This document shows, piece by piece, positions 1 to 64,000 of a stretch of DNA of 64,000 nucleotides; position 1 is the stretch's first letter, and every line of letters starts with the position of its first letter. The notes under the pieces were generated by a model. It saw only the letters and a program-made list of their open reading frames with translations, searched no databases and had not been told where the DNA came from. Origin of the DNA: Hyphomonas polymorpha PS728 (GTDB lineage: Bacteria; Pseudomonadota; Alphaproteobacteria; Caulobacterales; Hyphomonadaceae); contig NZ_ARYM01000001.1 in the NCBI RefSeq assembly GCF_000685315.1, forward strand, positions 1 to 64,000, read 5' to 3'. The position numbers were made by a program, and so were the translations under genes.

Positions 1-1
1 T

Positions 2-673
2 TCGGCTCTGGCCGCCGTTGAAGACCGCGACGCCGAAATCGGCCAGAACGCGATCCTCGAGCTGATGAAGGCTGTCGACGAGTACATCCCGACCCCGGAG
101 CGTCCGCTGGACAAGCCGTTCCTGATGCCGGTGGAAGACGTGTTCTCGATCTCGGGCCGCGGTACGGTTGTGACCGGCCGGGTTGAGCAGGGCATCGTGA
201 AGGTCGGTGAGGAAATCGAGATCGTCGGCATCCGCCCGACGGTGAAGACGACCTGCACGGGCGTCGAGATGTTCCGCAAGCTGCTCGACCAGGGCCAGGC
301 CGGCGACAACATCGGCGCGCTGCTGCGCGGTGTTGACCGTGAAGGCGTTGAGCGCGGCCAGGTTCTCTGCAAGCCGGGCTCGATCACGCCGCACACGCTG
401 TTCGAAGCTGAAGCCTACATCCTGACGAAGGAAGAGGGTGGCCGTCACACGCCGTTCTTCACCAACTACCGTCCGCAGTTCTACTTCCGCACCACCGACG
501 TGACGGGCATCGTCAAGCTGCCGGCTGACAAAGAGATGGTCCTGCCGGGCGACAACGTGAAAATGGACGTCGAGCTGATCAGCCCGATCGCCATGGACAA
601 AGGTCTGCGCTTCGCCATCCGCGAAGGCGGCCGCACCGTCGGCGCCGGCGTCGTGTCCGAAATCAAGAAATAA
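2..673 (+). CDS. tuf: Elongation factor Tu, C-terminal part (5' end outside window)
   Basis: The open frame runs in from the window edge, so only the last 223 residues are present. It begins in the helix that ends the GTPase domain ([20 protein letters not shown]), followed by the two beta-barrel domains: domain II with [17 protein letters not shown] and domain III ending [12 protein letters not shown]-Tu delivers aminoacyl-tRNA to the ribosome as a GTP complex in the cytoplasm. It lies just before the S10 operon but is separated from it by a terminator and a promoter, so it is probably transcribed apart. The G-domain motifs lie upstream of the window. Confidence 0.98.
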
Positions 674-703
674 GCTTCTCGCTCCGGCAAGTCCGTAATC
701 GAG

Positions 704-731
704 AAGGCCGCCCCGCAAGGGCGGCCTTTTT
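704..731 (+). terminator. Intrinsic terminator after tuf
   Basis: An AAGGCCGCCCC / GGGCGGCCTT hairpin with a GCAA-type loop begins 30 bases after the tuf stop and runs into a T tract. It should end tuf transcription before the S10 operon promoter. Confidence 0.9.
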
Positions 732-838
732 GCTGCAGAATGCGCTTGAGGAGAGCATCTTTGCGGTCTTGAGCGCAGACAGGGCAGGGGATGCGTCAAT
801 CCGGGTCAGTTGGCCTGCAGATTCATCTAAACCAGCTG

Positions 839-867
839 TTGACGCACCCGATTCTCTGGCATAGAAG
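839..867 (+). promoter_or_regulatory. Candidate promoter of the S10 operon
   Basis: TTGACG at 839-844 and TAGAAG at 862-867 are separated by 17 bases, a good housekeeping-sigma arrangement. The predicted start near 874 leaves about 140 bases of leader before rpsJ. The rest of the 732-1011 gap shows no gene. Whether the leader is an autoregulatory site is not visible. Confidence 0.6.
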
Positions 868-1011
868 CCGCACTTCGCCGGGATGGCTGCGCTTCTTTAA
901 CAGCGAACGCTCCCTCGAAACTGACAATTAATCCACACCCCCACCCGGGCGCTCGATGCTGACGAGCCATCGCGCCTTGGGTTAAAGTGTTTTGCGCGGA
1001 CGGACCAAACG

Positions 1012-1332
1012 ATGGAACGACAAAATATCCGGATCAGGCTGAAGGCCTTTGATCACCGCGCGCTCGACATGTCGGCGAAGGAAATCGTGAACACGGCGAA
1101 GCGCACTGGCGCTGAAGTTCGTGGCCCGGTTCCGCTCCCGACCCGTATCGAGCGCTTCACGGTGAACCGGTCGCCCCACATCGACAAGAAGTCGCGTGAG
1201 CAGTTCGAAATCCGCACGCACACCCGTATTCTCGACATCGTCGATCCCACCCCCCAGACCGTGGACGCGCTGATGAAGCTCGACCTGTCTTCGGGTGTCG
1301 GCATCGAGATCAAGCTCGAGGGAGCCCGCTAA
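1012..1332 (+). CDS. rpsJ: 30S ribosomal protein S10
   Basis: 106 residues, the normal length. The sequence carries the S10 core [11 protein letters not shown] near the N-terminus, [20 protein letters not shown] in the middle, and [18 protein letters not shown] near the end. S10 sits in the head of the small subunit; in other bacteria it also joins NusB in antitermination complexes. It is the first gene of the S10 operon, and its stop codon overlaps the rplC start by one base (TAATG), which suggests translational coupling. Confidence 0.98.
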
Positions 1333-2090
1333 TGACGCTTCCTGCTGCCCGTACCGGCGTTCTTGCCCGCAAAGTCGGCATGACACGCATCTTCGCTGAA
1401 GACGGCCGCCATGTGCCCGTCACCGTTCTGTCGCTCGATGGCTGCCAGGTTGTTGGCGTGCGCACCGAAGACGAGCGCGCCGTCACCACCAAGAAGGGCG
1501 GGGAAGTTACCCGCACCGACGGCTACAAGGCCGTGATCATGGGTGCCGGCGAGAAGAAGGCGAAGAACACCACCAAGGCTCAGCGCGGCCAGTTCGCCAA
1601 AGCCGGTGTTGCGCCCAAGGCGAAACTGAAAGAGTTCCGCGTCAGCGGCGATCTGCCGGAAGTTGGCTCGACCGTTCAGGCCGACCATTTCGCTGAAGGC
1701 CAGATGGTTGACGTTTCGGCTCTGACCATCGGTAAAGGTTTTGCCGGCGCCATGAAGCGCTGGAACTTCGGCGGTCTGCGCGCCACGCACGGCGTCTCGA
1801 TCTCGCACCGTTCGCATGGTTCGACTGGTATGCGCCAGGATCCGGGCCGCGTGTTCAAGAACAAGAAAATGGCCGGTCACCTTGGTGATGAGCGCGTCAC
1901 GACCCAGAACCTGGTTGTTGTGCGCACTGACGTCGAGCGCGGCCTTATCCTCGTCAAGGGTTCGGTTCCGGGCCATGATGGGACTTTCGTTGAAATCCGC
2001 GATGCTGTGAAGAAGGCCCTGCCGGCGAACGCGCCTGCTGCTGGTTCCTTCAAGGCTCCGGAAAAGCTCTCCGCCGGGGGTGAAGGCTAA
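1332..2090 (+). CDS. rplC: 50S ribosomal protein L3
   Basis: 252 residues, longer than the approximately 209 of Escherichia coli because of alphaproteobacterial-type extensions. Typical L3 segments are [17 protein letters not shown] at the N-terminus and the [20 protein letters not shown] loop, which reaches toward the peptidyl transferase centre. The C-terminal tail (about residues 225-252) is Ala/Lys/Pro rich. Start and stop overlap both neighbours by one base, so the gene is tightly coupled in the S10 operon. Confidence 0.97.
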
Positions 2091-2734
2091 TGGAACTCGC
2101 AGTTAAAACCCTCGCTGGCGACGCCGCCGGCAAGATTGATCTCGACGACGCGATTTTCGGTATTGACGAAATCCGTGGCGACATCCTGCAGCGCACCGTG
2201 CGCTGGCAGCTCGCTCGCCGTCAGGCCGGTACGCACAAGGCAAAATCGCGTTCGGAAGTGAACCGCACGACGAAGAAGTCGATCAAGCAAAAAGGCTCGG
2301 GCGGCGCCCGTCACGGTTCGCGCAATGCGCCGATCTTCGTTGGCGGCGGCGCAGCTCACGGCCCGCGTGTTCGCAGCCATGCGCACGACCTGCCGAAAAA
2401 GATCCGCAAGATGGCTCTGGCGCACGCCCTGTCGTCCAAAGCGAAAGAAAGCTCGATCCTGGTTCTCGACAAGGCCGAGCTCGACTCGCCCAAGACCAAG
2501 GCGCTGCTGGAATCGTTCAAAGGTCTCGGCATCGAGAACGCTCTGATCATCTCGGGCGCGGAAGTGAATGAGAACTTCGCCCGCGCTGCGCGCAACATCC
2601 CGAACATCGACGTGCTGCCGGTTGCCGGCCTGAACGTCTATGACATCCTGCGCCGCCGCACGCTCGTCATCACCAAGGAAGCCGCCGAGGGTATCAAAGC
2701 CCGCTTCGATGGCGCCAAAGCGGAGGCTGAATAA
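2090..2734 (+). CDS. rplD: 50S ribosomal protein L4
   Basis: 214 residues, near the family norm. The extended loop that lines the exit tunnel is visible as [20 protein letters not shown], followed by the globular part with [11 protein letters not shown]. The C-terminus ends in the [17 protein letters not shown] region. In enterobacteria L4 also represses its own operon; no comparable leader structure could be established here. The start overlaps the rplC stop by one base. Confidence 0.97.
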
Positions 2735-3033
2735 TGGCCGAAGTGAAACCCCACCATTATGACGTGATCCGCCGTCCGCTGATCACCGAAAAGTCGACGC
2801 TCGTTTCCGAGCAGAACAAGATCATCTTCGAAGTTGCTCCGGGCGCTGACAAGAAAGCGATCAAAGAGGCTGTCGAAGCCCTGTTCAAAGTGAGCGTCAC
2901 GAAGGTCAACACCCTGACCCAGAAGGGCAAGACGAAACGCTTTCGTGGCTTTGAAGGCCGCCGTTCCGACGTGAAGAAAGCCATCGTTACGCTCGCTGAA
3001 GGCCAGTCGGTCGACATTTCGACGGGCCTCTAA
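2734..3033 (+). CDS. rplW: 50S ribosomal protein L23
   Basis: 99 residues, typical length. L23 surrounds the exit-tunnel opening and is the docking site for trigger factor and SRP. Recognisable segments are [20 protein letters not shown] at the N-terminus and [20 protein letters not shown], the tunnel-facing loop. It overlaps the rplD stop by one base. Confidence 0.97.
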
Positions 3034-3051
3034 GGGAGAAGGACGAAGCTC

Positions 3052-3882
3052 ATGGCACTGAAGACATTCAATCCGACCTCTCCCGGCCGCCGCCAGCTCG
3101 TGCTGGTGGACCGCACGGGTCTGCACAAAGGCAAGCCGGTCAAGGCGCTCACCGAGGGCATCAGCTCCAAAGGTGGCCGCAACAACCAGGGCCGCGTGAC
3201 CGTCCGCCACCAGGGCGGCGGCGTGAAGCGCCTTTATCGCAAGATCGATTTCAAGCGTAACCGCTGGGACATCCCGGCTGTTGTCGAGCGTCTCGAATAC
3301 GATCCCAACCGCACGGCTTTCATCGCCCTCATCAAGTATGAGGACGGCGAGCTGGCCTACATCATCGCGCCGCAGCGCCTTGAAGTAGGGGACACCGTCA
3401 TCACCTCCGCCACGGCTGACATCAAGCCGGGCAACGTGCTGCCGCTGAAGTCCATCCCGGTTGGTACGATCATCCACAATATCGAGCTGAAGCCCCAGAA
3501 GGGCGCGCAGATGGTCCGTTCCGCCGGCACCTATGCTCAGCTGGTTGGCCGTGACGCTGGTTACGCTCAGATCAAGCTGGCCTCCGGCGAGCTCCGCATG
3601 GTGCTCGACAACTGCCTGGCCACGATCGGCGCTGTGTCGAACCCGGACAAGATGAACGAAGTCAGCTCCAAGGCTGGCCGTAACCGTCACCTGGGCAAGC
3701 GCCCGACCGTCCGCGGCGTCGTCATGAACCCGGTCGACCACCCGCACGGTGGTGGTGAAGGCAAATCTTCGGGCGGCCGTCACCCGGTCACGCCGTGGGG
3801 TAAGAAAACCCGCGGTCCGAAAACTCGCAACAACAAGGCAACGGATCGTCTCATCATCCGTCGCCGTAACGCTAAACGCTAA
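3052..3882 (+). CDS. rplB: 50S ribosomal protein L2
   Basis: 276 residues, the usual size. L2 supports subunit association and the peptidyl transferase centre. The family signature around the essential histidine, [17 protein letters not shown], is present near residues 225-241, and the C-terminus has the basic [20 protein letters not shown] tail. A Shine-Dalgarno AAGGGAGAAGG precedes the ATG by several bases. Confidence 0.98.
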
Positions 3883-3900
3883 TCAGGGAGCCCGAGAGAC

Positions 3901-4179
3901 ATGTCCCGTTCTGTCTGGAAAGGCCCGTTCGTCGACGGCTACCTCCTGAAGAAGGCTGAAGACGCCCGCTCTTCGGAAAAACGCGCTGTGATCAAGACCT
4001 GGTCGCGCCGCTCGACGATCCTGCCGCAATTCGTCGGCCTGAACTTTCAGGTCCACAATGGCAACAAGTTCATCCCGGTCACGGTGACCGACGAGATGGT
4101 CGGCCACAAGTTCGGCGAGTTCGCGCCGACGCGGACCTATTACGGTCACGGCGCCGACAAGAAAGCGAAGAGGAAGTAG
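3901..4179 (+). CDS. rpsS: 30S ribosomal protein S19
   Basis: 92 residues, standard. S19 binds the small-subunit head next to S13. The sequence opens with [19 protein letters not shown] and contains the family core [20 protein letters not shown] followed by [20 protein letters not shown]. The gene follows rplB by 18 bases and is part of the S10 operon. Confidence 0.98.
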
Positions 4180-4181
4180 TC

Positions 4182-4570
4182 ATGGCAAAGGCCAAGAATC
4201 CTCCAAAGCAGGCAGCGAATGAATCGCGCGCCGTGCTGCGCATGTACCGCTCGAGCCCGCAGAAGCTGAACCTTCTGGCTCAGCAGATCCGTGGCATGCC
4301 GATCCAGCGCGCGCTCAACGAGATGAAGTTCTCGCCCAAGCGCCCTGCAAAGGATGTCTACAAGCTCCTTCAGTCCGCTGTCGCGAACGCCGAGAACAAT
4401 CACGGCCTCGACATCGACAGCCTGGTGGTTGCTGAAGCACATGTCGGCAAGAACCTGGTCATGAAGCGCATCCGCGCCCGCGCCCGCGGCCGTGCTGCCC
4501 GGATCATGAAGCCGTTCTCGCAACTCACGATCGTCCTGCGGGACAATAGCCAGACTGCGGAGGCCGCATA

Positions 4571-4571
<1 letters not shown>
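4182..4571 (+). CDS. rplV: 50S ribosomal protein L22
   Basis: 129 residues. L22 lines the exit tunnel with a long beta hairpin; the [20 protein letters not shown] stretch is that hairpin, a known site of macrolide-resistance mutations in other bacteria. The helical N-terminal half contains [20 protein letters not shown]. The stop codon overlaps the rpsC start by one base. Confidence 0.97.
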
Positions 4572-5308
<737 letters not shown>

Positions 5309-5311
5309 TTC

Positions 5312-5728
5312 ATGCTGCAACCGAAACGCACCAAGTTCCGCAAGGCCTTCAAGGGCCAGATCAGCGGACAGTCGAAAGGCGGCTTCACGCTGGCTTTCGG
5401 CCAGTTTGGCCTCAAGGCTCTCGAACCGGAGCGCGTTACCGCGCGCCAGATCGAAGCCACCCGCCGTGCCATCACGCGTGAGATGAAGCGTCAGGGCAAG
5501 GTCTGGATCCGCGTGTTCCCGGATGTTCCGGTTACCGCGAAGCCGATCGAGGTCCGCATGGGTAAGGGTAAGGGCGGCGTTGACCGCTGGGTCGCGCGCG
5601 TTGCGCCTGGCCGTATCCTGTTCGAAATCGACGGTGTCCCGGAAGAGGTCGCCCGCCAGGCTCTTGCCCTCGGCGCTGCGAAGCTCCCGATCAAGACCAA
5701 AGTCGTCAAGCGTATCGAGGGGATCTGA
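5312..5728 (+). CDS. rplP: 50S ribosomal protein L16
   Basis: 138 residues, standard. L16 organises the A-site side of the large subunit. It begins [17 protein letters not shown] and includes the family core [20 protein letters not shown] and [20 protein letters not shown]. It lies 3 bases after rpsC. Confidence 0.98.
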
Positions 5729-5730
5729 TC

Positions 5731-5928
5731 ATGAAGGCCGCCGATGTAAGAGCCAAGAGCGTCGATCAGCTCAATGACGAGCTGGTGAAGCTCAAGAAAG
5801 AACAGTTCAATCTGCGCTTCCAGGCAGCCACGGGCCAGCTGGAGAAGACGGGCCGCGTTACCGAGGTTCGTCGCGACATCGCTCGGATCAAGACGGTCCT
5901 GCGCGAGAAAGCCCAGGCAGGCAAGTAA
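5731..5928 (+). CDS. rpmC: 50S ribosomal protein L29
   Basis: 65 residues, typical for this two-helix protein near the exit tunnel. Family features are the N-terminal [20 protein letters not shown] and the second helix [17 protein letters not shown]. It follows rplP after 2 bases. Confidence 0.96.
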
Positions 5929-5938
5929 GGAGACTGAG

Positions 5939-6184
5939 ATGCCAAAACGTATTATGAAAGGCGTTGTTGTCTCCGCGAAGCAGGACAAGACCGCTATTGT
6001 CCGTGTCGAGCGTACCTTCACGCACCCCATGCTGAAGAAGATCGTCCGGAAAACGAACAAGTACCACGCCCATGACGAGAACAACGTCGCGGTCGAGGGC
6101 CAGACTGTTGCGATTCGCGAGTGCGCGCCGAAGTCCAAACTGAAGCGCTGGGAACTCGTTACCGATGAAGGGAGTGAGGCATGA
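5939..6184 (+). CDS. rpsQ: 30S ribosomal protein S17
   Basis: 81 residues, OB-fold primary 16S rRNA binder. The pattern [20 protein letters not shown], then [19 protein letters not shown], is characteristic. The TGA stop overlaps the rplN ATG as ATGA. A Shine-Dalgarno AAGGAGA lies before the start. Confidence 0.97.
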
Positions 6185-6549
6185 TCCAGATGCAAACCCA
6201 CCTGCGGGTCGCCGATAACTCTGGCGCACGCCGCGTGATGTGCATCAAGGTGCTCGGTGGCGCAGGCCGCCGTTACGCCTCGGTGGGCGACGTCATCGTC
6301 GTCTCGATCAAGGAAGCGATCCCGACGGGCCGCGTGAAGAAAGGGGACGTCCGCAAGGCCGTCGTCGTTCGCGTCGCCAAGGACATCAACCGTCCGGATG
6401 GCTCCACGATCCGCTTCGACAGCAACGCTGCCGTTCTGATCAATAACAATGGCGAGCCGATTGGCACGCGCGTCTTTGGCCCTGTTCCGCGCGAACTGCG
6501 CGGCAAGAACCAGGTCAAGATCGCTAACATGGCGCCGGAGGTCCTGTAG
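6181..6549 (+). CDS. rplN: 50S ribosomal protein L14
   Basis: 122 residues, exact family length. L14 lies at the subunit interface. It begins [20 protein letters not shown] and has the conserved [20 protein letters not shown] and [10 protein letters not shown] segments. It marks the start of the spc-type block, here continuous with the S10 operon through an ATGA overlap. Confidence 0.98.
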
Positions 6550-6551
6550 TC

Positions 6552-6869
6552 ATGGCTGCAAAGATCAAAAAAGGTGACACGGTCATCGTGATCGCCGGCA
6601 AGGACAAGGGCACTAAGGGCGAAGTCCTGAAGGTGATCCCGGACGAGAGCCGGGTGGTCGTGCGCGGCGTGAACCTGGTAAAACGTCACCAGAAGCCGAG
6701 CCAGATGGACCCCGGTGGTCTGAAGACCTTCGAGGCACCGGTGCACGTTTCCAACGTTGCCCTTGCAGATCCGCGTGATGGCAAGGCCGTTCGCGTTGGC
6801 TTCAAGATTGACCAGCATGGCCGCAAGACGCGCTTTGCGAAACGCTCAGGGGAATCGATCGATGTCTGA
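6552..6869 (+). CDS. rplX: 50S ribosomal protein L24
   Basis: 105 residues. This is the KOW-domain assembly initiator protein of the large subunit. The KOW motif is seen as [20 protein letters not shown] near the N-terminus, followed by [16 protein letters not shown]. Its last eight bases overlap the start of rplE. Confidence 0.97.
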
Positions 6870-7416
6870 GGCATATGAACCCCGCCTCAAGCGGAAATAC
6901 CGGGAAGAGATCCGGACGAAACTGCAAGAGCAGTTCAACTATTCGAACCCGATGAAGGTTCCGAAGCTCGACAAGGTCGTGATCAACATGGGTGTTGGCG
7001 AAGCCGTCAACGACTCCAAGAAGATCAAGGCGGCCCTGGCTGAGCTGGAGCGTATCGCTGGCCAGAAACCCGTTGCCACCAAGGCTCGCAAGTCGATCGC
7101 CGGCTTCAAGGTCCGTGAAGGCATGCTGATCGGCGCAAAGGTTACCCTGCGCCGCGACCAGATGTACGAATTCCTTGACCGTCTGACGACGATCGCTCTG
7201 CCGCGCGTGAAAGACTTCCGTGGTCTGAACGGCAAGAGCTTCGACGGCCGCGGCAACTACGCCATGGGTATCAAGGAGCACATCGTGTTCCCTGAGATCA
7301 ACTATGACGAGGTCGAAGAGGTGCGCGGCATGGATATCATCGTCTGCACCACTGCCGAAACGAACGAAGAAGCCAAAGCACTCCTCGCCGAGTGTGGCTT
7401 CCCGTTCCGGAACTAG
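6862..7416 (+). CDS. rplE: 50S ribosomal protein L5
   Basis: 184 residues from the ATG inside the rplX stop region; a longer in-frame extension upstream exists but runs through rplX and does not match L5. L5 binds 5S rRNA and contacts S13 and P-site tRNA. It has [40 protein letters not shown] and [19 protein letters not shown], all L5 signatures. Confidence 0.97.
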
Positions 7417-7435
7417 CGCCAGGAGATCTGCTGAT

Positions 7436-7741
7436 ATGGCAAAGAAGAGCGCAATCGAGAAGAACAACAAGCGGAAGGCTCTGGCCGCCCGCTACGCGGC
7501 CAAGCGCGCCCAGCTCAAGGCAGCTGCGATGGACGAAAATCTGTCGCTGGAGGAGCGCTTCAAGGCGCGTCTCAAGCTTGCCGAACTGCCGCGCAACTCG
7601 GCTCAGAACCGTGTTCGCAACCGTTGCGAAGTCACCGGCCGTCCGCGTGCATTCTATCGTAAACTCAAAATGTCGCGTATCGCGCTTCGTGAGCTTGGCT
7701 CGCGTGGCCAGGTCCCCGGCCTTGTAAAGTCCAGCTGGTAA
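7436..7741 (+). CDS. rpsN: 30S ribosomal protein S14 (zinc-free type)
   Basis: 101 residues from the ATG after AGGAGATCTGCTGAT. This is the longer C-minus form: the CxxC zinc pairs of the short S14 are absent. Recognisable are the N-terminal [20 protein letters not shown] and the C-terminal [20 protein letters not shown] then [11 protein letters not shown]. It lies between rplE and rpsH as in most proteobacteria. Confidence 0.97.
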
Positions 7742-7757
7742 GAGAGGAGGGAAGCAC

Positions 7758-8153
7758 ATGAACATTTCCGATCCCCTCGGCGATATGCTCACCCGGATCC
7801 GCAACGCGCAGATGCGCGGCATGTCCAAAGTGACGTCGCCGGCATCGAAGCTGCGTGCACGTGTTCTCGACGTCCTCACGGACGAGGGATACATCCGGGG
7901 TTACGCCGAGATCGAAAAGAGCGGTCACAAGACCCTCGAAATCGAACTCAAATATTATGAAGGCCAGCCGGTCATCTCCGAGATCAAACGTGTCTCGAAG
8001 CCTGGCCGCCGTGTCTATTCGTCCGTCTCGGACATTCCGCTGGTGCGTAACGGCCTCGGCATTTCCATCCTGTCGACTTCGCAGGGTGTGATGTCGGATA
8101 ATGCCGCGCGCGCCAAGAATGTCGGCGGCGAAGTGCTTTGCCGCGTATTCTAG
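7758..8153 (+). CDS. rpsH: 30S ribosomal protein S8
   Basis: 131 residues. S8 is a central-domain 16S rRNA binder and, in enterobacteria, the translational repressor of the spc operon. Typical segments are [19 protein letters not shown] at the start and [20 protein letters not shown] near the end. A strong AGAGGAGG precedes the ATG. Confidence 0.98.
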
Positions 8154-8165
8154 GAGGCAGGTTCC

Positions 8166-8777
8166 ATGTCCCGTATTGGTAAGCTTGCGATCCCGGTTCC
8201 GGCAGGTGCAACTGTCACCGTCGCCGGCCAGACGATCAAGGCCAAAGGTCCGAAAGGCGAGCTTGAGCTTGTCCTGCCGGAAGTCATCACGCCGAAGCTC
8301 GAAAACAACGAGCTTCTGGTTGCTCCGCGCGCTGACCTGATGAAGGCTGCGAACGACGCGATCGAAGCAGAGAAGGCGAAAGGCAAGCGTCCGCCGACGC
8401 TGGCTCAGTCTCTCACGCAGGACGCGCGTACCCAGTGGGGAACCGCTCGTGCCCGTGCCGCCAACCTGGTGGAAGGGGTCACGAAGGGGTACACCAAGAC
8501 GCTCGAACTCGTCGGCGTCGGTTACCGTGCCCAGATGCAGGGCACTGACCTGAAGCTGGCGCTCGGCTACTCGCACGATGTGATCTTCAAGGCGCCGCAG
8601 GGCATCAAGCTCGAAACGCCCAAGCCGACTGAGATCATCATCTCGGGCGCTGACAAACAAACCGTTGGTCAGGTTGCTGCCGAGATCAAGAAGTTCCGTC
8701 CGCCGGAGCCGTACAAAGGCAAGGGTATCCGCCTGCAGGGCGAATATGTCCGCCGCAAGGAAGGCAAGAAGAAGTAA
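8166..8777 (+). CDS. rplF: 50S ribosomal protein L6 with a roughly 26-residue insertion
   Basis: 203 residues, against about 177 for most bacterial L6 proteins. Both L6 domains are intact: N-terminal [20 protein letters not shown] and C-terminal [16 protein letters not shown] with [20 protein letters not shown]. The extra length lies at about residues 58-87 (bases 8337-8427), a charged, probably helical stretch between the PRAD turn and TQWGTARA, that is, within the first domain. L6 sits at the factor-binding site near the sarcin-ricin loop. Function of the insert is unknown. Confidence 0.97.
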
Positions 8778-8781
8778 CGCC

Positions 8782-9144
8782 ATGAAGACGTCACGCGAAA
8801 AGATGCAGCGCCGCGCCCAGCGCGTCCGCACCAAGCTCCGCCGGGTCGCTGAAGGCCGTCCGCGCCTTTCGGTGTCGCGCAGCCACAAGAACATCTCGGT
8901 GCAGATCATCGACGACGAGAAGGGCATCACGCTCGCCTCGGCATCGACGCTCGAGAAGGAAGTTATCGGTAGCGCGAAAACCGGCGGCAACGTCGAAGCC
9001 GCCGCACTCGTGGGCAAGGCAATCGCCGAGCGCGCGAAGAAGGCTGGCGTCGAGGATGTTGTCTTCGACCGCGGTGGTTACATGTTCCACGGCCGGGTGA
9101 AAGCCCTGGCAGATGCTGCCCGCGAGGGCGGCCTGAAATTCTGA
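8782..9144 (+). CDS. rplR: 50S ribosomal protein L18
   Basis: 120 residues from ATG 8782, four bases after rplF. L18 binds 5S rRNA. Family landmarks are [32 protein letters not shown] and the C-terminal [20 protein letters not shown]. An in-frame extension upstream overlaps rplF and is not part of the family. Confidence 0.97.
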
Positions 9145-9157
9145 AGGAGTCTGCCTG

Positions 9158-9760
9158 ATGGCTGAGGAAAGAGGTGAGAAAAGGGGCCGCCGCCGCGACC
9201 GCGAGCAACCGCGCGATCGTGAGGAGGAAGGCTCTGAACTCGTCGACAAGCTGGTTGGCATCAACCGCGTTGCGAAGACGGTGAAAGGCGGCAAGAACTT
9301 CGGTTTCGCTGCGCTCGTCGTTGTGGGCGACCAGAAGGGCCGTGCCGGCTTCGGCAAGGGCAAGGCCCGTGAGGTTCCTGAAGCCATCCGCAAGGCGACT
9401 GAAGAAGCCAAGCGCAACATGGTTCGCATTCCGCTTCGCGAAGGCCGCACGCTGCACCATGACGGCAATGGCCGTCACGGCGCCGGCAAGGTCGTGCTTC
9501 GCGCAGCCCCTCCGGGTACCGGCGTGATCGCCGGCGGTCCGATGCGTGCCGTGATGGAAGTCCTCGGCGTCCAGGACGTCGTCGGCAAGTCGCTCGGCTC
9601 GTCCAACCCATACAACATGGTGCGTGCCACCTTTGATGCCCTGAAAGGTCAGGCCAACCCGCGTACGGTTGCCTCCAAGCGCGGCCTCAAAGTCCAGGAT
9701 ATCGTTGGCCGCCGTACCGATGGCGCCTCCGAAGCCGGCATGGCCGATTCGGTGAACTGA
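9158..9760 (+). CDS. rpsE: 30S ribosomal protein S5
   Basis: 200 residues. S5 takes part in decoding fidelity and mRNA unwinding at the entry channel. The N-terminus (about 1-28) is a charged, disordered Arg/Glu-rich extension. The S5 core follows with [20 protein letters not shown] and [19 protein letters not shown], then [15 protein letters not shown] near the end. Confidence 0.98.
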
Positions 9761-9772
9761 TAGGAGACCTCT

Positions 9773-9958
9773 ATGTCCCAGAAGAAAGTCACCGTCCGTC
9801 AGATCGGCAGCCCGATCGCGCGCAAGCCGAACCAGCGTCAGACGCTGATCGGCCTCGGCCTCAACAAGGTCGGTCGCACGCGTGAGCTGGTCGACACGCC
9901 GGAAGTCCGCGGCATGATCCGCACGGTCTCGCATCTCGTGGAAGTGGTCGGCGAATAA
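9773..9958 (+). CDS. rpmD: 50S ribosomal protein L30
   Basis: 61 residues, the normal bacterial size. The family pattern [20 protein letters not shown] then [20 protein letters not shown] is complete. It lies between rpsE and rplO as usual, after an AGGAGA site. Confidence 0.97.
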
Positions 9959-10009
9959 GGCTCCTGCAGCCTGCCGGCCGTTTCCTTCGCTTATTCGAAA
10001 GTTACTGCC

Positions 10010-10489
10010 ATGAAACTCAATGAACTTTCTCCCGCCGATGGCTCCACCAAGAAGCGCATGCGCGTTGGTCGCGGCGTTGGCTCGGGCAAGGGCAAGACGG
10101 CTGGTCGCGGTGTGAAAGGCCAGAAGGCTCGTTCGGGCGTTGCTGTGAACGGCTTCGAAGGCGGTCAGATGCCGATCTACATGCGTCTGCCCAAGCGCGG
10201 CTTCAAAGCGCCGGGCGCCAAGACCATGTCCTGGGTCAACCTGGGCCGCATCGCCAAGGCTGTCGACGCTGGCACGCTGGACGCTTCCAACGTCACCGAA
10301 GAAACCCTCGTGGCTTCCGGTGTGGTCCGCAACGCCCGCGACGGCATCCGTCTGCTGGCCAAGGGCGACGCGCCCAAGAAGCTGAACATCACGGTTACCG
10401 GAGCCTCGAAGGCTGCCGTGGAAGCCGTTGAAAAGGCTGGCGGATCGGTCACCCTGACCGGCACAGCGAAAGACGCTGCTGAGGAATAA
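10010..10489 (+). CDS. rplO: 50S ribosomal protein L15
   Basis: 159 residues. The Gly/Lys-rich N-terminal extension that penetrates the 23S rRNA is seen as [20 protein letters not shown] followed by [18 protein letters not shown]. The C-terminal domain has [20 protein letters not shown]. The gene is followed by a hairpin before secY. Confidence 0.97.
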
Positions 10490-10492
10490 TCT

Positions 10493-10558
10493 GGGGTTCT
10501 TGCTTAACCCCTCTTCACAAATCCCGTGTCGCCGCCGATCTTGGCGGCGAACGCTTTT
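10493..10558 (+). terminator. Hairpins between rplO and secY, possible attenuator
   Basis: Two hairpins lie here: GGGGTT / AACCCC (about 10493-10511) and CGCCGCC / GGCGGCG (10530-10549), the second followed by AACGCTTTTC. They could partly terminate transcription before secY, lowering its expression relative to ribosomal genes. The T run is short, so read-through is likely. Confidence 0.45.
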
Positions 10559-10578
10559 CAGGGAGGCTCGTGCAGCCG

Positions 10579-11934
10579 ATGGCGAATGCTGCGGAACAAA
10601 TGGCTCGCAACCTTAATTTTGCGACCTTTGCAAAAGCCAAAGACCTACAGGCGCGGATCCTCTTCACGCTCGGTATTCTGGTCCTCTACCGGCTAGGGAC
10701 CTTCATTCCGATCCCCGGCCTTGACCCGTCACAATATGCGGCGCTGTTCGAAAGCCAGTCGAGCGGCATTCTGGGCTCGATGAACATGTTCGCCGGCGGC
10801 GCCGTCGAGCGGATGGGCGTCTTCGCGCTCAACGTCATGCCCTACATCACCGCCTCGATCATCATCCAGATGATGACCTCGGTGTCTCCTTCGCTTGAGA
10901 AGCTCAAGAAAGAAGGGGAGGCGGGCCGCAAGCAGATCAACCAGTATACGCGTTATCTGACACTCGGCTTTGCCTTGGTGCAGGCCTTCGCCATCACCGG
11001 CGGTCTCGTGGCCGTGCGCCTTGATGGAATCGCGTCCTGGTTCTTCATCCTCACGGGCGTTGTCACGCTGACGGGCGGCACCATGCTGCTGATGTGGATG
11101 GGTGAACAGATCACCGCGCGCGGCATCGGCAACGGCATCTCGCTGATCATCTTTGCCGGCATCGTGGCAGAGCTGCCACGGGCAATCTACAACCTCGTGG
11201 CCCAGGCCCGCACCACCTCGGTGGATATCGGCTTCGTCCTGGCCATCGTGGTGATGGTGCTGGCACTCGTCGTCTTCATCGTCTTTGTGGAGCGTTCGCA
11301 GCGCCGCCTGATCATCCATTATCCGAAGCGCCAGCAGGCCCAGGGCTTTGCCCAGGGGCAGAAAAGCTTCCTGCCGCTGAAGATCAACACCTCGGGCGTT
11401 ATCCCCGCCATCTTCGCCACAGCGCTGCTGATGCTGCCGCTGACGGCCGTTGGCTTCCTTGGTGGCAATGCCGCCGACCCGGAAACGACGGGGATGACAG
11501 GCGTTCTGGGCTGGCTCGCGACGAATTTCGCGCCCGGCTCCTGGACCTACATTATCACCTATGCGGTCCTGGTGGCGTTCTTTGCCTTCTTCTACACGTC
11601 GATCATGTTCAATCCGCAGGAAACGGCGGACAATCTGCGCAAGTATGGCGGCTTCATTCCGGGCATCCGTCCGGGCTCCAACACGGCCGCCTATATCGAC
11701 TATGTGCTGACCCGCCTGACCACCATCGGCGCCCTCTACCTGGTCTTCATCTGTATTCTGCCTGAGCTCCTGCGGCGATATTTCCCTCAGATTCCGTTTT
11801 ACATTGGGGGTACGTCTCTGCTCATTGTCGTTTCGGTGACTATGGACACTGTCACACAGATCCAGTCGCACCTGATCGCCCACCAGTATGAGGGGATGAT
11901 CAAGAAATCGAAACTCGGGGGCAAGAAGAAGTGA
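10579..11934 (+). CDS. secY: Preprotein translocase subunit SecY
   Basis: 451 residues from the ATG at 10579; an in-frame GTG at 10570 lies only 3 bases after AGGGAGG, while the ATG product MANAAEQMARNLNF resembles known alphaproteobacterial SecY starts. SecY is the channel of the inner-membrane Sec translocon with SecE and SecG. Ten hydrophobic segments are expected and visible, for example FTLGILVLYRLGTFIPIPG (TM1) and the plug-region MNMFAGGAVERMGVFALNV. The cytoplasmic loop KRQQAQGFAQGQKSFLPLK and C-terminal YEGMIKKSK are typical. It is coupled to adk by a GTGA overlap. Confidence 0.97.
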   Translation: MANAAEQMARNLNFATFAKAKDLQARILFTLGILVLYRLGTFIPIPGLDPSQYAALFESQSSGILGSMNMFAGGAVERMGVFALNVMPYITASIIIQMMTSVSPSLEKLKKEGEAGRKQINQYTRYLTLGFALVQAFAITGGLVAVRLDGIASWFFILTGVVTLTGGTMLLMWMGEQITARGIGNGISLIIFAGIVAELPRAIYNLVAQARTTSVDIGFVLAIVVMVLALVVFIVFVERSQRRLIIHYPKRQQAQGFAQGQKSFLPLKINTSGVIPAIFATALLMLPLTAVGFLGGNAADPETTGMTGVLGWLATNFAPGSWTYIITYAVLVAFFAFFYTSIMFNPQETADNLRKYGGFIPGIRPGSNTAAYIDYVLTRLTTIGALYLVFICILPELLRRYFPQIPFYIGGTSLLIVVSVTMDTVTQIQSHLIAHQYEGMIKKSKLGGKKK

Positions 11935-12500
11935 ACCTGATTCTGTTTGGTCCGCCTGCTGCGGGCAAGGGCACTCAAGCCAAGCGACTCGTTGAGCAGC
12001 GCGGCTTTGTGCAGCTTTCTACAGGCGACATGCTTCGCGCCGCTCGGGCTTCCGGGTCCGAACTTGGTCAGCGCGTGGCAAAGATCATGGATGAAGGCGG
12101 CCTGGTCTCCGACGAGATCGTGATTGCCCTGATTGACGAACAATTAACCGTCCAGGCCGGCGCGCCGGGATTCATCTTTGATGGCTTCCCCCGCACGATT
12201 GGACAGGCCGAAGCGCTCGACAGGTTGCTGGAATCGCGCGGTTCACAGGTGGATCTGGTGATCCGCATGATCGTGGACGATACCAAGCTGCTTGAGCGGG
12301 TGACCAAGCGTTTTGAGGAGCAGGGAAGGGCGGACGACAATCCAGCCACCTTCTCCCGCCGCCTGGAGCGCTATTACGAAGACACCGCACCGCTGGTTCC
12401 CCTTTATGCCGAGCGGGGCGTGCTGACCGAGATCGATGGAATGGGCACGATTGATACCGTGTCAGGCGAAATCGATGCGGCTCTGAAACAATCCGCGTGA
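11931..12500 (+). CDS. adk: Adenylate kinase, short type without zinc LID
   Basis: 189 residues from a GTG start that overlaps the secY stop (GTGA). The enzyme interconverts ATP + AMP and 2 ADP in the cytoplasm. The P-loop is GPPAAGKGTQAKRL at residues 7-20, the AMP-site segment QLSTGDMLRAA follows, and FIFDGFPRTIGQAEAL is the core motif. The LID is the short form: KRFEEQGRADDNPATFSRRL, without the four-cysteine zinc insert of the long type. This short type and its place after secY are usual in alphaproteobacteria. Confidence 0.97.
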   Translation: MNLILFGPPAAGKGTQAKRLVEQRGFVQLSTGDMLRAARASGSELGQRVAKIMDEGGLVSDEIVIALIDEQLTVQAGAPGFIFDGFPRTIGQAEALDRLLESRGSQVDLVIRMIVDDTKLLERVTKRFEEQGRADDNPATFSRRLERYYEDTAPLVPLYAERGVLTEIDGMGTIDTVSGEIDAALKQSA

Positions 12501-12517
12501 ACGGCGCAGTTCTGCTG

Positions 12518-12545
12518 TTGACGGGGAGAAAACCGTGGCTATAAG
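12518..12545 (+). promoter_or_regulatory. Candidate promoter for rpsM-rpsK-rpoA-rplQ
   Basis: TTGACG at 12518-12523 and TATAAG at 12540-12545, spacing 16, in the 150-base gap between adk and rpsM. It would give the alpha-operon-like block its own transcription, independent of secY-adk. The same TTGACG box occurs before the S10 operon and before the RNA at 16.6 kb. Confidence 0.6.
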
Positions 12546-12650
12546 CCTCGAAACTTAGCTTCAGGCTTAACCGCCGGTGCGCGCGACGGGCGTGATACTC
12601 CCGCTTGGCGCGCATTTCATGTTTTGACATCCGCTTGAGGAGAAACGGCC

Positions 12651-13019
12651 TTGGCCCGTATTGCAGGCGTAAATATTCCGACCAACAAGCGCGTCGAAAT
12701 CGCGCTGCGCTATATTCACGGGATCGGCCCGGCTTTCTCCAAAGAGATTTGCGAGAAGGTTGGTGTTGAGCCGTCGCGCCGCGTGAACCAGCTGACGGAC
12801 GCTGAGGTCATCAAGATCCGCGAAACCATCGACGCCGGTTATCTCGTTGAGGGTGACCTCCGCCGTGACACCTCGATGAACATCAAGCGTCTGATGGACC
12901 TTGGTTGCTATCGTGGCCTGCGTCACCGCAAGAAGCTCCCGGTGCGCGGTCAGCGTACCCACACGAACGCACGGACCCGCAAGGGCCCGGCCAAGCCGAT
13001 CGCCGGCAAGAAGAAATAA
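12651..13019 (+). CDS. rpsM: 30S ribosomal protein S13
   Basis: 122 residues, translated from TTG; TTGAGGAG lies 8 bases upstream and the product [20 protein letters not shown] matches the family start exactly. S13 contacts the large subunit in the head bridge. Other landmarks: [18 protein letters not shown] and the basic C-terminus [20 protein letters not shown]. Confidence 0.97.
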
Positions 13020-13034
13020 TAGGACTGACGCCCC

Positions 13035-13424
13035 ATGGCCCGCGAAGCTACTCGTATCCGCCGCCGGGAACGCAAGAACATTACCTCTGGTATTGTTCAC
13101 GTGAACTCGAGCTTCAACAACACGATGGTCACCATCACCGACGCACAGGGCAACACCATCTCCTGGTCGTCCTCGGGCGTGATGAACTTCAAAGGCTCGC
13201 GCAAGTCGACGCCTTATGCCGCTCAGATGGCTGCTGAAGACGCCGCCAAGAAGGCGAAAGAGCATGGCCTGCAGACGGTTGAAGTGCGCGTGCGTGGTCC
13301 GGGTTCGGGCCGTGAGAGCGCCCTGCGCGCCCTTCAGGCCGCTGGCCTCACCGTGACGGCCATCAACGATACGACGCCGATCCCGCACAACGGGTGCCGC
13401 CCGCCCAAGCGCCGCCGCGTCTGA
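13035..13424 (+). CDS. rpsK: 30S ribosomal protein S11
   Basis: 129 residues, standard. S11 lies on the platform near the Shine-Dalgarno helix. The sequence has [20 protein letters not shown] and [19 protein letters not shown], then the conserved [12 protein letters not shown]-terminus. It follows rpsM by 15 bases. Confidence 0.98.
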
Positions 13425-13438
13425 CGAATACTCTCCGG

Positions 13439-13466
13439 CAGCGCCTCTCCGGCGCTGCTGTCCTTT
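13439..13466 (+). terminator. Hairpin between rpsK and rpoA
   Basis: CAGCGCC (13439-13445) pairs with GGCGCTG (13451-13457) and is followed by CTGTCCTTTTC. It is a weak terminator or an RNA-processing site before rpoA; the rpoA Shine-Dalgarno GAGGAA follows directly. Confidence 0.4.
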
Positions 13467-13480
13467 TCGAGGAACCCTGA

Positions 13481-14509
13481 ATGACCACTGTGAATGACCG
13501 TAACTGGAAAGTGCTGATCCGTCCGAACCGTCCTGTCGTCCAGGCCGGATACGACGCCAAGCGCAAAGCAAAGCTCGTGGTCGAGCCTCTGGAGCGCGGC
13601 TACGGCACGACGCTCGGCAACGCCCTGCGCCGCGTACTTCTCTCGTCGCTGCAAGGCGCCGCCATCATCGGCGTCCAGATCGACGGCGTTGTCCACGAAT
13701 TCTCCGCCATCCCTGGCGTGCGTGAAGATGTCACGACGATCGTGCTGAACCTCAAGCAGGTCGCGATCTTCATGGAATCCGATACGCCCAAGCGCATGGT
13801 TCTGCGCGCCAAGGGGCCCGGCGAAGTCAAGGCTGGCCAGATCGAAACCCCCGGCGATGTGAAGATCCTCAACCCGGATCTTGTCATCTGTACGCTGGAC
13901 GGCGGTTCTGAAGTCCGCATGGAATTCACCGTTGCCACCGGCAAGGGCTATGTCGCCGCCGAAGGCCACCGCCCGGAAGACGCGCCGATCGGCTATATTC
14001 CGATTGATGCCATCTATTCGCCGGTTCGCCGCGTTGGCTATCAGGTTGAAGACACCCGTGAAGGCACCGTCCTCGATTATGACAAGCTGACCCTTGACGT
14101 GGAAACCGATGGTTCGCTGTCGCCGGAAGATTCTGTCGCCTATGCTGCCCGCATCCTTCAGGACCAGCTCCAGCTCTTCATCAACTTCGAAGAGCCCACG
14201 CTCGAAACCGGCGGCTCGGCAGACGAAACGGATCTGGGCTTCAACCCGGTTCTGCTCAAGAAAGTCGACGAGCTCGAACTCTCTGTTCGCTCGGCCAACT
14301 GCCTCAAGAACGACAACATCGTTTACATCGGCGACCTGATCCAGAAGTCCGAGGCGGAAATGCTCCGCACGCCGAACTTCGGCCGCAAGTCGCTGAACGA
14401 GATCAAGGAAGTTCTCGCCGGCATGGGCCTGCATCTTGGCATGGAAGTGCCGGATTGGCCGCCGGAGGACATCGAAGGTCTCGCCAAGAAATACGACGAT
14501 CACATCTAG
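13481..14509 (+). CDS. rpoA: RNA polymerase alpha subunit
   Basis: 342 residues, near the usual 330-340. The N-terminal assembly domain includes [20 protein letters not shown], the dimer and beta-contact motif; the C-terminal domain (about 250-342) contains [20 protein letters not shown] and [17 protein letters not shown], which bind UP elements and activators. It lies in the usual place between rpsK and rplQ. Confidence 0.98.
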
Positions 14510-14553
14510 CCCAGGAATGACCGGGGCCTGACCACCTCGGAAGGAATGTAGCC

Positions 14554-14976
14554 ATGCGCCACCAGATTGCCCACCGCAAGCTCAACAAGACGACCTCGCA
14601 CCGCAAGGCGATGTTCGCGAACATGGCTGCCAGCCTGATCGAGCACGAGCAGATCATCACCACCCTGCCGAAGGCCAAGGAAATGGCCCCGATCATGGAC
14701 AAGCTCGTCAGCCTCGCAAAGAAGGGCGACCTTGCTGCCCGCCGCGCCGCGCTGTCGCAAGTCCGCAATGAAACGGCTGTCCGCAAGCTCTTCGAAGTCT
14801 TCGGCGAGCGTTACAAGGACCGCAACGGCGGCTACACCCGCGTTCTGAAAGCCGGCTTCCGCCCGGGCGACAACGCCCCGATCGCCGTCCTCGAACTCGT
14901 GGACCGTGACGAATCGGCCAAGGGCGCTGCTGACAAAGCCCGTCACGCCGCTGAGCTGGAAGCTGCAGAAGACTAG
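14554..14976 (+). CDS. rplQ: 50S ribosomal protein L17
   Basis: 140 residues. The N-terminal half is the conserved L17 core ([20 protein letters not shown], then [20 protein letters not shown]), and [20 protein letters not shown] follows. The C-terminal tail of about 20 residues is acidic and Ala rich. It is the last gene of the ribosomal supercluster. Confidence 0.97.
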
Positions 14977-15010
14977 TCTTTCGCTGGATCTTTCCAGATC
15001 GATTTCATGA

Positions 15011-15046
15011 CGCCCTGGAGCCCCGCTCCGGGGCGTTTTGCTTTTT
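15011..15046 (+). terminator. Terminator of the rpsM-rplQ block
   Basis: GCCCC (15020-15024) and GGGGC (15030-15034) form a short GC-rich stem, followed by GTTTTGCTTTTT. It lies 44 bases after the rplQ stop. Confidence 0.8.
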
Positions 15047-15139
15047 GCCGTCTTCCGGCCGGGGAAGGGGGCGGGCCGCTGTAAAAACTGTCATCCATGC
15101 GCGTTAGGCGCAGAGGGCCACCCTCCTGGAGACAGTCCG

Positions 15140-16498
15140 ATGAAACGCCCTCACCTCTTGTCAGCGACGGCGATGCTGGCCGCGCTTGGCCTGTTCGCCG
15201 CCTGCGCCGCCACACCGGTGCAGCCCGCTGCCCTCGCCCCTGAAATGCCCACCGCAGCCACCACGACCGATGCCCGCTTCACCATCGCGGTGATCCCCGA
15301 CACGCAGAACTATACCGACTACACGCACCAGACCGCAGAAGGCTTCCCGTTTGATGCGGCCGATCTCTTCATCGAGCAGATGGGCTGGATCGCCGATAAT
15401 CTCGAAAGCCAGGGCGGGGATATCGCCTTCGTTACGCATGTCGGCGATGTCTGGCAGCACGGCACCGTCAAGATCGATCCCGAGCATGAGGCGCGCGGCT
15501 TCAAGGCCGTCCCCAATCCGATTTTCGACGCCCATCTCTCGCCCAGCGACAAGGTGAAAACCGTCGAGATGCCCAAGGCCCGGGAAGGCTTCGAGCTGAT
15601 CGCCGGCAAGACGCCGTTCTCCGTCGTTCCAGGCAATCATGACTATGACGCCACCTGGACCGATTCCAAATTCCCCCCGCGCGTTACCAGCCCCGCCGAA
15701 GTCGATCCCAACGACCTCACCTCCCTCGGCATGCTGCATGCTGGCGGGCTCGATAATTTCCGCGAAGTGTTCAATCCGGACTCTGCCTTTTTCAAAGACC
15801 AGCCCTGGTATGTTGCCTCCCATGATGGCGGCACGGACAGCGCCCAGATCTTCGAAGCGGGCGGCTATCGCTTCCTGCATATCGGCCTGCAGTTCGATCC
15901 GCCGGATACATCCCTTGTCTGGGCGTCTTCGGTGATCGATCAGTATGAGGGCCTGCCCACCATCGTCACCACCCACGACTTCCTCAACCGCAAGGGCGAG
16001 CGCGTGCCGAGCCCCGTTGTCGACAGCCATGCTGCCGATCCCGACGCACACAACACACCCCAGATGGTGTGGGACAAGTTCATCAGCCAGAACGACCAGA
16101 TCTTCCTTGTGCTGGCCGGTCACCAGCATGGCCAGTCGATGCGCGTGGATGACAACGCTTCGGGCCAGAAGGTCTGGCAGATCCTTGCCGACTTTCAGGA
16201 TCGCGGCCAGACCGCCAAGGATGCGGGACTTCAGTCCGCCTGGCCGGTTGGCATCGGTGATGGCTGGCTGCGCCTGATGACCTTCGATTTCAGCACCGAT
16301 GTGCCCAGCGTGAAGGTCTCCAGCTACTCCACGCACTACAAGAAGTTCAGCCGCGAAATGCCCGAATATGCCGCCTGGTATCGCGGCCATGAGCAGCCGG
16401 AAATGACCGATGCTGAATTCCACGACGCGGATGATTACACCATCACGCTGGAAGACTTCCGTATACGGTTTGACCAATCCGGCCGCGCCGTAAACTGA
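15140..16498 (+). CDS. Lipoprotein metallophosphoesterase (calcineurin-like)
   Basis: 452 residues from ATG 15140 (CCTGGAGA upstream). Residues 1-22 form a lipoprotein signal with Cys at the FAACAA boundary. The metal-binding blocks of calcineurin-like phosphoesterases are in order: VIPDTQNY, THVGDVWQHG, VVPGNHDYD, TTHD and VLAGHQHGQ. Metal-dependent hydrolysis of phosphate mono- or diesters is known for the fold; the substrate cannot be read from the sequence. It is monocistronic, with the rplQ terminator before it and a strong terminator after it. It would act in the periplasm or on the outer membrane. Confidence 0.88.
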   Translation: MKRPHLLSATAMLAALGLFAACAATPVQPAALAPEMPTAATTTDARFTIAVIPDTQNYTDYTHQTAEGFPFDAADLFIEQMGWIADNLESQGGDIAFVTHVGDVWQHGTVKIDPEHEARGFKAVPNPIFDAHLSPSDKVKTVEMPKAREGFELIAGKTPFSVVPGNHDYDATWTDSKFPPRVTSPAEVDPNDLTSLGMLHAGGLDNFREVFNPDSAFFKDQPWYVASHDGGTDSAQIFEAGGYRFLHIGLQFDPPDTSLVWASSVIDQYEGLPTIVTTHDFLNRKGERVPSPVVDSHAADPDAHNTPQMVWDKFISQNDQIFLVLAGHQHGQSMRVDDNASGQKVWQILADFQDRGQTAKDAGLQSAWPVGIGDGWLRLMTFDFSTDVPSVKVSSYSTHYKKFSREMPEYAAWYRGHEQPEMTDAEFHDADDYTITLEDFRIRFDQSGRAVN

Positions 16499-16531
16499 TT
16501 ATCCGGGAATTATTTTTCCGAAGAAGATCAA

Positions 16532-16567
16532 AAGGCTCCGGACAATTCCGTCCGGAGCCTTTCATTT
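16532..16567 (+). terminator. Terminator after the metallophosphoesterase
   Basis: AGGCTCCGGAC pairs perfectly with GTCCGGAGCCT across the loop AATTCC (16532-16560), followed by TTCATTTTC. Confidence 0.88.
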
Positions 16568-16572
16568 TCTGC

Positions 16573-16601
16573 TTGACGGTTTCATCCGTCTCCATCATAG
16601 G
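16573..16601 (+). promoter_or_regulatory. Candidate promoter of the RNA upstream of rtcB
   Basis: TTGACG at 16573-16578 with TCATAG at 16595-16600 (spacing 16). The -35 box is identical to those before rpsJ and rpsM; the -10 box is weaker. It comes straight after a terminator, so it is positioned to start a new transcript near 16605. Confidence 0.45.
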
Positions 16602-16794
16602 GCGCCTCCATTCAGCAACGGAGTGCCCGATGACGTATCGGCCCTTAACTCAGCCAAGGAAGGACGCGGGCCTGGAACAGGTCGCGGCGCGTTTCCGCAT
16701 GGAGGTTGCTGGATAGGGGCTGACGATCAGTCCCGAAGGCCCGAAAGGGCCTTATGCCCGCCCTCCGCGCGTTTCGCCCGGAGGGTTTTTTCTT
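16600..16794 (+). ncRNA. Candidate structured RNA or regulatory leader before rtcB
   Basis: This 190-base stretch lacks a convincing gene but is dense in pairing. Hairpin 1: GGGC..CTCC / GGAG.GCCC (16600-16628) with the ten-base loop ATTCAGCAAC. That loop is fully complementary (one G-U) to GTTGCTGGAT at 16705-16714, so a pseudoknot or a switch to a longer 16604-16619/16705-16720 helix is possible. An irregular hairpin lies at 16658-16696 with CCTG-GAA-CAGG at its tip, another at 16716-16734, then AAGGCCC-GAAA-GGGCCTT (16736-16753), and finally CCCTCCG / CGGAGGG with six Ts (16761-16794), a clear intrinsic terminator. It may be a free small RNA or a leader that controls rtcB by attenuation. 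I do not recognise the family; it is not a tRNA, and SRP RNA motifs are absent. Confidence 0.5.
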
Positions 16795-16864
16795 GTCTGA
16801 AATCCGAAGGGGCCGCGTGGAGGGCTTGAAAAGGAGGCGCTTCCGGGAGGAAGCTGTAAAGACG

Positions 16865-18076
16865 ATGAGTGAGTTTGAAGTCTTCGAAACCTACGCTGCG
16901 GGCCGCATCAAGGCCTGGGTGAAAGGTGTTGAGGTGGAGCCTGAAGCGCGCGAGCAGTTGGAAAACGTTGCCGGTCTGCCCTTCGTGCATTCGCATCTCG
17001 CCGTGATGCCGGACGTTCATTTCGGGCGTGGCGCGACCGTGGGCTCCGTCATCCCGACCAAAGGCGCCATCATTCCGGCGGCTGTGGGCGTCGACATCGG
17101 CTGTGGCATGATGGCGATCCGCACCAGCCTCACCGCGAATGATCTGCCCGATAGCCTTGCGGCCGTCCGTAGTCAGATCGAACGCAAGATCCCGGTCGGC
17201 AATGGCCCTGGTGGCAATCACAAGGATGCTCCGGCGCGTGCGGCGACTGCGCTGCGCAATTCGGGGCTGCCCGAGCGGCTCGATAAGGTGCTTGCCAAAC
17301 ACCGGCGCATCCAGCGCACGATGCTTGCCAGGCAGCTCGGAACGCTCGGCGGCGGTAACCATTTCATCGAGCTTTGCCTTGATGAAGAGGCCCGCGTGTG
17401 GGTGATGCTGCATTCGGGTTCGCGCGGAACGGGCAACATCCTCGGCACCTACTTTATCCAGGAAGCTCGCGAGGCGCTGGAGAAACGGGTGCTCGGCTAT
17501 CACGTGCCGGACAAGGATCTCGCCTTCTTCATGGAAGGAGAGCCCCTGTTCGGCGACTATATCGAAGCCGTCGGCTGGGCGCAGGACTATGCGCGCCTCA
17601 ACCGCGAAGTGATGATGGACCGTGTGCTGATGGCCATGCGGGAGGTGCTTCCGGCCTTCACGCTGGAGAAGTCGGCGGTGAACTGCCACCACAATTATGT
17701 GGAGCGGGAACACCATTTCGGCGCCGATGTCTGGGTCACCCGCAAGGGCGCCGTGCGCGCCCGCAAGGATGAGCTGGGTATTATTCCGGGCTCGATGGGG
17801 GCGAAATCCTTCATCGTGCGCGGCAAGGGCAATGCGGAGGCATTCTGCTCCTGCTCGCATGGGGCAGGGCGCACCATGAGCCGTGCCGAAGCCAAGCGCC
17901 GCTTCACCCTTGAGGACCACCTCGCCGCAACCGCCGGCGTGGAATGCCGCAAGGATGCCGGCGTGATCGACGAAACGCCGATGGCCTACAAGGACATCGA
18001 TGCCGTCATGGCGGCGCAGTCTGATCTGGTGGAAGTGGTCCACACCCTCAAACAGGTCGTCTGTGTAAAGGGCTGA
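16865..18076 (+). CDS. rtcB: RNA-splicing ligase RtcB
   Basis: 403 residues from ATG 16865, chosen because MSEFEVFETYAAGRIKAWVK aligns with known RtcB starts; a GGGAGG lies about 14 bases upstream, rather far. RtcB joins 2',3'-cyclic phosphate (or 3'-phosphate) RNA ends to 5'-OH ends using GTP and Mn2+. Metal and active-site motifs are present: VMPDVHFGRGATVGSVIPTK, VGVDIGCGM (Asp77, Cys80), TLGGGNHFIEL, VNCHHNYVEREHH, and CSCSHGAGRTMSR, which holds the histidine that is guanylylated. No rtcA or rtcR is adjacent. The preceding RNA and terminator suggest regulated expression. Confidence 0.95.
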   Translation: MSEFEVFETYAAGRIKAWVKGVEVEPEAREQLENVAGLPFVHSHLAVMPDVHFGRGATVGSVIPTKGAIIPAAVGVDIGCGMMAIRTSLTANDLPDSLAAVRSQIERKIPVGNGPGGNHKDAPARAATALRNSGLPERLDKVLAKHRRIQRTMLARQLGTLGGGNHFIELCLDEEARVWVMLHSGSRGTGNILGTYFIQEAREALEKRVLGYHVPDKDLAFFMEGEPLFGDYIEAVGWAQDYARLNREVMMDRVLMAMREVLPAFTLEKSAVNCHHNYVEREHHFGADVWVTRKGAVRARKDELGIIPGSMGAKSFIVRGKGNAEAFCSCSHGAGRTMSRAEAKRRFTLEDHLAATAGVECRKDAGVIDETPMAYKDIDAVMAAQSDLVEVVHTLKQVVCVKG

Positions 18077-18250
18077 GGCGCGCCAGCGCTTCAGCCTTCC
18101 GCGGCTTCTGCTGAAAATAATCTCTAGACGGAATTTATTTTCGAGAAGGCTCATTGACAGATTGTCGCGCCATTGGCATGACGCACATCCTGGCGCATAA
18201 AATGATCCGTCAAAGGATTTGATGGCGCCGCCTCAGAAACGGAAACACCC
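18077..18250. other. Intergenic stretch between rtcB and the next genes, no clear element
   Basis: First half of a 336-base gap between rtcB and the gene at 18413. An isolated TTGACA occurs at 18154-18159 without a good -10 partner at the right distance. I see no terminator with a T tract and no RNA gene here. The remainder holds only the doubtful small frame at 18251. Confidence 0.3.
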
Positions 18251-18340
18251 ATGAAGCAGTGTATTGAAGTCCATACCTGCTCCTCGCTTTACCGGGGAGC
18301 GCCGTCTGCGGCCCCCGCGCGTTTGCCGGTGGCTGACTGA
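18251..18340 (+). CDS. Doubtful 29-residue small ORF
   Basis: ATG to TGA, product beginning MKQCIEVHTCSSLYRG and ending ARLPVAD, with two cysteines. There is no clear Shine-Dalgarno (GGAAACACCC precedes the ATG). It could be a leader peptide of the gene at 18413 or chance. No family recognised. Confidence 0.15.
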   Translation: MKQCIEVHTCSSLYRGAPSAAPARLPVAD

Positions 18341-18412
18341 CCCTCGCAGAATTGATCTGACCCTGCCCAGCGCGCCTAGTCGGCGCCTGCGCATAATCAG
18401 TTGGAGGTGATC

Positions 18413-19480
18413 ATGGGAACGCCCATGAGCCTGCCGGTGCTCCTGGCCGATAGCCGGGCGTTGCCGGTCACGCCGCTTATAGTTTTCCTTGCCGGTCCGC
18501 ATGCGGAAACAATCGCGCGCATCTGGCCTGCGCCGCATGAGGATTTCCTCATGCTGCCGTCGGCGCGCCGCCATGCCGCAGCCATTCTCGCCCTGCGGGA
18601 TGGCTACACCGCGCAGCGCGTTCAATGGCTCGCGAGCCGCGCGCGGGATAGTGAGCTGGCGGTCGAGCTTTTCGGCAGTCACCCGCCCGGCGGCGTGATG
18701 AAAGCGCTTGGGCGGATGGGCGAGGCGCTCTGGACGGAGGCGGCCTACGCCCAGTTCTTCGGTCTGTTTCGCGATGAGGCCGCGCGCCAGCTTATCCGTC
18801 ATATGGCGGATATTCAGTCTGCGGTTCTTTCGGTGGTCGCCGCGCTTCCCGCGCTGCTCCGCCGCCCGTCCATTGTTGCGGCCCTCGGGCCGGATATGGA
18901 AGCGGCGCGTTGCCTCGTTGCAACCTGGAACATGGCCCTGCATATCCGCGGTGAGGGGGCAAGCGCAGACATTGCCCGCCAGTTCGCCCGGGCGAAGGAT
19001 GCAACGGCCCTGTTCGAAATGGCGCTCTCGGCGATCCAGCCGCCAGCGTTCGGCGAGACGACTGCGGTGCCCACCCTTCCGGCGCCGTTCTCGCCGGTCC
19101 GCCGGATGGAGCATCTTCAGGCCGTCGCGCTGGAAATGCGCAACTGCTTGAGGGATTACGCGCCCGCTCTTGCCTCCGGCCGGATGGCGCTGTGGATCTG
19201 GCAGGGGGGAGGCGGCCCGGTGGCCGTCGCGCTCTGGCGGGATACGGGCGGCTGGCGCCTGGCCGAAGCGCTCGGGCAGGACAATGCCGACTTGCCTGAC
19301 GAGGTTCTCCACGAGATCCTCCCGGTCCTGAGGCAGGCGGGTATCCGCGCGGGCGAGCCCTGGCACCTGCTGCGCAGCCAGCTGACCGATCAGGTCCACA
19401 AGGCCCAGGATCTGCAGGGCGCGACACGCCCGGCGGCCAGCACGCGCCAACGGCTCTATCTCGGCTATCTCTGGGATTAG
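18413..19480 (+). CDS. PcfJ-like protein (tentative)
   Basis: 355 residues from ATG 18413, five bases after GGAGG. The first 250 residues are mostly helical and unfamiliar. In the C-terminal third the pattern LEMRNCLRDYAPALASGRMA, then PVAVALWRD..WRLAEALGQDN, resembles the core of PcfJ-like proteins (NCL..Y, a basic strand, then a G.xN end); PcfJ proteins occur on plasmids and mobile elements but their biochemical role is unclear. The gene lies 336 bases downstream of rtcB on the same strand and is followed by a small GC hairpin (19522-19544), so it seems a single transcription unit. The family call is an inference from a short motif. Confidence 0.4.
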   Translation: MGTPMSLPVLLADSRALPVTPLIVFLAGPHAETIARIWPAPHEDFLMLPSARRHAAAILALRDGYTAQRVQWLASRARDSELAVELFGSHPPGGVMKALGRMGEALWTEAAYAQFFGLFRDEAARQLIRHMADIQSAVLSVVAALPALLRRPSIVAALGPDMEAARCLVATWNMALHIRGEGASADIARQFARAKDATALFEMALSAIQPPAFGETTAVPTLPAPFSPVRRMEHLQAVALEMRNCLRDYAPALASGRMALWIWQGGGGPVAVALWRDTGGWRLAEALGQDNADLPDEVLHEILPVLRQAGIRAGEPWHLLRSQLTDQVHKAQDLQGATRPAASTRQRLYLGYLWD

Positions 19481-19585
19481 GCTGCGGAAATCTCGGGCGC
19501 CCCCTGACCCTGCGTCCGGCGGCGCCTTGCTTTGCAGCAGGCGCTTTCCGGGTTAGGCTGCCTGCCGGGAAAAGGAGGAAACATC

Positions 19586-20182
19586 ATGGCCGACGGACAG
19601 GAAGTAGAAACCCGCGCAAAATTCCGCGAGATGCTGGAAGGCTCGAAAGATGATTGGGACATCATCGCGGAGCATTCGCGCCACTTCAACAAGGGGCTGG
19701 CGGGGCGCGTCATCGACCATCTGAAACTGCTGGATGGCGATTTTGGCGGCTTCCCGGTCGACCGGCTGACCCATTCCCTGCAGACCGCCACCCGCGCCCA
19801 CCGCGATGGCCGGGATGAGGAATATGTCGTCTGCGCCCTGCTGCACGACATCGGCGATACGCTCGGCAGCTTCAACCATCCCGATGTTGCCGCCGCGATC
19901 CTCAAGCCCTTCGTGTCGGAAGCCAATCACTGGATGGTCGCCAATCACGGCATGTTCCAGGGCTATTATTTCTTCCACCATCTGGGGCTCGACCGGAACA
20001 TGCGCGACCAGTTCCGCGATCATCCGCACTTTGAATACTGCGCCCAGTTCTGCCACCTTTATGACCAGTCTGCCTTCGATCCAGACTATCAGAGCGAGCC
20101 GCTGGACTTCTTCGTGCCAATGGTGGAGCGCGTCTTCTCAAGGCCGAAGAACTCGATGTATCTCCGCAAGACCGAAGAATAG
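19586..20182 (+). CDS. HD-domain metalloenzyme, PhnZ-like
   Basis: 198 residues from ATG 19586 after AAAGGAGG. The HD metal ligands are seen as THSLQTATRAHRDGRD (first His), LLHDIGDTLGSFNH (HD pair) and NHWMVANHGMFQG (two further His), with D in HLYDQSAF. This spacing resembles the mixed-valence di-iron HD oxygenases such as PhnZ, which cleave 2-amino-1-hydroxyethylphosphonate, more than classical nucleotide phosphohydrolases. No phosphonate genes are near, so the substrate is open. A small membrane protein follows by 15 bases. Confidence 0.72.
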   Translation: MADGQEVETRAKFREMLEGSKDDWDIIAEHSRHFNKGLAGRVIDHLKLLDGDFGGFPVDRLTHSLQTATRAHRDGRDEEYVVCALLHDIGDTLGSFNHPDVAAAILKPFVSEANHWMVANHGMFQGYYFFHHLGLDRNMRDQFRDHPHFEYCAQFCHLYDQSAFDPDYQSEPLDFFVPMVERVFSRPKNSMYLRKTEE

Positions 20183-20197
20183 CTTGAAAGGGCGGCC

Positions 20198-20431
20198 ATG
20201 CTGAAACTCCTCGTTCTCGCGGCGCTTCTGCTGGCCGTCATCTACTTCTTCAACTGGGTAAACCGCCGCCCGCCGGGCGACTGGCGGCGTGATGATGACG
20301 ATGAGGGCAACGGGCCAGGCGGCCCGCCCGGCCGCCGTCTCGGACTGCCGCAGGAAAGTACTCCGGGCACGGATAATGCATCCCGCCCGCGCGAGACGGC
20401 CGGCGCAGACGATGACTTCAAAGGCGGCTGA
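20198..20431 (+). CDS. Small single-pass membrane protein
   Basis: 77 residues. Residues 1-20 form one hydrophobic segment (LKLLVLAALLLAVIYFFNWV) followed by a hydrophilic tail rich in Asp, Gly, Pro and Arg (RRDDDDEGNGPGGPPGRR), probably disordered. It lies 15 bases after the HD-domain gene on the same strand, so it is likely co-transcribed. No family recognised; overlap with the convergent Kazal gene is avoided by 9 bases. Confidence 0.6.
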   Translation: MLKLLVLAALLLAVIYFFNWVNRRPPGDWRRDDDDEGNGPGGPPGRRLGLPQESTPGTDNASRPRETAGADDDFKGG

Positions 20432-20440
20432 CGCGCAGCC

Positions 20441-20815
20441 TCAGCCTTCTTCGGCAGGTGCGCATTCGCCGGGCGTATCGACGCTGACACCGGCGGCCTG
20501 GGCGGCGCATTTGTTGCCGTAGGTCTGCCCGTCGCAGCCGCAGACAGGAGCATATTCATACGTACACATCTGCGGGCGGGGCAGGCAGATGCCCGCAGCG
20601 TCGGCAACCGTCCGGCAGGCGCCATCTTCATAGAAGCAGCTGAGGCCGCCCGCGCACTCGATGCCGGCAATACCGCCACACATGCCGCCGGATTCTGCCA
20701 GTGGCCGGCTGACCGGGGGAGGCTCAGGCGCTGTTGTCCCGGTCGTGTCTGTCGTTCCCGGCGCGGCGCAAGCGGCAAGCAGGGCAAAGGCGGCGGCAAA
20801 AAGAAAGAGGCGCAT
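20441..20815 (-). CDS. Kazal-domain lipoprotein
   Basis: 124 residues from the start MRLFLFAAAFALLAACAAPG; an upstream in-frame start would add 13 charged residues before the signal and is less likely. Residues 1-15 are a lipoprotein signal with lipobox LLAAC. A Thr/Pro-rich linker follows, then two cysteine-rich parts: CGGIAGIECAGGLSCFYEDG and the Kazal core YAPVCGCDGQTYGNKCAAQA. Kazal domains inhibit serine proteases in eukaryotes; in bacteria they occur in secreted lipoproteins and the target protease is generally unknown. The protein probably sits in the outer membrane. Confidence 0.82.
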   Translation of the reverse strand: MRLFLFAAAFALLAACAAPGTTDTTGTTAPEPPPVSRPLAESGGMCGGIAGIECAGGLSCFYEDGACRTVADAAGICLPRPQMCTYEYAPVCGCDGQTYGNKCAAQAAGVSVDTPGECAPAEEG

Positions 20816-20881
20816 GGCTGAATCTCCGTTTCCGGAGGCCAGCCTGCGCCTCAATCATTCTGTTTGGCAAGCCTTGCAGGC

Positions 20882-21802
20882 TTATTTCGCGGCGGCAGCG
20901 GCCACGGCGGAGAAGATGTTCTGGCCATGCTCACCGCCAGCCTTGAAGGCGGGGCGGGTGGTGTTCACATCCGTGATCTGGTCCCATTTGGCGGCAACGG
21001 CTTCGGCGGTCAGCGCGTCGCCCTGGCCAACGAACACGCCGGCGGTCTCCACGATGCGCGCCATCGAGAAGGCGCCTGCGCCCGCCGACAGGATCATGCC
21101 GGTGGGGGCATCTTCCTTGACGAGGTTGATGACGCCCGGCGTCACGAATTCCGGCTTCAGCGCAGCCAGCATCTGCTCGGACATGATGTCCTCGGTCATC
21201 CGCGTCGCGGCGATCGGGCAGACGGCGTTGATCTTGATGTCGTTCTTCGCGCCTTCGATTTTCAGCGTGTTCATCATGCCGACCACGCCGAGCTTGGCGG
21301 CGCCGTAGTTGGCCTGGCCGAAGTTGCCATAAAGGCCGGTGGAGGAGGTGGTGACGACGATCCGGCCGTAATTCTGGGCTTTCATGATGTCCCAGGCGGC
21401 GTGCACGGGCAGGAAGGTGCCGCGCAGGTGAACCGCCAGAACCAGGTCGATGTCTTCCACGCTCATCTTGGAGAAGGAGCGGTCGCGCAGGATACCGGCG
21501 TTCGCGATGATGATGTCGATCCGGCCCCATTTGGCCATCGTGTCGTCGATCATGCGCTTCACGCCATCAACGTCGGACACCGACGAGCCGTTGGCGATCG
21601 CTTCGCCGCCGAGGGCTTCGATTTCCTTGACCACGGCCTGCGCCGCATCCGAGCCGCCACCCGAGCCATCGCGCGAGCCGCCGAGATCGTTGACCACGAC
21701 CTTTGCGCCGCGGCGGGCGAGTTCAAGTGCGTGAGCGCGGCCAAGGCCGCCGCCTGCGCCGGTCACGATGGCAACGCGGCCGTCAAAACGGATGTCGGAC
21801 AT
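20882..21802 (-). CDS. Short-chain dehydrogenase, MFE-2 type (3-hydroxyacyl-CoA dehydrogenase-like)
   Basis: 306 residues from ATG 21802, six bases after AGGGAG. The NAD(P) site is VAIVTGAGGGLGRAHALELA with VVVNDLGGSRDGSG; this long loop after the second strand is typical of the dehydrogenase part of peroxisomal multifunctional enzyme type 2. The active site is TTSSTGLYGNFGQANYGAAK (Ser, Tyr, Lys). The expected role is oxidation of a 3-hydroxyacyl-CoA or a steroid-like alcohol in the cytoplasm. The last 30 residues carry an unusual Ala run. The gene is divergent from a VOC protein. Confidence 0.88.
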   Translation of the reverse strand: MSDIRFDGRVAIVTGAGGGLGRAHALELARRGAKVVVNDLGGSRDGSGGGSDAAQAVVKEIEALGGEAIANGSSVSDVDGVKRMIDDTMAKWGRIDIIIANAGILRDRSFSKMSVEDIDLVLAVHLRGTFLPVHAAWDIMKAQNYGRIVVTTSSTGLYGNFGQANYGAAKLGVVGMMNTLKIEGAKNDIKINAVCPIAATRMTEDIMSEQMLAALKPEFVTPGVINLVKEDAPTGMILSAGAGAFSMARIVETAGVFVGQGDALTAEAVAAKWDQITDVNTTRPAFKAGGEHGQNIFSAVAAAAAK

Positions 21803-21943
21803 GGGTATCTCCCTCAAACGGTGGGTTTATATGGCCGGTGTCACACCAGACGTTCACGTCAACGTCAAGCATGTCCGCTGCGTCACCCCTTGCCGCAGGG
21901 GCTGCGGCATGATTGCTGTCGCGGCGCGAATAGGGAGGACACC

Positions 21944-22309
21944 ATGCTCGCTTACCTGACCCTCGGAACCAATGACAAGGAAAAGGCCTTCGCCTTTTAT
22001 GACGCTGTGCTCGGCGAAATGGGCGCCAAGCGCTTCTACGCCAATGACCGGCTCCAGTTCTATGGCGTCGCGCCCGGCCAGCCGATGTTCGCGATCGGCA
22101 CGCCCTATGAAGGCGCTGCCACCGCTGGCAATGGCGTGATGCCGGCCATCGCCGTGGCCGACAAGGAAACCGTCGACCGCGTCTACAACAAGGCCCGCGA
22201 ACTCGGCGCCGCCTGCGAAGGCGCCCCCGGCAACCGTATGCCCACCTTCTATGGCGCCTATTTCCGTGATCCCGACGGCAACAAGATCTGCGTCTGCAAG
22301 CTCGGCTAA
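21944..22309 (+). CDS. VOC (glyoxalase/bleomycin-resistance) family protein
   Basis: 121 residues from ATG 21944 after AGGGAGG. One complete betaalphabetabetabeta pair arrangement: MLAYLTLGTNDKEKAFAFYD at the start and YFRDPDGNKICVCKLG at the end, a hallmark of VOC proteins. The substrate cannot be told. A terminator follows. It is divergent from the dehydrogenase at 20882-21802. Confidence 0.85.
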   Translation: MLAYLTLGTNDKEKAFAFYDAVLGEMGAKRFYANDRLQFYGVAPGQPMFAIGTPYEGAATAGNGVMPAIAVADKETVDRVYNKARELGAACEGAPGNRMPTFYGAYFRDPDGNKICVCKLG

Positions 22310-22337
22310 GCCCGCTTCAGGTGCTGTAACAGAATGG

Positions 22338-22370
22338 AGCCCTCCGGTTGTTCGCCGTGAGGGCTTTTTT
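22338..22370 (+). terminator. Terminator after the VOC gene
   Basis: AGCCCTC (22338-22344) pairs with GAGGGCT (22359-22365), directly followed by TTTTT. Confidence 0.88.
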
Positions 22371-22477
22371 CCATCGGCGTCCCCACCGGCTCGCAATTGC
22401 CATTGCCGCTTTCCAAGCCTTTCCGTGCCCGTTAAGTCTGAAGGCTTGGGTCTGATTTGCGGGAGGGCTATCGCAAC

Positions 22478-23767
22478 ATGCCGGCAGGATTTGAATGGGG
22501 CTGGGACAATGCCCGCGCGCTGATCGGGATCGTTCTGATCTACGGCCTGTGCTGGGTGCTTTCGGAAAAGCGCAAGCTCTTTCCCTGGAAGATCGTGCTC
22601 GGCGCCACGGCGATGCAGTTTGCCTTCGCGCTCATCCTCTTCGGCATTCCCTTCATCAAGGAAATCCTGCTCAAGGCCAATGCGCTGGTAGATGGCCTGC
22701 AGAACGCCACGCGCGCGGGCACCAGCTTCGTCTTTGGCTATGTCGGCGATAACGTCGCCGCCGGTGAGCTGATCGGGGGCGCTCCCCCGCCGCTGTTCTT
22801 CTTCCAGATCCTGCCCATCATCATCGTGGTGGCCGCCCTCTCGGCCATCCTCTGGCACTGGCATATCCTGCGCTGGATCACCAATGGCTTTGCCTTCGTC
22901 TTCCGGCGCGGCATGGGCCTGGGCGGGGCCACCTCGCTTGCCGTCTCGGCCAACGTCTTCATGGGCATGACCGAAGCCCCCGTCCTCATCCGGCCCTACA
23001 TCAAAGGCATGACCCGGTCTGAGCTGCTCATCATGATGACCGCCGGTTTTGCCACCATCGCCGGCTCGGTCCTCGTCGTTTACGGCGCGTTCCTGGAAGG
23101 GAAGATGGCCAATCCGCTGCCCCAGCTTCTGGCCGCCTCGATCATCGCTGCCCCTGCCGCTGTCGGTGTCGCCCTCGCCATGATCCCGGAAACCACCCCG
23201 GTATCGGAGCGGATGAAAGACCCCGATTTCAAATACGCCTCCACCATGGACGCCTTCTCTACCGGCGCCACCGATGGCCTCAAGATCGTCTTCAACATCG
23301 CGACCATGTTGATCGCCGCCCTTGCGCTGCTCTGGCTGGTCAATGCTGGCCTCGGCCTCTTCCCGGATGTGAACGGCAGCCCGCTCTCCATTGAGCGTAT
23401 CCTCGGCTGGATTTTCGCGCCCCTGATGTACTTGATCGGCGTGCCGTGGAGCGAAGCGTCCCAATCCGGCTCCCTGATGGGCGTCAAAACGGTGCTGACC
23501 GAATTCGTCGCCTTCCTTCAGCTGGCAGAAGTGCCCGTCGAGGCGATGGATCCGCGCACGCGGATGATCACCGCCCACGCCATCTGCGGCTTTGCCAACT
23601 TCGGCTCGATGGGCATCCTGATCGGCGGCCTCTCCATCGTTGAGCCGGAACGGCGGGAAGATTTCCTGGCCCTCGCCTGGCGCACACTGCTGGCGGGCAC
23701 GCTCGCCACCTGCCTGTCCGGCGCTGTGGTGGCCGCTTTGCCGTACGGCCTGTTCGCCGCAGGCTGA
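22478..23767 (+). CDS. Concentrative nucleoside transporter (NupC/CNT family)
   Basis: 429 residues from ATG 22478 with GGGAGG 11 bases upstream; a TTG at 22457 is possible. CNT proteins import nucleosides with H+ or Na+ across the inner membrane. Signature stretches are FFFQILPIIIVVAALSAILW, GLGGATSLAVSANVFMGMTE (nucleoside site) and ITAHAICGFANFGSMGILIG. About ten hydrophobic segments are visible. It stands alone between a terminator and the TSUP gene. Confidence 0.93.
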   Translation: MPAGFEWGWDNARALIGIVLIYGLCWVLSEKRKLFPWKIVLGATAMQFAFALILFGIPFIKEILLKANALVDGLQNATRAGTSFVFGYVGDNVAAGELIGGAPPPLFFFQILPIIIVVAALSAILWHWHILRWITNGFAFVFRRGMGLGGATSLAVSANVFMGMTEAPVLIRPYIKGMTRSELLIMMTAGFATIAGSVLVVYGAFLEGKMANPLPQLLAASIIAAPAAVGVALAMIPETTPVSERMKDPDFKYASTMDAFSTGATDGLKIVFNIATMLIAALALLWLVNAGLGLFPDVNGSPLSIERILGWIFAPLMYLIGVPWSEASQSGSLMGVKTVLTEFVAFLQLAEVPVEAMDPRTRMITAHAICGFANFGSMGILIGGLSIVEPERREDFLALAWRTLLAGTLATCLSGAVVAALPYGLFAAG

Positions 23768-23908
23768 TGGCCGTCAGGGCCTGCGCGCAGCAGACCCGTG
23801 CCTCCGGATACAGCTTTCCTGACATTTGCCTTGAGCAAATGCCCATGGCCCTGAATCCGAAACTCTAGTCATTAGGTAGGCTAAGTTGGGTATTCCTCGG
23901 GGCCGCCG

Positions 23909-24661
23909 ATGCCGTTTGCAATTGATGAGCTGTTTCTCTGGCTGGTGCTGGTGGGGTTCCTCGCCCAGATGATCGATGGCGCCCTCGGCATGGCCTATGG
24001 CGTGGTTTCCACCTCGGCCATGCTCGCCCTCGGCATTCCGCCCGCCATCGCCAGCGCCAACGTCCACACCGCTGAAATCTTAACCACCGCTGCCTCGGGC
24101 ACCTCCCACGCCATCGCCCGCAATGTCGACTGGAGCATATTCTGGCGCCTTGCCCTCTTCGGCTCCATCGGCGCCGTCATCGGGGCCGCCTTCCTCAGCC
24201 ATGCCGATACCAGCTTCATCCGCCCCTTCATCGCTGCCTATCTTTTGTTGATGGGCCTCATCGTCATCTGGAAGGCCCTGCGCCCGCCAAGCGCCCCGCC
24301 GCAGATCCGCAAGGTCGGCCTCCTCGGCTTCTGCGGCGGCATCGCAGATGCCATCGGCGGGGGTGGCTGGGGGCCGGTTGTCACCTCAAACCTCATCGCG
24401 CGGGGCGGGGAGGCGCGGAAGATGGTTGGCACGGTCAACATTGCCGAATTCGTCGTCACCGTTTCGGCCAGCGCTGCCTTTCTGGTTGCCCTCGGGCCGA
24501 ATTTTGGCAAGGCGGCGCTCGCGCTGCTGATCGGCGGCCTTGCCGCTGCCCCCATCGCGGCGTGGACAGCCAGCCGCGTGCCCCGCAAGGCGCTCACCCT
24601 TATCGTCGGGGCCGCCATCTGCCTCGTCAGCGTCTACAATCTGTGGCGCGCCTTCAGCTAG
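23909..24661 (+). CDS. TSUP (TauE/SafE) family permease
   Basis: 250 residues, six to eight membrane segments. The family repeats are seen twice: LVGFLAQMIDGALGMAYGVV at the N-terminus and FCGGIADAIGGGGWGPVVTS in the second half. TauE/SafE proteins export or import sulfite, sulfonates or related organic acids; this one has no sulfur genes beside it, so the substrate is open. It is not obviously in an operon. Confidence 0.88.
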   Translation: MPFAIDELFLWLVLVGFLAQMIDGALGMAYGVVSTSAMLALGIPPAIASANVHTAEILTTAASGTSHAIARNVDWSIFWRLALFGSIGAVIGAAFLSHADTSFIRPFIAAYLLLMGLIVIWKALRPPSAPPQIRKVGLLGFCGGIADAIGGGGWGPVVTSNLIARGGEARKMVGTVNIAEFVVTVSASAAFLVALGPNFGKAALALLIGGLAAAPIAAWTASRVPRKALTLIVGAAICLVSVYNLWRAFS

Positions 24662-24781
24662 GCTCCGCTGACGCCACGGCATCGCGCTTCTGAACCGCGC
24701 CGGGGTCGCCATCGGCGCGCCAAGCCTCTAAATGGTGCGCGGGCCGCCCCTTCCTGCGGCCAGGCTGACAGGAGGCCCCGC

Positions 24782-26782
24782 TTGTATCATCGGACCGGAC
24801 TTGCCGCCCTTACCGCGCTGCTGATGGCGCCCGCTGCCCTTGCAGAGCTGCCCCAGCGCCTCGAGCCGGTGGAAGTCTATTCTGACCGGCCCCAGCAGGC
24901 CGCCGGCGCGCGCTCCGTGCTCGATGCCACCCTGATCAGTGAGACCGCCGCAGACCGCCCCGCCGAAATTCTGAACCAGGCCCCCGCCGTCAACATCCAG
25001 ATGAATTCCGGTCAGGAGCATCTGATCTCTATCCGCTCGCCTGTGCTCACCGGCGGGGCAGGGCAGGGCAGCTTCCTCATCCTTGAGAATGGCGTGCCCA
25101 TCCGCTCGCCGGCCTTCGGCAACGTCAACTCGCTGATCGAGCCCCATCATGAAGTCGCCGATGCTATCGAGGTCGTCCGCGGACCGGGAAGCGCCAAATA
25201 TGGCTCCAATGCTGTTCACGGCCTGCTGAACTTTATCCTGCCGGATGCCGGCAGCCCGCAAAGTGCGCGCCTCAGCTACTCCACCCTCGGCCGCCTGCGG
25301 GGCGATGCTTCGGTCAATCTCTCTGCCAGCACGCGCCTCAACCTCTCCCTGATGGAGGATGACGGCTGGCGTGATGATACTGGCAGCCAGCAGCAGAAGC
25401 TCTCCCTCGTGACGCAGGCCGACCTCGCCGGATGGGACGCGTCCTTCTGGCTCGCCGCCTCCAGCCTCAATCAGGAAACGGCCAGCTTCATCCAGGGCCC
25501 GGACGCTTACAAGGACCGCGATCTCTCAGAGACCAATCCCAACCCCGAAGCCTTCCGCGATGCCTGGTCGGCCCGTCTCGGCGCCCGCCTCTCCCGCGAG
25601 CTTGGCCCCGGCACGCTGACCCTTCTGCCGAACATCCATTCTCAGGCGATGATCTTCTCCCAGCATTTCCTGCCCTATGGCGGGGTGGAGAAGAACGCCC
25701 ATACCGGCGGCAGCGTCCTCGCCCGCTACGAGTTTGCCCCCACCGGCCCCGTCCAGTGGCGCCTGGGCGCGGATACCGATTTCGCCACGGGCTACCTGCG
25801 CGAAATCCAGCCCGATCCAAACCCCAGCCCGAATTTCCCCCAGGGCATCCATTACGACTACACGGTGGATACCGCCGTCTTCGCGCTCTGGGGCGAAGCC
25901 GATTGGCAGCTTACGGACAATTTCCGCCTCCTCGCCGGCCTGCGCGGGGAGACCCATGGCTACGACTACACCACCCGCGCGCCCACCGGCATTAATGGCC
26001 GCTTCAATGTCACGCCGGACCGCACGGATGATTTCACCTTCCTCACGCCCAAGCTCGGCCTCGTCTGGGATCAGTCCTGGGGCGCTCTCTATGCCAACTA
26101 TGCCCGGGGCGCCCGTGCCCCGCAGGTGTCGGATCTTTATCGCCTGCAAAGCCTCCAACTCCCCGGAGAGATCGACACCGAAACGCTCGACAGCCTCGAA
26201 ATCGGCGCGCGCGGCGCGCTGCTCTACGGCCACCTCACCTTCGATGTTGCCGCCTGGTGGATGGAGAAGAAAAACTTCTTCTTCCGCGATTCCGATGGTC
26301 TCAATGTCACCGATGGCGCCACCCGTCATTTCGGTATCGACGCCGAAGCCACCTTCCGGCTTACGGACACGCTCTCCGCCACCGGCAATCTTGCCTGGAG
26401 CGACCAGACCTACACCTTCAACCGCCCGGTCGTCGCTGCCCAAGAACGCATCGTGGACGGAAACCTGATCGACACCGCCCCCGAATGGCTGGGCAATGCA
26501 CGGCTGGACTGGCAGGCAAGCCCCGCCCTGAAACTCTCCCTGACGCTCGATCATGTAGGCGAGTATTTCATGGACCCGGCCAACACCGTCACCTATCCCG
26601 GCCACACGGTCCTCGGCGCCCGCGCCGGCTATGTGTTTACGGACGGTCTTGAGGGCTACATAATCGTCCGCAACCTGACGGATAAAAAATATGCCGACCG
26701 CGCCGATGTCGGATTCGGCAATGAACGCTATTTCCCCGGAGAGCCCGTCAATGCGGCCTTCGGGCTAACGAAAAAATTCTAG
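24782..26782 (+). CDS. TonB-dependent outer-membrane receptor
   Basis: 666 residues from a TTG start, six bases after GGAGG; this start gives a signal peptide (YHRTGLAALTALLMAPAALA). The plug domain (about 30-155) has ILNQAPAVNIQMNSG and IEVVRGPGSAKYGSNAVHGL. A beta barrel follows, ending with the outer-membrane C-terminal phenylalanine (AAFGLTKKF). The C-terminal AGYVFTDGLEGYIIVRNLTD and the ERYFPGEPVNAAFG end are common in siderophore-type receptors, but no iron or cobalamin genes or riboswitch are adjacent. A GST gene follows after 9 bases. Confidence 0.92.
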   Translation: MYHRTGLAALTALLMAPAALAELPQRLEPVEVYSDRPQQAAGARSVLDATLISETAADRPAEILNQAPAVNIQMNSGQEHLISIRSPVLTGGAGQGSFLILENGVPIRSPAFGNVNSLIEPHHEVADAIEVVRGPGSAKYGSNAVHGLLNFILPDAGSPQSARLSYSTLGRLRGDASVNLSASTRLNLSLMEDDGWRDDTGSQQQKLSLVTQADLAGWDASFWLAASSLNQETASFIQGPDAYKDRDLSETNPNPEAFRDAWSARLGARLSRELGPGTLTLLPNIHSQAMIFSQHFLPYGGVEKNAHTGGSVLARYEFAPTGPVQWRLGADTDFATGYLREIQPDPNPSPNFPQGIHYDYTVDTAVFALWGEADWQLTDNFRLLAGLRGETHGYDYTTRAPTGINGRFNVTPDRTDDFTFLTPKLGLVWDQSWGALYANYARGARAPQVSDLYRLQSLQLPGEIDTETLDSLEIGARGALLYGHLTFDVAAWWMEKKNFFFRDSDGLNVTDGATRHFGIDAEATFRLTDTLSATGNLAWSDQTYTFNRPVVAAQERIVDGNLIDTAPEWLGNARLDWQASPALKLSLTLDHVGEYFMDPANTVTYPGHTVLGARAGYVFTDGLEGYIIVRNLTDKKYADRADVGFGNERYFPGEPVNAAFGLTKKF

Positions 26783-26791
26783 GAGGAAGCA

Positions 26792-27406
26792 ATGAAACTC
26801 TATCACAGCCCGATGGCGCCCAATCCGGACCGCGTCGTCTATTTCCTGCGCGCCAAGGGCAAGCTCGACGCGGTCGACCTGCAGGAAGTCTCGATCATGC
26901 AGCAGGATCATAAAAAGCCCGAATACCGTGAGGTTTCGCCTTTCTCGCAGGTGCCGGCGCTCGTTCTCGATGATGGCACCAAGCTCACCGAGAGCCGCGC
27001 CATCTGCACCTATTTCGAAGGCATCTTTCCGGAGCCGAACCTGATGGGCGCAGACCCCAAGGAGAAAGCCCTGATCGAGATGTGGGATCGCCGCATCGAG
27101 CTGATGTTTTTCATCCAGTTCGCCGGCTGGTTCCGAAATGTCCACCCGATGATGGCCCCGCTCGAAGTGCCCCAGAGCGCTGAAGCGGCCGCGAAGAGCG
27201 AGAAGGCCGCCCGCAAGATGGCCGAACGCCTTAACGAACACCTGGCGAATAACGAATTCGTTGCCGCTGATCGCTTCTCGATTGCCGACATCACCCTCTT
27301 CATCACCTGTGGCTTCTGCCGTGTGATGAAATGGGCGCCGCACAAGGAGCTCCCCAATCTCGGCCGCTGGTATGACGTCATGGCCCAGCGCGGCTTCGCC
27401 GGCTGA
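26792..27406 (+). CDS. Glutathione S-transferase family protein
   Basis: 204 residues with a strong AGGAGGAAGCA before ATG. N-terminal thioredoxin-like domain: KLYHSPMAPNPDRVVYFLRA, cis-Pro in SQVPALVLDD, and the glutathione contact ESRAICTYFE. The helical C-terminal domain has FVAADRFSIADITLF, the usual N-capping motif. The gene lies just after the TonB receptor, perhaps by read-through. Substrate unknown. Confidence 0.9.
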   Translation: MKLYHSPMAPNPDRVVYFLRAKGKLDAVDLQEVSIMQQDHKKPEYREVSPFSQVPALVLDDGTKLTESRAICTYFEGIFPEPNLMGADPKEKALIEMWDRRIELMFFIQFAGWFRNVHPMMAPLEVPQSAEAAAKSEKAARKMAERLNEHLANNEFVAADRFSIADITLFITCGFCRVMKWAPHKELPNLGRWYDVMAQRGFAG

Positions 27407-27428
27407 GCGAGGTAGGCCGGAGTATCCA

Positions 27429-27457
27429 GCCCACCCCCGTCAAAAACGGGGGTGGGC
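27429..27457. terminator. Perfect 12-bp palindrome between convergent genes
   Basis: GCCCACCCCCGT (27429-27440) pairs perfectly with ACGGGGGTGGGC (27446-27457). It lies between the convergent GST and SDR genes and probably serves both strands, though no T tract follows on either side. A GGAGTAT direct repeat flanks it. Confidence 0.65.
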
Positions 27458-27468
27458 GGAGTATACGG

Positions 27469-28251
27469 TCAGCGCGGCGCCATGCGGATGCCGCCATCGA
27501 GACGGAGGCACTGGGCGTTGAAATAGGTGTTGCGCACCAGTTCCAGAACCAGCGAGCCATATTCTTCCGGCTTGCCGAGGCGTTTGGGGAAGGGGACTGA
27601 CGAGGCGAGGCTGTTGAGCACCTTGTCCGACGCGCGCAGCATCAGCGGGGTAGCGAAGATGCCCGGCATGATCGAATTGACGCGAATGCCGATATCCATC
27701 AGGTCGCGCGCCATCGGCAGGACGAGGCCATTGACGCCCGCCTTGCATGATCCGTAGACGACCTGTCCGATCTGGCCATCCTGGGCGGCGACAGAGGCTG
27801 TCAGTGTGATGCAGCCGCGCTCGCCATCTTCCAGCTCGGGCAGGTTTGCCATGCCCTCGGCCGACAGCGAGGCAATACGGTAGGAAGCCACCAGCACGCC
27901 CTTCGCGCCGAACTCATAGTCCTCGGTGGAAAGGCGTTTGTAGCGGGCGTTTTCCTTGTCCCAGGAAAGCGTCTTGCCACCTTTCGAGGCCATGGCGCAG
28001 TGCACCGTGATCCGCTCCTGGCCATGGGCGGCGCGGGCTTTCTCGAAGCCGGCGACCACGGAAGCTTCATCCATGATGTTCACATTGCAGAAGATGCCGC
28101 CGATTTCCTTGGCGGTGGCTTCGCCGGCTTCGGCATTGATGTCGAAAATGGCAACCTTGGCGCCAGCCTTTGCCAGGGCGCGGGCAGTGGCCTGGCCGAG
28201 GCCCGAGGCACCCCCGGTGACGACGGCGGCGGTCTCTTTGGTGATTTGCAT
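27469..28251 (-). CDS. Short-chain dehydrogenase, HSD17B10-like (3-hydroxyacyl-CoA dehydrogenase type 2)
   Basis: 260 residues. Cofactor site AAVVTGGASGLGQATARALA with acidic DINAEAG, so NAD is preferred. Catalytic TLTASVAAQDG and VVYGSCKAG give Ser, Tyr and Lys. The long loop near KTLSWDKENARYKRLSTEDY and the C-terminal NAQCLRLDGGIRMAPR are typical of the type-2 3-hydroxyacyl-CoA dehydrogenases that work in fatty acid or branched amino-acid breakdown. A LysR gene lies divergently 160 bases upstream and is its most obvious regulator. Confidence 0.87.
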   Translation of the reverse strand: MQITKETAAVVTGGASGLGQATARALAKAGAKVAIFDINAEAGEATAKEIGGIFCNVNIMDEASVVAGFEKARAAHGQERITVHCAMASKGGKTLSWDKENARYKRLSTEDYEFGAKGVLVASYRIASLSAEGMANLPELEDGERGCITLTASVAAQDGQIGQVVYGSCKAGVNGLVLPMARDLMDIGIRVNSIMPGIFATPLMLRASDKVLNSLASSVPFPKRLGKPEEYGSLVLELVRNTYFNAQCLRLDGGIRMAPR

Positions 28252-28411
28252 GGACGGTTTCCTTCCCTGTCTGGCTGTCTTTATTCCTGTTTAGGCAGGG
28301 GCGGGCGGGTTGCAAATGGTGACGCAGCGCCAAGGATAATGCGTTCCAAAAAGCAACCCGGCGCGTCATTCCTCTTGCCGCAGGTTCAAACTCCCGTCAC
28401 AAACCCTTTCC

Positions 28412-29323
28412 ATGGATTGGGGTAAGCTCAGATCATTCCACGCCGCCGCCGAATCCGGCAGCCTCACCCTTGCGGGCGAGCGCCTTGGCATTTCCCAATC
28501 AGCCGTCTCCCGCCAGATTGCGGCGCTGGAGGAACAGCTTGGCGTCTCGCTGTTCCAGCGCCATGCCCGCGGCCTGGTGCTGACCGATAGCGGCCACACC
28601 CTCTACCGCTCGACGATGGAGATGGCCTCGGCCGCCCAATCAGCCAACACAGCCCTGCGCGACCAGCAGGAAACCCCGCAGGGGGAGCTGATCGTGGCCG
28701 CCCCGGTGGCGTTCGGGTCGATCTGGATGGTGCCGCGGCTGGGCAATTTCGTCCGCCGCCACCCTGATTTGCGGCTCGATCTGCGCCTGGATGACCAATT
28801 TGAGTATGATTTGCTCAAGCTGGAGGCCGAATGCGCCGTGCGCCTCTGGCCGGCGGACAAGGCAGACCTGATCCAGCGCAAGCTCGGCACGCTGGGCACA
28901 AACCTCTATGCCTCGCCCGAATATCTGAAGACCCATGGCGTGCCCAAGGAGCCTCAGGATCTCGATAACCACCGGATCATCGCCTATGGCGACGAGTCCA
29001 CGCCGCTGTTCGAGATGGCCTTTGCCTGCCGGGTAGGGCGTGATGACGCCCCCCCGCGCAACGCGACCCTGAAGGTGAATAATGTGTTCGCCATGCTCCG
29101 GGCGGTTGATGCTGGTCTTGGGATTGCCGATGTGCCGGACTATATGGCCGCTACGTTGCCCCGTCTGGTGCGGGTCCTTCCTGAAGTAACCGGGCCGGTT
29201 TTCGATCTTTACTTTATTTACCCCAGCGACTTGCGCCGGTCTAAGCGCGTGGCTGCGTTCCGGGAGTTCCTGACGGCCGAGACGGAGCCCCTGCGCCGGG
29301 TTTCTATGCGTCAAGGTTCGTGA
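28412..29323 (+). CDS. LysR-type transcriptional regulator
   Basis: 303 residues. The N-terminal winged helix is complete: LRSFHAAAESGSLTLAGERL and GISQSAVSRQIAALEEQLGV (about 5-50). The substrate-binding domain starts near residue 90 (GELIVAAPVAFGSIWMVPRL) and ends in the EFLTAET region. LysR proteins usually control the divergent gene, here the dehydrogenase at 27469-28251, in response to a small molecule. The inducer cannot be inferred. Confidence 0.93.
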   Translation: MDWGKLRSFHAAAESGSLTLAGERLGISQSAVSRQIAALEEQLGVSLFQRHARGLVLTDSGHTLYRSTMEMASAAQSANTALRDQQETPQGELIVAAPVAFGSIWMVPRLGNFVRRHPDLRLDLRLDDQFEYDLLKLEAECAVRLWPADKADLIQRKLGTLGTNLYASPEYLKTHGVPKEPQDLDNHRIIAYGDESTPLFEMAFACRVGRDDAPPRNATLKVNNVFAMLRAVDAGLGIADVPDYMAATLPRLVRVLPEVTGPVFDLYFIYPSDLRRSKRVAAFREFLTAETEPLRRVSMRQGS

Positions 29324-29373
29324 ATTCTAGGTAACACATGCAGAATTGCATGAGTGAGCTGCTGTGTCGCATG

Positions 29374-29401
29374 TTGCAATGCAGCGAAAATGCCCTATCT
29401 A
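29374..29401 (+). promoter_or_regulatory. Candidate promoter for the sRNA at 29407
   Basis: TTGCAA (29374-29379) and TATCTA (29396-29401), spacing 16. The CATGCAGAATTGCATG palindrome just upstream (29337-29352) may be a protein-binding site. Confidence 0.45.
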
Positions 29402-29406
29402 GGCGT

Positions 29407-29522
29407 CATGCCAAGGGTCCTGGGCATAACCCGATCATTCCTCCGATTGGGCGTTTCCTCCCCCCTTCAGGACCCCACTTTATGCCCGGCGCGTCTTATG
29501 ATGCTGCCGGGCTTTCTTTTTT
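29407..29522 (+). ncRNA. Candidate trans-acting small RNA with CCTCC loop
   Basis: About 115 bases, no gene. CCCGATC (29430-29436) pairs with GATTGGG (29445-29451) around the loop ATTCCTCC, an anti-Shine-Dalgarno sequence. GGGTCCTG (29415-29422) pairs with CAGGACCC (29468-29475) around that hairpin, with a second TCCTCCCCCC segment unpaired at 29456-29465. The 3' end is a good intrinsic terminator, GCCCGGC / GCCGGGC followed by TTTCTTTTTT (29484-29522). Alphaproteobacteria are known to have small RNAs with CCUCC loops that base-pair with ribosome binding sites (cuckoo-type and related families). Assignment to such a family is inference. Confidence 0.55.
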
Positions 29523-29594
29523 CCGGCCCGCTGCTCCCGCTTGTAAGGTCTGAAAAGCCGGGTTTCTGAATTTACAGAATTTACAAAACACACT

Positions 29595-31523
29595 TTACCG
29601 CAAGAAGCCACGAATAAGGCGCCAGACCAGGAAAATCACGAGGGCGATCGTGAAGGTCATCGAGGCGTAGAGCACGAATACGGAAAACTCGTTCCAGGGT
29701 TGATCGAGATTCCCGCCGGACAGGTCCAGGAAGGGTGGCACCCAGCTGAGGCTGACAGAAACCTCGTCATTCCGGCTGAGATCGCGCAGTTTGTCGGCCC
29801 ACATCATCGCCAATTGGAAGAAGCCGAACACGCCCAGCGCGCCAAGCAGCAGGTTCATCGCGCTCTCGTCCTTCTTGGCGAGGCGCGCCTCCCGGTCCCG
29901 GGTCTGGCTTTCCATGTTGGAGATCAGGCGTTCGATATAATCATTCCGCCGGCCGATCCCGCGCAGCTGGGTCATCTTCTCGAATACTTCGCTCTCGGTG
30001 TCATAGCGGAACACGTTCATGTACCGGTCGCGGTAATAATTGGCATACTGCCCGGTGCGGAAGGCGTAGAAGGCTTCGGCTGCGCGTTTCAGCCTGCCCT
30101 TGTTGCCGAGCTTTTCCACCTCGTCGATCAGCTCGAAGGCGGAGGCTTCATATTCCCGCGTCATGAACTCGTTATGCATCGAGACGACATGGATCATGAA
30201 GGCGTAGGGGCAGGTGCCGATATAGTCATTGGCCGCTTCCAGGCTGCGGGCCTTCTCGACATAGGTGGTCAGCGCGCGCGGATTGGCGAAGCGCACGAAT
30301 TTCCGCTCGGTCGCCTGTTCCTCGGTGGCCGGATAGATCGGGTCGGTCGAATCCAGGATCTCTGACGGGTCCTGGTTCATGAAATCGATGATGTTCTGGT
30401 TGAAGCCAGCGATGAACAGGTATTGCAGACAGTCCTGCCGCCGGCGGTCATCCATGCCGGGCCGGGTCTTGCGGGCCGCGTCGATCTGCGCGTCGGTGAA
30501 CTGGTCATAGTCCGGCCGGTTGATCACCCAGTGCCAATAGTCCGGCCCCATGCGGATTTCGGGCACATCCACCAGCCCGCGCGGGTTCAACCCGTCCAGC
30601 TTCCGCTGATAGGGCAGATAGCACTCCTCCTGCACCATCAGCGTGCGCGGCGGAGGCACACCGGTCACCTTGTCCGGTTCTGGCAGCAGGCGGCGGAAGA
30701 AGGTGGCATCCTCGAAGAAGAAGAGAAGACGGGACACCGGCATCACAAGGCCGGGCACCTCGATGAAGGGCGCTTCGGCCACCAGCGCGTCAAAGGTTGG
30801 CGCCAGCGGAGGGGCCTGACCCTTGCCGGGATCGCGCGGCAGCTTTCCAAACAGGTCTTCCGCATCCAGATCGAAGGAGGCGCGCACATATTGCCAGAAG
30901 CTCAGGTCTTCTCCGCGCGGGCTTTTGACGCGCAGGAGGTCCAGCGGGGCAATGCCGGTGCGGTCATCGGTGGCGCGGAAGGGCGGGGCGCCGTGCGGGC
31001 GGGGTGCGGCTTCAAATTCCTTCGGCGCGGCCGCTTTTTGGAGCAGGGAGAGAAAGTAGAACTCCCCTGGCGTGTGGTCGTAATTGTAGCGAAAGGAAAG
31101 ATGATATCCGATCGCGCCATTGGCATGGGTGTACCAGAAGCGACGTACCCGGAGGGTGCGCGCCTTGCCAAGGCCAGGCGGTGTGGCGATGAAGCGGCGT
31201 CCCTCGGTTGACCAGGCAATCTCGTCCGGCGCCGTGATCTCGATGAACTCGCCATTCTGCGGGCAGAGGGTGTCCAGCAGGAAATCATCCACTGCGCCCA
31301 GCCGTTCGCGGTCGGCAATATCATTGAAAAGGGGCTCTACCGCGTCGCGCAGGCGCTTGCTGCCGCGATAGCCGCGCTGAAAATCCCGTACCGTTTCAGC
31401 GCCCAGAGGCGCGCCAAGCGCAGCAGTGACCTTCTTTTCACTAACATAGAGCGAGAGGGTGAAGTAGACCGACTTGTCCTCGCATTCCTCAAAGTCGTGC
31501 GTGATGCTCGCCATTTCGGTCAT
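29595..31523 (-). CDS. Unknown protein with two C-terminal membrane helices
   Basis: 642 residues, five bases after AGGAGAGG. Not recognised. Residues 1-560 are soluble and rich in aromatic and charged residues, without cysteine-metal or nucleotide-binding motifs I can name. A helical, charged stretch (NMESQTRDREARLAKKDESA) leads into a hydrophobic helix (MNLLLGALGVFGFFQLAMMW), a loop of about 35 residues, and a second helix at the end (YASMTFTIALVIFLVWRLIR). This plan, a large N-terminal cytoplasmic part with a coiled helix and two terminal membrane helices, recalls CorA-type channels, but the GMN signature is absent. It is the second gene of an operon after a GNAT gene, 41 bases apart. Confidence 0.75.
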   Translation of the reverse strand: MTEMASITHDFEECEDKSVYFTLSLYVSEKKVTAALGAPLGAETVRDFQRGYRGSKRLRDAVEPLFNDIADRERLGAVDDFLLDTLCPQNGEFIEITAPDEIAWSTEGRRFIATPPGLGKARTLRVRRFWYTHANGAIGYHLSFRYNYDHTPGEFYFLSLLQKAAAPKEFEAAPRPHGAPPFRATDDRTGIAPLDLLRVKSPRGEDLSFWQYVRASFDLDAEDLFGKLPRDPGKGQAPPLAPTFDALVAEAPFIEVPGLVMPVSRLLFFFEDATFFRRLLPEPDKVTGVPPPRTLMVQEECYLPYQRKLDGLNPRGLVDVPEIRMGPDYWHWVINRPDYDQFTDAQIDAARKTRPGMDDRRRQDCLQYLFIAGFNQNIIDFMNQDPSEILDSTDPIYPATEEQATERKFVRFANPRALTTYVEKARSLEAANDYIGTCPYAFMIHVVSMHNEFMTREYEASAFELIDEVEKLGNKGRLKRAAEAFYAFRTGQYANYYRDRYMNVFRYDTESEVFEKMTQLRGIGRRNDYIERLISNMESQTRDREARLAKKDESAMNLLLGALGVFGFFQLAMMWADKLRDLSRNDEVSVSLSWVPPFLDLSGGNLDQPWNEFSVFVLYASMTFTIALVIFLVWRLIRGFLR

Positions 31524-31564
31524 CCGGGCCTCTCCTGCAGTATCGGTCGCCGGCCCCCCGCCGG

Positions 31565-32446
31565 CTAGCTTCGGTCCCGGGACACCTGTGCGGCGGCGGC
31601 AAAAACCGCGTCAAACCCTGTCAGGGAAATGTGATCGCCGCGCTGGCAGGCCGCTTCCAGCACCTCCAGCTGGGCGGCAGCCACCGGCGAGGAGGCAGGA
31701 TCGCGCCCCTTAAGCACGGTCACACCGAAAAAACGCCGCATGTGCGCCAGCATCCGGCAGGCGGGCAGAGACTCCGCGCCGCCAGAGCCGAGCACGCCGA
31801 GCAGCAACTCATCCTCCGATCCCTGATCATTTGACAGGGGTGGTTGGCGATACTCCATCCCGACAAGCCGGGCCCCGCGGCGCTCCCAGATTTTCAGCCG
31901 GTCAACCTGGTCGAGCCCCGCATGCTGGCTGTCGAGGGCGTAGTCTTCCGGGCTCATCTTCACCGGATTGTTGATCTCGATGAAGATCAGCGGCGTGGGT
32001 ATTTCGCCCTCGGGCCAGGCAAAAGCCTCGCGCGCTTCCTCGCGGACGAGGTGCATCAGGAGGCCAAACAGGCCGCGGCGGCGCTGGTTTGCGTCCACAA
32101 AAATGTAAGAGAGAGAGACGGTCGGGTCTGTTCCATCGCCAGCGAAGGCGATGAAATTGGCCGCGCCCAGCACCGGGCCATTGGCCCCTTCCGTCAGCAG
32201 GATCGCCATCTCCCGGTAGGGCCCGTAAAGCGCCGACAGACGCTCATACGCCTCGCCCTCATTCAGGGCGAGGCAGGCACGAAAGCCATCCAGGTCTTCT
32301 TTTTCATCGGGCAGGATGAAGGCGGCGTCATAGGCCGCATAGAAGCGCAGGAGATGAGGATCATCAGGCCGCGTGATGTAATGGGCAATCACGCCGCCTT
32401 CGAGGGCGTCGCTACGCTCGCGTCCGGGCAGGGAGGTTATCGTCAT
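31565..32446 (-). CDS. GNAT-fold N-acetyltransferase-like protein
   Basis: 293 residues. The region around 80-165 has the GNAT order: AILLTEGANGPVLGAANFIA (beta strands), VSLSYIFVDANQRRRGLFGL with an R-x-x-G-x-F acetyl-CoA loop, then IFIEINNP. The end (about 220-293) is extra and helical. Substrate unknown. It is the first gene of the operon with the membrane protein at 29595-31523, so the two may act together. It is divergent from the esterase at 32575. Confidence 0.62.
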   Translation of the reverse strand: MTITSLPGRERSDALEGGVIAHYITRPDDPHLLRFYAAYDAAFILPDEKEDLDGFRACLALNEGEAYERLSALYGPYREMAILLTEGANGPVLGAANFIAFAGDGTDPTVSLSYIFVDANQRRRGLFGLLMHLVREEAREAFAWPEGEIPTPLIFIEINNPVKMSPEDYALDSQHAGLDQVDRLKIWERRGARLVGMEYRQPPLSNDQGSEDELLLGVLGSGGAESLPACRMLAHMRRFFGVTVLKGRDPASSPVAAAQLEVLEAACQRGDHISLTGFDAVFAAAAQVSRDRS

Positions 32447-32574
32447 GCGGTTTGAGTGGTCGCATGTCAGCGGCTTCTGTCAACGGGATTCTCTCTGGCT
32501 GCCCCGCCGCAAGGGCTCGACGCTCCCTTCAGGATCGGGAATGCTGGTGGCGATAAACTATCCGGAGGAAACCC

Positions 32575-33540
32575 ATGTCATCCCGCCATCTTGTTGATCC
32601 TGAACTGCTGCCCTTCCTGGAGAGCTTCCCGACGATCAACATCAATGCTGAAAATCTGCCTGCGGTGCGCGAGATGAACCGGGCGGGGCTCGCGCTGCTG
32701 CCGCCGCTGCCCGAGACGGCGGTGATGGAGGAGCGCTTCATCCCCGGCCCGGCGGGCGCCCCCGATGTGCGCGTGAAACTCTACCGCAGGAAAGACGGCG
32801 CCAAGGGCCCGCGCCCGGCGATCCTCCACCTGCATGGCGGGGGCTATATCTCCGGCAATCCGGAATTCATGGGCCCGCAATGCGCGCTCTGGGCAGAGCT
32901 CTTTGATGCGGTCGTCGTCTCGCCGGCTTACCGCCTCGCCCCGGAGACCAGCTATCCCGGCAATGTGGAAGACGCGTATGCCGCCACCGCCTGGATGAAC
33001 CGGGAAGCGGCCAGTCTCGGCCTCGACCCGGCCCGTATCGCGGTGACGGGGGAAAGCGCCGGCGGCGGGCTTTCTGCCGCGCTCGCCCTCTTGGTGCGTG
33101 ACCGGGGCGAATACCGTTTCTGCCATCAGCAGCTGATCTTCCCGATGCTGGACGATCGCACGGCGGTGCGCGCCGATCTCTCGCCAATGTATGGCGAGTT
33201 CATCTGGACAAATGGATCAAACCATTTCGGCTGGGCTTCGCTTCTGGGCCAGCCGCCGGGCAGCCCGGATGTCTCGCCCTATGCGGCGGCCGCCCGCGCA
33301 GAAAGCCTTGCCGGCCTGCCGCCCACCTTCATCTCGACTGGCGCACTTGATCTCTTTACGGAGGAAAATCTGGAATATGCCCGCCGCCTGATGGCCGAGG
33401 GCGTGCCGGTGGAACTGCACGTCTATCCCGGCGCGCCCCATGCTTATATGCGCGATATGCGCGCCAAAGTCTCACGCACCTATATGCGCGACGCGCTGGC
33501 TGGCATGGCCCGCGGCCTGGGGGTAGCGTTTGAGGGGTAG
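32575..33540 (+). CDS. Alpha/beta-hydrolase esterase, hormone-sensitive-lipase type
   Basis: 321 residues. The oxyanion-hole motif HLHGGGYISGN (near residues 83-93) and nucleophile GESAGGGL identify the HSL (class IV) esterases. The acid is in STGALDLFTEEN and the catalytic histidine in YPGAPHAYMRD. Such enzymes hydrolyse short- to medium-chain carboxylic esters. CGGAGGAAACCC precedes the ATG. A repeat hairpin separates it from the convergent dps. Confidence 0.92.
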   Translation: MSSRHLVDPELLPFLESFPTININAENLPAVREMNRAGLALLPPLPETAVMEERFIPGPAGAPDVRVKLYRRKDGAKGPRPAILHLHGGGYISGNPEFMGPQCALWAELFDAVVVSPAYRLAPETSYPGNVEDAYAATAWMNREAASLGLDPARIAVTGESAGGGLSAALALLVRDRGEYRFCHQQLIFPMLDDRTAVRADLSPMYGEFIWTNGSNHFGWASLLGQPPGSPDVSPYAAAARAESLAGLPPTFISTGALDLFTEENLEYARRLMAEGVPVELHVYPGAPHAYMRDMRAKVSRTYMRDALAGMARGLGVAFEG

Positions 33541-33558
33541 GGGGCGCGCCTCGGCTCA

Positions 33559-33630
33559 CCCTGAGCAAAGTCGAAGGGCGAGCCGGGGCTTGGCGGCAAC
33601 GCTTGTGGCCATCCTTCGACTTCGCTCAGG
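33559..33630. repeat. Inverted repeat between esterase and dps
   Basis: CCCTGAGCAAAGTCGAAGGG (33559-33578) and CCTTCGACTTCGCTCAGG (33613-33630) are inverted copies with one mismatch, separated by 34 bases. The CTTCGACTTCGCTCAGGATGA type of word recurs in intergenic regions of many alphaproteobacterial genomes. Placed between convergent genes, it can act as a two-way terminator. I saw no second copy in this window. Confidence 0.75.
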
Positions 33631-33664
33631 ATGAGCGTTGTACGGAAGGATGGCAAGGAGCGTA

Positions 33665-34129
33665 TCAGACTGAAGCCCGCAGCATCCAGGCTGTCTTCTC
33701 GGCAATCTGCGCGCGCTGGGTGAAGAGGTCGACCGACACCGGGTCGGCATTCTTCTCGGCGATGGTGATGCCATACTTCGCCGCGCGGCTGACGGCTTCA
33801 TGGCCCGCCGCAAGGTTCTTCACCATCGTGTCGGCGTCGGGCACGTCGTTGTCTGGCTTGATCGTGGCATGTTTCATCATTTCGCCCGAGGAGCCCGGCG
33901 CGAAATGGCCAAGCGCCCGGATTCGCTCAGCGATCTCGTCGAGGGCCGCCCACAGCTCGGTGTACTGGGTCATGAACAGGCTGTGTAGCGAATTGAAGCG
34001 CGGGCCCGTGACGTTCCAGTGATAACCGTGGGTCTTGATATAGAGCGCATAGGTCTCGCCCAGTAGGGTCTTCAGGGCGTCAGCTGAGGATTTGCGGGCT
34101 TCGTCAGACATTCCGATGTCGATGGACAT
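33665..34129 (-). CDS. dps: Dps-family ferritin-like protein
   Basis: 154 residues from ATG 34129 (AAAGGAGAAATTTC upstream); an upstream start would add 16 unrelated residues. Dps forms dodecamers that oxidise iron and protect DNA. The ferroxidase pattern is seen as YIKTHGYHWNVTGPRFNSLH (His ligands) and WAALDEIAERIRALGHFAPG (Asp, Glu). No DNA-binding lysine tail is obvious at the N-terminus. It converges on the esterase. Confidence 0.92.
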   Translation of the reverse strand: MSIDIGMSDEARKSSADALKTLLGETYALYIKTHGYHWNVTGPRFNSLHSLFMTQYTELWAALDEIAERIRALGHFAPGSSGEMMKHATIKPDNDVPDADTMVKNLAAGHEAVSRAAKYGITIAEKNADPVSVDLFTQRAQIAEKTAWMLRASV

Positions 34130-34254
34130 GAAATTTCTCCTTTTGAAACAGAATGGGGAACAGCTCCCCGTGCCCAATGCATATTGGGACTGTGAGACTG
34201 ATTTTCCAATCCGAAACCCGCCCTGCGGCTATAGGTTCCGCCTATGGCGGCTGA

Positions 34255-35508
<1,254 letters not shown>

Positions 35509-35717
35509 TTACTGGAGGCCCGGCAGGCCTTCAAGGCGCTGAATTGGCGCTACCCCATCCCGCCAGAGGCAAGGCATGGGCAGGGATGCCCGGCGGGTGA
35601 ACCAGATCGATGAAATTTTACCGGCTTTTTCGCGAGCCGATAACGCAACTGGCCCATAATGAGCGGTGTTGCGGATAAAACTGCCTGAAAGCAGAGTACC
35701 ACATCCCGAGCAGTGCC

Positions 35718-36008
35718 ATGAGTATGGATAGCTGGACTCAGAAATTTGACGCCGCCCTTACCCGCGCCAGCTACGAGCTTTCGGGGCTGACCGAGACTCT
35801 TTCAGAGTTTCTCGGCGGGCTGAGCCTGGTCGAGAAGATCCTGCTGGGCGCTCTGGGGGTGGCGACGTTATGCTACATGTTCATGCCAGGTGGCCGGGGC
35901 GATGGCGCGGGCAATCCCAGCGGCAGATATTTCGCCGGTATCCTCCTGTTGTTCGTTGCCACTGGCGTGTTTGCCGGGCTGGTGATGTCCGGCGACATTT
36001 CCCTCTGA
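35718..36008 (+). CDS. Small two-helix membrane protein
   Basis: 96 residues. Hydrophobic segments at about 38-55 ([19 protein letters not shown]) and 72-92 ([19 protein letters not shown]), with an amphipathic N-terminal helix. Not recognised. It lies 58 bases before uvrC on the same strand and may be co-transcribed. Confidence 0.65.
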
Positions 36009-36066
36009 CAGTTCACGCGCAGCGCACAAGCTTTCCCGCCCCGCCGGTCTCGACTATCTCTGCCCC

Positions 36067-37941
36067 ATGACCGATACGAGCCCCGGCGCTGCCCCGATCC
36101 GCGGGGTGGACGTCATCAGAGAGAATTTGAAACACCTCCCGGCCAAGCCCGGCGTCTACCGTATGTTCGGTGAGGCGGGGGAGGTGCTGTATGTCGGCAA
36201 GGCGCGCGACCTGAAGGCGCGGGTCTCCAACTATACCCGTATGGGCGGCCACACCCAGCGCATCGCCCGGATGATCTCGATGACGCGGGCGATGGAATTC
36301 GTCGTCACCGAAAGCGAGACAGAGGCGCTGCTGCTGGAAGCCAGCCTCGTCAAATCGCTCAAACCCCGTTTCAACGTGCTGCTGCGCGATGACAAGTCGT
36401 TTCCTTACATCCTTATCCGCCGCAATCATGAAGCGCCGCAGATCAAGAAGTATCGTGGCAGCAAGCAGGATGAGGGCGATTATTTCGGTCCCTTCGCCAA
36501 TGCCGGCGCGGTGATGCGCACGCTCGACACGCTGCAGAAGGCGTTCCTGCTGCGCACCTGCGAGGACAGCGTGTATTCGGCCCGCACGCGGCCCTGCATG
36601 CTCTACCAGATCAAGCGCTGCGCCGGGCCATGCGTCGGCCTCGTCTCGAAGGAAGACTATACCGAGCTTGCCAATGAGGCGGCCGACTTCCTGCGCGGGA
36701 AGGGGGCTGACCTTCAGAAGCGGCTCGCCGCAGAGATGGAAGCGGCCTCCGAGGCGATGGAGTTCGAAACCGCCGCGCGCCTGCGCGACCGCATCCGCGC
36801 CATCGCCCATGTCCGCTCCACCCAGGACGTGAACCCCGACGGGATCGAGGAAGCCGATGTGTTTGCCATCTCGATGGAGGGCGGGGTCTCCTGCGTGCAG
36901 GTCTTCTTCATCCGGGCCGGGCAGAACTGGGGCGCGAGCGCGCACTTTCCCCGCCATGAGCGCGATCAGTCCGTGGCCGAGATCCTCGCCGCCTTCCTGG
37001 TGCAGTTCTATGACAAGCGCCCGCCGCCCCGTCTGATCCTCGTCAACGAGTTGCCCGAACAGGCCGAGCTCATCGAGGAAGCCCTCGCCCTGAAGGCTGG
37101 CCGCAAGATCGAGCTGCGCCGTCCCGAACGCGGCGCCAAGCGTGATCTGCTGACCCAGGCCGAGCGCAATGCCCACGAAGCGCTCTCCCGCAAGCTGGCT
37201 GAAAGCGCCAGCCAGGAGCGGTTGCTGACGGAAGTGCAGAAGGTGTTTGATCTTCCCCGTCCGCCGGAGCGGATCGAGGTTTACGACAACTCCCACATTC
37301 AGGGCACCAACGCCGTCGGCGGCATGATCGTTGCTGGCCCCGAAGGCTTCCGCAAACAGGCCTATCGGAAGTTCAATATCAAGGACACAGAGCTCACCCC
37401 CGGCGATGATTACGGAATGATGCGGGAAGTCATGCGCCGCCGCTTTGCCCGCGCATTGAAGGAGAAAGAGTCCGGAAATGTCCAGGAATGGCCGGATCTG
37501 GTGCTGATCGATGGTGGCCTTGGCCAGCTGAATGCCACTCTGGAAACGCTGGCGGAGCTTGGTTTGACCCCGGAGGATGTCACCCTTGTGTCCATCGCCA
37601 AGGGTGTTGATCGCAATGCTGGCCGCGAACAATTCTTCCGCCCCGGCAAAGCTCCGTTCAAGCTGCCGGAGAATGCGCCGGTTCTCTATTATCTTCAGCG
37701 ATTGCGGGATGAGGCTCACCGCTGGGCTATCGGCGCGCACCGCCAGAAGCGCGCTGCCGAAGCGGCCCGCTCACCGCTCGATGAAATCGAAGGCATCGGC
37801 CCGGCCCGCAAGAAGGCCCTGTTGCACCATTTCGGCTCTGCTCGCGGTGTTTCCCGCGCCAAGGTGGCCGACCTGATGGAGGTGGAGGGCGTCAACGAAG
37901 CCCTGGCCATCCGCATCTACGGCCATTTCCACGGCGGTTAG
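36067..37941 (+). CDS. uvrC: Excinuclease ABC subunit C
   Basis: 624 residues, usual length. UvrC makes both incisions in nucleotide excision repair. The N-terminal GIY-YIG nuclease is [20 protein letters not shown]; the UVR domain is near residues 217-250 ([17 protein letters not shown]); the RNase-H-like 5'-nuclease part contains [20 protein letters not shown] and [10 protein letters not shown]; and the C-terminal helix-hairpin-helix is [20 protein letters not shown]. Its stop overlaps the convergent TetR gene by 4 bases. Confidence 0.97.
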
Positions 37942-38555
37942 GGCTTGCCCGATGCCTTCTCGGCGCGCGCGCCCAGGGCGATGAGATAGCTCTCGATCAG
38001 CAGCACCAGCTCGTCTTCCAGTGCCTTGGGATCAAGTTCCAGTTCCGGTTCGGCCGCCGCAGCCCTCAGCAGGCAGATCACGGCATGGGTCAGCACAAAG
38101 GCAGACTCCCGGCCCAGCACAAGATTGAGATCGCTCCGTGAGCTGATCGCCTCGACAAAGGCGAGGTGGTGCTCGCTCATGATGCTTTCGCCGCGCGCCT
38201 TGAACAGGGCGTCCATCAGCACGATGCGCGTTTCAGGTGAGCCCTCAATGCCCCCCATGATCGCCTGGATGATGGTGCGGATAGCATCCTGTTCCGGTGC
38301 GGCAAGCACGATCTCGGTGACCTTCTGGCGCAGCGCTTCGGCCTGGCGTTCGCCCATGGCTGCAAGAATGTCGTCCCGGTCCCGGAAGTATTGGTAGAGC
38401 GTGCCGATGCTGACACCGGCCCGCTCAGCTATGCGATTTGTGGTCAGGCGGCTTTCGCCTTCGCTCTCAAGAAGCTGAAAGGTTGCCGCCAGAATTGCGT
38501 CCACAGTGGCTTGCGCACGCGCTTGTTTCGGATTTCTCCGCGTCTTTTCAGTCAT
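37938..38555 (-). CDS. TetR-family transcriptional regulator
   Basis: 205 residues. N-terminal DNA-binding domain: [20 protein letters not shown] then [20 protein letters not shown] (about 20-60). The ligand-binding C-terminal part is helical and unlike known groups. It is divergent from the oxygenase-like gene at 38658; the 102 bases between contain GAGAA..TTCTC half-sites (38610-38634) that may be its operator. It probably represses that gene. Confidence 0.9.
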
Positions 38556-38657
38556 TTGCGTCCCCCAACCTTCCGTCGCTCAGCATTTTTCTGATGCGAG
38601 TGGAAAATCTGAGAATTGCTTACATTATTTCTCGAAGGTAGCCAAGGACTTGTCTCG

Positions 38658-39998
38658 ATGACCGTATCCCTCGACGCTGTTCACCAGCGCATCCAGCTCC
38701 AGAAGACTGTTTTGCCGGTGATGTATGGCGGCGTGGATTTCTCGGCGACGCCGGAGCGCTACACCGACGATATTTCCGTCAGCTCGATGGCCGCTTATGC
38801 GGACAAGTTTCCGGCCCCGCCGGCAGATATGGTGGCGCGTGTGCGCGCCTACACGATGCTGGGCGATGTGACGGCCGATGCCTATGCGGCGCTGATGCCG
38901 AAATACGGGTTCAAGCGGCTGGTCAGCATGCTGCAGACCGCCTGCGATGAGGGCATCGGCGCGCCGCCGGATGCGCCGCCGGAACTTGCCGCACTGATTG
39001 CCGAGATGGAAGTCAGGCCCGCCTGGTTGGACATGGACCTGGTGCGCAAGGGCGCCGAACTGAACCGCCTGCCGATGGCGGTGTTTGCGCCCTGGACGAT
39101 CCGGGGCGCCTTCCTGGCGACGTTCATGAACAAATACACTGCTCTGCCAATGGCGCTGACCGGCACGCTCTCCAACACCACGGCAGCCAAGCGCGTGAAC
39201 GAGACGGCGACCTTCTTCACCGTGACGACCCTTCCGAACGCGCTGGAGCCGCGCGGGGAGGGGTTCAAGGCGGCGGCAATGGTGCGCCTGATGCACTCGA
39301 TGGTGCGCTTCAATGTGCTGCGCGGGATGAGCAAGAGCTGGGACAAGTCCGTCTACGGTATTCCGATCCCGCAGGTGGACCAGATGCCCGCCGGGCTGAT
39401 CGACGTCTTCCTGCTGGCGTTCAAGATGGTGGAACAGGGCCGCACAGAGTTTACGCCGGAGGAGCGCGCGCGCGTCGAGTTCAGCCGTTATCGCTGCTAT
39501 CTGCTGGGCCTGCCGGAAGACCTTCTGATGGATACCCCCCAGGGCATTATCGACATCATGAATGCCCGCAGCGCCTCCATCCGCGAAGGCTTTGACGACG
39601 CCACCTGCGGCGAGCTGGTGCGCGCAACGCTCGCCGCCTACCTGCCGCCAGACCGGTCGCTGGGCAACCGTATCCACAATTCGCTGGAGCGCCGGGTGGG
39701 GCGGATGGTGCTGGTCCAGAGCTTCCTGGGCGGCAGCGTCCAGGCTGCCCGCGACATGGGGGTGGAGGTGGGGTTCCTCGACTATCTGGTGGCCGGGCTG
39801 GTGTTGCCGATGATCGGGGTGAAAATGGCGCTCTATGGCGCGGCGGCGAAGGTGCCCGGCCTGCGGGAGCTGGCAGACCGGCGGCTGGTGGCGAAAATCC
39901 ACAGGCTGCTCAGGCGCTATGGCCATGCCGAATTCACAACAAATGCGGAGGCATACCGCCCGGCTCTCCCGGCCGGCGCGGCAGGGCAGGCCGGGTGA
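38658..39998 (+). CDS. MpaB/Lcp-type oxygenase (DUF2236)
   Basis: 446 residues from ATG 38658. The central part matches the MpaB family, which shares the haem-containing fold of rubber oxygenase Lcp: AMVRLMHSMVRFNVLRGMSK followed by WDKSVYGIPIPQVDQMPAGL, where His and Arg side chains would face the haem. Related proteins act on terpenoid or polyisoprene chains, but the substrate here is unknown. Position beside a divergent TetR gene suggests inducible expression. A large hairpin follows before ssrA. Confidence 0.75.
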   Translation: MTVSLDAVHQRIQLQKTVLPVMYGGVDFSATPERYTDDISVSSMAAYADKFPAPPADMVARVRAYTMLGDVTADAYAALMPKYGFKRLVSMLQTACDEGIGAPPDAPPELAALIAEMEVRPAWLDMDLVRKGAELNRLPMAVFAPWTIRGAFLATFMNKYTALPMALTGTLSNTTAAKRVNETATFFTVTTLPNALEPRGEGFKAAAMVRLMHSMVRFNVLRGMSKSWDKSVYGIPIPQVDQMPAGLIDVFLLAFKMVEQGRTEFTPEERARVEFSRYRCYLLGLPEDLLMDTPQGIIDIMNARSASIREGFDDATCGELVRATLAAYLPPDRSLGNRIHNSLERRVGRMVLVQSFLGGSVQAARDMGVEVGFLDYLVAGLVLPMIGVKMALYGAAAKVPGLRELADRRLVAKIHRLLRRYGHAEFTTNAEAYRPALPAGAAGQAG

Positions 39999-40016
39999 TG
40001 GCTGCCCGAGGGGCCT

Positions 40017-40060
40017 ATAGGGGATTGTGGGGGCTTACCTTTGCGCCCGCGATCCCCTAT
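40017..40060 (+). terminator. Long hairpin between the MpaB-like gene and ssrA
   Basis: ATAGGGGAT (40017-40025) pairs with ATCCCCTAT (40052-40060), with an inner GGGGC / GCCC pairing. There is no T tract, so termination is uncertain. The 3' end overlaps the candidate ssrA promoter. Confidence 0.5.
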
Positions 40061-40063
40061 ATT
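40035..40063 (+). promoter_or_regulatory. Candidate ssrA promoter
   Basis: TTACCT (40035-40040) and TATATT (40058-40063) with 17 bases between. The -10 box is good and the -35 weak. The predicted start near 40070 fits the 5' end of the acceptor piece. Confidence 0.4.
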
Positions 40064-40069
40064 GGCCCG

Positions 40070-40356
40070 GTCTTCGGACTATGGCGATAAACGCGCGTGT
40101 AATAAGCGGCTCGGACCCGGGGGCGGTACCCGGCGGCTCCACCACAAGCAGACCTCCCCGCAGGTCTGTTTCTGACGGGGCCGAAATAGTGTCGACGGAC
40201 GTGTAAAGACGAGGCTTTCGCTCGCATGAGCTGCGTTAGAAGCTCACAAGCAAATAGTTGCAAACGACAACTTTGCTGAAGGCGAACTGATGGCTGCGTA
40301 AGCGGCCGGATGTTTTCCGACCTTAACTCCTAGGGTATCAGACCCCTAGGCGGGGC
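40070..40356 (+). ncRNA. ssrA: Permuted two-piece tmRNA (ssrA)
   Basis: The order is that of alphaproteobacteria: acceptor half first, coding half second. The acceptor half ends at 40144 with T-stem CCGGG / CCCGG (loop GGCGGTA), the acceptor strand CGGCTCC and ACCA. About 32 bases are then removed (GACCTCCCCGCAGGTC hairpin). The coding half begins at 40177 with GGGGCCG, which pairs with CGGCTCC (one G-U). The tag frame at 40260-40301 reads ANDNFAEGELMAA then TAA, so with the charged alanine the tag is AANDNFAEGELMAA. A hairpin CCTAGGG / CCCCTAGG lies at 40329-40351. Exact outer ends are estimates. tmRNA rescues stalled ribosomes and marks the product for ClpXP. Confidence 0.93.
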
Positions 40357-40470
40357 CCGGAGGCGCCTGGCAACAGAAGCCTCCACCTTCTCCTCCTGGA
40401 AATTGCCTTGTGAACGCCGTGATTGGCGTCCACTCTGCGCGTCAGCAGCGATGGCGATCCGGGGGAGCCT

Positions 40471-41115
40471 ATGGCCAACAGCATACTGACAGATTTCGTC
40501 AAGGAAGCGCTCGAACGGGGGCAGGCGCGGCCCGCAATCCGAGCGGTCCTGCTGGATGCGGGATGGCGGGCAGAGGAGGTGGATGAATCCCTCTCCGCCT
40601 TTGCTGAGACAGTCTTCCCAATCGCCGTGCCCCGGCCGCAATCCTATCTTTCGGCCCGGGAGGCCTTCTTCTATCTGCTGTTCTTCATCGTGCTCAGCGT
40701 GGTGGCCTATAATCTCGGCTCGCTGCTGTTTGCGCTGATCGATACGGCCGTGCCGGACAAGATCGAGCAGCCGTACCGTTACTGGGGCGGACCGGATACG
40801 CAGATGCGCTCGGCGATTGCCGGGCTGGTCGTAGGTACGCCGATCTTCTTCTGGCTGGCGCGGATCCTGCTGAAGGCCCGGCGGAGCAATCCCGCCCTGC
40901 AACGCTCGCGCATCCGCAAATGGCTGATCTATGTCAGCCTCGTGATCGCTGGCACGATCCTCGTCGCCGATGCGATCTCGGTCGTCTACAATTTCCTCAG
41001 CGGCGAGCTGACCCTGCGCTTTGCCTTGAAATCGCTTGTGGTGGCGGCAATTGCCGGGGCGATCTTCAGCTATTTCATCACCAATGCGGAGCGGGATGAG
41101 GCCAATGGCATTTAG
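40471..41115 (+). CDS. DUF5671 membrane protein
   Basis: 214 residues from ATG 40471. The N-terminus (about 1-45) is a small helical region (ILTDFVKEALERGQARPAI) before the DUF5671 domain with four membrane segments: SAREAFFYLLFFIVLSVVAY, then ALIDTAVPDK, an IAGLVVGTPIFFWLARILL segment and RIRKWLIYVSLVIAGTILVA, ending LSGELTLRFALKSLVVAAIA. Function unknown. Its stop overlaps the next gene by 11 bases, so the two are coupled. Confidence 0.8.
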   Translation: MANSILTDFVKEALERGQARPAIRAVLLDAGWRAEEVDESLSAFAETVFPIAVPRPQSYLSAREAFFYLLFFIVLSVVAYNLGSLLFALIDTAVPDKIEQPYRYWGGPDTQMRSAIAGLVVGTPIFFWLARILLKARRSNPALQRSRIRKWLIYVSLVIAGTILVADAISVVYNFLSGELTLRFALKSLVVAAIAGAIFSYFITNAERDEANGI

Positions 41116-41587
41116 CCGGGATACGGCCATCGGAACCGGGCTGGGGGCGATCGTGGTGGCGGCGATCATTGCCGGCCTGTTTGTGACGGGCGGGCCTGCC
41201 GAAGCACGGCGGCAGAAGGAAGATCAGTTGCGGGAAGCGGCGCTGCTTTCGACGGCCAATGCGCTTGTCTGTCTGGAGAGGGCTGGGGTGGCGTTTCCCG
41301 AGGATCGGGCTCAGCAGGAGGCGGTATGGAAGGAATACCGGTCTACGGGCCAGGAGAAATGCTTCAATAGCGACCTGCGCGCCGACCCTGTAACGGAGGC
41401 GCCGTTTGCGCTGATGCGTGAGAATGGCCGCGTCATACAGATCTGCGCCAACTTCGCCACCAAACGAAAACAAGACAACGGGCCGTTGACATACGCCTCC
41501 CTAACCGCGCTGCCCGCGCTCGGCGAGCGGCGGGATACGGCGGGCGAACACTGTTTTGATATCGACTATTCAGCCGGCATCGGGTGA
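41105..41587 (+). CDS. Unknown membrane-anchored protein
   Basis: 160 residues from ATG 41105, which overlaps the DUF5671 gene end. One membrane anchor at about 12-30 (GTGLGAIVVAAIIAGLFVTG), then a periplasmic domain with four cysteines (in LVCLERAG, EKCFNSD, IQICANF, EHCFDID). Not recognised. It is probably co-expressed with the DUF5671 protein. Confidence 0.7.
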   Translation: MAFSRDTAIGTGLGAIVVAAIIAGLFVTGGPAEARRQKEDQLREAALLSTANALVCLERAGVAFPEDRAQQEAVWKEYRSTGQEKCFNSDLRADPVTEAPFALMRENGRVIQICANFATKRKQDNGPLTYASLTALPALGERRDTAGEHCFDIDYSAGIG

Positions 41588-41606
41588 TCCGGAAAAAAGG
41601 GGAAAT

Positions 41607-41632
41607 GCCGGCGGTTTGGAGTCACCGCCGGC
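41607..41632 (-). terminator. Terminator of the UrcA gene, likely also for the + strand
   Basis: GCCGGCGGT (41607-41615) and ACCGCCGGC (41624-41632) form a perfect 9-bp stem. On the - strand it is followed by ATTTCCCCTTTTTTCC, so it suits the UrcA-family gene; it also lies 20 bases after the + strand gene. Confidence 0.7.
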
Positions 41633-41685
41633 GATGAGGCTGGCCCCGAGGGCGTAAGTAAAAGGACAGCCCCACCTTTCCAGGA

Positions 41686-42012
41686 TCAATCCATCGCGGC
41701 GAATTGCCGGGTGGGCTGACGATCTCCAGACTTTGCGTGGTGAAGTGCGGCGATTTCCTTATTGCCGGCCTTCTTGACGATCCGTTCCATCATGTCGCTC
41801 TGGCAGGCGGCTTCTTCACGCGCCTTGACCAGCAGCATCTTGGAATCGCTTCTGCAGGCGCTGCGGGCCTGCTTCTCGAAGCTGGCATAGGTCGCTTCGG
41901 CGGGAAGGGCGGGATCATAGCGGAAGGTTGCGGTTGGGCCGGCGGCTGAGGCGGCGCCACAGGCAACACTGGCAGCGAGGAAAGCGGCGGCACTTTTGAA
42001 TGATAGGGTCAT
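41686..42012 (-). CDS. UrcA-family secreted protein
   Basis: 108 residues from MTLSFKSAAAFLAASVACGA; an upstream extension of 50 residues is in frame but lacks a sensible product. A signal peptide ends near ASAAGP. The mature part has the UrcA pattern FRYDPALPAEATYASFEKQA then RSACRSDSKM, with a second C in AACQSD. Function of the family is unknown. The gene is divergent from the winged-helix regulator at 42238, 225 bases away. Confidence 0.7.
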   Translation of the reverse strand: MTLSFKSAAAFLAASVACGAASAAGPTATFRYDPALPAEATYASFEKQARSACRSDSKMLLVKAREEAACQSDMMERIVKKAGNKEIAALHHAKSGDRQPTRQFAAMD

Positions 42013-42237
42013 GACTGTCTCCGGGGGGCAGGGGGTGTGTGCAGTTGCGGGCTGCAGAATGACCCTGCCCTGCAGAAGCTGGCGCAAGTCCTGAGGACTA
42101 GCGGATTTTTTCCTGATGGATTTATGAAGCCTCAGAATCAAAAGGAAAAAATTGAATACCAAGAATGTTTCCAGCCGCTCGCCTTATGCTAGAGTTCAGA
42201 TGTAGGGGAGGGCATCGAGACAGAGAGGAACTGCGCC

Positions 42238-44181
42238 TTGAGCCGTAGTGAGGAAGGCATGAACAAGGCGGGGCCGCACGGCGGGACACTCTGCACACTC
42301 ATGATCGGTCCGTTTCGCGTCGAGCCTACTGCTCTGACCATTGCCGGACCTGCCGGTACTGTAACGCTCGAGCCAAAGGTCATGGATGTCCTGCTTGTGC
42401 TGGCTGCCCGGCGGGGCGAGGTTGTGCTTCGTCAGGAGCTGATCGAGGCAGTCTGGGCGGTCGAGCATGGCGGCGATGAAAGCCTGACCCGGGCCATATC
42501 CATTCTGCGCAAGGCGCTGGGAGATGTGCATGGCCAGCGCACGCTGATCGAAACCGTTCCGCGACGGGGATACCGGCTTCTGCTGGAACCTCAGCCTGCT
42601 GCGCCAGTCCCTCTGGCCGTCCCTGATGCGCCATCCCCCGCGCTGCCGCCGCAGAAAAGACTGCTGCACCGGATATGGCCGCTGGCCGCTGGCAGCACGC
42701 TTGCCCTGGCCTTCCTGATGGGCAGCACAGCGTGGATGTCCGGGGAAAAGAACGTGCTTGAGCCGCTGCCGGGCGTGGTCTCTGTCGGCGAGTTCACCAT
42801 CGCGGGGGACGATCCTTCCCTGCGCGACATTGCCGATGCCCTTCCGATTGCCGTGTCGACGGGCCTCAGCGGCAATGGTTTGCGTCCGATGGCGGAGAGC
42901 GCAGAAGCCCGGCCGGATGCACAGTACAGGCTGACAGGATCCATCAGCCGCCGGGGTAGCGCCGTGCGCGCCGACCTGCATCTCACCGATCCGGCCTCGG
43001 ACTACGTGGTCTGGTCATTGGGCATGGTAGCGCATGAAGAGAAGGCGGTGCGGCTGCCGGAGTTTACGGCGGTGAAGGCTGCTCAGATGCTGCGCTGTCT
43101 GCACGATCTGCGCACACAGATACCCGTCCGAAATACCGAAGGGCTGATCCTCCTGCGCGAGATCTGCGAGAATGCCCGGTCCAAGTCGCTGGAGACATCG
43201 TCCGCCATTCGGGCGTTATACGTCAACGACCCATCCCTGCCCGGAGCAAAGGGACTTTCAGCTTTTGCCATGGCTGCGGCGGGAAGCAGCGAAGGCGGAG
43301 AAGCGGAGAACCCTGCTGCCCGGCAATTGCGCGAGGAGAGCCAGCGTCTTGCCGAGGAAGTGCTGAGCGAAGATCCCCACAACCTCTTTGCCAGCCTGGC
43401 AATGGCGGCTCTTGAGGCGCACAACGGCGATTGGCTCGCCGAAGAAGCCTGGCTTTTGCGGGCAGCGCGCCAGGCGGATGCCCGCAATCTGGTAACCTCG
43501 GACATGGTCGCGTTTCTTCGCCGGACCGGGCGTGTGGAAGAGGCAAGTTTCGGCCTGCGTGATACACTCCGTTCGCATCCTTCCTCCAGCGTCTGGCGTA
43601 CGCGCCGAGGGTGGCTGGAAGCCTCAATGGGCAACCTTGCGGAAGCGCGCCGGGAATTTGATATCGTCGAGCGCGGCGATCCAGGTTTTGAGGAACTTGC
43701 CCAACGCACCGATCAGTTCGCCCTCTTTCATGAAGAGCCGGCGATTGCGCTGGAAAAGAAACGTGCAGCGATCGCTGCCGCTGGCCGGCCCCCTGATAAC
43801 CGCGAACGCTGCCAGATTGCCTTTCTTGAAGAGAAGCTTGCAAGTGAGCCCGATGTGGCGCGCGTCGACAGCGTCTGCGTCCGGACCCAGATTGACTGGC
43901 GGATCCGCATGTTCACCCAGCTGGGTGATCTTGACCGGGCATTTGCCGAAGTGCGCAGCTTCAGAAAGGGGCGGAGCTATCATGAAATCGTATTCTTCTA
44001 TCCGGATATGGCCCCGTTCCGGAACGATGCCCGGTTCTGGCCGCTGGTCGCGGACATGGGCCTTGTGAATTATTGGCGTGAAACCAATCGCTGGCCGGAT
44101 TTTTGCCGCGAGCCTGACCTGCCACAGCCTTGCCGTGTGGGGGCAGATCTCGCCTTGCGCGCCCACGCTTCAAATCTCTGA
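42238..44181 (+). CDS. CadC-like membrane winged-helix regulator with TPR-like periplasmic part
   Basis: 647 residues from TTG 42238 (GAGAGGAA seven bases before); an ATG at 42259 is an alternative. Residues about 25-118 form an OmpR-type winged helix: LEPKVMDVLLVLAARRGEVV, LIEAVWAVEHGGDESLTRAI and TLIETVPRRGYRLL. A membrane segment follows at about 148-164 (LAAGSTLALAFLMGSTAW). The periplasmic remainder has helical repeats resembling TPRs (RQLREESQRLAEEVLSEDPH). Such one-component regulators bind DNA while anchored in the inner membrane and sense signals outside. The divergent UrcA gene is a possible target. Confidence 0.85.
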   Translation: MSRSEEGMNKAGPHGGTLCTLMIGPFRVEPTALTIAGPAGTVTLEPKVMDVLLVLAARRGEVVLRQELIEAVWAVEHGGDESLTRAISILRKALGDVHGQRTLIETVPRRGYRLLLEPQPAAPVPLAVPDAPSPALPPQKRLLHRIWPLAAGSTLALAFLMGSTAWMSGEKNVLEPLPGVVSVGEFTIAGDDPSLRDIADALPIAVSTGLSGNGLRPMAESAEARPDAQYRLTGSISRRGSAVRADLHLTDPASDYVVWSLGMVAHEEKAVRLPEFTAVKAAQMLRCLHDLRTQIPVRNTEGLILLREICENARSKSLETSSAIRALYVNDPSLPGAKGLSAFAMAAAGSSEGGEAENPAARQLREESQRLAEEVLSEDPHNLFASLAMAALEAHNGDWLAEEAWLLRAARQADARNLVTSDMVAFLRRTGRVEEASFGLRDTLRSHPSSSVWRTRRGWLEASMGNLAEARREFDIVERGDPGFEELAQRTDQFALFHEEPAIALEKKRAAIAAAGRPPDNRERCQIAFLEEKLASEPDVARVDSVCVRTQIDWRIRMFTQLGDLDRAFAEVRSFRKGRSYHEIVFFYPDMAPFRNDARFWPLVADMGLVNYWRETNRWPDFCREPDLPQPCRVGADLALRAHASNL

Positions 44182-44278
44182 GAAGGGTGAGGCCTTGCCG
44201 GGGCCGCAGGCCGGTTTCGTTTGTCTCCCCGGATTTTCTGCCTATTGTTTCTGTCAGCAAGCAGGCAGGGAGAGAGCC

Positions 44279-45286
44279 ATGGGCAAGATGGGCGCAACGC
44301 GGCGGCAGATGATCGGCGGCTCAGCCGCTGTGCTGGGGGCGATGAGCGGGGCGCCCAAAGCCCTGGGCGAGACGAGCCCGCAAACCCCGCCGCCCGGCGC
44401 GCTGGAAGGCAAGTCCATCCTGATCACCGGGGCGGCCTCCGGCTTTGGCCGTCTTGGGGCGGAGCATTATACCCGCCTTGGCGCGCGCGTGTTCGCCACA
44501 ATGCGGAACCTGCCCCGGCCAGAAGCTGAGGAATTGACGCAGCTTGCCCGCGATGAAGGGCTCGCCATCGAGGTGGTCGAGATCGATGTGATGTCGGATG
44601 AAAGCGCCGCCAGCGGCGTGGCCACCGTTCTGGAGAAGACGGGCGGCACGCTGGACGTGCTGATCAACAATGCCGGGATTGGCCTTGGCGGGCCTGCCGA
44701 GGTGCAGGACATGGAAGCCACCAAGCTGCTCTTCGAAACGAATGTGTTCGGCCCCCACCGGATGGCGCGGGCCGTTCTGCCGGCCATGCGCGCGGCGGGG
44801 AAGGGACAGATTTTCCAGCTATCTTCGCAACTCGGCCGCGTGATCGTGCCGGGCATCGGCCACTATTCGCCGACGAAGTTTGCGCTGGAGGCATTGTCGG
44901 AGAGCCTTGCCTATGAGGTCGCCGCACAGGGGATTGAGGTGACGATCATCCAGCCGGGCGGCTATCCCACGAAGATCTGGGAAAAGAGCACCGCGCGCGC
45001 CGCCGCCCTCAAGGCGCGCACGCCGCAGGAATTGCTGGATGCCTATCCGGAGATGACCGCCGGCATGGGCCAGCCAAACAGCGGCGGCGGAACCACAGAT
45101 CCGATGGATATTCCCCGCGCGATTGCCGAAATCATTGCCATGCCGCGCGGCACCCGCCCGCTGCGCCGCCCGGTTCACCCCGGCAACAAGCCGCAGGAAG
45201 CGATCAACGCGGTCTCCCGCGAGACACAGCTGGCAATGCTCGGCAATTCACCCTGGGGCCCGGCCGTGAAGGATGTGCTCGACTAG
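44279..45286 (+). CDS. Short-chain dehydrogenase with Tat-type signal
   Basis: 335 residues from ATG 44279 after AGGGAGAG. The N-terminus GATRRQMIGGSAAVLGAMSG has the twin-arginine pattern T-R-R-Q-M-I followed by a hydrophobic stretch and Ala-rich end. The dehydrogenase fold begins near residue 40: KSILITGAASGFGRLGAEHY; catalytic residues lie in FQLSSQLGRVIVPGIGHYSP with TKFALEALSESL (Ser, Tyr, Lys). Export of a folded NAD(P) enzyme would fit the Tat route. Substrate unknown. Confidence 0.83.
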   Translation: MGKMGATRRQMIGGSAAVLGAMSGAPKALGETSPQTPPPGALEGKSILITGAASGFGRLGAEHYTRLGARVFATMRNLPRPEAEELTQLARDEGLAIEVVEIDVMSDESAASGVATVLEKTGGTLDVLINNAGIGLGGPAEVQDMEATKLLFETNVFGPHRMARAVLPAMRAAGKGQIFQLSSQLGRVIVPGIGHYSPTKFALEALSESLAYEVAAQGIEVTIIQPGGYPTKIWEKSTARAAALKARTPQELLDAYPEMTAGMGQPNSGGGTTDPMDIPRAIAEIIAMPRGTRPLRRPVHPGNKPQEAINAVSRETQLAMLGNSPWGPAVKDVLD

Positions 45287-45310
45287 ACGCCGCTCCGCAG
45301 GCTGATCAGA

Positions 45311-45982
45311 TCAGAGGAGGATGGTGCCTTTGCCATCCTTCTCCATCGCGCGGATGTAGGAGGGGTATTCGCGCATCTGTTTCAGGAAACGGTAGGCGTT
45401 GGGATAGGTTTTCTCGTCCATGCCGGCGCGGTGAACGCAAAGCTCCATCGAATAGCCCATCACCATGTCTGCTGCGGTGAGGTCATCGCCCGCAAACCAT
45501 TTGCTTTCCCCAAGGGCTTTCTCGATCTCGCGGAAGAGGGCGGCCAGGCGCGGGCCGAAGAAGGCCTGGTCCAGCGCGCCGACGAGGGATTTGGCAACCG
45601 GGCGGACGAGGAAGGGCGCGCGCGTCTGCATTGCCATCATCACGAACTTGTTGGTCAGCAGGGGCTGCAGGCTGCCTTGCGAGGTGTGGAACCAGAAGAG
45701 GTATTTGACGCGCTCCGGCGCGCCGGGCGCCGGGCGCAGGCGGTCGGTGTCATGCTTGTCGCAGATATAATCGACGATGGCGTTGGTTTCGGCCAGCGTG
45801 ACGGGCCCATCGGTGATCACCGGCGCGGTGCCGAGCGGGGAAATGGCCTTGTAGGCCGCCGGGGCAAGGCGTGTCTGCGGGTCGCGGTCGTAAAGCTTGA
45901 TCTCATAGGGAACGCCCAATTCCTCCAGCAGCCAGAGAATGCGGATGGACTGGGATTTCTCAAGATGGTGCAGGGTGATCAT
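45311..45982 (-). CDS. Glutathione S-transferase family protein
   Basis: 223 residues. N-terminal domain: HHLEKSQSIRILWLLEELGV, SPLGTAPVITDGPVTLAETN, the last with the Glu-Thr/Ser contact to glutathione. C-terminal domain with WFAGDDLTAADMVMGYSME. The longer middle (FFGPRLAALFREIEKALGES) resembles the GST group with an N-terminal catalytic Ser. It lies 135 bases downstream of the S9 peptidase on the same strand. Confidence 0.9.
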   Translation of the reverse strand: MITLHHLEKSQSIRILWLLEELGVPYEIKLYDRDPQTRLAPAAYKAISPLGTAPVITDGPVTLAETNAIVDYICDKHDTDRLRPAPGAPERVKYLFWFHTSQGSLQPLLTNKFVMMAMQTRAPFLVRPVAKSLVGALDQAFFGPRLAALFREIEKALGESKWFAGDDLTAADMVMGYSMELCVHRAGMDEKTYPNAYRFLKQMREYPSYIRAMEKDGKGTILL

Positions 45983-46117
45983 GGCGTGTCCTCTCGGCCG
46001 GGGCGGCGCCCGCCTACACTTAGCGCGCCGCCCCGCGCGGTCGAGAGGAAAATCAGTTTCCGGCGGCGAACGCCGCTCTTTCCCGGGAAGGACCAGGAAA
46101 GAGCGGCAGGACGCGCC

Positions 46118-48088
46118 TTATTCTTCCGCCAGAACTTCCTGGAGGAACATGGTTTCTGCCTCGCGCTGGGCTTCGCGGTTCGATTTCTTGCGGAAGCCGT
46201 GCCCTTCATCCATCGCCATCAGGAACCAGGCTTTCACGCCATTGGCCTTGACCGCTTCAAGGATCTGCTCAGCCTCCGTATACGGAACGCGGGGGTCGTT
46301 ATAGCCCTGAATGACGAAGAGGGGCTTGGTGATCTTCGAGGCATTCTTCAGCGGCGAAATCTCGTCAAAGAAGGCGGCAATGACAGGGTCCCGTTCATCG
46401 CCATATTCGGCCCGGCGAAGGTCTGCGCGGTAGCCTTCGGTATTCTCGAGGAACGTCTTGAAGTCCGAGATACCAACAATGTCGATGCCGCCGGCAAGCC
46501 GGTCTGCGTAATCGATCATCGAGGCGAGAACCATGTAGCCGCCATAGGAGCCTCCATGGACGATCACCTTATCACTGTTGAGATCGGGCTGTGCTTCGAT
46601 CCAATCCAGCAGGGCGCCGATATCTTCGACAGACTTTTTCCGGTTGAGGCCGTTATCGAGCGAGACATAGGTTTTGCCATAGCCGGAGGACCCGCGGACA
46701 TTGGGCACTACAACCGCGATGCCAAGCTCATTGGCCCAATATTGGTAGGAGGAGGCAAAGCCGGGGCGCGACTGGCCTTCCGGCCCGCCATGGATGGAGA
46801 TGATCACCGGATGCGGGCCTTCGCCTTTCGGCCGGTAGATGAAGGCGGGAATATCCATGCCGTCCGCATTCAGATAATCGAAGAGAACCGGCTCAATGAA
46901 GGCGTCGGGGTTGAGGCCTCCGGTTTCCGCTTCGGTCCAGCGGGTGAGGTTCAGCGTTGCCACATCGAACGACCAGGCGTCAGCCGGGCTGGTGGCGGCA
47001 TTGAAGGTGAAGCCGACATGGCTGCCGCTGCGGGAGAAGACGAGGCCCGAAGCGATGCCCACAGGCAGGGTAGGGCCGGGGCGCACATGGCCACTTTCGA
47101 CCTCCAGCAGATGGATCGTGCCAAGGCCGCCTTCATTCAGCGTGAAGGCCACCGTATTGCCATCGGGCGAGAGCGTCCAGTCGGACACGCCCCAGTCGAT
47201 ATCTCCGGTATAGTTGGTGAAAGTGCCATCGGGCGCGATACGAACGAGGTTGGTGAACTCGCTGTCCTTGTCGGTGGCGGTGAGGATCGAGCCATCGGCA
47301 AGCAGCGCGCCGCCGGAATAGGAGACCGTTTCGCCAGGATTGATCTGCGTCAGCTCGCCGGATGTCAAATCCAGCACGAAGAGACGGCTTTCGGCAATGG
47401 AAATATAGCGCTGCAGCAGCAGTTTTGATCCGTCATCGGACCAGTCGACCGGGCCAATGGCGCCTTCGCCTTCCAGCGCCACGCGCACACTGGCGGGGTC
47501 GGCCGGGTTGCCCACGATGATGTCATTGTTCGGGTCGCCCGGATTGGTGCGGGCCCAGGCGGCAAGCTGGCCGTCATCGGCCCAGAGGGGCGAGCCATTG
47601 CGCGTGCCCGGCTCGGTGAAGCCCGTGATTGTGCCGGTCTGCAGGTCGAAGCGGTAGCCCTGGTAATATTCATCCCCGCCCTTGTCGCGGGCGAAGAGGA
47701 AGGCGCCGCCTTTCGGGCTCATCGCGGCGTTGCTGACCGTTTCGTTGAAGAAGGTGAGCTGCCGGCGCGCCCCGCCGGGCGCCTTCACTTCATGGATCTG
47801 ATTGGTGTCGCCAAACCGTGTGGTGATCAAGATGCTGCCATCGCCGGTCCAGTCCAGGAAGCCATGGCTGCGGACATTCTCATAAGCAGAGAGACGTTCG
47901 GAAACGGCAGCGGGGATTTCCGGAATCGATTCGAGGACGAGATTGCCCCGGGTCACGCGCTCGGCGGCGACCGTTGGGGCGGCAGCTTCAGTGAGTGTGG
48001 CGGCAGGCGCCGTAGCGGTCTGGGCGCAGGCGGCAAGAGCAGCGGCAAGCACTGCAATAGACACGAGGCGAAGGCTGCGTCGTTTCAT
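46118..48088 (-). CDS. S9-family prolyl-oligopeptidase-like lipoprotein
   Basis: 656 residues. A lipoprotein signal ends at Cys21 (LAAALAACAQ). The first 400 residues form a beta-propeller with repeated strands such as PVDWSDDGSKLLLQR and DWTLSPDGNTVAF. The hydrolase domain has the S9 nucleophile HGGSYGGYMVLASM, acid in VIQGYNDPRVPYTEAEQ and histidine in MDEGHGFRKKSNR. S9 peptidases of this type cleave short peptides. It would act in the periplasm or at the outer membrane. Confidence 0.92.
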   Translation of the reverse strand: MKRRSLRLVSIAVLAAALAACAQTATAPAATLTEAAAPTVAAERVTRGNLVLESIPEIPAAVSERLSAYENVRSHGFLDWTGDGSILITTRFGDTNQIHEVKAPGGARRQLTFFNETVSNAAMSPKGGAFLFARDKGGDEYYQGYRFDLQTGTITGFTEPGTRNGSPLWADDGQLAAWARTNPGDPNNDIIVGNPADPASVRVALEGEGAIGPVDWSDDGSKLLLQRYISIAESRLFVLDLTSGELTQINPGETVSYSGGALLADGSILTATDKDSEFTNLVRIAPDGTFTNYTGDIDWGVSDWTLSPDGNTVAFTLNEGGLGTIHLLEVESGHVRPGPTLPVGIASGLVFSRSGSHVGFTFNAATSPADAWSFDVATLNLTRWTEAETGGLNPDAFIEPVLFDYLNADGMDIPAFIYRPKGEGPHPVIISIHGGPEGQSRPGFASSYQYWANELGIAVVVPNVRGSSGYGKTYVSLDNGLNRKKSVEDIGALLDWIEAQPDLNSDKVIVHGGSYGGYMVLASMIDYADRLAGGIDIVGISDFKTFLENTEGYRADLRRAEYGDERDPVIAAFFDEISPLKNASKITKPLFVIQGYNDPRVPYTEAEQILEAVKANGVKAWFLMAMDEGHGFRKKSNREAQREAETMFLQEVLAEE

Positions 48089-48239
48089 GGCGGTTTCCCC
48101 ATCAGAAGTTTTTCATGACGTTTTGTTTAGTGCTTTCAGCCTCGCCGTCACGCCTTTTTCAGTTCCTGGGCTTCACATCGCCGCTACATTCAGGGTCTAA
48201 GGCTGAAACATGTTTGCCGATGGCACGGAGGAGCAGGGC

Positions 48240-49565
48240 ATGGGTCGGTTCAGGGCAGGGATGATTTCGGCAGTGGCAGCGGTCTTGATGGCCGCATGCC
48301 AGTCCGCGCAAAATGAAGTGCCCCCGCCCGCATCGCTTCTCTCGCCGCAGATCACCGAGACAGACGCGGCCCCGCCGGTTGCCGAGGCGCCTCTGGTGCT
48401 GATGATCGGGCTGGACGGGCTCAACCCGCCGATGATCGACCGCTGGGACGCGCCAAATCTCAAGGCGCTGGCCGCGCGCGGCGTGCGGGCCGAAGCCATG
48501 CGCCCGGTGATGCCGAGCGTGACCTTCGTGAACTTCTATTCGCTGGCGACCGGCCTTTACCCCAAGCATCACGGGATGGTGGAGAACTATCCCTATGACA
48601 AAGCCGCCGACGAGCAGTTCGACCGCGCCACCGGCCCGCAGGAGGAGCGCTGGTGGCAGGGCGAGCCGATCTGGATCACCGCTGAAAAGCAGGGCCTGCC
48701 CACCTCCATCATGTTCTGGCTGGGTTCCGAAGTGGCCCATGATGGCGTGCGTCCCACGCGCTGGACGCCCTATGAACACAACAAGCCCTATCAGGACCGG
48801 GTGGACGAAGTGCTCGGCTGGTATGATGCGCCCGAAGCTGAGCTGCCCCGTTTCGCTGCGATCTATTTCGACCGGGTGGACACAGCCGCGCATTATTTCG
48901 GGCCGGGGTCTGACAAGGCAAAGGAAGCGGTTGCTGAGGTGGATGGCTATGTTGGCCAGCTCGTCGAAGGGCTGGGCGCGCGCGGCCTGCTGGAACGCAC
49001 CACCGTGATCGTGGTGTCAGACCATGGCATGGTGTGGGTGGATCCGGCCAAGGTGCTGGACATCGGCCAATTCCTGGACCTCACCGCGCTGAACGTGCCG
49101 CAGTTCAACGGCCCCTATGGCGGCTCCAACCATCCCTTCCTGCACATCTATGGCGAGGGCGAAGCGCTGGAGAAAGCCTATCAGGGCCTGAAGAATTTCG
49201 ACGAGCATATCCATGTCTACAAGCGCGGCGAGATGCCCGCGCACTATCATTTCGACCACCCGACGCGCGGGCCGGATCTCTTCCTCGTGGCCGATCCGGG
49301 CTGGTCGGTGCGCAATGCCAATCTCGGCGGCTGGCGCGCGCCGATCCCCGGCCAGCACGGCTATGACAATCTCCATCCCACCATGGCGGCCACCTTCATC
49401 GCCGCTGGCCCGGTCTTCCCGGAAGGGGAGATGACCGCCCCGTTCGAGAATGTGAACGTCTATCTGATGATCGCCTGCGCGCTCGGCATCGAGCCGGCAG
49501 AAACCGATGGCGACCCGGCGGTGGTGGAGCAGGTGACCGGCGGGCGCTGCCCGGCGGCGCGATAG
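48240..49565 (+). CDS. Nucleotide pyrophosphatase/phosphodiesterase-type lipoprotein
   Basis: 441 residues from ATG 48240 after GGAGGAG; an upstream ATG would add 10 residues before the signal. Lipobox LMAAC near residue 20. The alkaline-phosphatase fold motifs are LMIGLDGLNPP (metal Asp), MPSVTFVNFYSLATGLYPKH (Thr nucleophile), DRVDTAAHYFGP (Asp, His), VVSDHGM (Asp, His) and GQHGYDNLHP (His). This set fits the ENPP-like phosphodiesterases, which split nucleotide pyrophosphates or phosphodiesters. It lies on the opposite strand from the S9 peptidase, 151 bases away. Confidence 0.9.
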   Translation: MGRFRAGMISAVAAVLMAACQSAQNEVPPPASLLSPQITETDAAPPVAEAPLVLMIGLDGLNPPMIDRWDAPNLKALAARGVRAEAMRPVMPSVTFVNFYSLATGLYPKHHGMVENYPYDKAADEQFDRATGPQEERWWQGEPIWITAEKQGLPTSIMFWLGSEVAHDGVRPTRWTPYEHNKPYQDRVDEVLGWYDAPEAELPRFAAIYFDRVDTAAHYFGPGSDKAKEAVAEVDGYVGQLVEGLGARGLLERTTVIVVSDHGMVWVDPAKVLDIGQFLDLTALNVPQFNGPYGGSNHPFLHIYGEGEALEKAYQGLKNFDEHIHVYKRGEMPAHYHFDHPTRGPDLFLVADPGWSVRNANLGGWRAPIPGQHGYDNLHPTMAATFIAAGPVFPEGEMTAPFENVNVYLMIACALGIEPAETDGDPAVVEQVTGGRCPAAR

Positions 49566-49572
49566 GGGCGTA

Positions 49573-49998
49573 TCAGTCCGACAGCCGGTCGATTTCCTCG
49601 CCGACGAGGCTCGCCAGTTCAGGATTGTTCTGCTGCAGCTCATTCATCCGCGCCATGATCCGCATCTGCGCGGCGCCGATATCCTGCGCGCGGGCGCTGA
49701 GGGCCGCAGCGGCTTCCACCTGTTTCATGCCCGACCCTTCCAGGGCCTCCGTCAGGTTTTTCATGCCCAGCGCCGCGGTGCGAATCTCCGCGGCTGCGGC
49801 GCGCGCGCTGGCCTCATCGGTCACACCGTCCAGCGCGTCGGCCACGCGGGTCATCTCCTTGACATAGGCAGACGCCATGTCCTTGCCTGACGACGCCCGG
49901 GTGATGCTCTGACCGTCAGTCTCACCTGTCTGTCCGCCGCAGCCGGAGAGTGAAAGCGTAGCCGCGAAAAGAGCGGCAGCTAGGAAGGTGCGTGTCAT
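49573..49998 (-). CDS. Small helical lipoprotein
   Basis: 141 residues from ATG 49998. Signal with lipobox LSLSGC. The mature protein is almost wholly helical and polar (RVADALDGVTDEASARAAAA, ..AEIRTAALGMKNLTEALEGS), likely a helical bundle. Function unknown. The stop lies 8 bases from the convergent phosphodiesterase stop. Confidence 0.7.
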   Translation of the reverse strand: MTRTFLAAALFAATLSLSGCGGQTGETDGQSITRASSGKDMASAYVKEMTRVADALDGVTDEASARAAAAEIRTAALGMKNLTEALEGSGMKQVEAAAALSARAQDIGAAQMRIMARMNELQQNNPELASLVGEEIDRLSD

Positions 49999-50087
49999 GG
50001 CCTTGTATCCTTCAAGAAGTCGCAAGCCAGAATTCCGCTTGCACCCTCTCTAACCCCTTTCACGGTCAAATCCGGACATTTGCAGGG

Positions 50088-51326
50088 TCAGGAATAACGC
50101 GCTTCCACCTTCGGCGCCGTATTGCCGGCCTTCACCGCCTCCAGACACGCGGCGAGGTCGGCGAGGTAGTCATCGGCCACTTCGGCATGTTTGGGCGAGA
50201 GCATCAGGTGCAGGCTTGGCGGCTCCACGGTGAAGGAGGTGAACCAGCCGCGCTGGCGCATCGCGCTGTAAAGGGCGAGCGTGTCTGCTTCCGGATGGCG
50301 GAAGGCGACGAGGCCGAGCAGCGGGCGCCCGAGCACTTCAAAGCCGAGCGCGCGCACGCCGTCCTCGATTCGCTCCCGCGTCTGGCAGACGAGGCCCTGT
50401 TTCTCCCGGTAACCGGAGACGCCAAGCACATTCATCACCGCCCAGGCCGCCGAGATGGCGCCGCCCGGCCGCGTGCCTGCCAGCGTGGGTGTCTTCATGG
50501 GCGCGCCCGACCAGTCATGCAGGGTGAACGGCATATGCTTGTAGAGCTCGGCTGAACGGAAGAGGACCGTGGAGGCGCCCTTGGCGCAGTAGCCATATTT
50601 GTGCAGGTCCGCGCTCATCGATTTCACCGCAGGCACGGCAAAGTCGAAGTCCGGCACGGGCACGCCGTTCATCCGCGCGAAGGGGGCAAAGTATCCGCCG
50701 ACGCAGGCATCCACATGCAGCCACACGCCTTTCTCCTCGGCCACTTTGCCGAGCTCGGCGATGGGGTCGATGATGCCGTGGGGAAAGTTCGGGGCCGAGC
50801 CGACCATCATGATCGTGGCCTCGTCGATGGCCTCCGCCATAGCGGCGGGGTCGGCTTCATAGCTGCCATCGGTTTTCAGGGGCACGCTGCGGATTTCGAT
50901 GTCCATCAGCAGCGCGGCCTTGTGGAAGGCCAGGTGGCCGGAACGGGGAATAACGATATTGGCGCGGTCCTTAGGCTTGCCATTGGCGCGGGCATAATCC
51001 CGCGCGGTCTTGATCGCCATGGTGATCGAATCGGTGCCGCCGGAGGTGATGGCGCCCGCCGCGCCCTCCGGGCCGTGCAGCAGGCCGAGCGCCATGGAGA
51101 TCACATCCTTCTCCATCTGTGCCAGCGAGGGGAAGGCGAGGGGGCCAAGGCCATTCTCCGCCATGAACAGGCCATAAGCCTCATGCTGGAGGGCGTGCAC
51201 ATCCTCCCCTGCATTGAAGACATAAACCGCCGTCTTGCCTTCCCGCCAGGCCACATCGCCTGCGCCGCGGCTCAGCATTTCTGCGCGCACCTCGTCCCAG
51301 GGGCGGCCCTCTTTGGGCATCTGCAT
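50088..51326 (-). CDS. Sphingosine-1-phosphate lyase-like PLP decarboxylase/lyase
   Basis: 412 residues, shorter than eukaryotic S1P lyases, which carry a membrane anchor. The motifs are those of the group-II decarboxylase fold: ITSGGTDSITMAIKTARDYA, the Asp in WLHVDACVGGYFAPFAR and the PLP lysine in SADLHKYGYCAKG, where HKYGY-x-x-KG is typical of S1P lyase. The enzyme would split a phosphorylated long-chain base into an aldehyde and phosphoethanolamine. Several alphaproteobacteria make sphingolipids, so a role in their breakdown is plausible. No other sphingolipid genes are seen here. Confidence 0.85.
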   Translation of the reverse strand: MQMPKEGRPWDEVRAEMLSRGAGDVAWREGKTAVYVFNAGEDVHALQHEAYGLFMAENGLGPLAFPSLAQMEKDVISMALGLLHGPEGAAGAITSGGTDSITMAIKTARDYARANGKPKDRANIVIPRSGHLAFHKAALLMDIEIRSVPLKTDGSYEADPAAMAEAIDEATIMMVGSAPNFPHGIIDPIAELGKVAEEKGVWLHVDACVGGYFAPFARMNGVPVPDFDFAVPAVKSMSADLHKYGYCAKGASTVLFRSAELYKHMPFTLHDWSGAPMKTPTLAGTRPGGAISAAWAVMNVLGVSGYREKQGLVCQTRERIEDGVRALGFEVLGRPLLGLVAFRHPEADTLALYSAMRQRGWFTSFTVEPPSLHLMLSPKHAEVADDYLADLAACLEAVKAGNTAPKVEARYS

Positions 51327-51540
51327 GGCGGTCCTCCTCCGTTTTCAGGCTCTGTTTGCGCAGGAGAGTAGAGGCGAACTCCCCAACTGGCCACCCGCTG
51401 CAGGTTACCTGTTCTTGTCACCCGAAAAGCGCTGGGGAAAAGAAAAACCTCGCCCGTTGTGCGAAGCCCGTTGCGAGGCTAAAGCCACCGCCTTAGTTTG
51501 TACCTGAAACGAAAAATTAACGGGGATGCAGAGCGCCAGC

Positions 51541-52011
51541 ATGACGGACTATATCGGTTACGAAGCGCTTTCCCAGGCAGCCATGCGCGGTGTCGTGCGC
51601 GAAGCGCTGCGCCGCGGGAAGACCAATGGCGGCCTGCCGGGCGAGCACCATTTCTACATTTCCTTCCGCACGCGGGCGCCCGGCGTGAAGATTCCGCCCC
51701 AGCTCGTGCAGCGGTTCCCGGAAGAGATGACCATCGTGATCCAGCACCAGTATTGGGATCTGGAAGTGTATGACGGGCATTTTGAAGTCGTGCTGAAATT
51801 CTCCGGCGTGCCCCAGCACCTGTCGATCCCGCTGGCGGCGATCACGCGCTTTGTGGATCCTTCGGTGAATTTCGGTATCGCGTTTGAAGCCCAGTCCAAG
51901 GATGCCGGCGTCATTGCCCCGGCAACGGCTGCGCCGGTTGAGGAGCCTGCGCCGACGCAGAAGGCCGCTGGCGAAACGGTGGTCAGTCTCGATGCGTTCC
52001 GGCGCAAGTAA
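51541..52011 (+). CDS. sspB: ClpXP adaptor SspB, alphaproteobacterial type
   Basis: 156 residues from ATG 51541; an ATG five codons earlier (51526) is equally possible because neither has a clear Shine-Dalgarno site. SspB brings ssrA-tagged proteins to ClpX. The substrate-binding domain is seen as YEALSQAAMRGVVREALRRG, GEHHFYISFRTRAPGVKIPP and HFEVVLKFSGVPQHLSIPLA. A disordered Ala/Pro linker (about 118-145) ends in VVSLDAFRRK, the ClpX-binding tail. It connects functionally with the tmRNA at 40 kb. Confidence 0.93.
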   Translation: MTDYIGYEALSQAAMRGVVREALRRGKTNGGLPGEHHFYISFRTRAPGVKIPPQLVQRFPEEMTIVIQHQYWDLEVYDGHFEVVLKFSGVPQHLSIPLAAITRFVDPSVNFGIAFEAQSKDAGVIAPATAAPVEEPAPTQKAAGETVVSLDAFRRK

Positions 52012-52026
52012 GCCCGGACAGGCACA

Positions 52027-52479
52027 TTGAGCACCGAAGAGAAACCCCGCGTTACCGACGCCGAAATGCTGGCGCGGTTCCAGAATTCCAAGAAACGCCC
52101 GCCCTGTTCGGAGACGCTCGGTATGCGCCTGGCGGACCTGAATCAGGACAGGCAATGGGTGAAGATGGAGTTCGACGTTTCGCCGAGCTTTGCCAACCCC
52201 ACCGGCGCGGTGCAGGGCGGCTTCATCGCGGCCATGCTGGACGAAGCCATGAGCACGGCAGTGATCATCGCGTCCAATGTCACCATGACGGCGCCGACGC
52301 TGGAAATGAAGACCAGCTACCTGAAGCGCCTGATGCCCGGCAAGGCGAGCGTCGAGGCGCGCATCCTGAAGCTCGGCAAATCCGCTGCCTTCATGGAGGC
52401 AGACTGTTTCGATGCAGACGGCGAACTCGTTGCGCGCGCCACGGCCACCGCGATCCCGATGGCCTTCAAGCGGCTCTGA
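52027..52479 (+). CDS. PaaI-type hotdog thioesterase
   Basis: 150 residues from TTG 52027, the only start giving a full-length domain; an ATG at 52066 is shorter. The hotdog signature is FANPTGAVQGGFIAAMLDEA (catalytic Asp/Glu region) followed by TMTAPTLEMKTSYLKRLMPG. It should hydrolyse an acyl- or aryl-CoA. It is 15 bases after sspB and abuts a second thioesterase, so all three may be one operon. Confidence 0.88.
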   Translation: MSTEEKPRVTDAEMLARFQNSKKRPPCSETLGMRLADLNQDRQWVKMEFDVSPSFANPTGAVQGGFIAAMLDEAMSTAVIIASNVTMTAPTLEMKTSYLKRLMPGKASVEARILKLGKSAAFMEADCFDADGELVARATATAIPMAFKRL

Positions 52480-52953
52480 GTGTCCATGGCTTTCGACAAG
52501 GCAGCCTACTGGCAGGCGATTTTTTCCAATCCCTCCCACATGCCGCCGGCCACGCAGTTTCTCGGCTTTGAGCCCCTTGGCTGGGACGTTGATGCCGGAT
52601 GGTGCGAGGCTGCATTCCTCCTGCCGCGTGAGGCTTCCAATCCGGCAGGCGACGCTCAGGGCGGTATGGTCACCGCCGCGCTCGATGAGGTGATGAGCCT
52701 TGCCGGCTCCATGGTGCAGGATGGGCCAGCCATGGCGCCGACGCTGCAGATGACGATCAGCTTCATCCGCCCGGTTCCGGTCGGCCGGCGCATTCTCGGC
52801 CGGGGAGAGGTCATCCGCCGGGGGCGTCAGGCGATCTTTACCGAAGGCTGGTTGCGTCTTGAAGATGGCACGCTGCTGGCTCAGGCCACCGCCAGCTGCA
52901 TCCCGCGCGCGGTGCCGCTGGGCGATGCAGACGCCAGGAATCACCAGCCATAG
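52480..52953 (+). CDS. Second PaaI-type hotdog thioesterase
   Basis: 157 residues from the GTG adjacent to the previous stop, or 155 from the ATG at 52486. It has the same fold: SNPAGDAQGGMVTAALDEVM and AMAPTLQMTISFIRPVPVG. It is related to its upstream neighbour, so a tandem duplication is likely. Both are small enough to form dimers of hotdog subunits. Substrate unknown; a P450 follows. Confidence 0.87.
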   Translation: MSMAFDKAAYWQAIFSNPSHMPPATQFLGFEPLGWDVDAGWCEAAFLLPREASNPAGDAQGGMVTAALDEVMSLAGSMVQDGPAMAPTLQMTISFIRPVPVGRRILGRGEVIRRGRQAIFTEGWLRLEDGTLLAQATASCIPRAVPLGDADARNHQP

Positions 52954-53035
52954 GGCCTGCCCCCGCGTGATGGGGCGCCAACCTTCCGGATATCGGTTAC
53001 ACTAGTCCCATAGAGTCATTGGGAGGAAACCGGCC

Positions 53036-54280
53036 ATGGCTGACGGGAACCGGCCGCCGGAAGGCGTGACACAAACCATTCTGGAACTGATGCCGGATAA
53101 TCCGGCAGCGCGGGACAATCCACATCCTCTGCTCAAGGCCTTGCGGGAAAGCTGCCCCGTGATGCGGGATGAGACGATCAAGACCTGGTTGCTGACGCGG
53201 TATCGCGACATCCGCGAGACCTCGAACGATCGCAGCTTTGTGCGCCATCCCTCAAAGGCGGAGCGGGGCACGCTGGCGGGTGGGGGCGCCGCCCGCGAGG
53301 ATCAGGAACCTCCCCAGGAAGCCCCGTTGAGCATGTTGTTCCTGGACGATCCAGATCATTCCCGCGTCCGCCTGCCGATTGCCAAAGCGTTTTATGCCCG
53401 CATTCACCGCATGCGTCCGGACATCGAGGCGATGATCGATTCGGTGATCGATGCGGCGCCTTTGGCTGGCCGGTTTGACCTGATGGAGCTGATCGCGGTG
53501 CCGATCCCCATTCTCGTTATTTCGCGCATTCTGGGCGTGGATGAAGACCGGTTGGTTGAATTCCGAAAATGGTCTGAACAGGTGATTCTCGGTCTGAAAC
53601 CCACGCGGACGCCGGAAGAAGACATGCAGCTGTTCTCCGGCGGCATGGCGCTGATGGCCTACTTTACCGAACTGATGGAAGCCCGCCGCGCCGCGCCGAA
53701 GGATGATCTGGTTACGGACCTTGTCCAGATGCAGGGGAGCGGCGAAGCAGACCTGCGCGACGAGGAACTCCGCTCCAATCTGTTGGGGCTGCTCGTTGGC
53801 GGAAACCTGACGACCACAGACCTGATCGGCAATGGCATCTGGCTGTTCCTCACCCATCCGGACCAGGCGGCTCTGCTCCGTGCCCAGCCCCAGCTTGCCT
53901 CGCAGGCGGTGGAGGAAGTGCTGCGCTATGAGGCGCCGGTCACCATGTCGTCCCGCATTGTGCCGGACGCACGCACGGTGGGCGGCTGCCCGATGAGCCA
54001 GGGGCAGCCGGTCTGGATGATGCTGCCGGCGGCCAATCGCGATCCGGAAATCTTCGAGGCGCCGGAAGTGTTTGACATTGCCGTCAAGCGCACGGGCCAT
54101 GTCGCCTTCGGCGGCGGCGCGCACATCTGCATCGGTGCGCCGCTGGCGCGGATCGAGGCGCGGCAGGTGTATCTGAAACTGCTGACGCGGTATCCCAACC
54201 TCAAGCTTGCCGGGCAGGATCTTTCCTGGCGGCCGCTGCCCTTCTTCCGGGGTCTGGAGACGCTGATCGTGGAGGGGTGA
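53036..54280 (+). CDS. Cytochrome P450
   Basis: 414 residues. GGGAGGAAACCGGCC precedes the ATG. The haem-thiolate loop is FGGGAHICIGAPLARIE at about residues 358-374, with the cysteine. The ExxR pair is in EEVLRYEAPV, and the I-helix reads LLVGGNLTTTDLIGNG, in which the usual acidic residue before the conserved Thr is replaced. Soluble bacterial P450s of this size use ferredoxins; none is next to it. Substrate unknown. Confidence 0.93.
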   Translation: MADGNRPPEGVTQTILELMPDNPAARDNPHPLLKALRESCPVMRDETIKTWLLTRYRDIRETSNDRSFVRHPSKAERGTLAGGGAAREDQEPPQEAPLSMLFLDDPDHSRVRLPIAKAFYARIHRMRPDIEAMIDSVIDAAPLAGRFDLMELIAVPIPILVISRILGVDEDRLVEFRKWSEQVILGLKPTRTPEEDMQLFSGGMALMAYFTELMEARRAAPKDDLVTDLVQMQGSGEADLRDEELRSNLLGLLVGGNLTTTDLIGNGIWLFLTHPDQAALLRAQPQLASQAVEEVLRYEAPVTMSSRIVPDARTVGGCPMSQGQPVWMMLPAANRDPEIFEAPEVFDIAVKRTGHVAFGGGAHICIGAPLARIEARQVYLKLLTRYPNLKLAGQDLSWRPLPFFRGLETLIVEG

Positions 54281-54287
54281 GGGCGCT

Positions 54288-54650
54288 CTAGCCGTCCATC
54301 GCTTCGGCCAGCATCCAGATCCCGTCGCGCTCCGCCTGCCGCCGCTCGACCAGCAGGCGGGCAACCTGATGGTCGTCCTCGAACACATTGCCGCAGAGGC
54401 TGTCGAGCAGGGCCTTGGCCAGATTGTCGAGGTCCATCCAGGGCGCCGTGCCGGCATATTCCATCACGATATGCACGCTGTAATCACCATACCCCGGCCG
54501 CAGGCGCGGGAAGTCCTTGCGGAAGAACTCCTTCAGCAGGGTTTTATAGTATTTCGTCTGGGTGGTGAGCCCCGTGCAGGAGACTTCGAGCGCTCCATCC
54601 TCAGTGATGCGCGCGCGGACTTTGCCGGAGGAAATCCAGTCTGAAATCAT
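54288..54650 (-). CDS. RusA-like Holliday-junction nuclease family protein (tentative)
   Basis: 120 residues. The C-terminal half matches the RusA pattern of acidic residues: WMDLDNLAKALLDSLCGNVF then EDDHQVARLLVERRQ, that is D-x-DN, K-x-x-LD-x-L-x-G and DD-x-QV. RusA resolves four-way junctions. The ATG overlaps the stop of the toxin-like gene by 4 bases (ATGA), so it is the third gene of that operon. No phage genes are nearby, where RusA usually occurs. Confidence 0.62.
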   Translation of the reverse strand: MISDWISSGKVRARITEDGALEVSCTGLTTQTKYYKTLLKEFFRKDFPRLRPGYGDYSVHIVMEYAGTAPWMDLDNLAKALLDSLCGNVFEDDHQVARLLVERRQAERDGIWMLAEAMDG

Positions 54651-54949
54651 TTCAAAGAACCATCCTCTTCCGGAGGATATTTCTGGCGGGCGTCGAGAAT
54701 GCGCTCGACGTCCAAATGGTAGGCGTCAGGCAGGGTATAGATCACGATCAGCGAGGTTCGAGGCACCACAAGTTCGCGTGTGCCTTCAACACGGCCTTCC
54801 CTGCCCAGCAGGGGAAAGCCCTCCAGTTGCGCAAGTGTTGTAAAGACGGCGGTTAGAAGGCGGTCCAAGCCTTGCGCGCTGCGGGGTTGGAGCCATTCAG
54901 CAAGCTGTTCCAGATCGGCTTCGGCATCGGCCGAAAGCCTAATGTGCAT
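54647..54949 (-). CDS. ParE/RelE-type toxin
   Basis: 100 residues. The fold of ParE/RelE toxins is seen in IRLSADAEADLEQLAEWLQP (first helix pair) and the C-terminal strands RTSLIVIYTLPDAYHLDVER followed by ILDARQKYPP, with the basic/aromatic residues typical of ParE. ParE-type toxins poison gyrase and RelE-type toxins cut mRNA; the subtype cannot be told here. It overlaps the antitoxin by 11 bases. Confidence 0.8.
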   Translation of the reverse strand: MHIRLSADAEADLEQLAEWLQPRSAQGLDRLLTAVFTTLAQLEGFPLLGREGRVEGTRELVVPRTSLIVIYTLPDAYHLDVERILDARQKYPPEEDGSLK

Positions 54950-55136
54950 CGGGGAGGAACCTGCGCGCCACGGCTTCCAGAGGCCGGTACGTCATCTGGC
55001 TATCTGTCTTGGCCTTCAATGTCTTGCGGATCTCTGCCTGCATCCAGGCATCATGCTCGGGCGTGACGGTGAAATCTGCTTCCAGCGCCCGGAAGGCATC
55101 TAGCGGATCATTCGACGGAGAAGCTGTGTCGGCCAT
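54939..55136 (-). CDS. Antitoxin of the ParE/RelE-type module
   Basis: 65 residues, short and acidic. It ends in RPLEAVARRFLPDAH and overlaps the toxin start by 11 bases, which is the usual coupling. A clear DNA-binding fold is not seen; the middle (TPEHDAWMQAEIRKTLKAKT) is helical and resembles CopG/ParD-type or similar antitoxins. It is the first gene of the three-gene operon. Confidence 0.7.
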   Translation of the reverse strand: MADTASPSNDPLDAFRALEADFTVTPEHDAWMQAEIRKTLKAKTDSQMTYRPLEAVARRFLPDAH

Positions 55137-55291
55137 AGACCAAAGATAGCTTTGATCGGTGGCGATGCCTAGACCTGCCGTGCCTCGTCCATTCTCCGAG
55201 GGAAAGAGGCGGGCTCACCGCTTGATGGCAGGGGATTGGGGGGCTAAACCGCCCGGCGACATTGCTTCAGCTGAGCTTCAGGAGCCACCCC

Positions 55292-56686
55292 ATGACCAAT
55301 ACCCGGACAGAATCGGACACTTTCGGCCCCATCGAGGTCGAGGCGGACAAGTATTGGGGCGCGCAGGCGCAGCGGTCGCTGGGGAACTTCAAGATCGGCT
55401 GGGAGAAGCAGCCCGCCCCGATCATCCGCGCCCTCGGCATCGTCAAGAAAGCCGCCGCCGAAGCCAACATGGCGCTCGGCAAGATGGACCCCGAACTGGG
55501 CAAGGTGATCGTCAGGGCCGCCGAGGAAGTGATCGAGGGCAAGCTCGACGCGCATTTCCCCCTCGTCGTCTGGCAGACCGGCTCGGGCACGCAGTCGAAC
55601 ATGAACGCCAATGAGGTGATCTCCAACCGCGCCATCGAGATGCTGGGCGGGGAGATGGGCTCGAAAAAGCCGGTTCACCCGAACGACCATGTGAACATGT
55701 CCCAGTCGTCCAACGACACCTTCCCGACCGCGATGCACATCGCCTGCGCCGAAGAGGTCGTCCACCGGCTGATCCCGGCGCTGCAGGTGCTGCGCAACGC
55801 GCTGAACGACAAGGCAAACGCCTGGAAAGACATCATCAAGATCGGCCGCACGCATACGCAGGACGCCACCCCGGTCACCCTCGGCCAGGAATTCTCCGGC
55901 TACGCCCAGCAGATCGAGAACGGCATCAAGCGCATTGAGATGACGCTGCCGATGCTGATGGAACTCGCCCAGGGCGGCACGGCGGTCGGCACGGGCCTTG
56001 CCTCGCCGGCTGGCTTTGCAGAAGCGGTGGCGCAGAAGATCGCGCAGATCACGGGTCTGAAATTCACCTCCGCCCCCAACAAGTTTGAGGCGCTGGCCGC
56101 CCATGACGCGATGGTGTTCACCCATGGCGCGATCACGACGGTCGCCATGAGCTGCTTCAAGATCGCCAACGATATCCGCTTCCTCGGTTCGGGCCCGCGC
56201 TCGGGCCTTGGCGAGCTGGCGCTGCCGGAGAATGAGCCGGGGTCGTCGATCATGCCGGGCAAGGTGAACCCCACCCAGTGCGAAGCGATCACCCAGGTGG
56301 CCGCCCATATCGCCGGTAACAACACCGCCATCGCCTTCGCCGGCAGCCAGGGCCATTTCGAGCTCAACGTGTTCAACCCGATGATGGCCTACAACTTCCT
56401 CCAGTCCGTCCGCCTCTTGGCCGATGCGGCGGTGTCCTTCACCGAGAACTGCGTCGTCGGCATTGAGCCGCGGCTCGACAATATCCAGCGCGGCCTTGAA
56501 AACTCGCTGATGCTGGTGACGCCGCTGAAGGAGAAATACGGCTACGATCTGGCCGCCAAGGTCGCCAAGACAGCGCACAAGAACGGCACCACCCTGAAAA
56601 TCGAAGCCCTTGCCCTCGGCATCTCCGAGGAAGACTTCGACGCCATCGTGCGCCCGGAAAAAATGATCGGGCCCGACCCCGCATAA
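55292..56686 (+). CDS. fumC: Fumarate hydratase class II
   Basis: 464 residues from ATG 55292 (CAGGAG upstream). The enzyme hydrates fumarate to malate in the TCA cycle without iron. It has [40 protein letters not shown] and the signature [17 protein letters not shown] of the fumarase/aspartase family. It is flanked on both sides by toxin-antitoxin genes. Confidence 0.97.
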
Positions 56687-56712
56687 GGCGCCGGAGGCGG
56701 GCGGGGGTAGTC

Positions 56713-56745
56713 CTGCGCATCATTTATGCGTATAAGTTGTGCGTA
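56713..56745. promoter_or_regulatory. Repeats in front of the CcdA-like gene
   Basis: TGCGCAT at 56714-56720 faces ATGCGTA at 56726-56732, and TTATGCGTATAAG (56724-56736) recurs as TTGTGCGTATGAA. Such repeats at the start of a toxin-antitoxin operon usually bind the antitoxin complex for autorepression. No clear Shine-Dalgarno is present, so translation may be weak or leaderless. Confidence 0.5.
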
Positions 56746-56993
56746 TGAACTCGCCCTATCGCCCGCCCAACCGCTCCAAGGCCCGTGTCAGCATCACGGT
56801 CGACGAAATTCTCGTGGCCGAGGCGAAGGCGGTGGGCATCAACCTTTCGGCCGTGGCGGAAGAGGCGATCCGCCTTGCCACCCGCGCCGAGGAAATGCGC
56901 CTCTGGCGTGAACGCAACAGCGCTGCCATCGAGGCATGGCACCGGAAGATCGAGGAAGAAGGCCTCTGGTCTGACGGGCTCAGGCTGTTCTGA
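56745..56993 (+). CDS. ccdA: CcdA-type antitoxin
   Basis: 82 residues from ATG 56745; a GTG two codons earlier is possible. N-terminal ribbon-helix-helix DNA-binding part SKARVSITVDEILVAEAKAV; C-terminal toxin-binding part ERNSAAIEAWHRKIEEEGLW, where the NxxAIxxxNxxIExxGL pattern is that of CcdA. It lies 58 bases after fumC and 4 bases before the toxin gene. Confidence 0.85.
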   Translation: MNSPYRPPNRSKARVSITVDEILVAEAKAVGINLSAVAEEAIRLATRAEEMRLWRERNSAAIEAWHRKIEEEGLWSDGLRLF

Positions 56994-56997
56994 GGGT

Positions 56998-57294
56998 ATG
57001 GCGGTCTTTAGCGTTCATCGGATCAGGCAAACGGCTCAGCGCGTTGTCGTGCTGCAATATCCGGGACTCGATACGGGGCCGGCCCTGATGGTCGCGCCGC
57101 TTTACCCGGCAGAGGCAAAGCTGGAACTCGAAGTCGTTACGCCCAGGGTCGAAATCGGCGGTGAAGCGTTTCTCGTGGCAACCCATCTGATGGCGGCCGT
57201 GCATCGGGGCGATCTCGGGGCAGCCGAAACGAGTCTGGCTGCCTATGAATACCCCATCGCCAAGGCCATCAATCGCCTCTTCTTCGGCATCTGA
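56998..57294 (+). CDS. ccdB: CcdB-type toxin
   Basis: 98 residues from ATG 56998 after GAGGGT. CcdB poisons DNA gyrase. Family features are the N-terminal strand FSVHRIRQTAQRVVVLQYP, the PLYPAEAKLELEVVTPRVEI core, and the C-terminal helix EYPIAKAINRLFFGI, which corresponds to the end that contacts gyrase. Key C-terminal residues differ from those of plasmid F (ending in WGI), so toxic activity is not certain. Confidence 0.82.
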   Translation: MAVFSVHRIRQTAQRVVVLQYPGLDTGPALMVAPLYPAEAKLELEVVTPRVEIGGEAFLVATHLMAAVHRGDLGAAETSLAAYEYPIAKAINRLFFGI

Positions 57295-57378
57295 CTTCTT
57301 GCAGTCAGACTGCCCTTTGTTCATCCGCCGTTTGGCCCCGCGCTGATAAGAGGGGCTGAAACTTGGGAGGACTCTGTC

Positions 57379-57666
57379 ATGTCCCGGCTCCGTATACTTT
57401 TTGCAGCCCTTCTCATTGCGTCCGGCTCAGCCGCACCCGCGATTGCCCAGCGCGGGGGCGATGACCGCTCATTTGCCGGATTTCAGGTTTCCCGCGCGAC
57501 GGCGGTGGACATCGCCCGGGCACAGGGCGTCCAGGAGGTGCTGCGCGTGGAAGCCCGCCGGGGCGTCTGGCGCGTCGAAGGCCGCAGCTCCGAGGGACAG
57601 AAAATGACCGTCGAAGTGGACGGCATGACCGGCGCCGTCGTGCGCGTGGACCGGTCTGGCCGCTGA
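57379..57666 (+). CDS. PepSY-domain secreted protein
   Basis: 95 residues with a signal peptide (MSRLRILFAALLIASGSAAP). The mature part has the PepSY pattern: SRATAVDIARAQGVQEVLRV, then WRVEGRSSEGQKMTVEVDGM, ending GAVVRVDRSGR. PepSY domains are thought to inhibit peptidases or act as modules of periplasmic proteins. It stands alone. Confidence 0.8.
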   Translation: MSRLRILFAALLIASGSAAPAIAQRGGDDRSFAGFQVSRATAVDIARAQGVQEVLRVEARRGVWRVEGRSSEGQKMTVEVDGMTGAVVRVDRSGR

Positions 57667-57753
57667 GGCGGCGGTATGTCCGGGCTGACGGGGCGCCAGG
57701 CCGGGAGTAGGATGCAGGAATAGAATCACCTGCGTCCAGAAAGGTCAGGCCCC

Positions 57754-58050
57754 ATGTCCAAGTCGCCCGTCGGCTCGAAGTCCAATCCCTCTCAGTTCGA
57801 TGTGCTGGGCAAGCTGGCAGAGGATGAGCCCTATTTCGTCATCCGCGCGCATGACCCCCTCTCGTCCGCGCTGGTGGAACTGCACGCCTATATCGGGGCA
57901 GGGCAGTCCGGCGCGGCGCACAACAAGCTGGCCGAGATCATGGCGATGACGGCAGTGCGCCCGCCGCGCCCGGCTTCCAGCCCGAAATACCGGGAAACCT
58001 TCGCCATCTCGCTGGCCATGGAACAATGGCGGGAAAGCCACAAGGAATGA
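57754..58050 (+). CDS. Unknown 98-residue protein
   Basis: Cytoplasmic, no signal. Middle helical part (DVLGKLAEDEPYFVIRAHDP) and a C-terminal charged helix. Not recognised. Its stop overlaps the next ATG (ATGA), so it is coupled with the acetyltransferase. Confidence 0.65.
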   Translation: MSKSPVGSKSNPSQFDVLGKLAEDEPYFVIRAHDPLSSALVELHAYIGAGQSGAAHNKLAEIMAMTAVRPPRPASSPKYRETFAISLAMEQWRESHKE

Positions 58051-58652
58051 GCCTCGGCGCGCTGACGCTGGAAAACCGGTTTGTCCGCCTGCGGCCTTTT
58101 GTGGCCGGGGCGGATCGGCCGGAACTTTACGCGCTGGCTGAGCGCGCGCCCGAAATCTTCCGGCTGTGGTCACATCGAGGCCCTGGAGACTGGGTGGGCG
58201 AATGGATTGAAGCCATCCGCAAGCGGACAGAATCGGGCACAATGATCCCCTTCGCCGTGACGCGGCCAGAAGACGGCGCCTTCCTCGGCATCACCAGCTT
58301 TCTGGACCCCAGCGAGGGGAACAAGAGCGTCGAGGTCGGCATGACCTGCTATGCCCCGGAAGCTCAGGGTACGGTGATCAATCCGTCCTGCAAACGGCTG
58401 CTGATGGGTCATGCTTTCGAGGATTGGGGCGCGCGGCGGGTTCAATATCAGGTCGATAACCGGAATGAGCGCTCCAAGGCGGCTGTGCTGAAACTTGGCG
58501 CGAAGCTGGAAGGGGTGCTGCGCAATCACAAGACGCTGCCCGACGGATTTGTGCGCGATACGGCTTTCTTCTCCATTCTGGATACGGAGTGGCCAGAGGT
58601 GAAAGCCAGGCTGGACGCGCGCCTCCCGGCTGACGTGGCAGCGCGCGCATGA
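58047..58652 (+). CDS. GNAT acetyltransferase, RimJ/RimL-type
   Basis: 201 residues from ATG 58047, overlapping the previous stop. It has the RimJ/RimL order: LENRFVRLRPFVAGADRPEL at the start, GITSFLDPSEGNKSVEVGMT, and VQYQVDNRNERSKAAVLKLG before the C-terminal strands. The CoA loop Q-G-T-V-I-N is less canonical. It would acetylate an amine, perhaps a protein N-terminus. It overlaps the DUF4169 gene by 4 bases. Confidence 0.85.
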   Translation: MSLGALTLENRFVRLRPFVAGADRPELYALAERAPEIFRLWSHRGPGDWVGEWIEAIRKRTESGTMIPFAVTRPEDGAFLGITSFLDPSEGNKSVEVGMTCYAPEAQGTVINPSCKRLLMGHAFEDWGARRVQYQVDNRNERSKAAVLKLGAKLEGVLRNHKTLPDGFVRDTAFFSILDTEWPEVKARLDARLPADVAARA

Positions 58653-58840
58653 GCGATCCGGTCAATCTTAACAAGTTCCGCAAGGCTAAAGAGAAGGCTG
58701 GCAAGGAACAGCGCGCGAAGGAAAACCGCGCCAAATTCGGCCGCACCAAGGCTGAGAAAACGCTGGACCAAGCCCGCACAGAGAAGCTCAAAAAGTTAAC
58801 GGATGCGCACCGCCGTCAAGATCCTGGCAAGGAAGGTTAA
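58649..58840 (+). CDS. DUF4169 small basic protein
   Basis: 63 residues, very basic and helical. The DUF4169 core is MSDPVNLNKFRKAKEKAGKE with RAKENRAKFGRTKAEK. Such proteins are typical of alphaproteobacteria and of unknown function. The start overlaps the acetyltransferase stop (ATGA); three genes from 57754 probably form one operon. Confidence 0.8.
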   Translation: MSDPVNLNKFRKAKEKAGKEQRAKENRAKFGRTKAEKTLDQARTEKLKKLTDAHRRQDPGKEG

Positions 58841-58906
58841 AAAAGCGTTGACAGGCCCGGAACTTGCACTGAAATCACCGGCTGTATCAGTGCGGGAGGG
58901 CCGTCC

Positions 58907-59032
58907 ATGTTCAAGCGTGTCATGCTCAAGACGGTCTTTGCCCTTACGGCCTTTGGCTCAGGCGTCATCTGGGGCATCGCGGCTGAAGCAAGCGCCGCAG
59001 GCATCCCTCTGATTGGCCTCTTTCAGGGCTGA
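58907..59032 (+). CDS. 41-residue small membrane protein
   Basis: ATG six bases after GGGAGGG. The product, starting MFKRVMLKTVFALTAFGSGV and ending IPLIGLFQG, has one hydrophobic stretch with two basic residues before it. A TTGACA at 58848-58853 with TGAAAT at 58870-58875 may be its promoter. No homologue recognised. Confidence 0.5.
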   Translation: MFKRVMLKTVFALTAFGSGVIWGIAAEASAAGIPLIGLFQG

Positions 59033-59048
59033 TCCCTTCCGGGACAAA

Positions 59049-60059
59049 TCAATACCTGCGCGGGTTCTGAACCTGATCAATCAGGCTGTTTTCATACCGT
59101 CCCTGTGAGATGCGCCCGAGCGCGTCGAAGATCGGCTGGGCATCCTTGTCCTTGAGCAGGGGAATGCCGCGCGCGATTTCGGCTGCCTGCGCGTAGAGCA
59201 GGTGCGCCCCGGCCAGATCGCCGCGCGCCTCGGTGCAGGCGGCAAGATTATGCAGGATACCGGGCGCCTTGGGATAGGCAGTGGCCAGTTCCTGCCACTG
59301 CGCGCAGGCGCCGATGTATTCGCCGCGGCGCGTGGCCTTCACGGCAGCGGCAAAGCGCGGATCGCCCGCCTCCTCGGGCACCAGCGGCTTCTCCACGATC
59401 TCTGCCCGCAATGTTGTCATGTAGGGGGCAATGTCGCGGCGGAAGCCGGGGATGGCCGCGGCCACAGCGTCGGCGATCATGCCGATCGGCGCATCCCACT
59501 GGGGAAGGGGTTCGCGGATGACCTCTCCGAACGGCCCTGTGGATTGATCCGTGTCGGGATATTCGGCCACATCATAGCAGTCTTCGCGCTCGGTGGCGCC
59601 GCCCTGGGTGGAGGTGAACACGGCCCGGCCCGTGTGGAAATCAACCAGCGTGGCACTCACGGTCACATCCACGATGTCTTTCGGGCAGCGCATCTCGATC
59701 ACGACATGCCGCTCGCAGTCGAACAGCCCCTTGTATTTGTCGCAGCGCCGCTCCCGCTTGAAGCTGGTCTCGCGGTTGAAGCCGGCGATCAGCACTTCGC
59801 CTTCATAGATGCCCTGGGGGCGGCCGGGGTCGATCACGGTAAACCAGGGCGCGCCCTCCAGCCGGGTATTGTCGATCAGCGCCTGGAACTCTGCCTCGGC
59901 CACATCGCCCGCCGGCCCCCGGAACCGGCCCACGCCGACATCGGTATAATTCAGCGCTTCGGCATAGTTTGGCGCGGCGCGGGCGGCATAATCATATCCC
60001 GGCGTCTGGCAGGCGGCCGCAGCGCTCAGAACTCCGAGCAGAACAAACAGATGTCGCAT
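59049..60059 (-). CDS. Unknown lipoprotein with C-terminal TPR-like repeats
   Basis: 336 residues from ATG 60059; the upstream GTG adds only four residues before the signal. Signal with lipobox AAAC (Cys about 17). An unknown periplasmic domain follows, with NYTDVGVGRFRGPAGDVAEA and a cysteine-containing stretch RRCDKYKGLFDCERHVVIEM. About residues 235-310 form helical TPR-like repeats (RGEYIGACAQWQELATAYPK, NLAACTEARGDLAGAHLLYA). Function unknown. Confidence 0.75.
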   Translation of the reverse strand: MRHLFVLLGVLSAAAACQTPGYDYAARAAPNYAEALNYTDVGVGRFRGPAGDVAEAEFQALIDNTRLEGAPWFTVIDPGRPQGIYEGEVLIAGFNRETSFKRERRCDKYKGLFDCERHVVIEMRCPKDIVDVTVSATLVDFHTGRAVFTSTQGGATEREDCYDVAEYPDTDQSTGPFGEVIREPLPQWDAPIGMIADAVAAAIPGFRRDIAPYMTTLRAEIVEKPLVPEEAGDPRFAAAVKATRRGEYIGACAQWQELATAYPKAPGILHNLAACTEARGDLAGAHLLYAQAAEIARGIPLLKDKDAQPIFDALGRISQGRYENSLIDQVQNPRRY

Positions 60060-60177
60060 TATTATCCCCACTAAAGCGTCCGTTCAGGCGTGCCCCTGCA
60101 TTCCTTTAACGTCAATGGTTGACGCAGACCGGACACTTGCCCAACTCATCGCCTGCAAAAGCGCAAGGAAATAGCTG

Positions 60178-61284
60178 ATGACCCGGACCCTGTTCACGCC
60201 CTTCCGGCTGAAAAACCTGGAACTGCCCAACCGTATCGTGATGGCGCCAATGACGCGCTCCTATTCGCCGGGCGGTGTGCCGGGGGACAATGTGGCGGAT
60301 TACTATGCGCGCCGGGCGGCGGCCGATGTCGGCCTGATCGTCACCGAGGGCACCACCGTGCGCCGCGGCGGCTCCTCCAACGACCCCAACGTTCCCAACT
60401 TCTACAAGGCCGACGCCCTTGATGGCTGGGCCCGCGTCGTCTCCAGGGTGCATGCCGAAGGCGGCAAGATCGCTCCGCAGATCTGGCACCAGGGCATGGT
60501 GCGCAAGACCGGCACAGGGCCAGAGCCGGACGCGCCGACCGACAGCCCCTCCGGCATCACCCATACCGGCAAGCAGATCCTGCCCGAGCCCACGACCGCC
60601 GAGGTCGACGATATGGTGATGGCCTATGCCGATGCCGCGGCAGACGCCAAGCGTCTGGGCTTTGACACGCTCGAAATCCACGGCGCCCACGGCTATCTGA
60701 TCGACCAGTTCTTCTGGGACGCGATGAACAAGCGCTCCGACAGATACGGCGGCAGCCTGGCCGACCGCGCCAGCTTTGGCGGCGACATCATCCGCGAGAT
60801 CCGCAAGAAAGTCGGCCCGGATTATCCGATCATCCTGCGCTATTCGCAGTGGAAGCAGCAGGATTATACCGCACGCCTCGCCCCCACCCCGCAGGAGCTG
60901 GAAGCCTTCCTGAAAGTGTTCGTGGACGCGGGCGTTGACTGTCTCCACGTGTCCCAGCGCCGCTACTGGGAACCGGAATTCCCGGATGTCGACGGCGAAA
61001 ACGGCCTCAATGGCGCCGGCTGGGCCAAGAAGCTGACCGGCCTGCCCACCATCACGGTCGGCTCGGTCGGCCTCAATGGTGATTTCGAGAAGGCCTTCGC
61101 CGGCGAGGGCGCGTCACAGCGTTCGCTGGGCGACCTCGAAGAACGCCTCGACCGGGGAGAATTTGATCTCGTCGCCGTCGGCCGCGCCATCCTTCAAGAC
61201 CCCGAATGGGCCAGGAAGATCAAGGAAGGCCGTTTCGCCGAGATTGCCGACTATAACGGCAAGGCGCTTGCCACGCTTTTCTGA
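60178..61284 (+). CDS. Alkene reductase, Old Yellow Enzyme family
   Basis: 368 residues. FMN TIM barrel: FTPFRLKNLELPNRIVMAPM, ADVGLIVTEGTTVRRGG, HQGMVRKTGT, and FDTLEIHGAHGYLIDQFFWD (catalytic His-x-x-His region reads GAHGY), then NKRSDRYGGSLADR. The C-terminal FMN-phosphate loop is FDLVAVGRAILQDPEWA. It reduces activated C=C bonds with NAD(P)H. A hairpin separates it from the DUF3833 gene. Confidence 0.92.
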   Translation: MTRTLFTPFRLKNLELPNRIVMAPMTRSYSPGGVPGDNVADYYARRAAADVGLIVTEGTTVRRGGSSNDPNVPNFYKADALDGWARVVSRVHAEGGKIAPQIWHQGMVRKTGTGPEPDAPTDSPSGITHTGKQILPEPTTAEVDDMVMAYADAAADAKRLGFDTLEIHGAHGYLIDQFFWDAMNKRSDRYGGSLADRASFGGDIIREIRKKVGPDYPIILRYSQWKQQDYTARLAPTPQELEAFLKVFVDAGVDCLHVSQRRYWEPEFPDVDGENGLNGAGWAKKLTGLPTITVGSVGLNGDFEKAFAGEGASQRSLGDLEERLDRGEFDLVAVGRAILQDPEWARKIKEGRFAEIADYNGKALATLF

Positions 61285-61308
61285 GACGGCGCCTCTGCCG
61301 GGAAATCC

Positions 61309-61365
61309 AGTCGGGTCCGGTCTGCGTAAGGGAGAACAAGTTCAACCCGCAGACCGGACCTGACT
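61309..61365 (+). repeat. 18-bp inverted repeat just before the DUF3833 gene
   Basis: AGTCGGGTCCGGTCTGCG (61309-61326) and CGCAGACCGGACCTGACT (61348-61365) pair fully with one G-U. The 21-base loop holds AAGGGAGAA, the only Shine-Dalgarno-like sequence, and the ATG at 61367 follows two bases after the stem. It may terminate the upstream gene or control translation of the next. No T tract follows. Confidence 0.7.
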
Positions 61366-61366
61366 C

Positions 61367-61912
61367 ATGCCCAATGCCCGCCGCGTTGCGAATGTGCTGG
61401 CTGCCGGCGTTGCTTCGGCAACGGCCACAGCCTGCGCCTCTTCTTCCTCCCTCGAACAATTCCAGGCCGCCCCGCGCCAGCTCGTGCTGGAGGAATACTT
61501 TCTCGGCGAGACGACCGCCTACGGCCTGTTCGAGGATCGGTTCGGCAAGGTCCGCCGCCAGTTCAAGGTGGACATTGTGGGTGAGCTGGAAGGCGACCGC
61601 CTGACGCTCACCGAAGAGTTTTTCTATGATGATGGTGAGCGGGAAACCCGCATCTGGGAAATCGATGTCCTCGGCGACGGACGGTATCGCGGTACGGCAG
61701 GGGACGTCACCGGCATCGCCGAAGGGCAAGTCTCCGGCAATGCCTTCAACTGGAAATACAAGGTCGACCTGAAGGTCGGCGGCAGCATTTGGAATGTCGG
61801 CTTCAATGACTGGATGTTCCTGATGCAGGACGATGTGCTTCTCAACCGCGCCTATGTCACCCGCTACGGCATCGAAATCGGCCAGGTAACCATTGCGTTC
61901 AGGAAGGGCTGA
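61367..61912 (+). CDS. DUF3833 lipoprotein-like protein
   Basis: 181 residues. The N-terminus ends in ATATACASSS, a possible lipobox at Cys23. The DUF3833 domain follows: LEEYFLGETTAYGLFEDRFG, a beta-rich stretch with RDLTEEFFYDDGERETR-like order, then NWKYKVDLKVGGSIWNVGFN and DWMFLMQDDVLLNRAYVTRY. Its function is unknown. The long hairpin before it is described separately. Confidence 0.82.
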   Translation: MPNARRVANVLAAGVASATATACASSSSLEQFQAAPRQLVLEEYFLGETTAYGLFEDRFGKVRRQFKVDIVGELEGDRLTLTEEFFYDDGERETRIWEIDVLGDGRYRGTAGDVTGIAEGQVSGNAFNWKYKVDLKVGGSIWNVGFNDWMFLMQDDVLLNRAYVTRYGIEIGQVTIAFRKG

Positions 61913-61983
61913 TCTCTGCAATCTCAGGGCTTGCAGGGAGGTCCGCCGCTGTTCTACTGCTTTCCGAGGCTGAAGGGGGCAGT

Positions 61984-62640
61984 ATGTCGAGACGGTCACA
62001 ATATCGCAGCGGCGGGGAAGCCGGGGCTGAAAGAACGCCGCGCGTGCGCACAATAGATGATGTTCTGGAAGACATCTCTCACGAGCTAAAGCTCATCGAC
62101 ATAAAGCGGCGCATGATCGCGGAAACCACGGCTCGCCTGCCATGGCTCTATATAGCCACTGCGGTCCTCGGCTTTTTTCTCTTGGGCTCCATTCTTTCTC
62201 TGAGCATTTTCTTCATCTTCATTTTCGGTTCCTTGTTCTCCGGCGCGCTCGCCAACATCGTTGGCCCCTTGGGCGCCCTCACGGCGCGCAAGCGGGCCTA
62301 TCGCGAGGTGGCTGATATCAAGGAGCGGCTCTTTCCGAAGCTTCTAGGCCTGACACCTGAGGTGTCGCCCGTGCTTGTCGGCATATCCCATGTCGGCAAG
62401 GACGGCGTGCGGTTCACCGAAAGAAAGGTAAGTGTCGCGGCGCTTCGGGAAGAAGACATCGACGTGCGCGGTGCCATGGCTTTTGGATACTACAAATATC
62501 TCGCTTTCCTGTTCAGGACGCCTGCAGGAACTATCGATCTGAAGCATCCTGCAATCCGCCAGCAATACTGGTTGGCTGAGGCAAGGCGGCGCGGTCTCGG
62601 GCCGGATGCGCTGTCGCGTGCCGTCGCAGAGGTGGTTTGA
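61984..62640 (+). CDS. Unknown protein with two membrane helices
   Basis: 218 residues. Charged N-terminus, a helical DDVLEDISHELKLIDIKRRM stretch, and two adjacent hydrophobic segments (WLYIATAVLGFFLLGSILSL and FIFIFGSLFSGALANIVGPL, about 54-95). The remainder is cytoplasmic with no domain I know. The stop is 33 bases from the convergent gene at 62674. Confidence 0.65.
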   Translation: MSRRSQYRSGGEAGAERTPRVRTIDDVLEDISHELKLIDIKRRMIAETTARLPWLYIATAVLGFFLLGSILSLSIFFIFIFGSLFSGALANIVGPLGALTARKRAYREVADIKERLFPKLLGLTPEVSPVLVGISHVGKDGVRFTERKVSVAALREEDIDVRGAMAFGYYKYLAFLFRTPAGTIDLKHPAIRQQYWLAEARRRGLGPDALSRAVAEVV

Positions 62641-62673
62641 TCGCGCCGGCTTCCGGCATGGCCACCGGGTGGG

Positions 62674-63297
62674 TCAGGGCGTTGCATGGGTGCCCGGCCA
62701 GTCCGGCCGGCGCGCGCCCCACAGCGTCAGGAAGCCGCCGTCTCCCCGGGCTTTCTCAAGCTGGCGCACCGGCACGCCGGCCGCCTTCGCCAGCGCGTCC
62801 GCGGCGTCTCTCATAAGCTTGGTGTAGCTGCTGGTCTTCGGGATCGGCCGGTCTTCGCCCAGAAGGATCACGCGCCCATCCTTGAGCCGCACACCGTAGA
62901 CGCGGTTGATGGTCGTCAGCCCCAGGCTGGAAGTGACTTCCTCGCGCCATTCGATCTGCCGGATGGCGGCAGAGCTCAGCGTCTCCATCACGGCCGGGAC
63001 CGGGCCGAACAGCAAACGTCCGGGCGGCAGAAGCAGCGCTGCCTGCGCGTCGCCGAGCAGGATCCGCCAGCGCCACCGCATCAGGCAGTCCCGCAGGATG
63101 ATGTTGCCCAGCAGCAAGAACAGGAGGGCGGCCCCGCCGAGCGCCAGCGCTGCCGCTCCTTCGCCGCTGAGCAGGAGGACAGTTGCCGCCCACGCCATGC
63201 CCACCAGCATCAGCCAGATCAGTGCCGTGGCAAGGGCAATGCCCAGCCGGTCGGCCAGGCTGAAGCGGAAGTCTGTCCTGGAAGGGGAAGAGTGCAT
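62674..63297 (-). CDS. Unknown membrane protein with PH-like C-terminus
   Basis: 207 residues from ATG 63297; a longer start adds 30 residues that do not look like a real N-terminus. Two membrane segments (LGIALATALIWLMLVGMAWA and LALGGAALLFLLLGNIIL), then WRILLGDAQAALLLPPGRLL, a beta-rich part that could be PH-like. Function unknown. It is 90 bases downstream of the AsmA-like gene. Confidence 0.65.
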   Translation of the reverse strand: MHSSPSRTDFRFSLADRLGIALATALIWLMLVGMAWAATVLLLSGEGAAALALGGAALLFLLLGNIILRDCLMRWRWRILLGDAQAALLLPPGRLLFGPVPAVMETLSSAAIRQIEWREEVTSSLGLTTINRVYGVRLKDGRVILLGEDRPIPKTSSYTKLMRDAADALAKAAGVPVRQLEKARGDGGFLTLWGARRPDWPGTHATP

Positions 63298-63387
63298 GGC
63301 GCCGCCCGGGTGTGTTACCTCTACAGGCGTCACAATCGCCGCAAACAGGTCAATTCCCCCGAACGAGGGGGCGGGCAAACGGAACAC

Positions 63388-64000
63388 TTACTCCCGTGTC
63401 TGTTCTGCGCGGGCGACAATATCCGCGCACGGCGCATCCGAGGCTTCGCCCAGTTCGATGAAGGGCAGGGCGGCGAGGCCACCGGTAATACTGCCGAGCA
63501 CGGCCGCCGCCCCGATCTGCAGAACCGTTTCCGGGCCGAGAGCAGACAGCTCCGGCGACCGGAACGTGCCCCCCACCTTAACGTCCACTGCAAGCGTCGC
63601 GAAGGACGGATCCTTGGAGTCAGACTGAACGCTGAGATCGATGGTTTCATTGCCGAGATTTACGTCCCCCGTCACCACCACCAGCCGCTTCTCGGTATCA
63701 AAGAGAACGGGATCGGCCCGCCCTACACCCTCCTGAAGCGCGAGGGAGGCGACCGCGCAGCTTGTCGGCGCATAGGTCTGCTCGCCTTCGTTTTCGTCCA
63801 GCAGCGCAAGCGTGTTGGGAATGTCGAGCGCGGAGGCCTCGGCCACCAGCGCCAGCAACTGCGCGTTCTGCGACCAGAGTGAGACCCGTCCGTCCAGGGT
63901 GGCCGCCGTATCACGGAAGCCATCGCCGCGCCCCTCCAGCTTGAACTCCCCATAGGCGGTGCCGCGCACATAGGGATCGGCGGCAAGATTGTTGAACGGC
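63388..64000 (-). CDS. AsmA-family protein, C-terminal part (5' end outside window)
   Basis: About 203 residues visible; the frame enters from the window edge (PFNNLAADPYVRGTAYGEFK). The C-terminal domain of AsmA-like proteins is seen in LEGRGDGFRDTAATLDGRVS, where repeated-strand segments are typical, then VVTGDVNLGNETIDLSVQSD and VKVGGTFRSPELSALGPETV. AsmA-like proteins form long beta-tunnel bridges for lipid transport or are involved in outer-membrane assembly. A Cys near the end is in SDAPCADI. Confidence 0.82.
   Translation of the reverse strand, partial: PFNNLAADPYVRGTAYGEFKLEGRGDGFRDTAATLDGRVSLWSQNAQLLALVAEASALDIPNTLALLDENEGEQTYAPTSCAVASLALQEGVGRADPVLFDTEKRLVVVTGDVNLGNETIDLSVQSDSKDPSFATLAVDVKVGGTFRSPELSALGPETVLQIGAAAVLGSITGGLAALPFIELGEASDAPCADIVARAEQTRE

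Follow-up and report, generated by a model that had tools for sequence, protein, structure and literature searches.

A probable ribosome-mediated transcription attenuator upstream of rtcB in Hyphomonas and related Alphaproteobacteria

Results

The rtcB locus and its leader region

The window analysed here is a 64,000-nucleotide stretch of the Hyphomonas polymorpha PS728 genome, and rtcB and the leader features described below all lie on its forward strand. The gene (16865-18076) encodes a 403-residue RNA ligase that belongs to the RtcB family (Pfam PF01139, E = 1.8e-127) and in which sequence and alignment both place the guanylylation histidine, within the motif SHGAGRTMSR. RtcR, RtcA and Ro60 (TROVE) were not found in the genome, meaning that known routes of rtcB control are missing. 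Upstream, a metallophosphoesterase-like gene ends at 16498 and is followed by a strong terminator-like hairpin (16529-16564), usable on both strands. Downstream of rtcB lie a 359-residue ORF (18401-19480), for which Pfam and NCBIfam searches gave no match, and then a gene for an HD-domain protein (19532-20182). Further along the window there is a tmRNA gene of the alphaproteobacterial (permuted) type (40031-40387; Rfam RF01849).

An earlier note on this DNA, made from the sequence, had described the region before rtcB as a structured RNA, either a separate sRNA or a leader controlling the gene. Its promoter-like boxes are present as a putative -35 element, TTGACG (16573-16578), and a -10-like element, TCATAG (16595-16600); TTGAC and TCATA are invariant in an alignment of 24 related leaders, a strict sigma-70 scan does not list this promoter (16573-16600), and transcription would be expected to start near 16606-16608. 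Of 200 dinucleotide-shuffled versions of 16590-16795, all but two fold less well than the native sequence (z = -2.71). A covariance search of the kind that the note had proposed recovered the leader in related genomes, and no Rfam 15 family matches it above the gathering score.

Much of this supposedly non-coding RNA is covered by a 28-codon ORF that had been overlooked (uORF, 16630-16716), encoding the leader peptide MTYRPLTQPRKDAGLEQVAARFRMEVAG. It is preceded by a Shine-Dalgarno sequence, GGAG (16620-16623), and every genus member has an SD-like motif ahead of its uORF start. A small hairpin may form around the start codon (16627-16641): it is weakly supported, as some genomes retain it with other bases (for example UACCA/UGGUA in G002) and the register does not hold in all. 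At the far end of the leader, the rtcB Shine-Dalgarno sequence, AGGAGG (16832-16837), is followed by a hairpin (16839-16854) that is kept in relatives while its stems change; it lies between the SD and the start codon within 16832-16864, and only its folding would bring the SD near the ATG.

Mutually exclusive helices

The loop-to-tail complementarity that the note had seen is a long-range helix between segment 1 (16611-16619), just upstream of the uORF SD, and the last uORF codons (16705-16713), where pairing and ribosome occupancy exclude each other. Among 24 leaders of the genus, 192 of 216 cells of this helix are paired (89%), with double changes at three pairs. The outer stem that the note had drawn around the loop as part of its hairpin 1 (16600-16603/16625-16628) is not conserved, and it is probably not transcribed because it would overlap the -10 box; with that stem unconserved and sitting in the promoter, we rejected a pseudoknotted sRNA as a reading of the region. 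Similarly, an irregular hairpin proposed at 16658-16696 is reduced to its core inside the uORF, GGCCUG gaa CAGGUC (16669-16683), where all six pairs (16669-16674/16678-16683) show double changes, in 20 cells, and the rest of it is unsupported. Compensatory changes in relatives, which the note had named as a test, are thus found in both the long-range helix and the uORF hairpin.

Beyond the uORF, hairpin P2 (16716-16734; 144 of 144 cells paired) and the GAAA-capped hairpin P3 (16737-16752), whose stems persist with differing sequence in relatives, are present as described. The same is true of the intrinsic terminator (16761-16791), CCCUCCG ... CGGAGGG UUUUUU, whose stem (16761-16767/16779-16785) and six Ts stand between the uORF and rtcB, about 74 bases before the ATG at 16865. 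All 167 of its cells are paired, and a terminator scan missed it because the loop exceeds the maximum length of the tool.

What had also gone unnoticed is that the uORF itself carries a complement of the terminator 5' arm, the GGAGG at 16701-16705. The segment around it (segment 2, 16696-16709), which pairing, covariation and the predicted nascent fold support as the 5' strand of an antiterminator, pairs with 16762-16767 in 142 of 144 cells in the genus, and the resulting helix, which encloses P2 and P3, shares the 5' arm with the terminator, so that the two are mutually exclusive. Within the genus, GGAGG/CCUCC is near-invariant and gives no covariation signal, and GGAGG could also serve as an SD-like pause site. 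Only the variants of distant genomes argue for a pairing role: there, uORF tail and terminator arm change together, to GGAAGG/CCUUCC (G563, G635), to GGGAGGG/CCCUCCC (G222, G325) and to GGAGGGUUU/GAACCCUCC (G579). Complementarity to the terminator 5' arm reaches 16.7 at the uORF end, compared with 8.3-11.0 in windows further upstream, and in 298 of 300 permutations leaders fit swapped terminator arms less well than their own (p about 0.01), a figure that, like the pairing counts, is weakened as a probability by the relatedness of the genomes.

The uORF is conserved in frame and length more than in peptide

The start, the stop and the length of exactly 28 codons are kept in all 25 genus genomes that bear rtcB. 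The start codon is ATG in 24 and TTG in one, with GTG starts found elsewhere in the order, and the stop is TAG or TAA. In three genomes (G002, G005, G012) the uORF contains compensating in-frame indels, and frame +1 of the same region is interrupted in 22 of the 25. A pN/pS of 0.59 shows weak constraint on the peptide, and conservation of the last codons extends to their synonymous sites (pS 0.07), pointing to constraint at the RNA level. Taken together, the exact length, the weakly constrained peptide and the conserved synonymous sites of the tail suggest that translation of the uORF matters more than its product. Codons for F, M, Q, E, N and K are over-represented, and a codon-usage check found no run of codons for any one amino acid in the uORFs.

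The uORF could instead encode a small protein with a function of its own, whether alongside RtcB or in some other process, made from a unit with its own terminator while rtcB is served by other promoters. The fixed start, stop and length would fit such a protein, as would the residual constraint that the pN/pS value implies and a C-terminal M-E-x-x-G conserved in the genus. The middle of the uORF is hypervariable and tracks RNA pairing, however, and no peptide motif is common across genera. In addition, the conserved C-terminal codons, with their conserved synonymous sites, are those that form the antiterminator and the long-range helix. We therefore regard a small protein as improbable, although it is the best placed of the alternatives to an attenuator.

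A conserved element beyond the terminator

A second complement of the terminator 5' arm, 11 bp long (GCGUGGAGGGC, 16815-16825), lies behind the terminator and was likewise absent from the first reading. In the genus, 260 of its 263 cells are paired with the arm; it changes along with the arm in G048, G053, G487, G567 and G077, and it co-varies in both Hyphomonadaceae and Caulobacteraceae. It could pair with the arm only after read-through. The strong conservation and covariation of this element, with the hairpin between the rtcB SD and ATG, might be taken to mean that the leader acts mainly as a translational sensor at the rtcB ribosome-binding site, exposing or hiding the SD. Yet a strong intrinsic terminator stands in between, and pairing of the rtcB SD is not established by prediction, making control at that site somewhat less probable still than a small protein.

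The predicted nascent fold depends on ribosome position

We folded nascent RNA that ended just before the terminator 3' arm, placing a ribosome footprint at selected codons, and recorded the probability that the uORF tail captures the terminator 5' arm, P(antiterminator). With the 5' end set 24 nt ahead of the ORF, median values for the 24 leaders of the genus are 0.06 with no ribosome, 0.92 with a ribosome at the AUG, 0.95 at 25% and 0.84 at 50% of the ORF, falling to 0.00 at both 75% and the stop. A set of 38 leaders from across the order gave means of 0.52 with no ribosome, 0.82 at the AUG, 0.74 at 25%, 0.63 at 50%, 0.11 at 75% and 0.05 at the stop. With a longer 5' end and the ribosome at 25%, the mean for these 38 leaders is 0.71, compared with 0.10 for controls in which uORF and spacer were shuffled, and the observed value is the higher one in 36 of the 38. 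The dependence on ribosome position is a result of simulation, and the state without a ribosome varies: G000 itself, in which the predicted antiterminator pairs uORF tail and terminator 5' arm around P2 and P3, reaches 0.89 with no ribosome. In the full-length RNA the terminator is far more stable and P(antiterminator) is about 0; any switch must therefore be kinetic, as the terminator is favoured once its 3' arm is made.

The leader is linked to rtcB

In DNA and covariance-model searches of the genus, the distribution of the leader matches that of intact rtcB exactly: the leader turned up in all 25 genomes with the gene and was absent from the other 17. In one leaderless member, rtcB survives as a remnant of 25 C-terminal residues (L122, G026:C6:19212-19286), as if leader and gene had been lost together. 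Weak second matches of the covariance model R1 (E 1e-4 to 1e-2) were put down to chance, judging from the one that was inspected, a terminator behind a gene with a ribosomal protein S20-like product.

Across the order, rtcB is present in 135 of 398 genomes. We read the upstream regions of 157 rtcB loci, which come from the genus, family and order, with a sampling of the wider class. In about 116 of them, mostly within the order and some elsewhere in the Alphaproteobacteria, a short ORF of 18-46 codons (mostly 25-32) ends about 25-50 nt before a terminator of the CCUCC type, whose 5' arm reads CCCUCC or a variant of it; named records with this type of terminator include Hyphomonas, Ponticaulis, Maricaulis, Oceanicaulis, Brevundimonas, Caulobacter and Pelagibius. 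No such leader was seen at rtcB loci of Xanthomonadales, where RtcB is about 68-70% identical and the gene mostly lies behind another one. At one locus (L110, G050:C1:901200-902407) rtcB matches fall in two overlapping frames, covering residues 1-264 and 264-403, reflecting either a frameshift or a sequencing error.

Discussion

In its arrangement of loop-to-tail helix, uORF tail and terminator, the leader follows the classical 1:2 / 2:3 / 3:4 attenuator layout, and we consider it most probably a ribosome-mediated attenuator of rtcB transcription. ORF and helices are conserved, the alternative folds exclude one another, the predicted fold depends on ribosome position and, in the genus, the leader is strictly linked to rtcB; transcription, translation, read-through and the signal are inferred. 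Transcription would begin just before the leader ORF. With no ribosome loaded, the stretch upstream of the SD would pair with the last codons (1:2), hindering the antiterminator, and the terminator (3:4) would form; a ribosome that completes the ORF would cover the GGAGG tail, and the terminator would form again. In contrast, a ribosome held up or slowed before the midpoint of the ORF would break helix 1:2 and free the tail, which could then pair with the terminator 5' arm (2:3) before the 3' arm is made, letting RNA polymerase continue into rtcB. The signal would be impaired translation, due for example to cleaved or uncharged tRNAs or to damaged ribosomes, and since such damage is of the kind that RtcB repairs, the arrangement would close a feedback loop. 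That the uORFs have no codon run for a single amino acid suggests that the leader would respond to impaired translation in general.

The earlier note is thus partly confirmed as to structures, which are real and conserved although the ORF, their key element, had been missed, and half right in interpretation. Of the two options that it offered, an attenuating leader is supported and a separate sRNA is not; of the switch or pseudoknot that its layout implied, a switch holds up, one apparently driven by the ribosome, and the pseudoknot gives way to the protector helix 1:2. A stand-alone sRNA serving RtcB as substrate or partner, comparable to the Y-like RNAs found beside rtcB elsewhere, would account for the discrete promoter and terminator and has a precedent in the YrlA found at other rtcB loci of the class. 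The conserved uORF frame, the lack of a match to YrlA or any other Rfam family and a genome devoid of Ro60 make it very unlikely, and identity with Y RNA or YrlA in particular was rejected, covariance models and the tRNA-like module giving no match and the Ro60 (TROVE) gene being absent from the genome. A protein- or metabolite-binding riboswitch with an incidental uORF, for which the extensive conserved structure might speak, is hardly credible, as it leaves the exact ORF length, the interchange of ATG, TTG and GTG starts and the ribosome-dependent folds unexplained.

Attenuation of rtcB would not be without parallels. The closest known case is PA5471.1/armZ of Pseudomonas aeruginosa, where a leader ORF precedes an RtcB-like gene, finished translation leads to the 3:4 terminator, ribosome stalling leads to read-through, and the switch of armZ (PA5471) is triggered by a defect of tRNA maturation in a cca mutant that lacks the CCA-adding enzyme (PMC12057347, PMC13041342). 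The likeness is drawn from gene family and layout, and ArmZ is an anti-repressor of an efflux pump, whereas the Hyphomonas gene is an alphaproteobacterial rtcB with the catalytic histidine motif. Amino-acid operon attenuators of the trp and ilv type, including the ilv leader noted in Caulobacter (PMC4117421), share the same 1:2 / 2:3 / 3:4 logic and a leader ORF that runs into segment 2. They differ in having a run of regulatory codons and in controlling biosynthesis rather than RNA repair. Within the Alphaproteobacteria, a DUF1127 gene of Sinorhizobium meliloti has an attenuator that also uses a uORF to report translation efficiency through termination, although there the attenuation element consists of C-rich codons at the uORF start, in contrast to the GGAGG at the uORF end of the rtcB leader (PMC12218461). 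Finally, Salmonella rtcBA is induced by broken tRNAs through RtcR, which likewise couples RtcB synthesis to tRNA damage but is a CARF activator that acts in trans and binds tRNA halves (PMC7790460); RtcR is absent from the Hyphomonas genome. A leader that senses faltering translation would fit both this system (PMC7790460) and PA5471.1/armZ (PMC12057347, PMC13041342).

In the literature searched, which omits most subscription journals, we found no earlier description of leader-peptide attenuation of a catalytic rtcB: the mechanism is of a known kind, and its use on a catalytic rtcB across an order appears undescribed. For bacteria without the tRNA-fragment sensor RtcR, the leader suggests a direct way in which RtcB may be induced, namely ribosome stalling on the leader ORF. 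Together with armZ, this would, if true, tie RtcB-family genes of distant proteobacteria to translation stress by leader-peptide attenuation, and the model can be tested in culturable Hyphomonas, Caulobacter or Brevundimonas. More tentatively, and with slightly worse than even chances in our estimation, the leader may be part of a widespread alphaproteobacterial circuit, in which a leader ORF of nearly indifferent sequence reports the health of tRNAs and ribosomes and controls rtcB in place of RtcR, with a second helix, in which the post-terminator element would pair with the terminator arm only once transcription has read through, adding a further layer.

Some of the remaining rtcB loci carry Y-like RNAs instead of the leader. 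YrlA (RF02553), a tRNA-mimic non-coding RNA and a different element from the rtcB leader, stands immediately before rtcB elsewhere in the class, and was identified at two loci with more distant rtcB genes of the class and family (L105:3000-3132 and L108:1431-1563, in G438 and G059). Several more loci (L094, L101, L102 and L089) look tRNA-like by eye and score below the Rfam cut-off.
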